This document shows, piece after piece, positions 1 through 64,000 of a stretch of DNA of 64,000 nucleotides. Origin of the DNA: Mesaphorura yosii (Eukaryota; Arthropoda; Collembola; Poduromorpha; Tullbergiidae); the NCBI GenBank assembly GCA_009869945.1, contig WIXG01000143.1, forward strand, positions 1-64,000. Direction: 5' to 3'. Under the pieces are notes generated by a model. That model saw only the letters and a program-made list of their open reading frames with translations, had not been told where the DNA came from and did not search any database. The position numbers and the translations under genes are program-made. Numbering within the stretch: the stretch's first letter is position 1; every line of letters starts with the position of its first letter.

Positions 1-3000
1 AAATTCGGCACATCATTTCCCAGATCTACGACTTGGCGCACGATTATTTTTCAGGATGCCCTATCACCCAGTATAACTATCGAGTCCTACTTAGGTAATC
101 AGCTGGTGGGGTTTCCATGTCAGTCTTGAATTGATTTCAGTTCAAGTGTTCAGAATGCATTTACTAGCGTGCGCATTTATAGTGGAAAGGGTATGCCGTA
201 AGCTCCTGACTTCGACCTTTAAAAATACACAAAGTCTCACTTCATCGCCTCAATGAGATAATTCACCTTTCAGGCTTGAGATCCACGACCTTCTCTCCAA
301 ATATCCAGTTCAGCTTGAGTTTTATTGCTCAAAGTGAAACGTGAGTGGGTAATAGTTCAATGCTAAAATCACGGGGTCGTGTACTGCCAATAGCGGGATT
401 TCGTTGTAATATTCAGTCCAAAAGTCAAAACCTTTGCCCCAACGGCAGTTCCTGCATTCCCACTCGAGCTCTCCATGCCGAATACACCTACGCAAACGTG
501 ATCGGATCCTGAATTTTCAAATTTCATATTACACCGTGCTCGTGCAAGCTGTGCTTCCAAACATTTGATTCTAGTCCGTTATACAATGCTCAACTTGAGC
601 ACTCGGAGCGTGCTCACATTCGGTGTTTAATGAATTGAAATAATTGTTGCTTCATCGCAATTAGCCACGATGGCGGATGGCCACGGCGTCACGTCATGCT
701 CTTGGTACTGCTGGTAATTGAACTCTCAAGCTTACACAAGGTACAAATACGACGGCTGACGAGAAAGGGAATTCTCCGAATTTCGCCATACATTTTGCGA
801 GCGTGACACATTTGTTACATGAGGCGTTTGAGCAAAGAGTGCATGACGCGACGGTGACAGGAAGTCTAAACTTTTTCAACGGAGGCGAAAAAATTCACTC
901 TCGGGTAACTCGGACCCGAGCCTTGATGTTACGTACACACATTTGTGTATCATACACACTCGGTGTACTGTTTCGCGTGGTAGGAACAGAGCACGGTAGC
1001 ATTAATGTGCATGTTTACACTGAAGTGACATTATTAGCAGGCATAAATATTGTATTAATATTGTGAGCACGATACGGAGTATTATAATGAGCCGTAATGA
1101 CATTTGCCCGTACTTTGCCGTGGTCTAGCCCTTGCGTGGCACATGCAACCATTGTGTCCATTACCAGCATGTGTTAACTTGTAAAACCTGAAACAGGGGA
1201 AATGAAATTGAATCGTGAGACAAAGGCGAAAGGCTTAAAACTGGAGAGCGACTCTCCAGGCGACTGTTTCGTCAGTCGTCGCTTCGCTGGAAAATGAAGG
1301 CCTGGGGAAAGCAAAGGTGAAAGTAATGAAATGGAATTTGTGTAAAATGAAGCTTGGTTACGTTTGCTCGCAATAGGATGATTAAAAATATGACCCATAA
1401 AAGCAGGGCATCAGACATCGACATCATGGCTTAAGAGATCATGTAATTTAGAGCCGATCATTAAGCGAATGTTTGTAAAAAGTGGCTTGTCTAAGAGGGT
1501 TGGCAAACAACAATTTGGATAATTGTGTGGACTACTTTTAGTCTGTCGTATGCGCATTCGCACATGGCGCTTTAACGTAAATCCCACGAACATCGGATGA
1601 CGATGACGCGAATCAAACGTACGGTACGTGTATCACGTCCTGTCGGCCACTTCAAGATGAAGAGGCGTGAGTGTATTACGAGCGGCTAATTAGTATCTAC
1701 GCAATTGTAAATTGCTTCCGCAAAAGGTCAAAAGTAGCCACTGTCACACACGCGAAGCGTTTTGTGAATTGTCGTTCGCAATTCGTTTACTAACGAAGGA
1801 CGTAATTAAGTCATTTATTATTATTACTTGAACAAATGAAATGAAAATCTTACATTCTCTGCCTCAGGCGTTCATTACGGAGACAATTTGAAGCGGTTGA
1901 CGTACAATCCAGCGCGTGGCTAAGTAAAAACAAAGAGAACGGACGGCTTTCACTAATAAGGCCCCTGCCTTACTGGTGAAATAGGGATGAATGAGAACTG
2001 AAGAATGAAAGTAAAAATATTGTAAGTTGTCTTACTTCCGAGAAATAACACTTGAAAGAATCCCAAGCACTTAATTCCATCACAAGATCGTACCCTGCTG
2101 CTGGCTGCCGAATTTTAGGACATTGGCTGACTGTGGAAGGAAGTAACGAACGTACGTTGTGGTATTCCAATGAAACAAAAAAAAATACTTCATAAGCCTT
2201 TGCATCAAAAGTAAGGTTCATACTATATAAGAATGTCTAGCCCGAGAAGAACAAGACTTTATAATAGCATCATTGACATTTACTTATAATTGAAAACATT
2301 AAGATTGTAAGTGTGTTTGCACATGTGCCATGATCTTGAACTGAACTCCTACTCGTTCCGAACAGATGCGGTCGCGGTTAGTGTATCCTGAACATGGCGT
2401 GGGTGAGCCGCATTAATATTTGAATTATTAAGCACCCGTACGTACTACTACATATTCAGGATGAAAGGAGAAAGGAAGTGAAAATATGCTAAATCTTTAA
2501 CCCGTGAGTTCAAAGTGAAATTTCGGCAACAAAATAGGAACAGTGTAGGCTGCATTCAATGTAAGTAAGTACCCATAATCCAATATTAAGACTGCGAGGA
2601 GGTATCAAATCTTTCGAGCGGTGAATCCTTGCATTACTTATGAATGAGCACTTCTTAGCTCATCTGCATACGTTGTCAACATTGTAAACAACACTCGTGA
2701 CTCATCCATTAATTTTTGATACACTCCTGCTTACAATCCATACGGCGAGCTCCCCGATTTGGACTGACTTTTTGAAGTTCAGAAAATACGTACACGTCTT
2801 CTCGAGCCTCGCCTTTCACGAAATGTCAAAACAGTCAGAATCCAAGCTAAATATAACCCGAGCATTCACAGCAATCGCACGGGACAATTCGGCGGAAGTT
2901 GGCAAGATTTGCTTCGTAAGTAGCGTCAGAATTGCTGACTTCAATGTGGCCTTATTCATGTCTTTGGAAACTTATTTCGGGTAATCGCGCCGTGCCCACA

Positions 3001-3643
3001 GCGTCAGCGCATCTCACAGAACTGCCAGACACGCCTTCGGTGTTAGCTTTGGTAGGAGAAAAAATCCTCAATAAAACGATTTTGTTGGCGTTTTATTCTC
3101 CGCATGCCAGCTAGGTTTCTAGAATTCTAAAACTTGCTCACCTCGACCACAACAATAACATCGCAATTCGCTTGCATGTGCATGCTTTGGTGCTGTGAAT
3201 GGAGAAAGTGGAATGAATGCAATTCCATCATGTTTCCTGAAATCTCCAATCTCTATCTGCTCGCTCCTTGATAGAACAAAAAATAGACCTTCTCACGTAG
3301 CCAACTTTCCTGTGAATATTTACACCTATTGCACCAATGTGCCGTTATGACCGAATTCTGAAGACAGGTACCAGGATAACGAAAATGTACGAATCAGGCA
3401 GTAAGACCGAAGTAAGTCAAGACAGATGAACTAAGTTTCAATTCGCAGACGAAACAGGTGGGCTTATGAAACAGAACTTCGACAACGCGGCGAACACATA
3501 ATAAATTGCAAGCAACAAGTTTTACACAGTAGTGGACTTTTTTCTTGTAACAATTCAAATTTTATTTGAATCACGGATTTCCTAACAAGAATTAAATGTA
3601 AGGATAGATGTAAAATATTCTCCAAAAATACAGCAGTCCTTCT
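1..3643. other. No recognisable gene
   Basis: I see no supported gene, RNA or repeat here. The open frames are short (under 100 codons), overlap on both strands, lack family motifs and have no convincing splice partners. The 3' untranslated region of the minus-strand RPS27 gene must occupy part of the right end, just below 3644. The rest may be intergenic, intronic or UTR sequence of a gene outside the window. Confidence 0.5.
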
Positions 3644-4711
3644 TTAGTGTTGTTTTTTCCTAAAGGAGCAACCTGAAATTAAACAGAAAAGAAGGTCATG
3701 AGCATGGAGTGAATCAGAATTTTACTTCCAACATCATCATATGAAGCAACGCTGTTTATGATTAACCATGTAAACGCCAATGTAACAATTTAACTGGAAA
3801 TGACGAATCAACGCTTTGACTCAGACGAACCAGGGAATACATTTTTCATGACGTTATTGCAAAAAAATTGGAATTAGTTTCGAAGAGGGAATTAAAAGAC
3901 AGCATTTTGACAGTCAGGTCAGGTGAAGATGCTATCCAGCAGCATAAGTGAACTCAAATCTCTTGACAAATGTAGCATGAGCAATGAGCATACCTTCTGT
4001 TAGTCTAGCTCTACCCCCAGTTGGCTGACAAAGAACTGTGGAGCATCCTGCACAAATTACCACTGATTGCGCATGGCTAAACACCGTTGTGATTTTATAA
4101 CATCCTAAAAACCAAGCAATATTCAGTCATTATACATCAGTCTCCAAACCTGACGTATGTATTCGACAATTATTTGACTTGCCAGGACACTTAACATCCA
4201 TAAAATATGAATTAGGATGCTGAACTAATCGCTTTAATTTGTGCTTTCTCCTCTCCTCCTCCGGTGTCGGATGTAGCAAGTCTTTTGCAAGCTGTGAAAG
4301 AAAGAAATTAAAATTAGTACAAAGCATATGGATAGCAAGTGCAGGACCATTAAATCCCTGACTTTAATTGTTTAAAATCATCTCGATCAACATTGTTTAC
4401 AACGCAGCCGGCAGCACGAGGACCACACCATAGAAATGTCCTCAACTCCTCTGGTTATCGCCTAGCCTCTCATTTCATGAACTGATATCATCCCCAGCAA
4501 GATCATTAATTAGAATTCAATCATTAATTTTAGCTATTCCGGGTCATCCGGCTCCCGAACGTGCCCCATGCAATTCCCATGCATATGGCTATAAATGCAT
4601 GGGAATGCAGCATGGCACGTACATGGCTACCATACTGCGTGTGTACATAGTACATATACACTGTAGTCGGTATCCACGAATTTCGATCAAATTAATCGGA
4701 CTTACCGGCAT
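3644..4711 (-). CDS. RPS27: 40S ribosomal protein S27 (eS27), four exons
   Basis: Structural protein of the small cytosolic ribosomal subunit. Coding exons on the minus strand are 4711-4706 (only ATG CCG), 4291-4183, 4104-3994 and 3672-3644, giving exactly 84 residues, the usual eS27 length. The protein has the family N-terminus ([10 protein letters not shown]), the core [20 protein letters not shown], a four-cysteine zinc finger (Cys37, Cys40, Cys56, Cys59; CPGC and CAGC), [12 protein letters not shown] and a KKQH end. The start codon sits alone with one further codon in exon 1, as is common in this gene. Intron 2 begins with GC instead of GT (CCTG|GCAAGT) and ends in TTTTTAG; no other junction keeps the conserved Pro-Gly-Cys. 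Intron 1 holds a strong stem-loop (4559-4620). Its upstream region is shared with HAT1, which is divergently transcribed 1.0 kb away. Confidence 0.96.
4559..4620. other. Stem-loop inside RPS27 intron 1
   Basis: Two 26-nt arms (4559-4584 and 4595-4620) flank a 10-nt loop. The inner 12 bp (ATTCCCATGCAT / ATGCATGGGAAT) and the outer 7 bp (ACGTGCC / GGCACGT) pair perfectly; the middle 7 positions are mostly unpaired. Because it is palindromic it would form in RNA from either strand, including the RPS27 pre-mRNA. It could be an intronic small-RNA precursor or a small foldback repeat. I find no clear C/D snoRNA boxes next to it. Confidence 0.55.
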
Positions 4712-5720
4712 TTTTGTAGTGTATAAATAGTAATCGAGTTCCTCCAAGAAATCTCCAAGTACTCCTAAACTCACTGACAGATTAATTGCAATACTTCACA
4801 TCCAAAATTGGTTAATCGGGAATCCGCATTCAGCAACTGGCAAAGAAGAGTACAGAAAAAGAGGAATACAAAATACGTACGTCCGAACGTAAGTCGAAAA
4901 GACGGCATGCGACGTTCTTCCTTCGTTCGTTTCCTCGTAGAGGTCGGGTTGGCAGCGCAAGTATACCGACATGACTCGCTTGCGCACGGAGAGCCATGCT
5001 ATAAGCACATTGCTGCTCATGTCGGCCTTCTTGCTCCGTGCCTTCCTTGCATTAAAATTGCATTGGGTTCCTCTGCCTTTTGCTCCTCACTGAAGAAGTG
5101 CTAAGCGGCTTTTCCATCCACGATCCACGCTCACGCATTCGAGTCGAGCAATGTGCTCCGGGCTGAGAATGGTTTTGGTAGACGATTCAAAAAGCTGCCA
5201 CTAGCTCACTCTTCATATCTTTGTTCGAAGTCAACTGGAACAAAACCAAGTGGAGGGATTTCATTCAAAGAGTAATGTTTTTGTATAGCACAGTGGAGAT
5301 CCGAGTTTTATGTCAATCAATCAGCTTCAGAATATTTTGACATTGTCATCTGAAAAATTTGTATGTTGTGTCTCAGCCAGCGCATCTGAAAGAATTACTG
5401 ATTAGTGTTTGGGGTTTGAGAGAACAAGTGGTGTTTGTTTCGTATTTAATCCACTGTCGTTCTCGTAATTCCCATTGCGGGCAGTCCAAGGCGCACCGAA
5501 GGCGGAAGGTCGTTCGTGTCGTCCGTGATTGAAGTAACAAACGCATTCATAGCCAGGCCTGGCCAGGTAAGGAGATTACCGAGTAGTGAAGTTGGAAATG
5601 GTGGCAGTCCAGGACACGTAATTACAATTTGTAATTATGGGAATTTCACCGATAGAACCCCCACTTCCACCCAACCCAGGAGGCAGGACTCACTTCACAA
5701 GTTGAAGCTGACTGTCCATT
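4712..5720. promoter_or_regulatory. Shared upstream region of RPS27 and HAT1
   Basis: This 1.0 kb separates two divergent start codons, so both promoters and 5' UTRs should lie here. No gene is supported; the overlapping open frames on both strands look like chance. A near-perfect palindrome at 5619-5637 (TAATTACAA T TTGTAATTA) lies about 85 bp before the HAT1 start and contains two TAATTA homeodomain-type cores. Confidence 0.5.
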
Positions 5721-7591
5721 ATGGAGAAATTCGTTGCAGATGGAAATCAAGCCGTTTCTTTCAAATTGGGTAAAGTCAAGCATTGACCGAATGAATTGTT
5801 TTATTTAGTAAAATTCGATCAGTTCATTATGCTTTGCATTGTAATCTTTCCAGTGAGAAAGGTTAAGGATTTGGACGACATGCAGGATTCCTTTCACCCA
5901 GAAATGTGCTATCAAATTTTTGGTAATGGGTAAGTTCAGATTTAACGAATTTGATGTCATTACATACAAAACTTACGTCGAAGCTCAAAGGTGTTGTCTT
6001 CTGTGTGCTTTCAGAGAAACCATTTTTGGATATGAAGATTTAAAGATTCAAGTCTACATTGCAGCTGGAAGTTTAAAGTCACAAGTGTCTATAAAATATA
6101 ATAGAAAGATTTCTTCAACAGTTACCGATGGAATTGAGGTAGAATATTAATTCTATACATTGAAGCCTATCCGCCCTATCGAACCTATTCACATTAAATA
6201 TTTCTTGTCTAGGCTGACGATATTATGGAAAAACTTAAAGAAGTTCTCCCTCCTGTGACTCCTACACCTCATTACATGCAAAATATGGATGTGTTCTCTG
6301 CAGAGCTTGCCGACGAGAAAGCGTTTAAACCTTTAGGAGAACTCGTCCATAGTTTTAAAAAGGAGATCTCTGTTAGATCGAGCCACCAGAATGGAAATGG
6401 AACAATTCATTCAGGAAACGGGGATTGTAATTTAGATAGAGCGTTTGAAATCTTCTCGTGTGATATGACTACCCCAAAGTTCAAAGAATATTTATCAAGA
6501 ATGGAGTTCTTTTTAAAGTGGTATATCGACGCAGCTCTCTTTCTGGACCCCGATAATGAAAAATGGCACTTTTTTGTCATGTAAGAGGTTAAAAGTTAAA
6601 TGACGGACGAGATTTTAATAGAAATTCTGTGATGTAGGTATGAAAAGTACAAAAATGAGGATGGCGAGGATTCGTATGCTTTTGTAGGATACACATCAGT
6701 GTACCATCATTATGTATTTCCGGATAATATTCGTCCGAAGATTTCTCAAATGCTTCTACTGCCGCCGTTCCAGAAAATGGGTCTTGGTGTTGAGCTTCTT
6801 TCTACAGTATACAAACGATACCGCCCGGATCCTAAAGTCGTTGATATCCCAGGTAATTATGATTCAGTTCATTGTGACTATGGCTTACTATTGCTTAATT
6901 TTAGTCCAATGTTTTCTCTGATTTCTAGTGGAGGACCCTTCTGATGAATGCGAGGCTCTTCGTGATTATGTCGATACCCTCAGTTGTATGAAGCTTGAAT
7001 CCTTCAGCTCTGAAAAGCTAAAGGACGGTTTCAGCAAGGAAATGGAGAATGAAGCTACGACGAAACTTAAGATGACTAAAGTGAGTGAATCCAGTTGATA
7101 ATATTGAAAATATTGATTGCATGAACTTTCAGTAACGAATCCTTAATCATACCCAATGCAATGCTCTTTGCCCTTCAATGATCTCATGCCTATTAATTTT
7201 GCAGAGGCAAGCCAAACGTATTTATGAGATTCTTCGTTTGCGTATAACTAATGAAGAAGATCACGATGATTTCAAGAATTTCAGACTGGATGTGAAGAGC
7301 CGTCTCAATATCCCCTTTCAGGTACATTGTATTGATCAGGAGTTAATTATATTATTCTTCTAATGTGCTAGTCCAGAAAAAGAAACTGTCTGACTGTTGT
7401 ACATCATTTTATAGCGCCAAGAAGCAGACGTAAGGCGTATTATGAGGTATGATGTTGCAACAGCAGAACTGAGGAAGGCTCAGTTGCTCGACGACGCGAC
7501 TCGGAAGACTCAACTGGAGGGCGACTTTCAGAATCTTCTCACACATTACCACACTGTGCTTAAAAGAATTCAGAAGCATCATTCAGAATAA
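5721..7591 (+). CDS. HAT1: Histone acetyltransferase type B catalytic subunit
   Basis: HAT1 acetylates newly made histone H4 (Lys5/Lys12) before chromatin assembly. Eight exons: 5721-5769, 5854-5929, 6015-6138, 6213-6580, 6638-6852, 6929-7080, 7205-7321 and 7415-7591, all GT-AG, giving 425 residues (the human protein is 419). Family landmarks are the N-terminal FHPEMCYQIFG...ETIFGY segment, the ADDIMEKLKE stretch, the GNAT core with LLPPFQKMGLG (acetyl-CoA-binding Q/RxxGxG at residues 251-256), the VEDPSDECEALRDYVD segment and a charged helical C-terminus. I chose the ATG at 5721 because it lies directly before the first conserved residues. The gene ends only 121 bp from the convergent LACTB stop codon. 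Confidence 0.95.
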
Positions 7592-7712
7592 ACTGTATGG
7601 TCTATCAGCCAACTATGTTCAATGTACTGAGACAGGTAGCATATAAAAATTCTTCTTATTTTGTTGTATAAAACGTCAGAGCAAAAAGTACAGACACTTT
7701 CAATTTCGATAC

Positions 7713-9506
7713 TTACATTTGCATTAACCAGCTAAATAAATTCGAGATTTCATAAGCAGTTTTTGAAAGCCCTACATCAGTCAAATTAGTAATCATAACA
7801 ATGACCATACCCTGAACACTTGGATGGTGTGTTGGATTCAAGATCCCACGATTATTATTCGAGTCAACTTCATCGTGTCCTTGCTGCAGCTGCTTTTCCG
7901 CAGTTGGCATTCTCATGAAAAGAATGGAACTTGCGCCAACTGCTCCGCCTGAATGGCCTATCGTCAAGAGTTCACTTCCTTTGCAATAAGCACATTTTAA
8001 GAATGGTTGTTCAACCATGAAGCCCAGTCCATACAAAAACTCCGAGTCCTCTTTCAGCGTGCGTAAATCTCCACTCCATAAATTTGCAATGGTGGATTTC
8101 TTAAGAAAAGGTGTGGTTGTGATATTTTCTATAAAAAAAAACACAATTACATTGAATCACAATGGATCGTTCTGGTTGTGAAATCAATATTCAATATTCA
8201 CCGACCATCGACTCACCCGGGTTATTATTGTGACCCTTGTCCTCGTTTTGATACGAGTACATCAACATATGGGAAAATTGTGTCAAATCTCGCACGGTTG
8301 AAAGAAATCCACCACCAGCCCATTTATACGAATTGTCCACGTACGGGGAGTTTATTATCCGGCGTTTCTTATTTCTCGTGTAACACCTGCAAAATTCAAG
8401 GACGAAAATTAAAGGATCCTTCCTAGCCTGAGCCTGCACTTATAAATTCGGACTGAACCTTGCACGATTGTAAATCAGTGTGTCATGAACGTCCAAGAAT
8501 GTGTTCTTGAGTCCCCACGTGTTGAACGTTTTGGTGGCATACTTGTCAAAGGGAACATTCGTAATGGCTTCCATGATTCTGGACACCAACGTAAACCCAT
8601 GCGTTGTGTAATGGTACTTGAATCCTATTCGTGGCAATTCACAATTAGTGGATGGTCAGTGTAAAAGACACTACAGTGTGCCGTGCTACCTGGCGGATGG
8701 TAGAGTTCATCCTCTTGAAACAACTTCAAAGCCTCCTCCACAGTCTTAAAGTTTTCTTTGAGGAGAAATTCTCTATTTTCGGATTCTTCACACTCCTTCT
8801 CGCCTTTCTTCAAATAATGTCGTATTCCAGACAAATGTGAGAGCAAATGCCTGGTCGTGATCACCACCTTCTTGCCGTCAACAGATTTCTCCGGAAAATT
8901 TGGAACGTACGTTTGTATTGGCAAGTCAATGTCAATTCTCCCTTCCTCAATAAGTTTTCCCAACATGGCTGCTGTCATTGATTTACTGATGCTTGCAATT
9001 CGAAGAACGGAGTTCGGGGACATCGGCACTCGGTTTTCCAAATCCGAATAGCCAAAGCCTGTTCAAAATGAGGCTTTTAAAATGTGCATCATTCGTCACC
9101 ATTGCTTTGAGGAGCCTTGAACTCCTGCTCCTGCTTTGTTACCTTCTTCCCAAACACACTTCCCGTTGACTGATACCGAAATGACGAGACCGGGTAGGCC
9201 GAATTCATCCTTCACAGTCTCACACAGGTAGCGGGCCTTCGCAATTGAAGCGGTCAATTTGTCATTAAAGCTGCAGCGCTTTTCTGAATCTGGTACCGAT
9301 ATGCGTACGGATGAAACCGGCGGCGCAGGTGCTGTGGATGCTAGAGCACCAGGACGGGGTTCTATCGGACCAAATTCCTGGTGCAGAGGTTGGCTACTTG
9401 AATAAATAACGTTGTTCCCATATAATGTCGCAGCTGCAACAGTGGCGATTCCCGTTCCCAGTGCCGCACATTTCTTCAATAGTGTCCACGACGAGGCGTT
9501 CTGCAA
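7713..9506 (-). CDS. LACTB: Serine beta-lactamase-like protein LACTB, mitochondrial
   Basis: LACTB is a mitochondrial intermembrane-space serine protease-like protein of penicillin-binding/beta-lactamase ancestry; the animal protein forms filaments and affects mitochondrial lipid metabolism. Five exons on the minus strand: 9506-9143, 9058-8690, 8624-8459, 8386-8217 and 8128-7713, giving 494 residues. The N-terminus is basic and hydrophobic, fitting a mitochondrial signal and membrane anchor. The catalytic SxxK motif is in RIASISKSM; further landmarks are TTRHLLSHLSGIRHY, NSPYVDNSYKWAGGGFLSTV and the late HSGGAVGASS motif (equivalent of the KTG box). The linker after SGIRHY is much shorter than in the human protein. 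It lies divergent from riboflavin kinase, with 765 bp between the start codons. Confidence 0.94.
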
Positions 9507-10271
9507 TTTTCATTCGCAGTTTATGCTTCATCCTGCTTGCGCCGAAAAAGTTGTAAATTCGTACCATTCTCGATAAATCCCAACACGATTAAAATCTTGT
9601 TCTAATTTCACAATACCCTGTGAATGATGCAGCGGGTCAATCCGCCCCTTGAACATTTGCTTCAGGTCCAACGTCTGCCGTCAGCTGCTTTCGGTATTTC
9701 GACTTTGGAGCTACTTTCATGAGCGCATGTATCCTGTCGTGATCATGAGACATATTTTAATTTTGTACGTGAGTAACGTGAATCCAAACCCGTACCCATG
9801 TTACCAAGCCCGTGACCATGAATCTCGAAGTATCTGTTCCAGTCCCGTTCATTCTTCTGCACACACAGTGATGCAACCAACTGCAAAAAATAAACACGTA
9901 AAGTTACATGTGCTATTCCTCATCAAAATGCTATAGTCATCTGGTGTCAGCACTGATTGACAAAATTAAAGTGAGTGAATGCTTTTGTGAGACTCATAAT
10001 TGTTAATGAAGCTAATGGCGCTTGTGCTGTAAGCGGAAAGGGAAAGTGAATATAATTGTGAATGTAACTCTTAATTCGTCATACGACACCACTAAATATC
10101 CTGCAAAAGTACTGTTCATCAAATTGTGAGGGGAAGCAGATTTCATCGGTTCAACAAAGAAAGTAAACACTTAATGTATAGGTAGCTGACATAGATTAGG
10201 ATCCAATCATCTGACTGTCTGATGTTATTTGACAGATTCGGGTCAGCATTCACAGAAATCCACATACAGCA
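9507..10271. promoter_or_regulatory. Divergent upstream region of LACTB and RFK
   Basis: This 765-bp stretch lies between two divergent start codons and should hold both promoters and 5' UTRs. I see no supported gene, RNA or repeat; the open frames lack family motifs. Confidence 0.5.
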
Positions 10272-10929
10272 ATGAAGAATCTCATTCCACTTCCGTATTT
10301 CGCCAGCACGAAGGTTGTAAGAGGATATGGTCGCGGATCTAAAGCCCTTGGAATACCGACGGCGAACTTCGAGCAGCAGGTGATTGATAACCTTCCAGAC
10401 GCATTGCCCACAGGAATATATTTCGGATGGGCAAAGGTTGACCAACTTGGTCCGAAAGTGTATAAAATGGTCACTTCGATAGGATGGAATCCTTTCTTTA
10501 ACAATGAACGCAAATCAATGGTGAGTTGTGCAGTGTCAAGCAGGGAACATTCAGTGCATTTGCATATTTGAATAGTCAAGCCCTGAATTATTGTTAATTT
10601 CTAATGCAGGAAACGCACATCATGCACAAGTTTCCGGAAGATTTTTATGGAAGCAGCATGAAAATTTGTCTAGTCGGATATATACGTGACGAGAGGGACT
10701 TCAAAAGCCTAGGTAGGACACGACAGCACGAGCGTCGAGAAAAGTTGATGACGGAAGCCATAAATAATTTTTGGTTATTTCAGATGAATTAAAAGGAGCA
10801 ATCAATGGAGACATAGAAGTCGCGGAAAAGGAGCTTGATAAACCGGAGTATTTGTCGCTGGCACAAAATAATTGCTTTGCTACAAACGGCATGAATGGTT
10901 TCCCAAAGCCTAATATTCGCGTCTCTTAA
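10272..10929 (+). CDS. RFK: Riboflavin kinase
   Basis: It phosphorylates riboflavin to FMN, the first step of flavin cofactor synthesis, in the cytosol. Three exons: 10272-10520, 10610-10712 and 10784-10929, GT-AG, giving 165 residues, the usual monofunctional eukaryotic size. The signature VVRGYGRGSKALGIPTANF is at residues 14-32, followed by GIYFGWAKV, SIGWNPFFNNERKSMETHIM, DFYGSSMKICLVGYIRDERDF and AINGDIEVAEKEL, all in family order. No adenylyltransferase domain is present, as expected for animals. It converges on the bL9m gene with 275 bp between the stop codons. Confidence 0.96.
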
Positions 10930-11204
10930 TCTTTAATATCACGCGTGATGAGAGCTGGTATCTCTGACACTATGACCACATCGGTTCGCCATTACAGTCA
11001 TTCGCATTCATTACAGTAAAATTCTTCGCCTGCAATGTGCATCAGTCGGAACTTTATTCCAGGGATGAGGACGCGCGTACGATCCTCTGGTCTTTTCAGA
11101 AGACTTTAAAAACACTATTTTTAATTTTAAACTAAACACTCTTTGTATCTATAAAGTAACAAAGTCTTAAATAAATAATAATCTAGCACGCATTCATGTG
11201 TAAC

Positions 11205-12169
11205 TCATTCATCCCGAAGAAGCTGAACTATTTGGCAGCGTACTTCCACCACTTCCTTGTTGTTTAGCTATATAAAATGAAGGCGATTTTAGAATTTTTA
11301 TTTCAGATTTTCCATACTGTTTTAAATGGATGCAATAGCAAGCTTACTGTGACTGCCACCTTGAACTCAAGATTGTCTTTAGTTTTGATTGGACCAGAAA
11401 TCACATCTTGTGGCATTTTGATTGCAGATTCAGGAACATGGATGCCAGACAATCGGAAGGCTGTTCGTATGTGTCTTGATTCTAGTGTCCAAGGCTCTTC
11501 TATGTTCATTGGGATCTTAATCAACGTGCTAGCCAGTAACCCAATTGTCTGCAATAAGAATACCATTTCGCGTAAGGCATAGAGGTGCCATCACGGATTA
11601 CAACTACACAAAACCACCCATGGTTAGGACTTACAGTGCCAACATATTTTGTACTATATGCATCATCTGCCAACTTCACGGTAACAGATTCCAAATTTTC
11701 AGGGGTCGCATAAAGCCCGGACTTGCAAATTATGAGCTTGCGTGCGATCTTATCTTCCAACGTAACAACTTCGCCTGGTCGACCCAAGTCTGCAATAATC
11801 ATGAATTAATTAAGAAGAGCGCTAAAAAGGCCTAAGCGAAAATGAAGGCACCTGGCACATATTCAGTGAGAAAAACAGAAATCATTTTCGGGGTAGCATG
11901 TGGATCGGGAAGTGATTCATAAACGAAATGCTTGAACCGAAGCGAAGGACCGCCACGGTCAGAAGTTAACCATGGTTCATGGACGCGCTTCACCACGTAA
12001 GTTGGCTGAAAGGACGGAACGCAAGGCAACATTAATGGTACGACCAAAGAAAATAAAATGCTGACGTACTACCCGACTCACTCACCGAAACGGGCCTCGA
12101 CAAGGACACTGCTATTCCATCCAGAATCCTCTTCATCGATCTCTGCAGAGGGACCGTGAGAATGACCAT
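11205..12169 (-). CDS. mRpL9: Large-subunit mitochondrial ribosomal protein bL9m
   Basis: Component of the mitochondrial large ribosomal subunit. Five exons on the minus strand: 12169-12086, 12005-11852, 11789-11635, 11548-11348 and 11267-11205, giving 218 residues. The N-terminus is basic (MVILTVPLQRSMKRIL), fitting mitochondrial import. Then come TYVVKRVHEPWLT, the bL9 core ISVFLTEYVPGDLGRPGEVV, the KLIICKSGLYATPENLE segment and a C-terminal domain ending EFKVAVTLNNKEVVEVRC. The last exon is short: reading through its donor would give an unrelated tail, whereas splicing (GTCACA|GTAAGC ... TATATAG|CTAAAC) restores the family's final beta-strands. Conservation is moderate, as is normal for this protein, but several motifs agree in order. 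Confidence 0.88.
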
Positions 12170-13013
12170 GATTAGACGGTTACTCCTAGTAAAGGAACCA
12201 TGTCATTAATGCATTGACTGATAGGCTGAAAATGGTGTCCGAGGAACTCGACTTACTTTCTTGTTCACAAATGGAGACTTGAGCAAACGAAACTTTCTTT
12301 CACCGAGTTGACACAGAACGACACAACTCGATCTTGACCGATCCACACTATATTGACTTCTTAACATCCAAGCCTTTCACTGAAATTTCCTGCTGACCTT
12401 TCCACATTTTCCAGCATCCATGTTTGTTTGACAAAATGAGATCTCACATTCTTTGGGTCTTTCGAAATTGTGTGGATGTATAAAAGATATTAGTGTTTCA
12501 TCTCATTTCTATTGTAGCACATGGATGGCAAGGATTTGTACGTCGTTGATTTGGGTAATGAACAGTACGTGTTTATGTGAGCGGGATGCTGGCACGAACA
12601 CTGCATTGGAACCAAAGCATCAGATCACAGAACTTTTAGAACTTTTAGTAATTACCCAGTACACGTTTAATCTGATGTTGTGCAGCGTTTCGATTAACTG
12701 AGTATTTTAGTTACATCAGATCTTTTCGTAAAGTTGGATTTGCATTAGAACATTCGATACGATTGGACTCAGCAGAACCAGTGAACGCCTTAAGAATCAA
12801 CGGTAACTTTTGGCTAACCCATTCTTAGCGTCTAGTTACCCAGTTAGCGAAGAACCCACCTCATCTCATCAGGCTGAATTTTACACTAAAAGTTGGTAAG
12901 TTCTTAGGATCTAACGTCTAAGGGTGTTTCTTTGTTCTATCGTTCGTCGATGTAAGTGTGATTGCATTCCTTTATCCACTTTAGGATTAGTACCTCTACC
13001 ATAGGCAGTCAGT
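12170..13013. promoter_or_regulatory. Divergent upstream region of mRpL9 and SMC4
   Basis: This 844-bp stretch lies between divergent start codons and should contain both promoters and 5' UTRs. I see no supported gene, RNA or repeat in it. Confidence 0.5.
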
Positions 13014-16000
13014 ATGACAAGAGGAAAGCGACCCAGTGTATTGCAAACTCCCAGGCCGTACAAACGCCAACGTGGAGGAAGACCTCCACGACGCGGTGAG
13101 GATGAAGATCAAGATTCTTCGGACGAAGACAGTCGCCCCAAACATGTCCTTCTAGAGGAAGAGAAGAACGAAGAAGAACTGATCGAAGAAGGTGGCACAT
13201 ACGTGGACGACATTTACATCCCACCGAAACTGACCAAGGTGGCTCACTCAGGGATAGGCGAGAGGATGGTCATAGAGGAGATAATCTGCGAGAATTTCAA
13301 GAGTTATGCTGGCGTGAAAACCCTCGGGCCATTTCATAAGAATTTTACCTCGATTGTTGGACCTAATGGCAATGGCAAAAGCAACATCATTGATGCTATG
13401 TTATTCGTCTTTGGATACAAATCCTCCAAGATCCGCGTGAAGAAAATGCCCGTCCTGATTCACAAGTCAGATTTGGTACCAAATGCATCCAGCTGTGCAG
13501 TCACAGTTGTTTTCGGCAAGATCTATGATGCAGGAAATCAAAACGAAGAGGATGATGAGATGAAGATTTTACCTGGCACTCGGATTAAGGTAACCAGAAA
13601 GGCTAATGCAAGTGGTCACAGTGAATACATACTGGACGGCGAGAAATGCAAATTCCCGGAAGTTGCGAAGTTCCTTAAAGACAATGGAGTTGATATAATC
13701 CACAACCGATTCTTGATTCTACAAGGCGAGGTAGAATCTATCGCTCTCATGCCGCCGAAAGCAAGCGCAAATGGGTTGGAAGGCGGTCTGATGGAGTATT
13801 TGGAAGACATTATTGGTACCCGACGGTATTTGAAGTGTCTCATCAAACTGGAAGATCGAATCAGGCAACTGGACTTTGATCGCGAAGCTAAACTCCAGCA
13901 AGTCGATTTGGTGGAGCAAGAGAAACGAGCCATGGCCGAACCTGTGAAAAAGGCAAAAGAGTATCTGAGAGATTTAAACAGCAAAGTTAGAGTGGAGCAG
14001 CAGTTGCTACTGGTGAAAGATCAAGAAGCAAAGAGGCACCTGCAATCCATTGAAGAGAAAAAGCTAGGAATTGAAGAAGTCATGAAGGGAATAGTCGACA
14101 GATTGGACGAACTCAAATCTGCAAATGATGAAAAAGAAAAGGCATTTCAGACAGCCATGAAGACATTTCAAGGTTACGAAGCTGAGTTTAAGAAAATCAA
14201 GACCAAATTAAACACTCACGAGACAGAGTATGCGAGAGTCAATGAACAGCTGAAGAGATCCAATGATCAGAGGAAAAAGACTATCGCTGATGTTAAGAAG
14301 ACTCAATCAGAGATCGAAAGGCTCGAAGATGAGGCAAAAAATCACGACGAAAAAATGACACTCCTACAGAAGCGCCATGATGAATTGGTCGACATTTGTA
14401 AAACCGAAGAGGCAAAAGTGGAACAGCAGTGTGCGAAGCTTCAGAAGAAGATCGACGCAGTGATCATTGAAAAAAGTGAAGCAGACAAATGCTTAATGAC
14501 ACACAAAGCGAAATTCAATGAGAAGAATAATGTGGTTGAAAACGCAAGGTCAGATTTGAGAATTTACGAGGAGCAAGAGCAAAGTGAACGCCAGAAATAT
14601 GAAACTTACAAAAAGGAATTGGAGGCAACGAAAGAGAGACTTCAACTGAAAGAACGTGAAGCGAGATCGTCATCTGGCAATACAAATGTGGAAGCCTTGG
14701 AAGCATCTTTGGTGAATGCAAGAAAAGATTTCGAAGCTGCCAGTGTTGCTGAGAAGGAGAAGTTTGATGAACTCACTAGACTGCAAAGTCAGCTTCAAGA
14801 GAATCGAGAGACTCTCGAAGGAAAGGCAAGTAACGATCAATGCTTTAAGAAATTTACCATGGAACAGAAGAAAGGTCGCTTGGCGGGTAAGTCATTAATT
14901 TACGATAGCTTACATAATTGCGTACTCATAGCTTTGTTGCAACCCACTTCATCTGTCGTTGAATGCAGGATTGTATGGTCGCCTCAAGGATCTCGCCACA
15001 ATCCCTGAGCAGTTCAATGTAGCCGCAACAATGGCAACTGGCATCTGGGAGTTTTTCGTCTGCGATACCGATGACACAGCTCAAGAGTGCATTCAGGTTC
15101 TGAAGGCGAACAACTTGAAAGTAGAGAACTTCATCTGCCTTAACCGCATTCAATTTTTGGACGGCCGAATGAAACAACAATTTCAGTGCCCACCCAGAGC
15201 GAAGCGTTTGTTCGATCTGTTTGATATCAAGAAGCCAGAACTCAGAGTAGCTTACTACAAAGCGGTGAGCGATACTTTGGTCGCGGAAAACCTCACCATT
15301 GCTTCAGAAATTGCTTACGGACCGCGGCGCCATCGTGTCGTTACTCTAAAAGGAGATTTGATTGATGCTCAAGGTAAAAATTGATAATACTATCTCGACT
15401 TTCTTTAATGCTTCTTATTCAATAAAATATCATTTTGTGCACAGGTTCAATGACTGGTGGTGGTAGAGCCATACAGCATGGAAAGTTGAACTCCGCCCTG
15501 GCTATGAATCTTTCTAATGCCGTTTCCCGTGAGGACTTACAAAGAATGGAAGCGGCTGCCAATAGGTGTAAGGTAGAGCTGGAGGAAATTTCCACCAGAC
15601 GTCAAGCTCTTGAACAAGAAATACGAAAATTGTCCGCCGACATTGACAAGCATAAGATGAAGTTGAAAACCTTCGAAACCGAGATACATTCACTGAAAAG
15701 TCAGATTCCCTTGAAGGAAAAGCGCTTGCAACAACAGGAGACCAAGTTGAAAGAATGTACTCTGGATCCCAAGCTTGTCAAAGAAAAGGAGAAGATACTA
15801 AAAGCTGCTGAGAAGGTGCTCGAAGAGATTACTGGCCCGTACGAACTGGCGGAGAAGGAGGCAACAAAGATGAAAGATAAACTGCATCATCTCCAGGTTA
15901 TTGAAAAGGGCGAAATTACCAGGAATTTGAATACTCATAAGGAACAGCAGGACAAGGTCACTCTTGAGATGAAAAAGTTGACGGTGAATGCAAAGAATTA

Positions 16001-17583
16001 TAAAAAGAACCACGAGAAAAACACAGCAAAAATTGAACAGCTTACCAACGAGAGAACCAAAATCGAAGCGGAAATGATGAAGCTCAGTGAAAGGAGGCAA
16101 GAAATCGAGACTGAAGCGAAGAGCGTCAAGGAGAAGGCGGATGAATTGGAGGCAAAGCGCAACGAATCGAAAGCTGAAGTTGATCAGATGAAACAGACAA
16201 ACGACTCCAACAGGGGCGAAGAAAACAAGCTCGCAAAGGAAAAGGCGTCAGCGGAAACTAAGCTAGCAAACATAGTGGGAGAGCACAAAGGGTGTAAACA
16301 TGCTCTCAAGAAGTATGCCGACAGTCTGGCAGGGCTGAAACTTAACGACATTCCTGAAGAAGAAGTGGAACCCCTGAAAGATTACACAGAAGAAGAAATT
16401 GAAGGCTTCAGAATTAAAGAACTTGAAGCAAAATTAGAACGAAGGACGGAAAAGTTGAAGGGAAAAGCTCCAAATATTTTGATTCTTGAAGCTTATAAGG
16501 AAAAGGTAATTTCCTAACCTGCGTACTTTACTTGAGTTGTGACTCAAATCATTGCCTTTGGCTTTTATCCAGGTTGATCAATTCTTGAAAGAAGTTGAAG
16601 GTTTGGATGAAGTAACGAGTCGCAGAGATAGAGTCCGAGATGCATACATAAAAGCTGAGGCTCAGAGGCTCTCTGAATTTATGGAAGGATACGGAATCAT
16701 ATCATCTAAGCTGAAAGAAATGTTCCGCATGATTTCAATGGGCGGTGACGCAGAATTGAGCATCTTGAACAAGACAGATCCGTTCCTGGCCGGGGTTGAG
16801 CTCTGGTAAGTTGCCTAAAATGTCGTTCTTCATTACTCTCTAAATGCAGGCTTGATTATGAATCTCATCTTTCAGTGTTCGGCCGGCAAACAAAGCTTGG
16901 AAACCAATAAAGCATCTGTCCGGTGGCGAGAAAACACTATCATCGTTGGCTTTGGTCTTTGCACTTCATCATTTCAAGCCGAGTCCATTCTACATCATGG
17001 ACGAAATCGACGCTGCTCTGGATTTCAAAAATGTGTCAATCATTGCCAACTATATCAAGGTGAATACAAACTTCGTGTTCTGCGATTTGCCATATTGCGA
17101 AAGTGGCTTGGATGATATTCACTAACGATTCGTTCTGATGCGCAGGACCGTACCAAATTCACGCAGTTCATCATCATTTCACTTCGCTCAAACATGTTCG
17201 AGTTGGCTGACACTTTGCTTGGTGTGTACAAAGTGGACAACATGTCGTACTCTGTGCACTTGGCAGTAAATGGCTTATTGAGGAAGATGCAAGACAAATA
17301 TATTGCCAATTCGCAACCATTTCCGCTAACTGATGACTTGAACAGGCGCGCTACACAAGCACGTTCGTCACAGCAGTCGCAACCGTCGGACAACAAGGAG
17401 AACAACCCGGACGACGAGGGGCAGCCACCGTCGCAGCCGACACAAGCGCCTTTGCCCTTACTCCCTGACTTGATACTTGATCCAATTGACGCTGCCAGCC
17501 CCGTTTCTACTCCTTCACCGGCGTCGACAGAGGAGGCCAATGCAATGGAGCAGGACAATGAAGTGAGTGAGGTTTTAGTTTAA
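13014..17583 (+). CDS. SMC4: Structural maintenance of chromosomes protein 4 (condensin core ATPase)
   Basis: With SMC2 it forms the ATPase core of condensin, which compacts mitotic chromosomes. Six exons: 13014-14886, 14969-15373, 15445-16505, 16573-16805, 16876-17059 and 17146-17583, all GT-AG, giving 1,397 residues. Order of parts: an acidic and basic disordered N-terminus; the N-terminal ATPase half with Walker A GPNGNGKSN (116-124); a long coiled coil; the hinge (about 625-765), from GLYGRLKDLATIPEQF to VVTLKGDLIDAQGSMTGGG; a second coiled coil; the ABC signature HLSGGEKTLSS (about 1204-1214); and Walker B FYIMDEIDAALD. KNVSIIANYIK and FIIISLRSNMFELADTLLGVYK are typical of SMC4. The C-terminal tail after about residue 1290 is Gln/Pro-rich and disordered. 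It is unusually intron-poor for its length compared with its neighbours. Confidence 0.97.
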
Positions 17584-18283
17584 TTTTGAAAAAAAGTTTG
17601 TATTGTATTCTTTTTAGAGTATCTCATCTTATAAACACGTATTTTCCACTTCCCATTTGTTCTCTTAAACAAAACAACCGAGCCATAAAGCATTGTCACT
17701 TCTTCTGAAATGTGAAACGGATTCTGTCTTCGCATGATTTTCGCGTGATGATCTGAAGATTTAATAAGTACAAAGACCAAGAGCCATAATTGCCAAGGTC
17801 GAAGTGAAATCATTCGAGTGACTAACGAGAACTCTCGCATTCGAGTGTATTACCATTACCATATTTCATGCACGGCAATTACATAATGTTGTGACTTCCT
17901 TTCCAAGAACAAGAATCACGAACGTAGGCTGGTCACTGTTGTGGATTGCTGTGCTGCTGTTGCTGTAAGCGATTATGTCTCGCATCTTCATGCTTCCATT
18001 CTTCGAAAGACGTAAATAGACGCCGTGAAGCGGAGATCGTATCGCTGCCTCACATCAATTTTCCCATGGTCATTTTTTTCATTAATTACGTACATGCATC
18101 TTGTTTTAAGACGTGCCAATCTCAAGAATGAAATGAAGAGCAGAACGACGAGCACAACAATAAAAATTGAGCCAGAGTACGCGTCTCACGTTGCTCGGGG
18201 TCGGCTTTGAGTGTTCATTTCGCAAAATCTTTCGCACTGTACGTGAGCGTAGCGTGGGATAGTTTCCTCCAGTTTCTTTCAAC
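17584..18283. other. Intergenic, SMC4 3' side and peroxidase promoter
   Basis: This 700-bp stretch between two tandem plus-strand genes should hold the SMC4 3' UTR and the peroxidase promoter. I see no supported gene. The minus-strand open frame at its left end lacks any family motif. Confidence 0.5.
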
Positions 18284-21200
18284 ATGGCAGCATCAGTCTA
18301 CCGCAGGCTTATATTCAACAGCGCATTTGTTATCGCAATCCTTATCAGTGGAACAAGACCACAGATTCAATTCAGCGTACGTTTGAATAATTCGTTCGTC
18401 GGGCCACCTCGAACAACAAAGTTAAGGTTATTCTCTTGCAGGGCAACAGCAACGACATCGTCTTTGATGACGCTCCACCGGTCTCAGCTCCAAGCTGTGT
18501 GACCACTGAACAGGTTCGACCTAATCGCATTAAACAACTTTGATGGTGGAGGCTGACGCTGAACAATTTCCTGAAGTGTAGTCAAAGCTTCGGGTGCAAA
18601 AAACTCAGAAGCGCTGAACTTCTACTCACCTTTATCTACAAGTTTGTATTTGAACTCGAAGTCTTGTCTTCTAACAGCGTCAAGGCTTCTGCCAACCTCT
18701 CGTGCAATGTGCAATTTTCTACGCGGAGATTCCTTCTTTGTTGGACAATCCTTGTGAAACTGGAAACGGAAATCAGGGCGTCTGCTGCCCGGTTCAGTCG
18801 AGTCGTCAGCCGCCGAAGCCGAGGCCGGGCATTGGGGACAATGGCGTCATTGCAAAACCCCCTCCGCCTCCAGTGGACATCCCTCGAATTAGCATGCGGC
18901 AAGTCGAGCAGTCTGTGGACGTCGGCTTGCAAAGGTTTCAAGATCGCGAGCGGAATGTCAACAAAATTCTGTTTCAGGAAAAAGTAAAACTGCTACACTG
19001 CGGTAGGAGCACAATAAAATTTTATGGCGTTATTTTGGCGTATAGATTCAAGTGCCACAAGGAAGTCCAGCTGCATCGCATCAGCGATTCTTCACCACGA
19101 CTAATCAAGTGTTGGATGAAGGCAATAAAGCGCAAAGGAACATTGAGGCCTCTGTGAATATTGTGGACAAGTAATCCTCACTGCTTTGCTCGGTTCCACG
19201 CGTCCATGAGACCTGATTTCGTATGTTGCCCCATTACAGCTTTCAGCTCTCCAGAGCTCAGGGAACGTTCGGCCTGCCACACATTAGCATCAGGAACACA
19301 AAAATCGAGGACACGTGTCCTCCGCTGTCTCGATGCAATCCTCGCTGGCCTTATCGAACTACGGACGGGTCGTGCAACAACGAGAGACATCCGGACTTTG
19401 GAAAGGCTGGAACAGCATTTCAGAGAATTCTGGAAAACAAATATGCAGACGGTATGGAAGAGCAGTGTTGTAAGTTAAGTTGTTTTTATCAATCTTGTAA
19501 TTAACTTGCCTGTGTCATATCAATCGAACAGGAGTGAACAGTCCACGCGAGTTTTCTGTGACCGGCCAACCACTTCCATCTCCAAGATTCGTCAGTACAA
19601 ACTTAGTGCAAGATGCAAATTTTCCAACTAATTTCACTCTGATGATAATGCAATGGGGTGAGGGTCGCACGAATACAATGTCAAAATATGAGTATGACGT
19701 CATGTAATGATCATGGCATGTTTAACTAACTACTTCTTTAATGCGTAGGACAATTTTTGGACCACGACTTGACTCATACACCAATTTCGAAAGGAACAAA
19801 TCAGACATCAATCTCGTGCTGTCGGAACGGACAGCATCTGCCATCCAATTTGCTTCATCCAGATTGCTTTCCAATCACAATCCCTTCAAACGATCCATTC
19901 TTTCGCCAGTTTAATCAGCAATGCATGGAATTTGTGAGGTCGCTCCCTGCTCCAAGACGCGAATGCAATTTCGGTCCACGAGAGCAGATGAACCAAATCA
20001 CGTCGTTCCTGGATGCTTCCAATGTGTATGGCTCAAGTGATTCAAGAGCGCAGTCACTGCGACAGGGAAGTGGTGGATTGCTTGCAGCGCAGAACGTGGA
20101 CAGGAAGCAAATGCTTCCGGCAAACCCGGGCGAATGCTCTGACACTCAAAATCGAAGGTTTTGCTTCCGGGCGGGCGATGTCCGTGTGAACGAGCAACTT
20201 GAACTGGCTCTGATGCACACAATCTTCATGCGGGAACATAACAGAATAGCGCGAATCTTGCAGCAACTGAATCCAAATTGGAGTGACGAAGTTCTGTATC
20301 AAGAAGCAAGGAGGCTGGTCATTGCGATCATCAGCCACATCACATACAATGAGTTCCTTCCCTTAATTTTGGGACCTGATTTCATGCGGACTTTCAAATT
20401 GCATCCGTTGAACCAAGGGTGAGTTCAGTATCAGCACTGCGAGATGTATGGGAGCTTATGTTTTGGTCTCACGCAGATACACAAACCTCTACAACATTGA
20501 AGTGGATCCAACCATCACAAACGCCTTCGCAGCAGCTGCTTTCCGATTTGGCCACACTCTTGTTCAAGGTCAAATCAAGGGCTTCAATCAATTTGGAACA
20601 ATGACGAATTCGCTGGAGCTGGAGAAGTCTCAATTCTCCCCGTTTCCTCTGTATGACAATTTTGACGCGTTCGTTCGCGGGTTGGCGAATCAAGAATGTC
20701 AGAGATTTGACAATTTCGTTACTCGAGCTGTAAGATTACTCAACCCAGAACTTAAACGAAAAATGTTGTTGAGCTTCTTCAACGCAAGGTACTAGCTAAT
20801 TCTTTAATTTCAGCTCACAAACCACCTGTTTCAAGGCAATTCACAATTCGGCCTTGACTTGGTGGCACTCAACGTGCAACGGGGACGTGATCATGGCCTT
20901 CCAGGATACAACGACTGGAGAAGCGTGTGCGGGTTGCCCAAGATAAACTCATGGGAAGAGTTGGAGCAAGTTATGCACCCACAGGTTGGTAAACGTCAAG
21001 ATTACACGGGTCAAGATTTAATGCAACTAGATGTCTTTTTGAGCAGGCGGCTCGAAGTCTTCGGTCAACTTACAATTCGGTGGATGACATTGACTTGTTT
21101 ATTGGAGGACTTAGTGAACTGCCTCTGAAGGACGCAATGTAAGGACTTGAAGAGGGATTTGAAATGTTCTGTTGTCTCACGTCTCACCGCATCTTGATAT

Positions 21201-21795
21201 TTCAGATTGGGCCCAGTATTTGTTTGCATTGTCGGAGACCAATTTGCACGACTTAAACTCGGTGATCGATTCTTCTACGAGGAAAGATCCGCAAGATTCA
21301 CTGAGGGCCAACTGGATCAAATCAGAAAAGTCAGCCTGGCTCGTGTGCTCTGTGACAATTCTGACAACATGGACGTGATTCAGCCTCTGGTTTTCCAGCA
21401 GCCATCATTTTTGTAAGCTGTACATTGCAATCTCAAATTTTATTCGATTTGGAAAGTCCGGCTAATTTTGGCCGGTGAACTCTTGTCCCAGGAACCAACG
21501 GCGTGCGTGCAACTCGGACCAAATTCCTGGAATTGACTTCAATTTCTGGAGAGAAGCAAGACGAGGCAGTAATAATAACCGACCTCAACAGCAGCCGCGA
21601 CCCCCAAGCAATCAGCAACAACAATTTCAGGGTCGTCCACAAAATAACCAGCAAGGCCAATTTCAGAACCAGCAGCAGCAATTTCAAAACCAACCAGGAC
21701 GAGTTCAAGGTGACAGAGCATTTCAGCAGCAGCAAAGGCCAACCTTCCAGCAGAGGCGTCCTCAAAATCAGTTCAGACCTGGGTTCTCCGGTTGA
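18284..21795 (+). CDS. Secreted CLIP-domain animal heme peroxidase
   Basis: Predicted secreted peroxidase of the animal heme peroxidase (peroxinectin / chorion peroxidase) superfamily. Twelve exons: 18284-18376, 18442-18513, 18678-18983, 19046-19170, 19240-19451, 19532-19657, 19749-20418, 20477-20729, 20814-20984, 21047-21138, 21206-21412 and 21492-21795, giving 876 residues. A signal peptide covers about 1-26. A CLIP domain follows, with cysteines 50, 60, 66, 81, 91 and 92 (ending GVCCP). The catalytic domain has [17 protein letters not shown], the distal heme motif [12 protein letters not shown] (His317), [10 protein letters not shown], the proximal-His motif [14 protein letters not shown] and [20 protein letters not shown]. 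The last 75 or so residues are Gln/Asn/Pro-rich repeats ([15 protein letters not shown]). CLIP domains are better known on arthropod serine proteases, so extracellular immune, cuticle or eggshell roles are inference. It converges on SLC26 with 430 bp between the stops. Confidence 0.93.
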
Positions 21796-22225
21796 GTGAG
21801 AATGCCATCACTCATTTCGTTGTGCATTTTTAATGTTATGGTCTAATTTATAAAATAAGTTGAAGAAGCAATTCTTGCATATGAGGTTGTAATAGAACCC
21901 ATATGCAAGATGTGAGCACTCCAGGCAATTCTGACCAAATCAACAATAGTGGCATTGATTTAGCTAGTTCATTAGCTCCAAGAGGGGCACAGCAGAAGGA
22001 ACAAAAAAAATGCTATTTATTCGGCGAAGAAAATCTATTCTGTACATTCATAGTCACTTTGCACAAATGAACGGCATAGTCCGTGCCGTGTGCAAATATT
22101 TGTCATGCTTTGCAAAATAAGAGTCTGCCACTGGCTGGCTGTGTAATACAGAAGAAGCTGATGCTCGGCATTATTGCACCGCATCCATCGAACAAACTTT
22201 ACATTCTGTGCTGATTATACGTATC
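21796..22225. other. Convergent 3' region of peroxidase and SLC26
   Basis: This 430-bp stretch lies between two converging stop codons and should hold both 3' UTRs. On the minus strand a canonical AATAAA (plus strand TTTATT, 22016-22021) lies about 205 bp past the SLC26 stop and is a plausible polyadenylation signal. ATAAAATAAG near 21850 could serve the peroxidase but is not canonical. I see nothing else. Confidence 0.45.
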
Positions 22226-25071
22226 TTAGTTTTGATTGTGATTCTGATCCTCTTGTCTTTGTTTCTCGTCACTCATTTCGTCGTCTTCGGGAGCCATTGT
22301 GAACGTAATCTTCACATCGCCTTCCTTTTGGAGATCCTCCCGTTTCTCTGTACGAGCGAAGTTTATTTTTAAGCTTACCGAGAGGTGAAAGATACTCAAA
22401 TCTTGTGCATTGCATTGAACGCATACCTTCCAGTGCTTCTTCCAGTTCCTTTTCATTTGCACAACACCTGAATGGTGTACCGCTGTCCTCCATCACAGCG
22501 GTCACTATTCGCACGACGGAAGGCTTGAGTCGCCACAAAATTAGCATGTGACCCTTCTTATTGAACATAGTAAACAAGTCTTTGACTCCCTATTAACGGA
22601 ACAAAGGAAGTGCTAAAACCTTTTATAGGTCATTCTTTAAACGTGTAACCCAAAACTAATCCATTTTCCACTCCTTGTTTTTGCGAGTCTGACCTACCTG
22701 AGCTGCACTGTAATCTGCAAACATGATGTGCTGACCATCCAGTACGACGGGCAGACGTCCGCGCGCCCATACATTAGCAGACTTCATTAGCACGTAATTT
22801 GTGTACTCAACGCTTGGGAATATCAAACTGCGATCCAATTCTGCGAGTACGAATTCGATTCCCGTTGAAGTCTGTGCAAGATACCAATGAAACGATTACA
22901 GTCAGTCACTTAAAATAACCTGAGTACACAACACTCGAGTACCTCTCCTCTTGAAATCCTGATCCCTGGTCGAGCTGAATAATAAAGTAGGAATACGAGG
23001 CTGACGAGGAATCCACAAATGATTCCGTATTGCAATCCCAGCAAGAGGCTAACAAGCAACGTAATGCCCCATGGAAGGAAATCAGCCTCTGCAAGGACAA
23101 TGGCATGGCGTACTCTCACCTTCGATATCAAGCTAATTAATACTAACTACATAATTAGTACGATAATTAGGATATAGTACGTACTTTTACTCCTCCACAT
23201 TGGTTTGATGATTTGAATGTCGATGGTAAATATGACTGCACATACAATGACTGCAGCCAGCGTCGCATTTGGAATGAACTCAAAATATGGAGTCATTAAC
23301 TGTAGGGCTAAGATGACAAGGACGCCAGTCACTAACCCGCCCATCGGTGACTGCACTCCTGACGCGTGGTTGACACTTGTTCTCGAGAAGGCGCCTGTGA
23401 CGGGCATTGAACTGAAGAATGATCCAATCAAGTTCGATAGTCCAATGGTAATCATTTCTAAATAATATTATACATATTGAAATTGTGCGTAAGTTCCTTG
23501 ATTTCCAAGTGCTGATAAAGTTAATTACCTTGCGAGGCATCAATTCTATCAGTTCCAGCCAGAGCCTTGGCGATTGTGATGTGCTCCAAGATGGCCAGAA
23601 TGGGGAGCACAATCAGAGCTGAAGTGTCGGACTTGAGCAAGTCGCCGAGCGAGTACTCCACGCCCTCCGTGTCATTGAACTTGAATTCTGGAACCTTAAA
23701 AGCTGGAAGCCCAGACTCGATTTTTCCGATGACTTTCACCTTCGCCGGGTCGCCAAGAATGCTGAAGATGACGGTGCAAATGATCACAACGATTGCGTTC
23801 CGTGAAGTTGCAATGAACCACAGAATTTTGTCCAAGATTCCTTTTCCGTGCGTGATACACTCGAAGATGGACTGTAATCTCTGAAGAAGCCAGGCGAATC
23901 AGAGCTTTTCTATACATGTATGATCAATGGCGTAACCAGTTTGGTCACAACTCTTCAATACCTGCAGGACTAGAAGCGCGATGATGCAGGCCAGACTGAG
24001 GACGCAATCCCAAAGTTGAACTTCGTCAATGTGCTCTATTGTTCCTTTAACCACGTCAATTATACCATCCGCTTTGAACGAGAGACCCAACAAGCCCTGG
24101 AAGAGTAGCGAGAAATAAACAAGGTCACAATTAATTAGCAAACTAACCGTAGATAAAATGATTAATGTTTTATCTACGCTCAGCTGAGCCATGAACTAGA
24201 ACTTTCAACTTACCTTCACTTGTGTGGAAATAATCGTAATGGCCACGGCGCTTGTGAAACCACTGAAATCAGAATTTCATTGTAATTAGCGATTAGTACA
24301 GGTTACCGTGTGCCTGCTTGATACCCGATTCTATGCCGGTTCGAACCTGATCATGGGTGTACTCAGAAAATTCGTAATGAATCCTAGCTGTAGTATTCCA
24401 AGTGCGAGTGTGACTATTCCCGTAACAAAACACAGAAGGATCACATATTCATCTGGTTTTCCGGAGGAGTAAGTGAGTCTGCGTAAGAATTGGAAAAGAA
24501 TAGGTAAGTTCATGAAAATGACCCGCTGAATGTTTACTTGCTTACGTTATGATGGCCATCGAAGCAGTGGGTCCAATTGTAATCGCTTTGGTTGATCCAA
24601 GGAAGATGTAAACGAAGCATCCAACGAAGCCAGAGTAAAGTCCGATTTGTGGTGCGATTTGTGTGATTTGGGCATACGCCAAACCTGCCAGAAAACAAGC
24701 CGCATTCAAATTAACGCTGAAAGCGGAGTTCGTATAAACCCAGCAAGTGGATTACCTTGTGGCAGGATGGTGAGTCCAACCGTGAACCCGGCGATTAAAT
24801 CCGCAATCATCTTGTTCACGTTGTACTCCCGAATCCAGTTGAAAATCGGAAGTTTGCGATACAGTGTTTTCTTGCGGAATGTGTTGCGCGACCAATTTCG
24901 GAAGCATTCTGCAGCTCCTCCGTCTTCGTGGTCGACAAGACCTTCCTGCGAAGAAGACTGGATGTTGCCATTGCCCGCATTTCCATTGATCGCAAATGAG
25001 GCTTGAGACGGAGACCGCGAGAGGTTTGAGAGACTTGAAGAACTGTACGAGTGAACAAGTTGCGTCTTCAT
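22226..25071 (-). CDS. SLC26-family anion (sulfate) transporter, SLC26A11-like
   Basis: Multi-pass membrane transporter of the SulP/SLC26 family; relatives carry sulfate, chloride and other anions. Eleven exons on the minus strand: 25071-24756, 24684-24546, 24478-24347, 24262-24214, 24096-23962, 23880-23529, 23457-23185, 23088-22943, 22871-22698, 22589-22427 and 22347-22226, giving 666 residues. The N-terminus is Ser-rich and cytosolic. The SulP signature runs through ADLIAGFTVGLTILPQGLAYAQI and GLYSGFVGCFVYIFLGSTKAITIGP. Later landmarks are MITIGLSNLIGSFFSSMPVTGAFSRTSVN and NATLAAVIVCAVIF, then a hydrophobic segment ending YYSARPGI. A C-terminal STAS domain follows (FADYSAAQGVKDLF, region to ANEKELEEALE) and an acidic tail. 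GCFVYxFLG and LAYAQI resemble SLC26A11 best; the exact subtype and substrate are inference. Confidence 0.93.
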
Positions 25072-26816
25072 TGTTCAGGGGAATTTCCTGAAATGGTAAG
25101 ATTATGAAACGTGACAATAATTGAGGCAGTCGACGTATTGACGAATCGGAAGTGACTCCAGAAACTGGAGGGTTAATCACTAACGTGCAGACAATAGTCA
25201 AATTAGCATTTTGGTGCTGCGCTCAGGGCCAGTCACATAAGTCACAAGTATGAATTTGAGATAATTTGCTGCAGACGTAATCCAACTAGGAAATTGTAAC
25301 AATTGACAGTGGAGTGCAGTGGCAAGTTCGGCAAGTAGGTTAGTTAGAGTAAAACACAGATTTATTCACAGAATCACGAGGCGTTAATCTGAGACTGAGA
25401 CCACACGCGCACGCAGAGATAATTGGAGATGAGCTGTCTCGCGTCGTTGAGTCGTTGTCGTTTCGCGTTGAGTAACTATTTATCAAGAGTCAAACTGCGA
25501 ATAGTACCGGGCACAGACTCTTGTCACCTGTTGAGTAATTTAGCGATACTGTCACAAAAATTGGTCTCACAACGAGACCTCGCTTCCAGTTTTATAGGTT
25601 TGCGTCAGTCTCAAAATGATCCACTCGTTAATTTGACAAATCACTTCGCACACAAGCGGTCAGTGTCGCTATATGCAGAGTATTTCTGTCCTGTCCACCT
25701 TCTGGATTGGTATTTTCAGCTAAATCTCAAGATCAACAAATTAAGTATGGTGGCACGGCCAAAATGAGACCTGCCACGAAACCATGAACTTATTTTTGTG
25801 GTAGTACAGTAGACCACAACCACACGGAGTCATGCAACCAGGCTTGAAACTAGTTACGGGCGGTCTGGCTTAGCGTACCGTGGCATAGGGCGTACGCAAG
25901 CGCTAATTCCTTTTTTATACTATCACTCCATCTCCATCAATCTGTGTGCAAATTGACAACGATGGCACATGAATATTGAAAGGCTTAAATGAAATTGATT
26001 AAGGTAATTGTAGGTATCAAGTTTAAATCTGTGTAAACAACCGAGCACGCAATCGCAATGTTTACCGGTAATTTGCAGATGGAATTGTACTCACAGCAGG
26101 CAAATTAAGCGGAATCAATGAGAATTCTAAATACTTGTTGCAAAATCAGGATGCTGAATCGACTGAATTCTCATGGCTCATGGCATCAGTCACATACATT
26201 TTAGCCTTCGTATCACGTTTACGCAAACAAAAGAAAGTTAACTATGGCCAAAATAACATTGCTGCTATTTACGGAAGTTTTCGCCAAAATCTCAGAATTA
26301 TAAATAAATCTGAGGTGTGCGCTGTTGAAGGATTGAAGTGGCTTTCAACTTTTAGCTTGCATACTGCCCGGTGAACTGGTTACGTCATACTTCGTACACG
26401 TGAAGTTGTTCTGTACAAATCCAGTTCAACCCGAACCCTTATCACTCGCGAGCCAGTCGGAATCGGAATCTGATAAACATGGAATTTTCTTGCTTTGTTT
26501 TGATGCATTCATGATTTCCATCGAAAATGGAATGAATGAGAAATCGTGAGTTCTCGGGTTCAAGGCGTAATGCACGATGGTGAAAGACGATCTACTCCTT
26601 GGTCTTGCGTTTCAAAAGTACAGTTACAGGATTTAGAAGTCAAATTCTGATTAGCGGCTTGCTTAGCCCCTCATCACTACTAAAGACGTTATAGTCGAAC
26701 CTACGAACTATTTTTTTCTTATTTCAACATTCATGATGAACTTCAATTGGCGAACAGAGGACGATCTCTGAGTAGCGATCTAGTTATCTATTTGTACCAG
26801 ATTGTGAACAAGCACA
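25072..26816. promoter_or_regulatory. Divergent upstream region of SLC26 and the unknown membrane protein gene
   Basis: This 1.75-kb stretch lies between divergent start codons. I see no supported gene, RNA or repeat. It may hold non-coding first exons of either gene as well as promoters. Confidence 0.45.
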
Positions 26817-27522
26817 ATGGCTGGGGCTCGACTGTTAGGTGAGGACAGTCAGTATTAGGGTTTTATTCTGGTTTTCAATCCAAGCAACTGATTGAGTATT
26901 AATTACGTGTCCAAATTGTTTAGGAGTATTTGGATTGAGAGAAAAGACTCAGGACGAACTGGAATACATGGCCACTCTATCCATTGTCGCGCCTTTTATC
27001 ATTTACACAATTTTCCTGTGCATCATTCCCGTGTCACTGGTCATGATCTCGCTTACCTATGCCCGAATCGACATGAAACTACATCCCGATCGACACGAGC
27101 CAGAAAAGGCACGAGCTGCCGTGCCAAGACTACACTCGGACATTGACGCAAGTTACCAGTGGTTGATTCAAGCGGATCGTAAAATGAAGTCAAGATCAAG
27201 ACCGATGAGGTCACTTGTGAAAAGAGCTGCAATTACGGGGCTAGGGACAACTGACCTCTCACAATCAGACGTCACCAGTTTTTATCCTACAACCCCAATT
27301 CTGAAATGGATTGCTGGTCTCGGCCAACGCGAACCAGTTTCGGAAATCTCGACCAGCGATATCATCAACTTCATCTACTGGCCGCTGTTCACAGGCGGCA
27401 TTTTTGCATTGGCGAAGCCAGTGGTCATATTTCTCTTCACAACATTCCTGATTACGTTAACAGTGTATCCAGACGAAGGCAAACCACCTGGACCGATTTC
27501 GACAATTTCAAATACGCCGTAA
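26817..27522 (+). CDS. Unrecognised small membrane protein
   Basis: I do not recognise this family. Exon 1 is 26817-26838 (MAGARLL, then a split Gly codon) with donor G|GTGAGG. Exon 2 starts at 26924 after TTGTTTAG and runs to the stop at 27520-27522, giving 206 residues. There are two strongly hydrophobic segments: one about residues 19-47 (APFIIYTIFLCIIPVSLVMI) and one near the C-terminus (FIYWPLFTGGIFALAKPVVI and onward). A hydrophilic basic loop of about 100 residues between them contains KMKSRSRPMRSLVKR. The +1 frame stays open past this stop to 27611 and encodes a further hydrophobic stretch (FKYAVKAVTVWIFIWTLRQE), so the true C-terminus could differ by a one-base change near 27478-27482. 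It sits divergent from SLC26. Confidence 0.6.
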
Positions 27523-27611
27523 AAGCGGTCACTGTCTGGATTTTTATCTGGACGTTGCGTCAAGAAGCGTGCGCAAATTGCGAAACTAGTTTGAGTGGGA
27601 ATTTAAATTAA

Positions 27612-30600
27612 ATCCTTGTTTGTTATTCTACTACGCAGTGGTGATCTTTTACTAGCTGAAATTAGTAATTAAAGTAATGCCGCGCCGAGTGGCAAGTGCC
27701 ATTTTATGCTCTGCATCAAGTGTCATTCTGCATTCCGTCAATCGTACGATTTTAATATCAATGAGATGATATACCGCACCTTGTAGCACTTGTAAAAGTA
27801 GCAGTTCATCAAATAAAATGCGCTAATGAAGTATGTAAATGCTCGATACGTGTAGTCCTTTGTCAATAAGTGCAACAGCGACAGCGACAAGTCATGAAAT
27901 TCTGTGCTTCCCCAATGTATTTTACAGTCGGACACAGACACAGAACAACACTATAAATTGTTACAAGCATGTGAGATGAGATTTGAGGTGACTTGACTGC
28001 ATGCATACGTGTTAACGCTTAATGATAGTTAAAACTTTTCTTGAGTTAAGAATGCCTTTTTGAGATAATGCATCAAATCAACTGCTGGATGCATATTTGT
28101 CCAGTCCCCAGCTGTGAACAATGAGCACGTACGCATCAGGTGACAGAAATTCCAAACGTTTAAAACACTTTAGCACATTCGAACCATCTAATTACAGCCT
28201 CTCATTCGCTCCCTTAGGAACCTTTATGACTCATTCATGATCAGCAAATAATGCACCTGGCAATTTATTACGTGTATAACAGTACACGTAAGAAGCGTAC
28301 ACGTTTGTAAGGCACTACACGTTGAGCAGTCTTCTTCTGCGAACTATTGTGGTGGCGTGAAGACGTCTTGGTTTTGACTCTTGATGTCCACACGTCTACA
28401 TCACACCACGCTCCTTCTACTCCATGTCTACCTCTGCGTCTACGTCTCGCCCTTTGCCTTCATTGAGTCAAAGCAATGCCACAGGTGTGACACAGAGTCA
28501 TTTTTTGTATGACAAAACTAGCCGAACGTCCGATAATGGGCGCGTTCATGGATCTGATTGATCCAGATACGTTTAGGAACATCGAAAGCCTTTCCATTGA
28601 ATTGATTTGCGATTGCTGTTACAAAACAACTCACCTTTCTGCTGGAGCGTTTCCCTTTCGGACCCGTTTCAATTTCGCCAGGGACTCAGGCGCAGATGGG
28701 ACACCTTTGATGACGCCTGTCGTTCAGTGGCAAATCATGTACTAATGCATTCATGGCCAAGTTCAAGATTATAAAGTAAATGTCAATGTTTATTGATATG
28801 CTGTTGGGAAAATATGTAATCAGAAAATGCAATTTTTGAATTGAGAGTTGACCACAACCATTACCAATCGTACTTAAAAGGATTACGAGCGGTTTACAAT
28901 CATCGCTATGTGACGTTGTCACTTAATTAAAAAATTACAGCCCAGCACACTGCGCTGTAATTGCCCGCTCTTATCTTTTCAGTACGTCTGCAGAGTATTT
29001 GACAACTTTTATTGTTTTATGTCGCGTTACTGCGATGTACTCAAATTCTAAATTGCAGTATCGCAAATCTCTTCTCCGAAATGTAAGCTTCTCTCACCCA
29101 AATATCGCCCAGTCTGAAAGTAAGCCCACCAATTAGAAACCTGCCCTAGTAAACATGTTTAATACTTAATATCCAGTTTCGAGAGGTTCATAAATTGCGA
29201 ACTTACGAACTCGTCATCATGTGACGAAACGTCGCCTTCCGCCATTAAAAATTATCTTTTCCTCTGCTCCGCGGGTTTCACAGTAGAATAGTTGGCAATT
29301 TAATGAAGTACTTTGAGCCCAAGCCTCAACCCATTGCATTTGATGTGGGTTGCCTCCTGATTCTCGTCCAGCGTCCAATGTCTGGCAGGTCACTACAATC
29401 GACTAGCCAAAATAAAAAATGTGAATATTGCTTCATGTTTTTATCGCGTGTGGCTTGACTATTTCACAATTAGTGCTTGATTTCAACCGCTGGCTATCTA
29501 TTTGAACCCTAAAGACTTGTTTTATTAAGTCTGAAGCAGAATATCACGCGGCAAATGTCATAGCTGAAGTAAAAATATGAATGGCACGATGAAAGCAACC
29601 TGTTTAGCCGCATAAACGTTGCTGCTACCGAACCGAGGAAGATATCTGTATTCTGTACTTTCGTTCCTGTGGAATTCGTTTATTTTTTTATACATCAATT
29701 GACATCGAAGGCACGAAACCTACTACATCGTGGCTCCACCATTTCAGATTGATTAATCCTAGGCTTCTTGAAGAACTGGAAATCAGGAAGGATCTGTCCA
29801 AGTGTTAAAGTCTCAAAGCGAAGAAATTTCACTCCATTGCACCAGCAGTAGCAGTGTGGTGAAATGAATAGGATCTTACCAACTTTAAACCACAGGTGAT
29901 TTGAAAGCCTGAATATCAGAAGTCAGACTCGAGGGTTCAGTGATTTGCTTAGCGCGTGGTCGATAAATGTTCGCTGAACCTTAACTAGAGCTGAACGAAC
30001 AAAACCTGCTAAATGTAGCCTTGATCGAACTGCTCGTAGTTATACTTCAGCGTCTCTTCAAGTCCAGTCTTTGATTGTGGTCATCTGATTCTAAAGAAAT
30101 TTTGTGGAATTGGGTCTAACCTACACGTAGTATGAATTTCACTGGTCTATGCACGAGGCAGCTTCCTCCACTAACTAAAGAGATAACAATGTTGTATATT
30201 CAGCATTCAGCACGAATCCGTAATCTCTTTGCGAGACTTAATGCTATGCATACCATCATATCAGCACTGGTGCCTGCACCATTGAAATCTGAAACATATT
30301 CAGAATACTCATTTATTTACCAAAAACACTTGCTTTTTATTTGTTTTCGATGCACCTGTGCAAGTGTCCCATATCTCATATCTCAAGCTCACTTCGGCTA
30401 TGACGAACATGATCACGGGCCATATTCAGTTCTCTACTTGCTTGATACGCCTTCCTAACAGGCTGCTTCCGACGCTCCAGAACCCGTCTATGAAATTGTC
30501 AAGTTATAGGATTCATAAACGGCTCCAATCGTTGTAATCGGCATAATTACCTAAATTAGGTCATGGTGCTGCTCATCGTCTAGTTATACTTGCTTGTGTT

Positions 30601-32099
30601 AAAGTGTGCAAATTTTCTCACAGGATCATCATACTCAGACAGAAGATAAAAGCTTGTTGGAATGTAGTCACTTTTTAACGCACCGCGATTAATTGACGAT
30701 TAGACAAACGTCAGGCTTCATGTTGTGCCATACATACGGCTAATTCTCTTTCGTCAAAACGCGTCACATAATAATCTATCTCGTATCTGGTCTTTTTGTT
30801 GACATTGGGATTGGCACGCTTTCAGCTACGTTTCGTAAACTTCTAAATGGCGACTGGTTCATTGCTTCTTGTAATATAGCAGAGTTTAGGAAGGTGGAAG
30901 GAGTACAGCGTGGGAGACTTCGCGAAATGGCAAATGTGGCTGTGGAAGTTCCAATTGTTATTTTCAATGCAAATCGATCGCTGTGGTCATATGCGTCAAT
31001 GTATGGGAATTGGGAATGAGGAACTTCACTCTGGGAAAAAAATGGACAACGAAGCACCTGCAAGCATTCAACTAGAGAGATAATGTAGCTTTATTGACGG
31101 GACCGAATGACTATGCTCACCAGGGAGCCACGCGAACTGTTATTTTAGCAAATTTTCGCGAACAAAGTTTTTACACTCTTTCGGGTCAGTAAGGACTCGT
31201 GACTTACGGCAAACCCACCGGTTTTGCGATTTTGTTGCACAATGGAATTTTAAAGTTCGCATGGCTTGCAAGTTTCGAACGGGAATTTCCTTATATGAAT
31301 CTGCTTACTTTTGAACGAATCTAAAACATAATCCCCCTGCCACTTTCCCCCAAGGGGGATACGCAATGGGGTTGTGGTAGGCTAAAAAAAAGTTCGCGTG
31401 GCTCCCTGGTCAGATGACTTCTTATGAGTACTTGAAATTGCAGACAGCAAGAGTGTAATTCCCATGTCTAGACTAGAACAGGTTAAAGATCTTGCAATAT
31501 AGAACCAAGCGATGAAGCTGTAGCCAGCTGTGGTCAAGAAACTGAAGACCAATCACACATGCACGATAAATGTCCGTGGAAGACGGTGTATAGAAAGATC
31601 ATTCATGATTATGAAGGTTAGCTTAATTTAATCAATTAATTCTTGTGCGCAGAGTTCAAGATAAATCATTCCTTCATACAGACCAGAGGACGGATGACAA
31701 GAAAGACTCCCGCACAACGCAGTCCACCAGGCCATTTACATAGTTATAAAATGATGTTCGTGACCATTTAACATTAAGGGTATGCACAAACTATGAACTG
31801 CACCATTTATCATTGGCTCGTTCAGTTGTCTGGCGTGACGCGTGACTCACTTGTCGAGGTTTGCATGAAAGTGCTGACAGTAGCAACAAGTTATCTAAGC
31901 TTCCTCTAGTCCCAACTGCAGACATTGAGTAAAGTAATTTAAGATGTAACATTTTGACGATTTTTGGCCGGTAGCATTTGTTGCATGCTGTTTTCTCTGA
32001 ACTGAACAGTTCATGAAAGGTTACTTCACAAATTGGTCGGGCATTCGAAGGTAGCTTTGTTCTGTGATCAGTAATCCGGCTCAATAATCTCAACTCACT
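27612..32099. other. 4.5 kb without a recognised gene, containing one MITE-like element
   Basis: Apart from the inverted-repeat element at 31120-31409 and the CD36-gene promoter and 5' UTR at the right end, I find no supported gene. Between about 30732 and 31018 both strands are open for some 90 codons, but neither reading has family motifs or good splice sites. A small inverted repeat (ACGTGTA TAACAG TACACGT) lies near 28270-28290. Confidence 0.45.
31120..31409. mobile_element. 290-bp MITE-like element with terminal inverted repeats
   Basis: The ends are perfect inverted repeats of 19 bp (CCAGGGAGCCACGCGAACT at 31120-31138, its complement at 31391-31409). Similarity continues inward for about 10 more bases (a T-rich tract then AGC) with small differences. 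The element is flanked by a direct TCA on each side (31117-31119 and 31410-31412), which would fit a 3-bp target-site duplication. The inside has no open frame for a transposase, so it is non-autonomous. No second copy is in this window. The superfamily cannot be assigned from the ends alone. Confidence 0.75.
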
Positions 32100-34108
32100 A
32101 TGAACGTACAAAGGCTTCCAGTACTTCTAGTCTTACTTGGATTGGTACTTTTGATTGCAGCGGTCGTTGTCGGCTGGACCATCATTCCCAACAAGATTCA
32201 TCGACAAATCGTAGACGTAAGTTAAGGAGTTCTCCGTTTCCTCAAATGTGACTAATTTTCTAAAAGAACTTTTCGTACGTATAGGCCGTGCAACTCCACA
32301 ATGAATCTGGGACATGGGAGAAATGGGTGAACATCACAACTCCAATATTCATCAAGTTTTACATCTTCAATGTCACAAATCCGGACGAAATCAAGCGTGG
32401 GAAGATTCCGAAACTGCAGGAACTGGGGCCTTATGTTTATCAGTAAGTGAAACAATTCGTTCCGTCCTCACAGGCGAGTTCGCTTGTGTGCTGAGACACA
32501 GTTCTAATGATTTTGTCTTATGCCAAGGCAAAAACGTGACAAGTTTGACATCTCAATCAATGAGGCGAGGGACACCGTGAAATACAAGCAAAGAACGACG
32601 TACTTCTTCCGCCCAGAACTGTCTGGAGGCTCAGATCAGGATGTTATTCAAGCTATGAATATTCCGCTTGTGGTAGGCTGGCAATTAGCAAAGGGATTTA
32701 CATATTGCAAGTCTTCTTATGCAATTTGCCTTTTCTGACAACAGGGAATTGCCAAGAGACTGGCAAAGCTACCTTGGCCTACGTATTTGTTTGCAAACAT
32801 GTACCTGACAAGATTTGACCAGGAACTGTTCTTCCAAAACACGGTCGAAGAGTTTCTCTTCAAGGGGAAGTTCCATCCACTTGTCGATGTGCTACAAGAC
32901 ACATTTGGACTTAACATTTTGCCGAACAGCACCTTTGGCCTTTATTACGGTGTAAGCGCAGTATAGGCACTTCTAGATCCTCATACAACATGCTGCAAAT
33001 AATAATCAACGTTACATATTCTAGAAAAATGGGACTGAAGATGCCGAATATGAGATTAAAAGCGGGAGACAAAGTTCACAAGAGTTTGGAAGAATAGTGA
33101 AGTGGAATTCCCAGAGCAGTCTGGACTATTGGCCTGGAAAATACTGCAATATGATTAATGGCTCCGAGGGATCATTGTTTCCACCATTTGTTAAAAAGAA
33201 TAGGATTCTAGAAATTTTCACAGCGGACCTTTGCAGATCAATCTACCTGACCTTTGAGAAAGAGGTTAACTTTCATGGAATCCCAGCGTATAAATTTGCA
33301 ATTCCACAAAGAATGCTTGAGGATCCTCGCATTAACGGGGACAACAAATGTTTCTGTCCGAATCCGGGCCGAAACATGGAAGGATGTTTGCGAGCGGGTG
33401 CCTTACAGCTGTCATCTTGTCGGAACGGTACGACGAATGCGAATCTATGAGTCCGTCCCTCATAAATATAGATTTATAATTTTTCCGTAAAGGCGCTCCG
33501 ATTGTGGCCTCAACTCCACATTTTCTTGATGGGTACGAAGGCTACATTGAATCAGCGATCGGTTTACATCCTCGGAAATCAGCGCATGAGACTTTCATCA
33601 ACCTGGAACCGGTGCGTAGTAAATTAGATTTCATTAAGCAATTCATACTTCTCAAATGCAAGAACGAGACCCTCCTTACTTGCAGACAAGTGGTGCTGTG
33701 TTGCACGTCGACAAACGAATCCAAATCAACGTGCAGTTGGAACCAATCGAGACACTGGACGTGTTCAAGAACGTGCCCAACATGTTATTCCCAATACTTT
33801 GGATTAACGAGGTCAGTTTCGGTAACAAAAGTTTGACTGGGATTAAGTTGCCTATTGCATAGCGTTTGCTCTTACTTTATCAGGGTGCCACTATGCCTGA
33901 TGAAAGCATCGAGCTTCTGAAACAAAAATTGGTGACACCTGTCTATGTAGTCGGAATTGCAAGAATTGTGCTTGTCATTTTCAGCTTGGTCCTTCTCGTG
34001 GTTGGAATCATTTTATACATTGTTCGATGCCGACGCAGTAGACCACGTCACCTTCCCACTTCCATTCCGATTACCACATTTGCGGACAATTCAATCTCAA
34101 AGATGTAA
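32100..34108 (+). CDS. CD36 / scavenger receptor class B family protein
   Basis: Surface or lysosomal receptor of the CD36/SCARB/LIMP-2 family, which binds lipids, lipoproteins or microbial ligands; arthropods carry many paralogues. Eight exons: 32100-32216, 32285-32442, 32528-32672, 32745-32951, 33025-33427, 33493-33611, 33686-33811 and 33884-34108, GT-AG, giving 499 residues, typical of the family. An N-terminal transmembrane helix (about 8-30) and a C-terminal one (about 443-470) bracket a large ectodomain. Ectodomain landmarks are FYIFNVTNPDEI, KLQELGPYVYQQ, NGSEGSLFPPFV, the cysteine-rich CFCPNPGRNMEGC...SSC loop followed by GAPIVASTPHFL, several N-glycosylation sites and LFPILWINEGATMPD. 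The short cytosolic tail has no clear sorting motif. AATAAA lies 150 bp past the stop. The paralogue cannot be named from sequence alone. Confidence 0.95.
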
Positions 34109-34258
34109 TCTCCAGTCCACTCTAGTATTTTTTAATATTGTTATGTTTTGTTACGTATTTGGTATTTATGACATGCATCGACATTGCGTGATGCGTGAGT
34201 TGATTATGATTATTTTTACTGAAACAGGCAGACCGGCTGGAAGTAGCCGTTGATTTGA

Positions 34259-34264
34259 AATAAA
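34259..34264 (+). terminator. Probable polyadenylation signal of the CD36-family gene
   Basis: Canonical AATAAA 150 bp after the stop codon, in the gene's orientation. Position and sequence fit a poly(A) signal; the cleavage site cannot be seen. Confidence 0.55.
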
Positions 34265-34977
34265 GATTCATTCATTGAAGAGGTGCGCAGATAATTGCGT
34301 GTGGTTTTCGCGAGAGATCTGAGTCTGGAATCTGCAGCTAGACCAAGCCCATTTCCGCAATGCACTTCACTTGTTGTTTATCAACTGAATTAATACTGAA
34401 TCATTGATATTCGTGCACCATGCGCGCTAACGCTAACATGAATATGGACATCGGGAACGAGACAACAATCAATAACGTATAAACACATTATTATTAGAAG
34501 CTCTTACTCCCTCGCATTTCTCTTTTCCAGGCACTGCACTGAACGGATCAAACATCTGCTTCCGTGCTTCCTCTTGCGAGTAACGGACATCGGGCTTCCT
34601 CTTTCTTCCGCACACTATCGCACTGTTCCTGTTTGTACTAAAAGTTTAAAGCTCCGACCAACAATGCGTACGCCCGTACGCGTTCACTCGCATACTATGC
34701 TACGAATGCTACGAAGGGCTGAGCATTCATTCCCCGAATCGGAAAAGTTTCGATCCAGTTCATGCATGTGTTCGAGTATTCGAGTCTAGACTCGAAGTAC
34801 TGTCCAAACCCGCGACACAAATCGGCAGACTGGATAGCGAAAGCTTTTATTTTATTTCTAACACGCAGACCTAATTGATTAAAGTTTAAATCGCTGGTTT
34901 GACTGTGAGTTACCAGTGCTCTGAGTAATAATATTTAAATGTGCTAACAAGACCGTCACATCGCGAGCGCATCGGTG
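34265..34977. other. Non-coding stretch upstream of the mir-7-like hairpin
   Basis: About 0.7 kb with no supported protein gene. It contains a perfect 18-bp palindrome at 34779-34796. A promoter for a mir-7 primary transcript, if the microRNA has its own, would be expected here or further upstream. Confidence 0.4.
34779..34796. repeat. Perfect 18-bp palindrome
   Basis: TTCGAGTCTAGACTCGAA equals its own reverse complement. Four more base pairs (AGTA / TACT) can form outside it if one G is bulged. A partial copy of the half-site (TTCGAGTA) precedes it. It lies about 200 bp before the mir-7-like hairpin. It could be a dimeric protein-binding site; function is unknown. Confidence 0.8.
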
Positions 34978-35061
34978 GAGGAATACCTGATTGGAAGACT
35001 ATTGATTTTGTTGTATAACTTAAGGAACAGCATGTCAAAAGTCTTCCTGCAGTGGTTCCTC
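34978..35061 (+). ncRNA. mir-7: mir-7-like microRNA precursor hairpin
   Basis: The 23 nt at 34992-35014 match mature animal miR-7 at every position except number 11 (T here, G in the canonical form), including the whole seed GGAAGAC. The flanks fold into an 84-nt hairpin of precursor size. The mature 5' end GGAAGACT pairs perfectly with AGTCTTCC at 35039-35046, and the stem continues with mismatches towards the loop (about 35015-35028). A lower stem GAGGAA/TTCCTC (34978-34983 with 35056-35061) closes the base. The mature strand on the 5' arm is as in known miR-7. miR-7 is conserved across bilaterians and acts in photoreceptor and sensory-organ differentiation in flies. In flies and vertebrates it lies in an hnRNP K gene intron; here no host gene is recognisable. 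The match rests on my memory of the mature sequence. Confidence 0.85.
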
Positions 35062-37584
35062 AAAATTCACCATTTAACAGAGGTCAAGACGGCTTTGCCA
35101 TTCACACCAGGCAGCCGTCAACCTATACAATCCATCGGTACATCCGGTGATACAGATTCAGGTTAGGCCTGTTGATTAGCTTAGCATAGTCGCAATGTGC
35201 GTCTTCAGCAGCGAAAAGTAGTCCGAAATAATTCATTTCCGTGAAAATATGATTGCAATTAAATCCATGTATATTTGCTTGAACAGATTAAATGTACAAA
35301 GATCTCTGACCACAAGCGTCACTGGGATAATATATGTGGGTGAAATCGGAAGATCAGGAAACACTGCATGCACAGCACTTCCGCCGCTCCAACCAAGAAA
35401 AACAAATCTAATCCCAGTTTTATCCGGTTGATAATATGAGTATTGCGTATTGTCGGTGAGTATAAAGGATTCAACGTGCAGAATTCACTGTGCCTTCTGT
35501 TGAGCCAATTTGATGGAGATTTATCGCCTCGTAAAAGAGGCTGTCGTCACATCGGATCAGAGTCATGACGCCAAGCTGACTGAGCCCACATAATCGTGTG
35601 AGCTGGCCGTCTGCGATTCTTTCAGGTTGTATTGAGCATTTACTTTTGCCTTTGCCATTTATTCTTAATTGTGCAGCTTTAACTGCAATTAAGTGAAGCA
35701 ATTCAAGTCAATGGTCAATGCTTTTTTGTGTATCGATCTATTGATTTTTCTTTTGCATGCAATGTTGGTTTTGGCTTCTTGATTAATAATTCAACACCGC
35801 AAAACATTACAACTTTGGCATGGGTATCCAGCTCCAGTCGATTGGTTTTCATTATGCTTCACACGCATAAAATATGCATACTGAAGACCTTCTTGTAAGG
35901 AATGTAACTATCTATGTATGTAACATTGGCCAGTGCCAATGACTCATTCTCGAGTTTTGCTAGATGCTAAATATGAGACCATCTTTTAATATTCATGTGA
36001 AATTATAAACAAAGGCTCTTCACACTTATGTCATTAGTATTCTTATTCTCGTACCGTTTAAGTAGCAGTGGCAAAACTTTCGCGTACGTGAGCTCAATTG
36101 CGGTGTTTTGAGCTTGTGTCTTATGTGTAAATGTGCATGACGCTATCGTGCATAACTAAAATGATCTTTGATCTTCTGGAGAGCAATAAAATTTGGTGAC
36201 GCATACGCTAACACCTTTATTATGGAGATTGTGGACCAACGATCATGAACTTGAGAATTGAGTGGTGAATGCCATTACATCGCTAATCGGTTCGATATTC
36301 AGCATTCCTCAAGCTGAAGTTATTTTCTAATCGTGTCCCTACATGTCATAGGTGGACTCTCGTCAAGAGTCAGCCTCGTGCTCGATCATTGGCATTTAAT
36401 TACTTACAAATTTTAATTTTATACGTGCAAACTACTCATGTACAAATACGTGCGTGCGATTAGTCGTACAGTCATTTTGGCGACAGACTACAACGATCCA
36501 CTTTACAGTTTCGCCATCGACATCCGCAAAAGAAGTGGAGTCTGAGCAAACATTTAAAAAATGAATGAAGCACATGGAATGCGGATGGTTATGACTTGAG
36601 TCTCAGTCCTCCACATACGCAAACTCAAAGCCTTCCACATAAGGTTAAATCATTTGAGGACGAGGGATTAGCCGATTAGCTAATCATGCTGATCATGTTG
36701 CTTTTGAGCCCACAGGTGCGAGAATATTGCGTAATAATTAGCATTCATACGTTTATTTGACGACAGTGAACTCCGCCGCTGCGCTGCAGCCGCTTACCAA
36801 ATAAAGTCAAGAAACTGCTGCGAAACTGTGAATCCGTAAATAGATGATCGTAAGTGTTAACTGCGTACTGGCAGCCTGTCGTGATGACTGGATTTATGAA
36901 TATGACATATCAACAGTACACGGATTTAGCGTGGGGTTTTCCAACTGTCGATCCCAAGTGCGTGAGCCGCGTCGGTGAGGAAGCACGTGAGTAACACTTC
37001 TCGAGGAAAGGTGGGCTGCTTGCTCCACTACGCTTGTGGCTGGATGCTGATGCTAGATGGTTGGGGATTTCAATTAAATATTTACACCAAATCTGTCTGT
37101 ATTCTTAACCCACAGTTTCCATTTCATGGAACACTTCGCACGTACTTCGTGCCGTACCGGCGTATGTGGAACATAAACATTCTTCAGTGAGGTAATCGGC
37201 GCGGCTCGTGATGGGATGAGCACAGAGTAGCAGTCATCACGATTTGGGGATGCCTGCTTCAACTTCGCTTCACTGTTTGCTGACTTAACTTGAGCCGAGG
37301 CTTGAATCAGCATCAGCACATTAGCAACAGCAGCACCCCCGTCACAGTCGTGCCTCATGAAGTTACGTACTTGCGAGATGCGGTCGGCTACTATAAATAT
37401 ACCGGTCAGGCATGTCTATGATAATGTCAAACGTGATTGAGCATAAAGATCGACACAACCTCATTTTCCGGCTCAGTTGTCAATTTTTGACGAACCGTAC
37501 AGCGTTAATCACTTAGCCTCCACTTCACTGCAATTACACTGCCAGAACTTTCTATCACGAAGTGTATCGGTACAAAATCTCAAA
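35062..37584. other. 2.5 kb without a recognised gene
   Basis: I see no supported gene, RNA or repeat. The stretch is AT-rich with scattered short open frames in all frames. The right end should hold the promoter and 5' UTR of the Spätzle-like gene. Confidence 0.45.
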
Positions 37585-38457
37585 ATGAGAAACGGTATCG
37601 AGGGAATTCTGTTGGTACAATTTGTAAGTTCCTTGAGCGTTGAGAAGTCAGTCAATTCCTCAAGTCCCATTCAATTTTGCTTCGTCAATGGAGAATTCCA
37701 ATTCTAGTCCCAGCTCCTACTTGTTCCTGTTCCGATTGCAGAATACTGTGGTTGACCCCTTATCTTCTTGTTTAGGTGCTGATACTATTGCTCGGCGCGT
37801 GTCAGAGCTCTCCCATGTACAACGTCTACAATGACGACAACGAACCGCCAGCTATTCCGATGCACTACTTAAAGTAAGTTCCGAAGGTTTCCATGTTTCT
37901 GTAAGATGGCCAATAGACCAAGAGGCAGAAAGTCATTTCCGCTTTGTTTCATGTAGAATTCCAATGCATCACATTGACACGTCCAGTGACAGCAACGAAA
38001 TTGGCATGTATGAGAACGAGATTTACGGGAGAATCTTCAAACGCACGCGTACTTCAACCTCTTCTGTCTCCGACACCTGCTGTCCGACCACGATAGACAT
38101 CATTGAGCCGTCGCACGGGAAGAACCGAGCAGGTTCGTCAATTAAACGCATTACGCCAAAGAGGCATAAATGTGAGAGTGATTGTTAAATTGTGATTTTC
38201 GCGTTCCAGGAGATTTAGTCGAACTCTATCAGTCGGAGAATGTGCGTCAACGATTCTACGAGAACTCTTGCACGGCAGCGGTAGCTGATCTGCCCTGTCG
38301 ATTTCTGGACCGAAAACATTCTTCACACTCGCGATGCGTGCAGCAGTACTCGTACACATACGCCATGGTGAGAGATACAACGAACCCTGACGCAGAATGG
38401 AAACTGGACTACATCCAGATCAGAAGCGGGTGTTCGTGTCATATATCCAAGACGTAA
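37585..38457 (+). CDS. Spätzle-like secreted cystine-knot cytokine
   Basis: Predicted secreted ligand of the Spätzle/neurotrophin-like family, whose members activate Toll-type receptors after cleavage of a pro-domain. Four exons: 37585-37623, 37776-37873, 37957-38132 and 38210-38457, GT-AG, giving 186 residues. A signal peptide (hydrophobic VLILLLGAC core) is split between exons 1 and 2. A short pro-region ends near a dibasic KR at 74-75, which would release a C-terminal piece of 111 residues, close to the size of active Spätzle. That piece has seven cysteines (87, 88, 125, 134, 147, 179, 181), enough for three knot bonds plus one intersubunit bond, and the motifs CCPTTIDIIEP, CRFLDRKH, RCVQQYSYTYAMVRD and WKLDYIQIRSGCSC. 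The paired CC at the start and the RSGCSC end resemble the spz3/spz4-type branch more than spz itself; this placement is inference. The pro-domain is much shorter than in most Spätzle proteins. Confidence 0.88.
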
Positions 38458-40463
38458 CATAAACTAGCTAGAGTAGGATTTTGGTACTGGAACAAAGGCT
38501 GACTTATCGGTACTACACTCGTGTTTTCAAATATGATTTACTCCTGAATATTTATGTTCAAGTTTATATATTAATTTTATACTTTTTGTACCTGTCATTT
38601 TGAATCTCGTTTAAATTGTCTTATTTATTAATACGTCTTAATTACTTTGCTTATCGTAATAAATTAAATGTTGGACTCAGAACAGTTAAAAGGAAAATTT
38701 AAAAATCCTCCTTGCCATGGACCATCGGTATTGAGCACAATGATATTCACTGGGGTGTCCCTGACGCGTGCATAACTTTCAGGTGCATCTGCGCAATTTG
38801 AGATGTTCATTTGTTCATTAAGCCATGGAATTTAATTCTAAGCACTGTTGAATGCCATCAATTCCCGAACATAAGCGATGTGAAGTTTTTTGAATGGGGT
38901 ATGGTCATGAAAGCCTCTTGAATGTATACGTTGGCGGGATGAATTTATAAAATATAATTACATCAAACACACAGCGCGATAAGTGTCAGTTGATGCTAAT
39001 TATAAATTACTTTACAATCGGGGAAAATTCGCACGTACAGCAGGTTGCCAGTTACTACGTAATGTGGGAAATCTTCCAGCTGCACTTGACATTCAGGGAA
39101 ATTTTGTTCTACGCTTAGTTTTTATTGTCCTTTCATACTTCTGACTAATTTAGCGCTAAAAATCCGGCTACCGTCTACAGTTCTAGTATCGCGTATCCAA
39201 AGTCCTGGATCCAATGATCCAGGAATATATAATTCGTGCATAATTAGCATGTCATTCCCCTGACTCACCAACTGATTAGACGTTTTGTAATCTTTAGGTA
39301 ATACACAATCCGTCATTCATATAATTAACACACACGCATTCGTGAATCACTCTGCATTACTATCTTCAACCAATAGCCTACATGTATAAATTCTTCACAT
39401 TGCCCTCTGTTTATCACACAAGCGAACAAAAGTCGGCAGTAACAAAGTAATGCTGGTCATGCTTTTGTGTTTCTCCACACTGTGGAGCTTCAGCAGTCAC
39501 TTTCGCAAACCGAGTGTTGCCGTTAGCGGTCTTTTCGTGAAGTGAGTTTTAATATATTTTGCTAATCTGCTCTCAGATAAACTATAACCTTTGAACTCTC
39601 CCGGGAAGAGAAAATAAATGCGATTGAACGGTGCTCTACGTGTAATAAGAGGGTCTTGAATTTCGCAATTTCTTATGGAACCCCAAACAAGTGAAGACAG
39701 TGAAGGATGAACCAGCGAATGGAATGCGATAATTATGAAATGGTAGAGTTTAATTCCTATTTATGTGAGCTGCAAATTACGCAATCCGAGCCACAAGCCT
39801 TGAAGATAGCTTCTAAACGCAGTTCAATACAAATAGATTGTAACAGACAAATAATTTATATTCTTGGCAACGTTTCCTTCGAGCCATCTCAGCCTTCGAC
39901 TCAGATCCATGAATTACAGTACAAATTGAGTTGAATATCTATCATTTACAACTGCACACGCGAGAGTCACAAATTCCAAAAGGCAAATACGTAGTAAATA
40001 GCACATAATTTCGAGTGTAAGAGTGTATTTGCATTTTTAATTAAGCCATAAAATGATTGACAGTGAAAAATAAGTAGTTTACCTTTATTTACGACATCAC
40101 GCTCAAAGTATAGAGAGTGTGCACACAAGACAAATAACACTACTATACAGAGCAGAGTAGTAAATGAGCAACCAATTACAGCCATTAAAGACGGTCATTT
40201 ATCATTGATAGTAGGAACAGCGATGGCGTGGCGGATGCGCGCGAGTGTGTGGGTTGACTAATAGTTGGATCGTCCAACTTGGCATGGCACGACACAACAC
40301 TCCTCGGCGTTTCGCGTTCAGCAGGCAGGCAGGCAAAAAGGTTGTGGTGATGAGAGTAAAACGCGAGACTAGATTGCATTGGTAATTGAAAACGACTTAA
40401 ATCATGAGCAATGAGAGCTAATAAAGATAAATGCACGGGGAGGCAAGGCTTGGCCTCGGAGCT
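38458..40463. other. Intergenic between the Spätzle-like and homeobox genes
   Basis: These 2.0 kb separate two convergent genes. AATAAA at 38658-38663 is a plausible poly(A) signal for the Spätzle-like gene. A perfect inverted repeat CCTGGATC CAAT GATCCAGG lies at 39203-39222. No gene is supported. Confidence 0.45.
38658..38663 (+). terminator. Probable polyadenylation signal of the Spätzle-like gene
   Basis: Canonical AATAAA 200 bp after the stop codon, in the gene's orientation. Confidence 0.5.
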
Positions 40464-41642
40464 TCAGTTCGGGCCAGCAGCAGCAGAAGCGGTCTGAGAC
40501 GACGAATGTGAGTGTGGATGCGAATGTAGAAAATTTGCTGCACTGTTACCATTTCCATTACTACTGCGAACCGTGTTCGGTGAACCAGCAGAATGGATAG
40601 AAGATGAAGCTGGCGACGGAGAGAAAAACGGAGACGGTGACGGAACAAATGGCGTGTTTGGGAATAGCCAGAGCCTGTCTCCGAGAACCATTGGCCGCGG
40701 ACTGACGAGGCCCATCGCCGAGTAGTATTGTTGAGCAGCAACTTCCAACTCACTCGTGTACTTGCGCTTCCACTTGGTTCTTCGATTTTGGAACCAGATT
40801 TTAATCTGTACAAAAGTTATGTTATATTTTTCTCTTTTTGCCTGTCGCATCTAATTTCCTAATTTACACGTTCCGAGTCCAGCGCAGACCACAGATCCCA
40901 GGAGACAATATACGCAATACGACGCAATACGCAATAGGCAACTTACTTGAGTTTCTGACAACTTGAGATTCTTAGCAAGCTGGGCTCGCTTGGCCACGGA
41001 TAAGTACTTGTTTCTTTCAAACTCTGCTTCCAGGGCCTTGACTTGTGAAGATGTGAATGCAGTCCGGGGTCTCTTCTTTCTCTCATCCTTACTTTCGTCT
41101 GAAATCAATTAATGTGAGAGAGAATCAGCATCGCCACGTTGCTTCAACGCCTATCAGTAAGGAAGAGGTGCAGCAAATCTGGATAACCCACGTCCGGTAT
41201 AATTTCCGAAAAAATGCTGTACTACCACGGGGAAAACTCCAACTTTGTATTAAAACGTACGATTTCAAACAAGCCAAATATGAATCGACATTGTAAAACA
41301 TGCACACAATAAATCCATGCAAATAACATCGCATTCAAGTAAGTCTGATAAGAAAATTAAAATCCTATCAAGTAGGTTTGATCTAATTTTTTCAGACCGT
41401 GCAAATGGAATGGATGCAAATGGTCCAAGTGAAGGAATTGCAATCTCCAGACAGGTCATCGACACAGCAGTGGATTCATGCAGTCACACAAACGAAACTG
41501 AAATACCGTATTGCAGTTCCTCGTCGTTGATGAATGGCTGGTCCACCATGGTTGAATCCGCATCGTCCGGTCGCACAGCCTCTATTCGACTCCGCAAAAG
41601 ATTGTCGATCGTAAAATCACAAGGCTTTCGATCTCGATCCAT
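40464..41642 (-). CDS. NKL-type homeobox transcription factor with EH1 motif (Nedx/lms-like?)
   Basis: Compact DNA-binding transcription factor. Three exons on the minus strand: 41642-41507, 41098-40947 and 40805-40464, GT-AG, giving 209 residues. Exon 1 encodes an engrailed-homology-1 (Groucho-binding) motif, DFTIDNLLR, at residues 9-17. The homeodomain covers about 53-112: [20 protein letters not shown], then [21 protein letters not shown], then [15 protein letters not shown], with Gln at position 50. The intron splits it between positions 44 and 45. After it come [16 protein letters not shown] and [14 protein letters not shown], then a Ser/Pro/His-rich tail. EH1 plus this homeodomain indicates the NK-like group of the ANTP class. 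Linkage to Distal-less points to Nedx (Next-to-Distalless; lms in flies), but I cannot confirm that from memory of the protein; other NKL families remain possible. Confidence 0.85.
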
Positions 41643-44600
41643 TTTACTGCCACTGTCACTTTAATTGAAGAGCACTAAGAGCCACTTATCTGGGATCAAT
41701 CGATAAAGTGATGAATATCGTTGCACGACAACGAAATCGGTACTGCGATGTGTCCGCACCCGGGGTTTGTTGTTTTAAGAACCTGACTCTCGAAATCGGA
41801 AGATCATCATCGTCGTTGTCAGCCTCATTACGCATAAGATCATCTCTCGTGTTGTGCAGTGCGCTGTTTGGGTACATGAGCGGGGCATGGTGTATTAAGT
41901 GAGAGGAAACGGGAGAAGAAAAGTCAAGAAAGACATGAAATTTGTCACCGAGTTAATGAAGAGGAACGCGAAGGATAAATGATTGCGAAATGGGTAGATA
42001 ATGAGTTGGGATTTTTGTTTCACACCCTCCCCTCAAGACTGCCATGCCAGGCCGAGCCATGCCAACCAAAATCAGCCCAGTGCACTGAGCAAAGCATGCT
42101 GCATGTAATGATAATTGGCTCTCTACTCGGATTACTCCTAATTGGCTCTTCATAAAAATATTTTTGTCGTTCCACACTTACGCTGACTCTTCTTACCAGG
42201 CAGGCAATCGCTCTAACGCTAACCAAACATTGGTATTACGCAAGATGAGCCTAGCGTTTCAATACAGACATCGAAATCAAGTCGAGCATTGCTTCGCGTC
42301 CGAAATGCTGGCGCCATTCGACTCATCTTCTTTCCCCGTTGCCTGCCTGCCGGTTCGTTCCTATAATTATCTATGAAAGATCCGCGCTACGCTACATAAA
42401 TGCACCATTCACAGACGCAGTGGAAAAAGCGTAAGCGAAATCGAATATCGAAGGTTTCCTCGTCTCGTCTTCGCGTATTGCGATTGTGTTCAAGGAAGTC
42501 AAGTCACCCAAATGATTATTATTAGTGCCAGCCATCGGCTTGTACTGATTTCTGTGTGTAGCGTTGCTATTATGGAGTAAACCATTATTTACTGCAGGCC
42601 AGACCCGGACCAAGTCCAAGTTCTTTGGTGAGAATGGCCTAATTGTGCCGAGTATCGGAAATCAAGTGATTTGGTCTTGGTCCAATAACCTTCTCAGCAC
42701 TGGTGCATATTTATCCAATTACTGACTCAATGAGTTTAATTATCATCGATCATTGTTTAGGTTGCAGTGGTCATGACTGTGACTGTGACTTTCACAATGG
42801 ATGGCAGGCGAAACGCAATGAATCAAGTTCAAGATTCATTGGTCGGCCCGGCGCACACCTTCGCGATTGTAAACAGAAGAAAATTTATGACTGCAAAAAC
42901 TCAAGTTGACACGAAAGGAGTCGAGACCGGCCGCTGCCGTTGTTTCCAACACGCAGCACGTAGTCACATAAAAATAATTACAGGTCAGTCATTTAGGTTT
43001 GTGTACTTGCACTTGCACTCTTCTGGCATCGGCCGTAATGGTAATAGCAATGGTGAATTGACAGGTATAACATATCAAAGGAGAAGATTACACGTCTGGA
43101 GATTTGTAGTCTTCCGAACGCAACCCAGCTCAGGATCCGGAAAACAGAAAACAGGCAAGGAATCTCATAGAGCACAAAATTTCATTCATATTTTCATTCT
43201 AGGCTCGGACTAGCTCACCGAGATTGTATATATAGTTGTCAGCACTGACATTTACGACTCGTCCTTCGCTGAGTCGTGTCTGAGTAAAAGCAGCAGACGC
43301 AAGGCAGAGGCAGAGAGAGGATGGATTTAATTACTGCCCTGGCGTTCACGTACACGGACAAGTACGTTCACTGAGACATGAAATTAAACCCATACAGAGT
43401 GCAGACGCGATACACGGTAGCTTAATTATATTTTATTATTTGTATCAGTGACAGCACGAACCGAGAGCCATATTATTATCAGGGCACATGGACACGGTGA
43501 GCATATGCTCGTGTCGGATCTGGGTCTCTGGGTACAGCGAACGGAGAAGAGCACTCAGTCAGTCATTCAGCGTGTTGTGGCTGTGACTTTGGCATTGCAC
43601 GAGGTTAGTTTGCGCCAAACCAAACCAAATTGGCCCTTCTTTACAAGCAAACTTTTACATTATCAATTTAGTGTGAAATTAGTGTAATTACTTTGAATGA
43701 GTAATGACTACAGTGTAGAATGTGGAATACAGGCAGTATAGCAATAATTTTATGTAATCATTATTACATTATTATTGTGATTACTACATTACGCCTGTTG
43801 CAGTGTAACGCATAACGCGTACAGCATAGTCAGATTATTCGGTCGGATGATGATGCGATGTGGTCATGCGTTTTACACCACGACCGCTAAATATAACAGC
43901 CTGGCACTGGCATTGGCACTGCACTGCCGCGAAGGCATGAAAGGGAGAATGGCTATTTAATATCCCGGTTGGCAGGAAAATGAGGCTTAAATTGGTCAAA
44001 TGATTATATGCAATTTTAAATCATTATCTTGAACAGGCTAAAAAGAATCCCAAAAAAGTCCTCGATTAGTCGTCACCCTTCTTCCAGTCAACTCGTAACC
44101 TTGCAACTGTTCACATCTTCTCTTTCGTAGCTCCTCTTCGATTTCTTCGATTTTTGGCTGGAATTGTGCATCATTTGTGAATTCTGTGGAAGGGATCTGT
44201 TCTCGGCGAAGTCCGCAGCGGATTGGAGAAGAAATGGACGGCTCACTTTTTGGACTCAGCAGTCGCTGGACGTGGTCTCTTAAGCCGTTTGCTTGGTACC
44301 GTGGACACGGCCACTCCTGTCGAAAAGCACTTCGCTCTGATTCATCTCTTTAGTCCGCGACTGACCACGCCATGAGACCGTTCCGGTCTGCCTGAGAGCG
44401 CGAATGCGAGCATGAACCTTGAATCATTGAATCGGTTCTCCGGTCGACACAACTAGGAATGTTACGCAACCTGTACTTTTCCGTCCAACGCAGCAGCACT
44501 GAAGGTGAAGTAAGTTCATATCGTTCAGGACGCGTCGCGTATCGCACAATTAGATCTAGACTGCGAGCACTCCAAGCCATGTTTTTGCTGTTTAGCTAAG

Positions 44601-47600
44601 CTCTGCTTAGTTTCGGACAAAACAGTCGTCCCATTGCATGTTATGTAATTAGAATTCTCGCTCCTTAGCCAGGTCACCAAATGGCTACTCTTGGAGTGTT
44701 TGCAGTTTATTAGCAGTTAGCAGTGTTTATACGTGGACGACGTTTATTCTGACGTATGCAAATAAGTACGTGTGGAATGATACGGGACTATTATTAAAGC
44801 CCTCGTGGGACAATAAAAAGTTCCTCCTTTCTCACGTAGTACGCAAACTGTAAATTGTAAATTCTCAAACGCGGCATTCTGCGCCTGCGTAAATTAGATT
44901 CTAGCCAGGTCAGAATTTGTTTCCTGAAAAATTCTGCAAACGCAATGAATTATTAATGGCAGCAGCGCGGCTGCAAAAGGCCTGTTTTCCAGGGCAGGAC
45001 AAAGTGTGAAAAATGTCAGCGGAGGTTAAAAAGGGTTTCCAAGGGTCATATTAAATTCATTCGCCCAGCTCATGCGATATGAGAATGTGATACGCGCGTG
45101 TTCCTTCCCTTCTCCTCCGTGGTTGCCCCGTGATAAAATATGTAGGTTGATGATTAGCTGTGAGTTTGTCATGAGAAAATTGTTTTTCGGAAAACGAGCG
45201 AGCGAACCTGCACGGCAAGAAGGGAAAGAGTATTGATCCGAAACCATTCCGTGACAAAAGCCAACATCCAACGTCGACAAACGAAATGTTGCTGCTGCAC
45301 GTACCCAAGCCAAGTCATTCAGCATGGCATTCATTCGCTTTTGGATTGGCAGGATTTAAAAAAAACTCGTTTCAAAGTTTTTGAGAACTTTTTCTTGTTC
45401 TTTTTGTGCTCGCTCATGAGAATGATGAGAAAGTATTCGTAGTATACACATTATTATGCGTGTGTTCATACACGACGGATACAATGGGAGCATGCACTGC
45501 GCTTGTATGTATTTGTACTCGCATGTGTATCGTACGTGTAATGTGTTGGTTTGAATTTAAATTATTTCAGGACGACGGACGGACGGAGGAGGGTTGGTTC
45601 TTCCTGGAGAGGACTCCACTCACCGCTGGACGGAACCAATGACTTGTGAGTGTGCGAGAAGACGGAGACGGAGTTCAAGACAAGAGCAACAACTCAGCAG
45701 CGGCAAAAAATTATAAAGTACACGCTCGGCTCAATGCATCGCACAGCCGAGCCGGGCTTGGTCTGGTGCGCCTTCTAGGCGCCTGACTCGCAACGCAGCA
45801 ATGCGATGCGATGATGATCCGAGTCGCGATTAAAGTGTTTTTCTTGCGTATTTCTTACTTTTTAATGATAATTACCTGTTTCATCTTTCTCTACGGAGAA
45901 ATAACGCGAACGCGGCAGCGCGGACGACGGGAGATGTGAAACAATAGGATTTCGCTGTGCTGTCGATATCGCGCAGAACAAATTCGAATGCAATGTAAAC
46001 TCTTCCGTCGTCTTGTGATTGCGATTTTGTATAATAATGCTGCATTGCATGTTTCATGTTCCAATACGTATTTGTTAACCATTCTTGTATGTTATGTTTG
46101 TTTGCGGCCAACCTCGGACTCAGCCGCGTGCATGCATGCAGCCCAGTCTAATAAACTACTATTTTGCACTCTGCACAGAAAATAATGACTTATCAACCAT
46201 TCTGGCAGGGCACAGTGCACGATAGAGCAGATTCGGAAATTCTCTTGTTTTACGTTTTACGTGCCACGCATATAATCAGTGCCTGGGATCATAATTTTAT
46301 ATTTTCCAGTTCTGCTCGTTCGTGGGGCGCGATAGGCGAATAGGCGATACGGACAATTGCATGCGTGCTGGCCGAACCAAGTTGTGAGTTATTTTTCATG
46401 TAAAATGTAAACCACCTAAAACACAGCATTGTACACGGTACGTCAACATTGTTTGCATACTCGACTATTGTAATTTAAGGTTTAATGAGGTCCATGTGTT
46501 CAATTAATACCGTCGGCCTCTGCACGGCCGCGGTGATGGCGTGCTAATCAACTTGTTCGCAACAACCCGGCTGTGGGCCAAAATACACAATGTGGAATGG
46601 AAACGCGATGTGATATTTTCTGAACCAATAAAAAACCTGAATTTTGCACGCATCTACAATTTGGCACTCAACAGCGACTTGTCTCTAACACCATCACGAC
46701 AATAAGCAATATGCTGGTGCTGGCACCGACTGAAACGACTGCGTTTTACGAAAGTGGTTGTTAAATTTCGAGTAATTGCTGATTTTATGTTTTTATTCCA
46801 CTTAATTGAAACTGCAAACAAAAGTAGACAGAAAACTACATTCATTCATGCATTTATGAGCGAGACGACGCGAATTTTATAAATAGTGATGCAAAATCTG
46901 GCAATTAACTTCTCCATTGTGCTTCCCGTTTGTTCTTCTCGCCGGATCACGTTCGTCTCGCCTCTCATAATTTACGTTTTGCGGAGAATGCACCGCAAAT
47001 CAAAACGTAATTCATTTCTCGTTCAATTTTTCTTGTTCGGAAAGCGGTTGTTCGTGGAGCTATAAATCTTCTAAATGGCTGCTTGTGCTCATGAATCCAC
47101 CGTATGAATTGAATTCCAAACCTCCAAGCTATAATCATTCAATACTTGGATTCATGGCTTCGTGTCTCGTGAAATCCGCACAGAGTTGAAGGAACGCAAA
47201 CTGCAAACGCTCTCATTCTCAATGTGATGTGAAACGACGCTCAAGTCACGGTCGCAGTCCTCAAATCAAACTGAATAAGACTCGAGCTCGAACTTGCCTG
47301 CCGCCGCCTGACAATGGTTACGTTTTGCGCCACGCTACGGTTTGTGTGCAGCGCACGACTACGACGACGGCGACGCGAACTCGCCGTGTAGCAAGTCAGC
47401 TCGAGCTGAATAAATTCGAAATTGTAAAAAGGCAGAGTTGTACCGAAGCAAGATAATTGGGTGGAAATTATAGAGTGAGAAACTTTATTTTTTTTGTTCG
47501 GGAATAAAAATAATTTTGTTGGGTAAAAGTTGGAGCACGAGCAAAGTTGCATGGTGGGGCAAGAATGGAGATTCAAAAGAGAAAACTCACGCTTGGACTT

Positions 47601-47835
47601 CGCCATCGCCTTGGCATAAATTTTATGTGCGTTGCCAGTGCGAGCGGGCGCAGGGCAAAGTATTAATAAAATAAAATAAAGTACACGAGTCTTGGGCCAG
47701 GAACGGGCAGCCAAATATGAAATGTACAAAATATTATTATGTTTTCGTATTATCGATTGATGCTTCGAGCCACACCTTTATAAACTCGATGAATAATTTA
47801 ATTTCTTCGTTTCCAGTGCGAGTCTCTCAACTCTA

Positions 47836-47856
47836 CCTGCCTGCCTGCCTGCCTGC
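47836..47856. repeat. (CCTG)5 microsatellite
   Basis: Five uninterrupted CCTG units in the gene-free interval. Related CAGG/GGCA runs occur near 40320 and at 60423-60438. Confidence 0.85.
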
Positions 47857-50800
47857 ACTGCACCTCAGCGATACGATACCAATTCATGCCGTGCAACGCA
47901 TGTGTCTATAATTTTGGGGCGTCAACTTCTTCTCTCCCCGCACTACGAAAAACGCGGCTGGCACCGCACTGGCCCTCTCTATGGATTAATTTATAAAGAA
48001 TTCGACGAACGGAACCAGAAATGGTACACGGAAAATAATGTCGTGCTAACCCTTCACATTCATTATTCACGAGCATAATTGCCACGACAAATCCGTCTAA
48101 GCACATCTTTGCACGAGCAGTTCACCACTCCTCGTGCTGGCCTCGACTTGTCTCATGCCTCATCAAATATGAATGGGCCTCAATCGGCAGCTCGCAAATG
48201 GGAGCTCGACAGGACACAGCACCGCAAATGCGAATGTCAATACGCGAACCGTTGAAATGAAGAGAAAATTGTCGCAGCAGACTTCAAAATGACACCGCCT
48301 TGACTTGAGATGGACAGAGGGCCAAGCCAAGCCGCCAACGCTTGCATGATGAAATAATGTTGAAAGGGTCTCACCTGAGAGCGTTGCCTTGAAGAGTGCG
48401 ACAATTTCGAAAGCAGCCAGCCAATCACCAATTCTTATGCCAATAACTTGTGCTTGAGTCTTGAGTTGATTGAGACGCCTGAAACTTTGAATAATTTATG
48501 CAATGAATAATGCAGAAGAAGTCATTACGACTGGGCTGGGCAGGGCAGGGCAAAGAAAGGTGAAACATCATCGCAATGCATGCAATGCAAACCAATTTCG
48601 TAATTCGTAATGGTATTTGGCATGAATTTACAATTTATTTGCGTCATTTGAGACCGTACAGTGCAGTGCGTCTTACAAGCGTACAAATTGCTTTGACCAT
48701 ACTTCAAACCAGAGGTTGAGGCTCGGCATTTACGTCTTGAGTCGGAATTTCGAAATCATTGCCGTACAAGTAAGAAACGCAATGATGCGTGACATGCACA
48801 CTACACAGACCATTGTAGCATTGGCTGAAGAAGGTTTAGATTCAAAATGGTTGTTCTTCAGAGATCGTGATGATTTTCAAGTTATTCTATCGAAACAATG
48901 CCTACACAAGGCATAAAGCAAAGCAGCAATAGGAAAGGGTTAGAAGGTCAGGATAAAGTTCCACCCTTTGGCGCAGAAGAACATGGACGAACAACCACGC
49001 AACATGAACTCGTGCATAAACAATGTACGAGTACAAAGGACAGACAATGCACAGCATTGTTTCAAGAATTGAGGGATGAAGATGAAATCCCAAAGGCAGC
49101 AGATCATGCAAGAAGGCAGAACGCAACCCAAAGTAGAAATTGTGCCTGAAGCAGTTCGACATTCTGTGACAAATTTAAGAGTTTCAAGAAAAATGGCTCA
49201 TGAGTTGCTTTCCAGCAGCGAAAAAGACGACGAGCAGGCAAAAAGAAGACAACGAACGATTAAAATTAAAGAAAGACGCGACGTGCGTTTTGTATTCACA
49301 TTTTTTATTGCAGCGAGGTTTCTATTCTTATTCTTATTTATTGTTATTATAATTTTTTATATCAAAACGCTAAGCCAAAGCCAAGTCTTTTCCTCGTCTT
49401 GTGCCGTGCCTACGCTGCTTTCGCTCCTGTTTCACCGCGCGCAGTACAGTAAAGAAATTTTCCACACTTGGTTGGAGATCAATTGTTCTCGACGGAAATG
49501 CGCCGTCTTATTCCATTTTTTGTCCATCATTTTTTCGGTATTGTAATTGAAGATTCCATTGTTCACCCGGATTTCCACTCTTTCTCTATTTTACTCCACT
49601 GTGGCTGCGACGGGCACGTTGGCACAATAAACGTTGGAACAGCAGAAAATCAGACAGCCTTCTCATGAGCTCCATGGCACTTGGCGTAGGGTTCTGATTC
49701 AGTTTTAGTTTTAGCCACCGACTGATGACTGCTTTCAGACTTTAATGGATTTTGGGTGCCAAAGAAGCACCCAAAATGTGGTAAAAACTCGATCACATCG
49801 CTCATCGCTTTCCATCATCAACTCATAATCACTCGTCATCGCCCAGCCAACTTCATACTTTTGGGGCGCGGAAAAAATCACTTAACTAAATTTTTATATA
49901 AATACTTCATCGCCTCGCTTCTGTGATTGATTCTGAATGTGCACTTTACTGAATCGAATCACAAAGTCTCTCCTACCGGCGAAACTGTGAACGATTTACC
50001 ATTATGAATTTGCCATTACCTGCCCGCACATTTTATGGCTTTTAGAACGACATTAGTCTTGGTCGTGATTGTTGTACGTGTTCGACGGCTCTATTAATAT
50101 TTCCTCCGTGTTGTCTCTATCTGCACATAATAATTGCGAGACAAGACCAAGCAGGCGAAGTTGCTCTGAACCGTGAGTACAAAAGCATGTTGACTGAATG
50201 CACAGCAATAAATACACAATAAATCATTCAGTCTACTCCACAGGTATATCAATATCAACAATGGGCATGGAAATGAATTACTTCGTCTTGCCATTGTGTA
50301 TTGTTGATAGTTGATGGCTGTGGGTGCCATAAACTGAATCAACACGGCCATTGTCGTTATGATTATTATTGCTTTTAGCTACTGGAATTTAAATGCAGGA
50401 ATGCCACTCAAACCAAGCACTAATGAATCTTAATACTCCGGCCGCGGCACAACAATTATCATTATCATTATTGCCCATTCTTATTTTCGACGACGCGGTC
50501 TTGATACGGCGTACGGGTTTTATGATTTAGTGGATTAATACATAAACACGGCGACCAAAGAGCCTTCAGCTTTCACAACGAGTGCGCGGCCGCCGTAATG
50601 AAGATTTTAATGCACACTGCCGCCGTTATCGCGTTTGTTATCTTTATTTAACATCATTTAGTTAATGATGATCGTAATAATGGAGATTCTTGTAATAAAA
50701 TTATCTGATAAGCATTCATCCGTCTTGACTCTTGACTTCGACAGACACTTAAAGGACGGCACTCAGCATTTCCTCTTGCTTAATGGAAGTTTTGGTACCA

Positions 50801-53800
50801 CTGAGCAGCTCGAGCTCGAATTCTCGTTCTCACATTAGTCGAATCTGTTTGCGCTGCAATAAAATCACTCACGATTCACAATCACGACGTTGTTTTCGTG
50901 TTCGCTTGACCTCAGCGGCGAACAAATCATTACAGCTCATTAATACATGATAAGATCGATAAATGGGTGCAGTGCAGAGCCATGAATAGTCCATGGTAAT
51001 GAGTAAGAAGCACAGACACCCTGCCAGACACGAGTGCAGGGTTCAAATGTTCAAAAAAGATGTAATCATAATTACCGAGAGATGAAAGCGGATTTCTTTC
51101 AGTTGACTGGAGTGACACAATAGAACGTCAAATGATGATGCGGAACACGCGGCCAGGCACTGCACTGCCCGTTGACAGAATTTTATTGAAAATCAGGTCC
51201 TGTTCTGTGTACCGAGCTGCGCACCGTGCGATATGGGAAAATTCTCTTACTTGAGTTCACGGTGCGCGTACGCTCGGGAACGACACAAAATAGAGCATCA
51301 CAGCAGCAGCGGTAGTGGCAAGTCGCAGTCCTCAACAGGTGGTCTTCATTTATCATCATCTTCATTCAGGAAAATCGCCGTCATGTTCCTATAAATAAAT
51401 GTTCTCACGTTTCTTGCCGCTGATGCTGGGCTGCGACTCGGCCGGCTTTTCTCCTCTCTGCTTCCTTATTAATTCCATCCAACAGCAACAACAATGAGAC
51501 TTGTCTCTTCGGAGCCCCGAGTCAAAGTCGTCTCTTTAAAGGAACCAACAGCCAGCAACAACAGTAAGGAAAAAGACCAGCAGCGATTTCACATTCATAC
51601 GAAGAAAAGATTTATCATATTCGGAGTACGTGCACAAAAAATTGGACTTTTACACCTCCGCTGTCAGCCCGGCTCGGTGTTGTTGTACTTTGTTGTTCTG
51701 CTACTGTTGCTGGGACTCAGTCAGGCTTTGAATGAACTTCTTTGCTTTGCGAGTCGCGAAAAGTAGAAGGCAAATTGCACGAAACATTTTTATATTGCTT
51801 TCGCCTCGGCCTGGCCATGGCTTTCGGCGAATCTTTCATTTCTCAATCTGTCTCAATATTTTTTGCTCGCCGGCAATTACCGCCTGTGCTGCACAGTAGC
51901 AAATCACTCGACCGACCGACCAGACTCTGCACGCTAAAGTGTCCGGCCACTAAATTAACGTCCGCTCAAGTCCAACTCCAAGACAGTTACAAATTTATTA
52001 CGAGAATATGGCAAGTATGCATGTAAGTACGGAAATTCGGCAATTTTTTGCGAAGAAAAGGCTTCAAAGCGAGTTTGCCGTCTCCGTACGAACCTGCGGC
52101 AGGTCTTTGTCCAATTTCTGCAAACTTTTGCAGTCCCTTCAGTATCGATCATTTACAAGTAGAAGGTAAAGTATATAGCACGTTTACAATTTAAATGAGT
52201 ACTGGGGCCCAAAAATACAAGCCAGGAATTGCCAACTGCGCATTCAATAACGGCGTCAGTTCAAAGAAGATCCATTGCTCATTATTACTGCTCGTATAGC
52301 GATCCTATACATAATTAATGCACTCATTCCACATGTTAATGGTAATGCTCTTATTTTGAACAGTTCGAGTCAAAACACAAATATTATGGGTGCATGAAGA
52401 CGAACTCGAACGCGTTCACATACGCTGTCATCAATTTCAATTGGGTTGCTCCAAGCTTCGGCGGCCTCGAGTTAATTGTTTCGGTCGCTTCACCGTCGCC
52501 TTCGTCCTGAATAATTTAAGCCAGCCAAGAACTGGTAAACTGCATAAAATTATGGTGATTCGGCGAGTGTGAATGCGTATTATTTTAGTCGGCCATGCAT
52601 ACCGCCAGTCAGTCACCGTGCTCGCTCGCTCGCATGCACGGAGCTGTAACACGTAACCTCCTTGTGATGCGATTCAGTCTGAGCAGAGCTGAGCAGACTC
52701 ACGAGTCCTAATGAGCGCAGCGAACAGCGATAGCGAAGAAGGAGTGACAACAATTTCAATGATGATGAAACCGTGAGTGGGACGAAACTTTTGAATACAT
52801 TTTTCCACTCTGCTCGACTCGACTTGTTCACTTGTTACATTGTCGGAAGAAATTTTCAGTATCGACATCTTCGAGTTGCTTGGCGTGGCTTTTTTCTCTT
52901 CGCCTTTAAATCTCAACTCTTTTCGCTGCTTTTTTCCCAGCCACATTATAATTCTTCTCATCGCACACCACGTACGAGACATTCATTCGAGGCACGCAGC
53001 ATCGACTTCTGGGCAAAAGTCTATAATTTTGTGGAGACACAATTTCTGGCGCCTTCTCACGCCAAACGCCAACCGAATGCATGTGAACATGCACTGAACT
53101 CGGTCTGGGCTCGCCTCGGCGCTGCGCCTCCATTCATACGTGTATGCACGGCGGCAATAATAATGATAATATGCAACAACGCGAGACATCATCGCCATTG
53201 CCACTGCCACGTTGCAGTGTCTTACAGTTTATTGAGATCGCATTGGACATTTTTACGTTTTTCAGCAGACTGCGCAGTGGCAGAATCCAAGCAACTCAAT
53301 TTGAGGGCCTTCTACCAGTGCTTACCCTTACTCGGATGTTGCCTGCTGCAATGTGCTACCGATTTCCAGCGAAGAGAGGAAAGGCTTGTACATTTTTGCT
53401 GACTCATTTCACAGAATCACCCATGAAATTGACCATTTTCCGCTTTAACTGCAATAATTTGTTCAATTGCGGCAACAACACACAAAACCGAACCGGCACT
53501 GCACCGCCTCATTACGAGTGGTTGTCTTTGCTACTTTGTCTCGCATGGCTTTGCTGTCTTAACTTCAAATGTCATCCGATGCGAGGAGATGCAGTGACCG
53601 TGGTATTCGCAAAAGAAGGATTCAATACAGGCTGAAGGGTCTGCGCTCACCGTAAATTACTTGAAACAATAGACAACAGCTGTGCATGGACAGAAAACGC
53701 AGACACTCAAGGCTCGGCCTCTTCCTCGATGGACACTAATTATAATTTACGACGACTGGCTTGGCTTCTGCCGCCGTTATTGCCGCTTCTGCTGCTGCAA

Positions 53801-56800
53801 TCAAACCAAGGCACTGATTAATTCTGTCCGGAGTGGAGAGTCAAGAGCTCTTCGAGACCGAGACCATCTTGCATGCTGCTGCGCTGTATTTCGTCTTGCA
53901 GCAACGGCAACCGTGATTACAACGTACGCGCGACGAGATCGAGAGAGAGAAATACGGGAGAAAAATCATCGGATATTTGTAATATCATAAAATGGGGAAG
54001 ATGATTATGATGGGATGAACTCCGTGCCGTAATGTCACGGCTGGGCTAGACTAGGTAGAGGTTGCCCTCAGGAGGAGTCAGAGTGTATACTTATAAAATA
54101 TATTTCCAAACAAACCATTCGCTTACGAATGCGCAGCGCAGCGACCGTCCGTCCGTGCTGGTGTCTGTTGTCTCATCATAATGGTATTAAGGAATTGGAT
54201 GGCGCTGTCCTTAATGATAACTTTTGATCCGATCGGATCTGGCCAAAGAGTTTTCGTTTTTCCAGATGAAGATGAACCCAAAGAAGACTAGAACCAGAGC
54301 CCAGGCTCGCGAGATCTTGCCTTGCCTTTCAAATTATGCTGTGCTGGCGGAGCTGGAGAAATTCAGAGGAAGAAGTCCGCCGTCGTCGTCCAGAACACCG
54401 CGCAGAGACGCGATGAACATTAAACAACTATAAAATATATGTAAGTACACTAACCCAACAATTACGCATCCTACCAATTTTTATGTTGAACCTAAAATTA
54501 AGGAAAGTCTTGAAATGAATGGCGCCGTCTTCCCTTTGGCAAACGCAGGCGATGCGGTGAAGTGATCAACAAACGAAAAGGCAAAGCCAGAAAGCAGCCA
54601 GGCTAAAACAGAAGGCAACGACAACCGGCAGTCGGCGGCCCAGATTTTTATATCAAAGTAATTCGCGTCTTAGTTTCGCCTTTGTGTCTTCAGAGAGATT
54701 GTGATTTGCCAAGTATTCGCGAAAATTTCGCAATTTTGATCCGAGATGTCGAAACTCCACATGAAAAGATCTTTTACTCAATTCCACCAGAGACACCGCC
54801 GCCGCCGTGAAAGAGCACAAGGATTTTATTGCCACATGCAAGCCGCAGTAAAACCGAAGCCAAAGCCACCGGCTTTCAGCCAAGCTGAGAGCAGAATCGT
54901 CGACGGTGCGGTGCCACAATCACACAGAAACAAATTCAACCCTTTGAGACTCTGAGAGGCTCATAAAGAGGAATTATTATGACGAAGACTAATGACCGTA
55001 ATAATAACAGCAACAGCAGAATTCTTGTATCTTTTCTCTCTGCCGTCAAAGTCGAGGAGAAATCGGAACAATGAGACAAAACTTTGCGCTTTGCGAGCTG
55101 CGACTGCAGCACGGCCGAACCGCATTTCGTTTTATGATTATGTAATATTCAGGCCAAAAATATTTCTTCGATCATCATCGCAATAAAATAATAAAGTTTC
55201 CGAGCCGAGTTTCCTGTGCAAGGGGTGCGAAGAAAGGGTTACGTGAATCTGTATCGTGGATCACGGCCCGAGATTGATATCATAAAAATATAGACTAATA
55301 ACAACTTACATCTTGAGACTAATTCACGAGGACCGGGGCAGGAATACAGATGATCTTTTTAATAATCGACATCGACCCGCTTCTCAGGAACCCACTAGAT
55401 AGGACGCTAGTTTACCACATTTTTTGATTTATTCTCAAGTGGAGCAGTAATTATCATTATAAATGGCCTGATGAGAGTCCCACTTCGAAGTCTCAGGTAG
55501 CTGAGAATGTAGAAGGGAATAGAAACGAATATAAATAGGACCGAGGTTGTAAAAGTTTATAATACGAACAAGGCTACGAAGACGAGTAATTGTAAAATGC
55601 TTATCATTATGAATACAGATAGAGAAATGGAGCGTCTTCAGCCGAAGTCGCTCCAAGAAACTAAATTCGGGTGCTTTTTACCTTTGCTACCTGGATTAAG
55701 AATTAGCTTCGGGATTCATTATTCTTGGCAGGACCTGAGTCGCTTGGATGGCAGTGCCTCGCAGCCAGAACAACGGAGCTTTTTGTGAAACCTATATTTA
55801 AATGAAGCGGACACTAAATATGCACTCTCAAGCTACTGTTGTAAAAATTTACTTAAAGTTATAAATACGAATAATAAGATTCGATCGGCTTTGTCTTACT
55901 TAACTGAAGGATGGCGACAGATAGACCAAAAGAGAATTCTACGGGACGTGTCGTCTTTAAAATTAGTTCCTGAAGAAATACCGAAGAGAAACCACGGAGA
56001 CTTACAGGAAAATGTCTTCACTGCGTTGCAGGACACGCATCAATTTAATTAAGCATGGCGAATTCAGCATAATGCAACTAAACAAAATCTGCTCTTGGTG
56101 TGTTTCGATGTGACGGTGTGTTCATGTATCGCTGGATGAAGTAGTGAACCAAGGGACTTGACAGATTGACGACAAAACATGAGAACATTGTTCTAATGAA
56201 GCATTCCTTTTCACTTCTTTCCTGGGACGACTTTCATCCCAAGCATGACCAATCGTTGCACTTTGTTGCTTGGGATTGTCAGTTGAAGCCTGGCGACAAA
56301 AATGTGACAAAGGCTTTAGAGTAGTGCTTTTCGCAATCTTTCTTTCGACGTTGCAAAAATAGCTTGTGCCCACACCGGTTCCGATATTTGCAGTATAATA
56401 ATTATAGCCAAATTATTAGACTTTCCAGAATCGTACCTCATTTGTATGAACGGCTCTTGGCGCGCAGCACGTGCCGAATTTATGCAATTCGATTGTAGCG
56501 GCTAATTTACTTCTACCACACCGCCTGCGCTCGCACTTGGAACTCTAGGCATAAAGTGCTTGGTTAAGTGTTCTATTGTTCTTGGAAATCGTGCACACTC
56601 GTGCCTTTTGTTCCAGTGAAACAAAAACCAATCAATAGAAGCAATCATAAACCAGTGCAGCACATCGCTGACAGCGCGTGGTAGAAATGCATTCACCGGG
56701 CTGTGGGCTCGTCTCAAGTACGGGCTGGTACTTTGGACGTTCGTGTGTCGTGCCTTATCCAGCGCATGCCATCCGATTATGATAACGTCAAATGAATCCG

Positions 56801-59800
56801 CACGCAATGTCGGCCAGGGCAGCGGACTTGAAATAGAATTCATAATTTTTGCATATCACTTGTCATCTCAATGTGATTCTTTGGTTCTGTCATATTTTGG
56901 TGGCTCATATTTTTTATTTTAAGACTCACTACAAGGCGAACCGGTGACAATAAGTTAGTCTTCCAAGAGTCGAATCATGTAACGGACAAAATACTTTAAA
57001 ATCGAAATCCATTGAAAATATATGACCAAGCTTTTAAAAAAGTGTTGACATTTCCCGAGTATTTCTTCCTTTGTGTTTCTGTCCGAATTTAAAGTGTGTT
57101 ATACATACGACTATTAACGTATCTAATGAAGGGGTTATGAAATAGATTTCTCCTTCAATTTTACGCCTGCTGGCAGCATGCAGGTACTTTGCATGGCGTA
57201 TTGTCGTGTTTTGTGCGGGGTTTGCACAATATCATGCTTCATGACAAAAGAGCGAAGAGCTTCCAAGCATAAAAGAGGTTAAATAGAGGAGAGAGCAGAG
57301 CACCGGAAGTCGGTTCTCATATTTCAATTCGATTCATGTTGAAAATCGTATTCATGCAAAGTATTCGCTAAGGGTCATTCAAAAATGCGTGCGTGGTGTG
57401 CACTTTGGTCACAGAAACTGCCTCAGCAGTCGAGTGACGGGGAGTCGAGTTGAGTCCTTTTGTTCGCTGTCTGCTCCACGTGCCAAAAGGGTTACACATT
57501 ACAAATTCCGAGTATTATTGTCGTGTCCTCATGTCAGATGCCAAAACCCGAACTGAATCATGCTCACGCCTTACCTCTGTCTCGCAATTCACCTGGCCTG
57601 CAGCGCGGACTGCGAACGCGTACGCACAATGGCTGGACGGTGGACCCTTTCCCATTATTCCAAACAAAACATAAATAAACTGGCATTAGCTTGATGCTTG
57701 TCGAGTGCATGAACCGGTCTTCAAATAATAACCGTCACCCACGCGTCGTCGACAAATGCCATTCCTGTAATGTGTCTATTTATGATTTCATCTCGATTCA
57801 AACAATCCCTTTCATTTCCTTTACTATTGATTTTCATACAAAGTTCGGTTTAACTTAAAAATCTGTCAATGCTTTTGCCCGTGTCTGTTATGTTGACACA
57901 TCGGTTCTCGTTACTGCCTTCGACCGGACCAGGTTGGCTTGTTTGCTTTGCCCACGCAGTTGGTTTGCTTGTTCTGCATCGTCTGCAACTTCGAACCGCG
58001 GATTGTTTGCTTCCACTTTATGTAAATATGCTGTGCGAATGAAATTTACCATGTTGGAGAAGGTTAATCAGTTCCAGGCTCATGTCAAGCACATTTACAA
58101 AAGTTTGACGAATTCAAGACATGCTACGCCATACATTATGCATAAAATATGATCAATACTCGCTCGTGGTGGCGATGTTAAGAATGTTTACTTAGTTTAT
58201 TAAAATTATACACGGCTGCATAACCGTCAGTCCGCGCCTTGAATAATTCAATGCACTATTCATTAACGAATTACGATACGCGAGCGATGGACAGTGTAGA
58301 TTACTGCTAATGGCCACCAGGGCAGAGATTCCGCATTATCCCTAATAACCTGATCGGCTTGTAGTCCTATTTGCTATTTTAGAATGCCATAAATTTTAAG
58401 AGCTTACAATTTACAAGTTAAGGAGCACGAAAATTACTGCAAATGGCAAGGCAAATACAAACCCGCAGCCGACATTACCATTTTGTATGCCAGGGTAAAG
58501 GGAACAACTCGAAACATAGTCAAATACAGCGCTGTTTTGTTCATGTTCGTATTTATTGTATTGGTAGTGGACTTGTTCCAATTCCAATTTGCAATTATCC
58601 CTGAAGTATGTTTAAGTTTCAAGTTTAAATACAAAACAGTATTGTGAAGGCCCATTACCTGCATAATTGGAGTTTTGGTCGACCCAGACCGAACAAGAAA
58701 GGCAGAATAGACGACCAACTTGCTGGCAAGCTCGAATGATTGGAAATCCATGAATATTTAAAGCATTAATGACTCTAATTGCGAAGCGGTCTTACATTTG
58801 CCTTGCCTTTCTCACAATTCGTGCAGTTTGGAGCTGAACCACGAAACCTAAGAAAACGGACACTCATTTCTGCTTCTTGACGTCGTTCTTGACAAAATTA
58901 CGCAAGCTTCGTCTCTTGCGTGCAAACTCGAAGGTGAAGGTGTGACTGTTGTTTGATTGGATGCGATTCGGATCTTTCTTGATGCAATCTCCAACTTGCA
59001 AGCTCAGTTGTAAATTGTGAAATATTAAGAAAGTTTAAAATCAAGCTAAGCTCATTCAGGATACTATTTTATTCCGACGCCTTTCGCATGCAAATGGGAC
59101 GAGATTGGCCGACGATAGTCCGCAATGATAATTGAAGCTTACACAAATACGAGAACGGCGAACCCAAGCCGAATGACTGCTGCTCAGCACAAAGACCCAA
59201 ACAATGATTGCTAAATTATTCACGATGTGATGAATTAGCTTTCAATATTCGTATCTCGTATTGCATTCGAATGTGACTGTGGCGGAGGCGAGGACGAGTA
59301 ATGTATTAAATTTTGCACTGCGCCCTGCTCATACACATCGCTTAATAATTCTCGTGTAATAAACCCACTACACCAGGGCTCGGCGAGAGCACAGACGATG
59401 ATGAGCAGGAGCAGCACAGTGCGCAGAATAATTCAGCTCGCATTCTGTGTTTCGTGCTTAGAAACGAACCAAGTTTGGCTTTAGCTTGGCCTGGCTTGGC
59501 TTTCTTTCCTTTTTCTTCTTCGTGTGATACGCCCAGCCAAATTATAGGGCAAAAGGCAACAGAAAAGAGAAAACGGAATGGAAAAAGTTTCCATGGAAGT
59601 TGTACGACGGGCGCTGCCCCGCCGCCGTGCCGCCGTCGAGCCGAACCGTAAAGCAGCTCACACACCCACACGTTTACATCTGTCGCGCCGCACCGCCTCG
59701 TACCTTTGCTTTCATGATGCAGTGGCCCTTCGATGATAGCAACATGATTTTGGCTTGTATCATGAATACAAGATGCGAACACGATACATGAAGCTGCTGC

Positions 59801-60422
59801 ACATCTATGATGACAAACAGCGATGGGCGAAAATGCAGGCATACGAGAGGATGAATAGGCTAAATTCGTAATAGTAATGGGCTTATTTGTCACACGGTCG
59901 AGCTGTATCGTAATTGGAGATCATGTTTCAATCGGCTTAATCAGATGATATCGGATAACAAGTTGTTTCGTCTTTGCCTTCGTTAATTAATTTCTATTCA
60001 AAGGTCGTTATCGTCATCGATTACGTGTGCATGGCATGTGCATTGGAAATTCGGCTTTGGGATTGAATTTTCAGTGAGTTCGCAAGGAAATTTTAGTTTT
60101 TGGATCGAATAGACATTTTGACATCTCGGCGCGTCTCCGTCGTCGCTGAAGCTGTCCATCACTCGTGTTCCCTCTCTATTGTTGGCTCTTTCCATCTAAA
60201 CCCAGTCAACTGAAGTCAGTCTACATCAGCGACTTGTCATATTACAAGTCGCACAGGATTGGTCGTCACGATAATCCTTCATTCATTCAGATCTCATATC
60301 CGTTGAGTGACGTGTATCGTTTCTGTTTTTGAACATGTTTGAATGTTTGCATGATCGACATGGCCTGACTGACCGGACTTCCATGGCACGGCACGGCATG
60401 GCAGGACCTATCTGTCCATTTA

Positions 60423-60438
60423 GGCAGGCAGGCAGGCA
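60423..60438. repeat. (GGCA)4 microsatellite
   Basis: Four GGCA units, followed by the degenerate units GACA and GGCT. CATGGCACGGCACGGCA-like words lie on both sides (about 60383-60402 and 60609-60626), so this is a locally slippery stretch. Confidence 0.8.
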
Positions 60439-60481
60439 GACAGGCTGGGCTGTTGCTCTTACCCACAACAATCATATCATA

Positions 60482-60497
60482 ATAGTAATATTACTAT
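60482..60497. repeat. Perfect 16-bp AT-rich palindrome
   Basis: ATAGTAATATTACTAT is self-complementary. It lies in the interval 3' of Distal-less. It could be a dimeric homeodomain-type site or chance in AT-rich DNA. Confidence 0.7.
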
Positions 60498-61858
60498 TAC
60501 TGGCGGACAGTACTACGATGACTGTTACCCAAATACCACCAAATGTTATTTATTGCTACACATGCACAGTACGAAGCAAGGCACGACCGGAATATTCATT
60601 TCAGGATCGCATGGCACGGCACGGCAGTGGTGGTGGTGAATAATATTTTGTTCGCCTCGTGATATGAAAGGTTATCAACATGCGATGCCATGCAAACTAG
60701 GCATAGCAGGCAGGGAAGGCAGCAGAAATGGAATGGGAAGTTGAGAAAATAAAAATCTAGTCATGTCATGTCATACAAGGTTAACTCCCAGTGTCAATCA
60801 TTTTCTACTCCTGCATACATCGTGCTCGTACGCGTACGCATCCACTGCCATGCAACAGTACTCGTTTCATTTCATCACATTCATCCTGTATGCATGCATT
60901 TGAAGGTTCAACCTCAAAAATCTTCAAGTTATTCAAGAAGAGCGAATTCTTCAGTCAGTGCAGGGTGATGGCAAAAAATTCATTGTGAAATTATTAAAAT
61001 CCTACTCGACTAGCAGAGATGTATCGCCTGTAACGCGTAACAGCGTTGATGAACCAGCTTGCTCGCATGACCACGAAAGCCTAGATAGCGTAAAGTTGAA
61101 GTTGAAATCAATCCAAAAATCCTCACGAAGTGGGCAACGGCAACCACGTGTCGCGGTCGTTCGTCGTCTTTCTATAATTAATTGAATGCAAAAATTATGC
61201 AGATGAGTCGCGAATCGTGAGCAAGTGAATCTTGCGCATTGTATTCCAAATTTCGGACTTTAATACTGTTTTCTGTAGCAAATTAAACTCGTACACGTAC
61301 AACATAACATAATCGGGAACAAAGATCCGACTCCGATGGAGTACAAGTACGACACACAAAGGAACTAAGAACAGCGGGGGCTGGCAGAGGACCCCTCTTA
61401 TCATTATGATGATGATTCTTGCTGATTTGATAACACATTTGTCTTGGCTAAGGGCTAGGTTACGGTTATCCTACACGGGACTCTAGCAGACTACCAGCTA
61501 CGCACGTTCTTAAATACATTGTATACAATTAAACGAGAGTTAAGTTGGATTTGGAATGATGAATTCACATAATGCACATTTAAAACCTTAACTTACTTTA
61601 CGTACGTGGCTGCAGATGTACTTGACGTACTGATAGACTTAACAGTAGTAGTGTATTTGTAGTTGGGTTTGTTTTGTTCTTGCCAGGATAAATTGATAAA
61701 TTGTGGAATGCGCAGGACACGACCGACCGACAAAGTTTAGGTTCTTACACACGGAGTTAGACCTTAATTAGCTTTACGTGCGGTCGGCATTCGCCACAGT
61801 TCATTCAGGAGCCTGTGTAGTAGTCGATTGATTCTTTAGTTTAGGAATGTGTTAGTGT

Positions 61859-62704
61859 CTATGTGAGAAGCCCCGAGTGGTCCTGATGGTACCAGTGGTA
61901 CTGGTACGGGGCTTGATGACCTACGTGTTGAAGGCTGGGGTGCGGCGGCGGGTGATGAGGGTGGTTGCCGCCAGGGATTCCCATTCCAGCAGCTGCGTGA
62001 GGAGGTACTTTCATATCCCAAGGAGACACTGGAGATGAGCAACTGGCCTGCAAATGAAATAATCATACGTCAGTTTGGTGCTTGCTTGGTTCTCGGCCTC
62101 TGTTTGTTTGTATTGGCTAAAAAGCTACGGGTTTTGATGATTGGACAGCAAATAACTTGATTGAATAAAGAATTTATGTTTCGTAATAGTTTTTTGTGGT
62201 CTCGCCATTCAGCTCGCCACAAAAAGAAGGATTTGTATTGTCACAACTAAGCACTATCTACGCTGAAGTCAAAGCCGACGGGAGCATGCAAGTGTGTCCA
62301 CACGCAAGCCCGAACGAAACAAAAGAAGGACCTTGGGCCGATTTGGGCCACTTTATTGTTGTGACATGAGATCAAATCAAAACTCGCCACACCACATGCA
62401 ACGTCGGCATCGGCAATGGACAAACAACAAGCTGATCTCGTGAGATGCGGGCTCGAAAGTGCATGACGTGAAATATGAGGATAAAATTGCAATTTACCTG
62501 CGACTGGTTGCTAGGATTATTATTCGGTGGCGGAGGACTCATATCACCAGGCTGAGACGGGAACGAGTCCGGTGCTTGTGGGCTCATCGTCTCGTTTGAG
62601 TTCTCTTGCTGAAGCGACGGCTGATTAGGTCCTCCTGATTGTGCTTGGGCAGCTTTCATCAACTTTTTGTACTTACTCCGGCGATTTTGAAACCATATCT
62701 TTAC
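61859..62704 (-). CDS. Dll: Distal-less homeobox protein, C-terminal part (5' exons outside the window)
   Basis: Homeodomain transcription factor that specifies distal limb and appendage identity in arthropods. Two 3' exons are present: 62704-62498 and 62047-61859, in phase 0, encoding the last 131 residues. The first begins in homeodomain helix 3 with [20 protein letters not shown], the diagnostic Dll sequence. A Gln/Asn/Pro/Ser-rich region follows, ending MSPPPPNNNPSNQSQ. The last exon has the conserved SSPVSPWDM and ends in YQYHWYHQDHSGLLT, matching the Dll C-terminus. The acceptor TTCTTGCAG before VKIW lies at homeodomain position 44/45. No exon with helices 1-2 is found on the minus strand up to 64000, so the gene continues to the right and is truncated by the window edge. 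Confidence 0.95.
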
Positions 62705-64000
62705 CTGCAAGAAATAAATCAAGTGCTTGATTATTTGTTTGTGTTGCGGTTGGTTTGTCATTTCAAACTGGTTCATGTGCAGAGACTGGAAAATCTACCA
62801 CACATAATTACGGCATGATCACAAGTTGAATTGCCATTGCGTGTGACCTTCGTCTAAATACTCACCGCATGTCAGACTGTCGAATCTCGTAAAAATTTGA
62901 TGTCAAATGAAGATCACATGCGCAAATCAGAGGAAGCCGACAGAAATGCGAACTTAGAGTGCTCGTAGTAACAAAAATCTGAGTCGCTGGCACACTCATA
63001 CAATCGCCAATCGCAATGCATGGCGCATGAATCTGGGATTCTGTGGTCACAAAACGCTGTAGTCATTTAAATCGAGTTTGTAACTGCAATCATTTTCCTG
63101 TGTAAAGTGCAATTAGCACCACGCTCATTTCCTATTCCTCTTGTTTACTCCTACACTTGAACTCAGGTATCAAGCAGAAGCTGTCAAGAGCGAAGCGTTG
63201 ATGTGAACAAATAATGAATGAGGTGAGATTACAAAATGATCATTTTTACGTGAGTAACTCGTAACTCGTAACGTAACGTAACGTAACGCGCACACGGGAA
63301 AGTCCTCACTTTACTTTATGAACTCTTAATTAAGGCGGCTATTAAATGCAGCTCGCTCAGCTCTGACTCGAGATTATGGTGCAGGTAGGTTTACATGGTT
63401 TAATGGGTATTATTACCACTACTATAATTCTATCCCCATCACCATGCATGCCCTGCATTGCATTGCATTGCTGCATGGTATCATTTGCTAATTTGATGCT
63501 TATCAAAACTCGTTTCCCTGTACACTTGCACTGGCATTAAAGTAAGCGCATTAAAATCATCTGAAAACGTGATCGTAGAGACGTGAGTGTGAACTGTGAA
63601 TTCAAATTGCAAAATATTCTCGCGCCGCACCGTTCTGTCCGTCATTCTGACTCTGACCTTTACCTTTGCGAAAAAAAAAATTACAAAATTCAAGAGAAAA
63701 GGAAACGCTCGGCTGGCAATGCGAAGCATATTTGGCCAAAATTATAGTCTTTTGAGCAGTGAGCATTGCACGCATTGCAGTGGATCTTCGTTGCGCGGGC
63801 GTGTACGCGCCCGTGCACTCATTCAGACAACGCAGAGACGCGTCTTCGTCTTCTGCGTTTTCACACAAGACAAATTTCCTGCGCCGTTCTTCTCCACTCT
63901 GAAGCCCGGCTTATCAGCTGTTCATCTCTCGAAGGCAATCAGTCAAGTTCAGGCATATGCGAGTAACTCTCAAGCGTACTTTTCAATCATGAAGTGGAGA
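62705..64000 (-). other. Distal-less intron (part)
   Basis: This 1.3 kb should be intron between the helix-3 exon and the upstream homeodomain exon, because no exon encoding the rest of the homeodomain is visible. At least 1.3 kb long, it is far larger than the introns of the housekeeping genes. It contains a GTAAC repeat (63254-63288) but no gene. Confidence 0.6.
63254..63288. repeat. Short tandem repeat of GTAAC units
   Basis: Six GTAAC units occur in a row: two spaced as GTAACTC, then four directly joined, ending GTAACGC. It lies in the presumed Distal-less intron. An array of identical 5-bp words could be replication slippage or a clustered binding site. Confidence 0.75.

Follow-up and report, generated by a model that had tools for sequence, protein, structure and literature searches.

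A probable mir-7 gene at an unusual address in the collembolan Mesaphorura yosii, with a paralogue upstream of GW182

The 64,000 nucleotides analysed here (positions 1 to 64,000 of contig WIXG01000143.1, assembly GCA_009869945.1; hereafter the window, on contig C143) contain a locus that is probably a working mir-7 gene, and two such genes were found in Mesaphorura yosii; judged from sequence, we put the probability of this reading at about 0.87. It appears to be a real, slightly diverged family member with an unusual address and with a paralogue upstream of GW182. Few microRNAs of animals are as conserved as miR-7. Beyond its address and a U at position 11 of the mature strand, the window copy is an ordinary member of the mir-7 family.

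The mir-7 hairpin and the change at position 11

The features of the window copy are as follows.

34978..35061, plus strand: mir-7 precursor hairpin (Rfam RF00053, model positions 1-91, and RNA fold)
34992..35014, plus strand: predicted mature miR-7-5p, ends placed by homology
35002, plus strand: position 11 of the mature strand, a U whose partner is A at 35038 (G:C in the Rfam consensus)
35027..35050, plus strand: 3' arm (star strand region), paired in the fold, its 3' end predicted from a 2-nt overhang
35068..35071, plus strand: candidate processing motif CNNC, its first C 18 nt beyond the predicted 3' cut

A mir-7-like hairpin with a perfect seed and a 22/23 mature match had been noted here in a preliminary description of the DNA, and this is confirmed by sequence, fold and the Rfam model. 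Relative to miR-7, 22 of the 23 bases at 34992-35014 are equal (22/24 with base 24 counted), the sole internal difference being T for G at position 11; the canonical sequence used agrees with the Rfam mir-7 consensus and with the Ciona probe sequence in the available part of PMC6829576. Positions 2-8 read GGAAGAC, so that the mir-7 seed is intact, and the mature strand occupies the 5' arm of a single fold-back hairpin whose 3' arm is paired. Folding of 34970-35070, the check that the preliminary description had proposed, gave a stable hairpin (-33.6 kcal/mol, z = -4.64) that was equalled in stability by none of 200 shuffles. The RF00053 model, run with cmscan, matched exactly 34978-35061 with all 91 model positions at 43.2 bits (E = 7.7e-8 in 501 bases and 9.8e-6 over the 64-kb window), as expected of homology along the whole precursor. 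This score lies under the Rfam gathering score of 51.8 bits, an annotation cut-off and no biological definition, and the hairpin is accordingly absent from a default cmscan at that cut-off. The candidate CNNC motif, whose distance is plausible under the rule for CNNC in microRNA processing and favors a functional gene, is one of six CNNC matches in 35036-35110. A minus-strand mir-7 match on the hairpin (18.5 bits) and three further weak Rfam matches near it (snR76, mir-980 and MIR856) were set aside as evidence.

The pairing of U11 with A was recovered both by the Rfam alignment and by the independent fold, and the position-11 substitution is thus compensated on the other side of the stem. This makes a sequencing error less likely and argues that the stem is maintained. 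When variants were folded against the U:A pair, G11/A was 1.2 and U11/C 1.6 kcal/mol worse, while G:C was 2.0 kcal/mol better. The lower stability of U:A relative to G:C counts against a functional reading, as does the Rfam score below the curated cut-off; the compensated pair is, moreover, a single event that could be due to chance. The preliminary description had pointed out that the change lies beside the Argonaute slicing site. That this place makes it meaningful finds no support, the compensated pair pointing to maintenance of the hairpin, and an effect on slicing is speculation. miR-7 acts chiefly through its seed, and as the seed is unchanged in the U11 variant, seed-based target choice should stay as before.

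A second mir-7 copy upstream of GW182

Across the assembly (93.0 Mb, 1127 contigs), a 24-base mir-7 pattern allowing up to three mismatches was found in two places, the window and C795:15476-15499 (plus strand), and the reversed-pattern control gave no match. A degenerate core pattern at zero mismatches returned the identical two places; at up to two mismatches it returned 101 (three with one mismatch) versus 55 in the reversed control, and the places beyond the first two look like background. Among the best 54 of 11753 candidates scored in a genome scan with the Rfam mir-7 model, the window copy alone reached E <= 0.001.

The C795 copy shares mature bases 1-10, 12-17 and 19-22 and a mir-7-type hairpin with the window copy, from which it differs in its G11:C pair, in A18 and C23, and in a weaker Rfam match. 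Its mature sequence is canonical through bases 1-17, including G11, and matches at 21/23 overall. The folding energy of its precursor is -38.5 kcal/mol (z = -2.40), a value reached by 4 of 200 shuffles, and G11 is paired to C. The match to the Rfam model is weak (21.6 bits; E = 0.38 over 3 kb), and a joint scan of 39 kb did not report the copy at E <= 0.5; what speaks for it is the mature match together with the fold. The nearest CNNC lies 20 bases beyond the predicted cut, not 18, and a TATAAATA box starts 112 bases ahead of the mature sequence.

Approximately 2.6 kb downstream of this second copy, and in the same orientation, begins the one GW182/gawky gene that was found, its likely start codon being placed by eye at C795:18063. 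The gene was identified by Pfam matches to the M domain (67.7 bits) and the TNRC6-PABC domain (26.4 bits, cut-off 25); two N-terminal stretches, in which Pfam recognized nothing, were assigned by eye. The earlier suggestion of a second or relocated mir-7 locus is thus borne out in that the assembly holds a second mir-7, which was found upstream of GW182 and not in hnRNP K. A blastn comparison of window positions 33901-37000 with the 3-kb C795 locus found only the 22-nt mature stretch alike, the 11 other matches having E >= 1.2. Given this lack of flanking similarity, the two loci are not a recent copy or an assembly duplicate; shared sequence limited to 22 mature bases points either to an old duplication or to replacement of the flanks.

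The count of two would fall to one if C795 came from another animal in the sample, leaving the genome with a single mir-7, the relocated U11 copy. We consider this unlikely. It is favored by base composition, the GC content of C795 being 50.5% as compared to 43.0%, and by the trinucleotide profile, in which only C120 among 24 other contigs (one 3-kb piece each) was nearer to C795 than to the window, as was C613, a contig carrying a C795 repeat. This repeat, which lies a little over 1 kb past the C795 mir-7, is also present on at least 13 other contigs (C613, C638, C355, C554, C379, C327, C391, C463, C745, C85, C951, C823 and C522), 12 of these 13 being numbered C327 or higher and hence probably shorter than about 100 kb, and another repeat of C795 was seen on no other contig. 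However, the only GW182 gene found is on C795, and the G-alpha-like exon of C613 has no close match elsewhere (the next is 47% identical); in the two genes tested, GW182 and the G-alpha-like gene, C795 and C613 therefore complement the remaining contigs and do not duplicate them. Third-position GC also overlaps, with 0.36-0.58 for open reading frames of C795 and 0.42-0.51 for those of the window. We take C795 and the contigs sharing its repeat as most likely part of one genome, possibly a GC-rich compartment of it, for which such complementing is expected.

Alternatively, the work could be done by the C795 copy, with its canonical G11 and its place beside GW182, and the window copy could be a relic hairpin without expression. 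The altered position 11 and the lack of a visible host gene would suit such a relic, as would the retention of canonical bases 1-17 on C795. Yet it is the window copy that fits the mir-7 model better (43.2 vs 21.6 bits) and has the stronger fold z-score (-4.64 vs -2.40), its sole internal mature change is compensated, and a relic should have lost both pairing and seed in the time that wiped out the flanking similarity; we therefore rate this explanation as less probable still. That the window hairpin is a chance look-alike, for which one could cite the Rfam score under the cut-off, is extremely improbable, since only about 0.002 24-mers with up to two mismatches are expected (93 Mb, both strands, uniform bases) and both arms and the right fold are present.

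No mir-7 found in the usual host gene

In Ciona, mir-7 resides in the last intron of hnRNP K; the available part of that report places it there in human and fly as well and describes the placement as seeming “extremely conserved” (PMC6829576). A schistosome hnRNP K intron, according to the portion available of PMC2785426, holds miR-3148; mir-7 does not appear in that portion, nor in the available part of PMC4987109, which concerns mir-71. An hnRNP K gene of M. yosii was located on C265, where the KH3 exon scores 69 bits against solved hnRNP K and at most 54 bits against other proteins. The first part of this contig (C265:1-9999 of 112,190 bases) gave no Rfam match at E <= 1, and the single seed 7-mer in it is not followed by a mir-7; in the rest of C265, the pattern search and the Rfam scan of the genome yielded no mir-7. 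The idea of an hnRNP K exon with a KH domain close to one of the copies was rejected, all 44 KH matches of the assembly falling on contigs other than C143 and C795. The preliminary description had pointed to hnRNP K (bancal) as the place to look for a second mir-7: a second copy does exist, and none was found in hnRNP K, the window copy likewise not being in an hnRNP K intron.

A 365-codon open frame at C68:171981-172931 contains three KH matches, one of which resembles the C265 hnRNP K exons by eye; from its sequence, it is perhaps an intronless hnRNP K retrocopy.

The M. yosii genes share seed, mature 5p arm and hairpin layout with the mir-7 genes in hnRNP K introns (Ciona, human mir-7-1, Drosophila) and differ from them in location and, for the window copy, in U11. 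Extra copies outside hnRNP K are also present in vertebrates as mir-7-2 and mir-7-3; these keep the canonical mature sequence, in contrast to the U11 of the window copy. Among arthropods, an expressed mir-7 is described for Daphnia magna, with one entry in the available part of the table (PMC6828783) as opposed to the two copies in this assembly. With two mir-7 genes outside hnRNP K, the contribution of that host could be studied, and with a compensated mature change in one of them, so could the freedom of the middle of miR-7 to vary.

Genomic neighborhood of the window copy

The hairpin lies between two protein-coding genes on its own strand, with a further microRNA on the opposite strand.

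29979..30044, minus strand: mir-375 hairpin (Rfam RF00700, 37.6 bits, gathering score 46.7, E = 3.6e-5 over the window)
32088..34108, plus strand: CD36-family gene, upstream of the hairpin (Pfam on the middle pieces; first and last exons by eye)
38182..38457, plus strand: Spaetzle/NGF-domain exon of the downstream gene (Pfam)

Two of the three pieces tested of the upstream gene match Pfam CD36 (33025-33450 and 33638-33862), the N-terminal piece at 32088-32227 giving no Pfam match. Its last exon ends, by eye, in a stop codon at 34106-34108, 0.87 kb upstream of the hairpin, and an AATAAA at 34259 suggests that the gene ends ahead of the hairpin. Inclusion of the hairpin in the CD36 3' UTR was considered and is unlikely because this AATAAA is only about 150 bases past the stop. 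Downstream, the Spaetzle domain exon starts 3.1 kb from the hairpin and a likely upstream exon of the same gene, read by eye at 37835-38188 and unmatched in Pfam, 2.8 kb from it. The distances given previously, approximately 0.9 kb after the CD36-family gene and 2.5 kb before the Spaetzle-like gene, were therefore roughly right, and the view that no recognizable host gene surrounds the hairpin is supported. A candidate splice acceptor at about 34530 and a donor at 34905, both seen by eye, could place the hairpin in an intron of a non-coding transcript.

On the reading of the window locus as a functional gene, mir-7 would be transcribed between the CD36-family and Spaetzle-like genes, either as a unit of its own or within a non-coding primary transcript, and would be processed by Drosha and Dicer. 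The 5' arm would be loaded into Argonaute and would repress messages matching the unchanged seed, the predicted targets, while the U11 variant together with the opposite-arm change would keep the stem paired.

The mir-375 hairpin folds at -33.5 kcal/mol (z = -5.41) and, among the best 62 of 18106 candidates scored in the genome, no other reached E <= 0.001; its 66-nt Rfam match compares with a pre-mir-375 of 241 nt in Daphnia magna, as given in the available part of PMC6828783, and on this point the DNA is unlike Daphnia. It lies 5 kb from the window mir-7 on the opposite strand, so that the two are not one transcript. mir-375 is associated with secretory cells, and mir-7 and mir-375 both have links to cells of neurosecretory or endocrine type. 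The text of the section on microRNA clusters in the Daphnia magna report names no mir-7/mir-375 cluster (PMC6828783), and a mir-7 beside mir-375 or GW182/gawky was not described among the literature matches listed, in their titles and the starts of their abstracts.

It is conceivable, if improbable, that in this lineage mir-7 left hnRNP K and became two genes, one copy wired to GW182 and a U11 copy beside mir-375. Were this the case, GW182, the effector of microRNA silencing, and a mir-7 that depends on GW182 could share regulation, and the U11 mir-7 and the sole mir-375 detected may share cell-type control.

The gene content suggests an arthropod, and a search for COX1 gave no match. Several other features were observed on this contig. 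Homeodomain exons are present in the window at 40464-40850 and 62372-62794 (both minus strand, Pfam), the latter scoring 22.3, just below the cut-off of 22.9, and resembling Distal-less. Like the GW182 and G-alpha-like genes, the SMC-family open reading frame of the window has one full match in the genome; C325 adds a partial match of 53 residues (45%). Outside the window, at C143:73415-73552 (plus strand), lies a candidate box H/ACA snoRNA, snoR639/H1, with 38.8 bits at a cut-off of 42.
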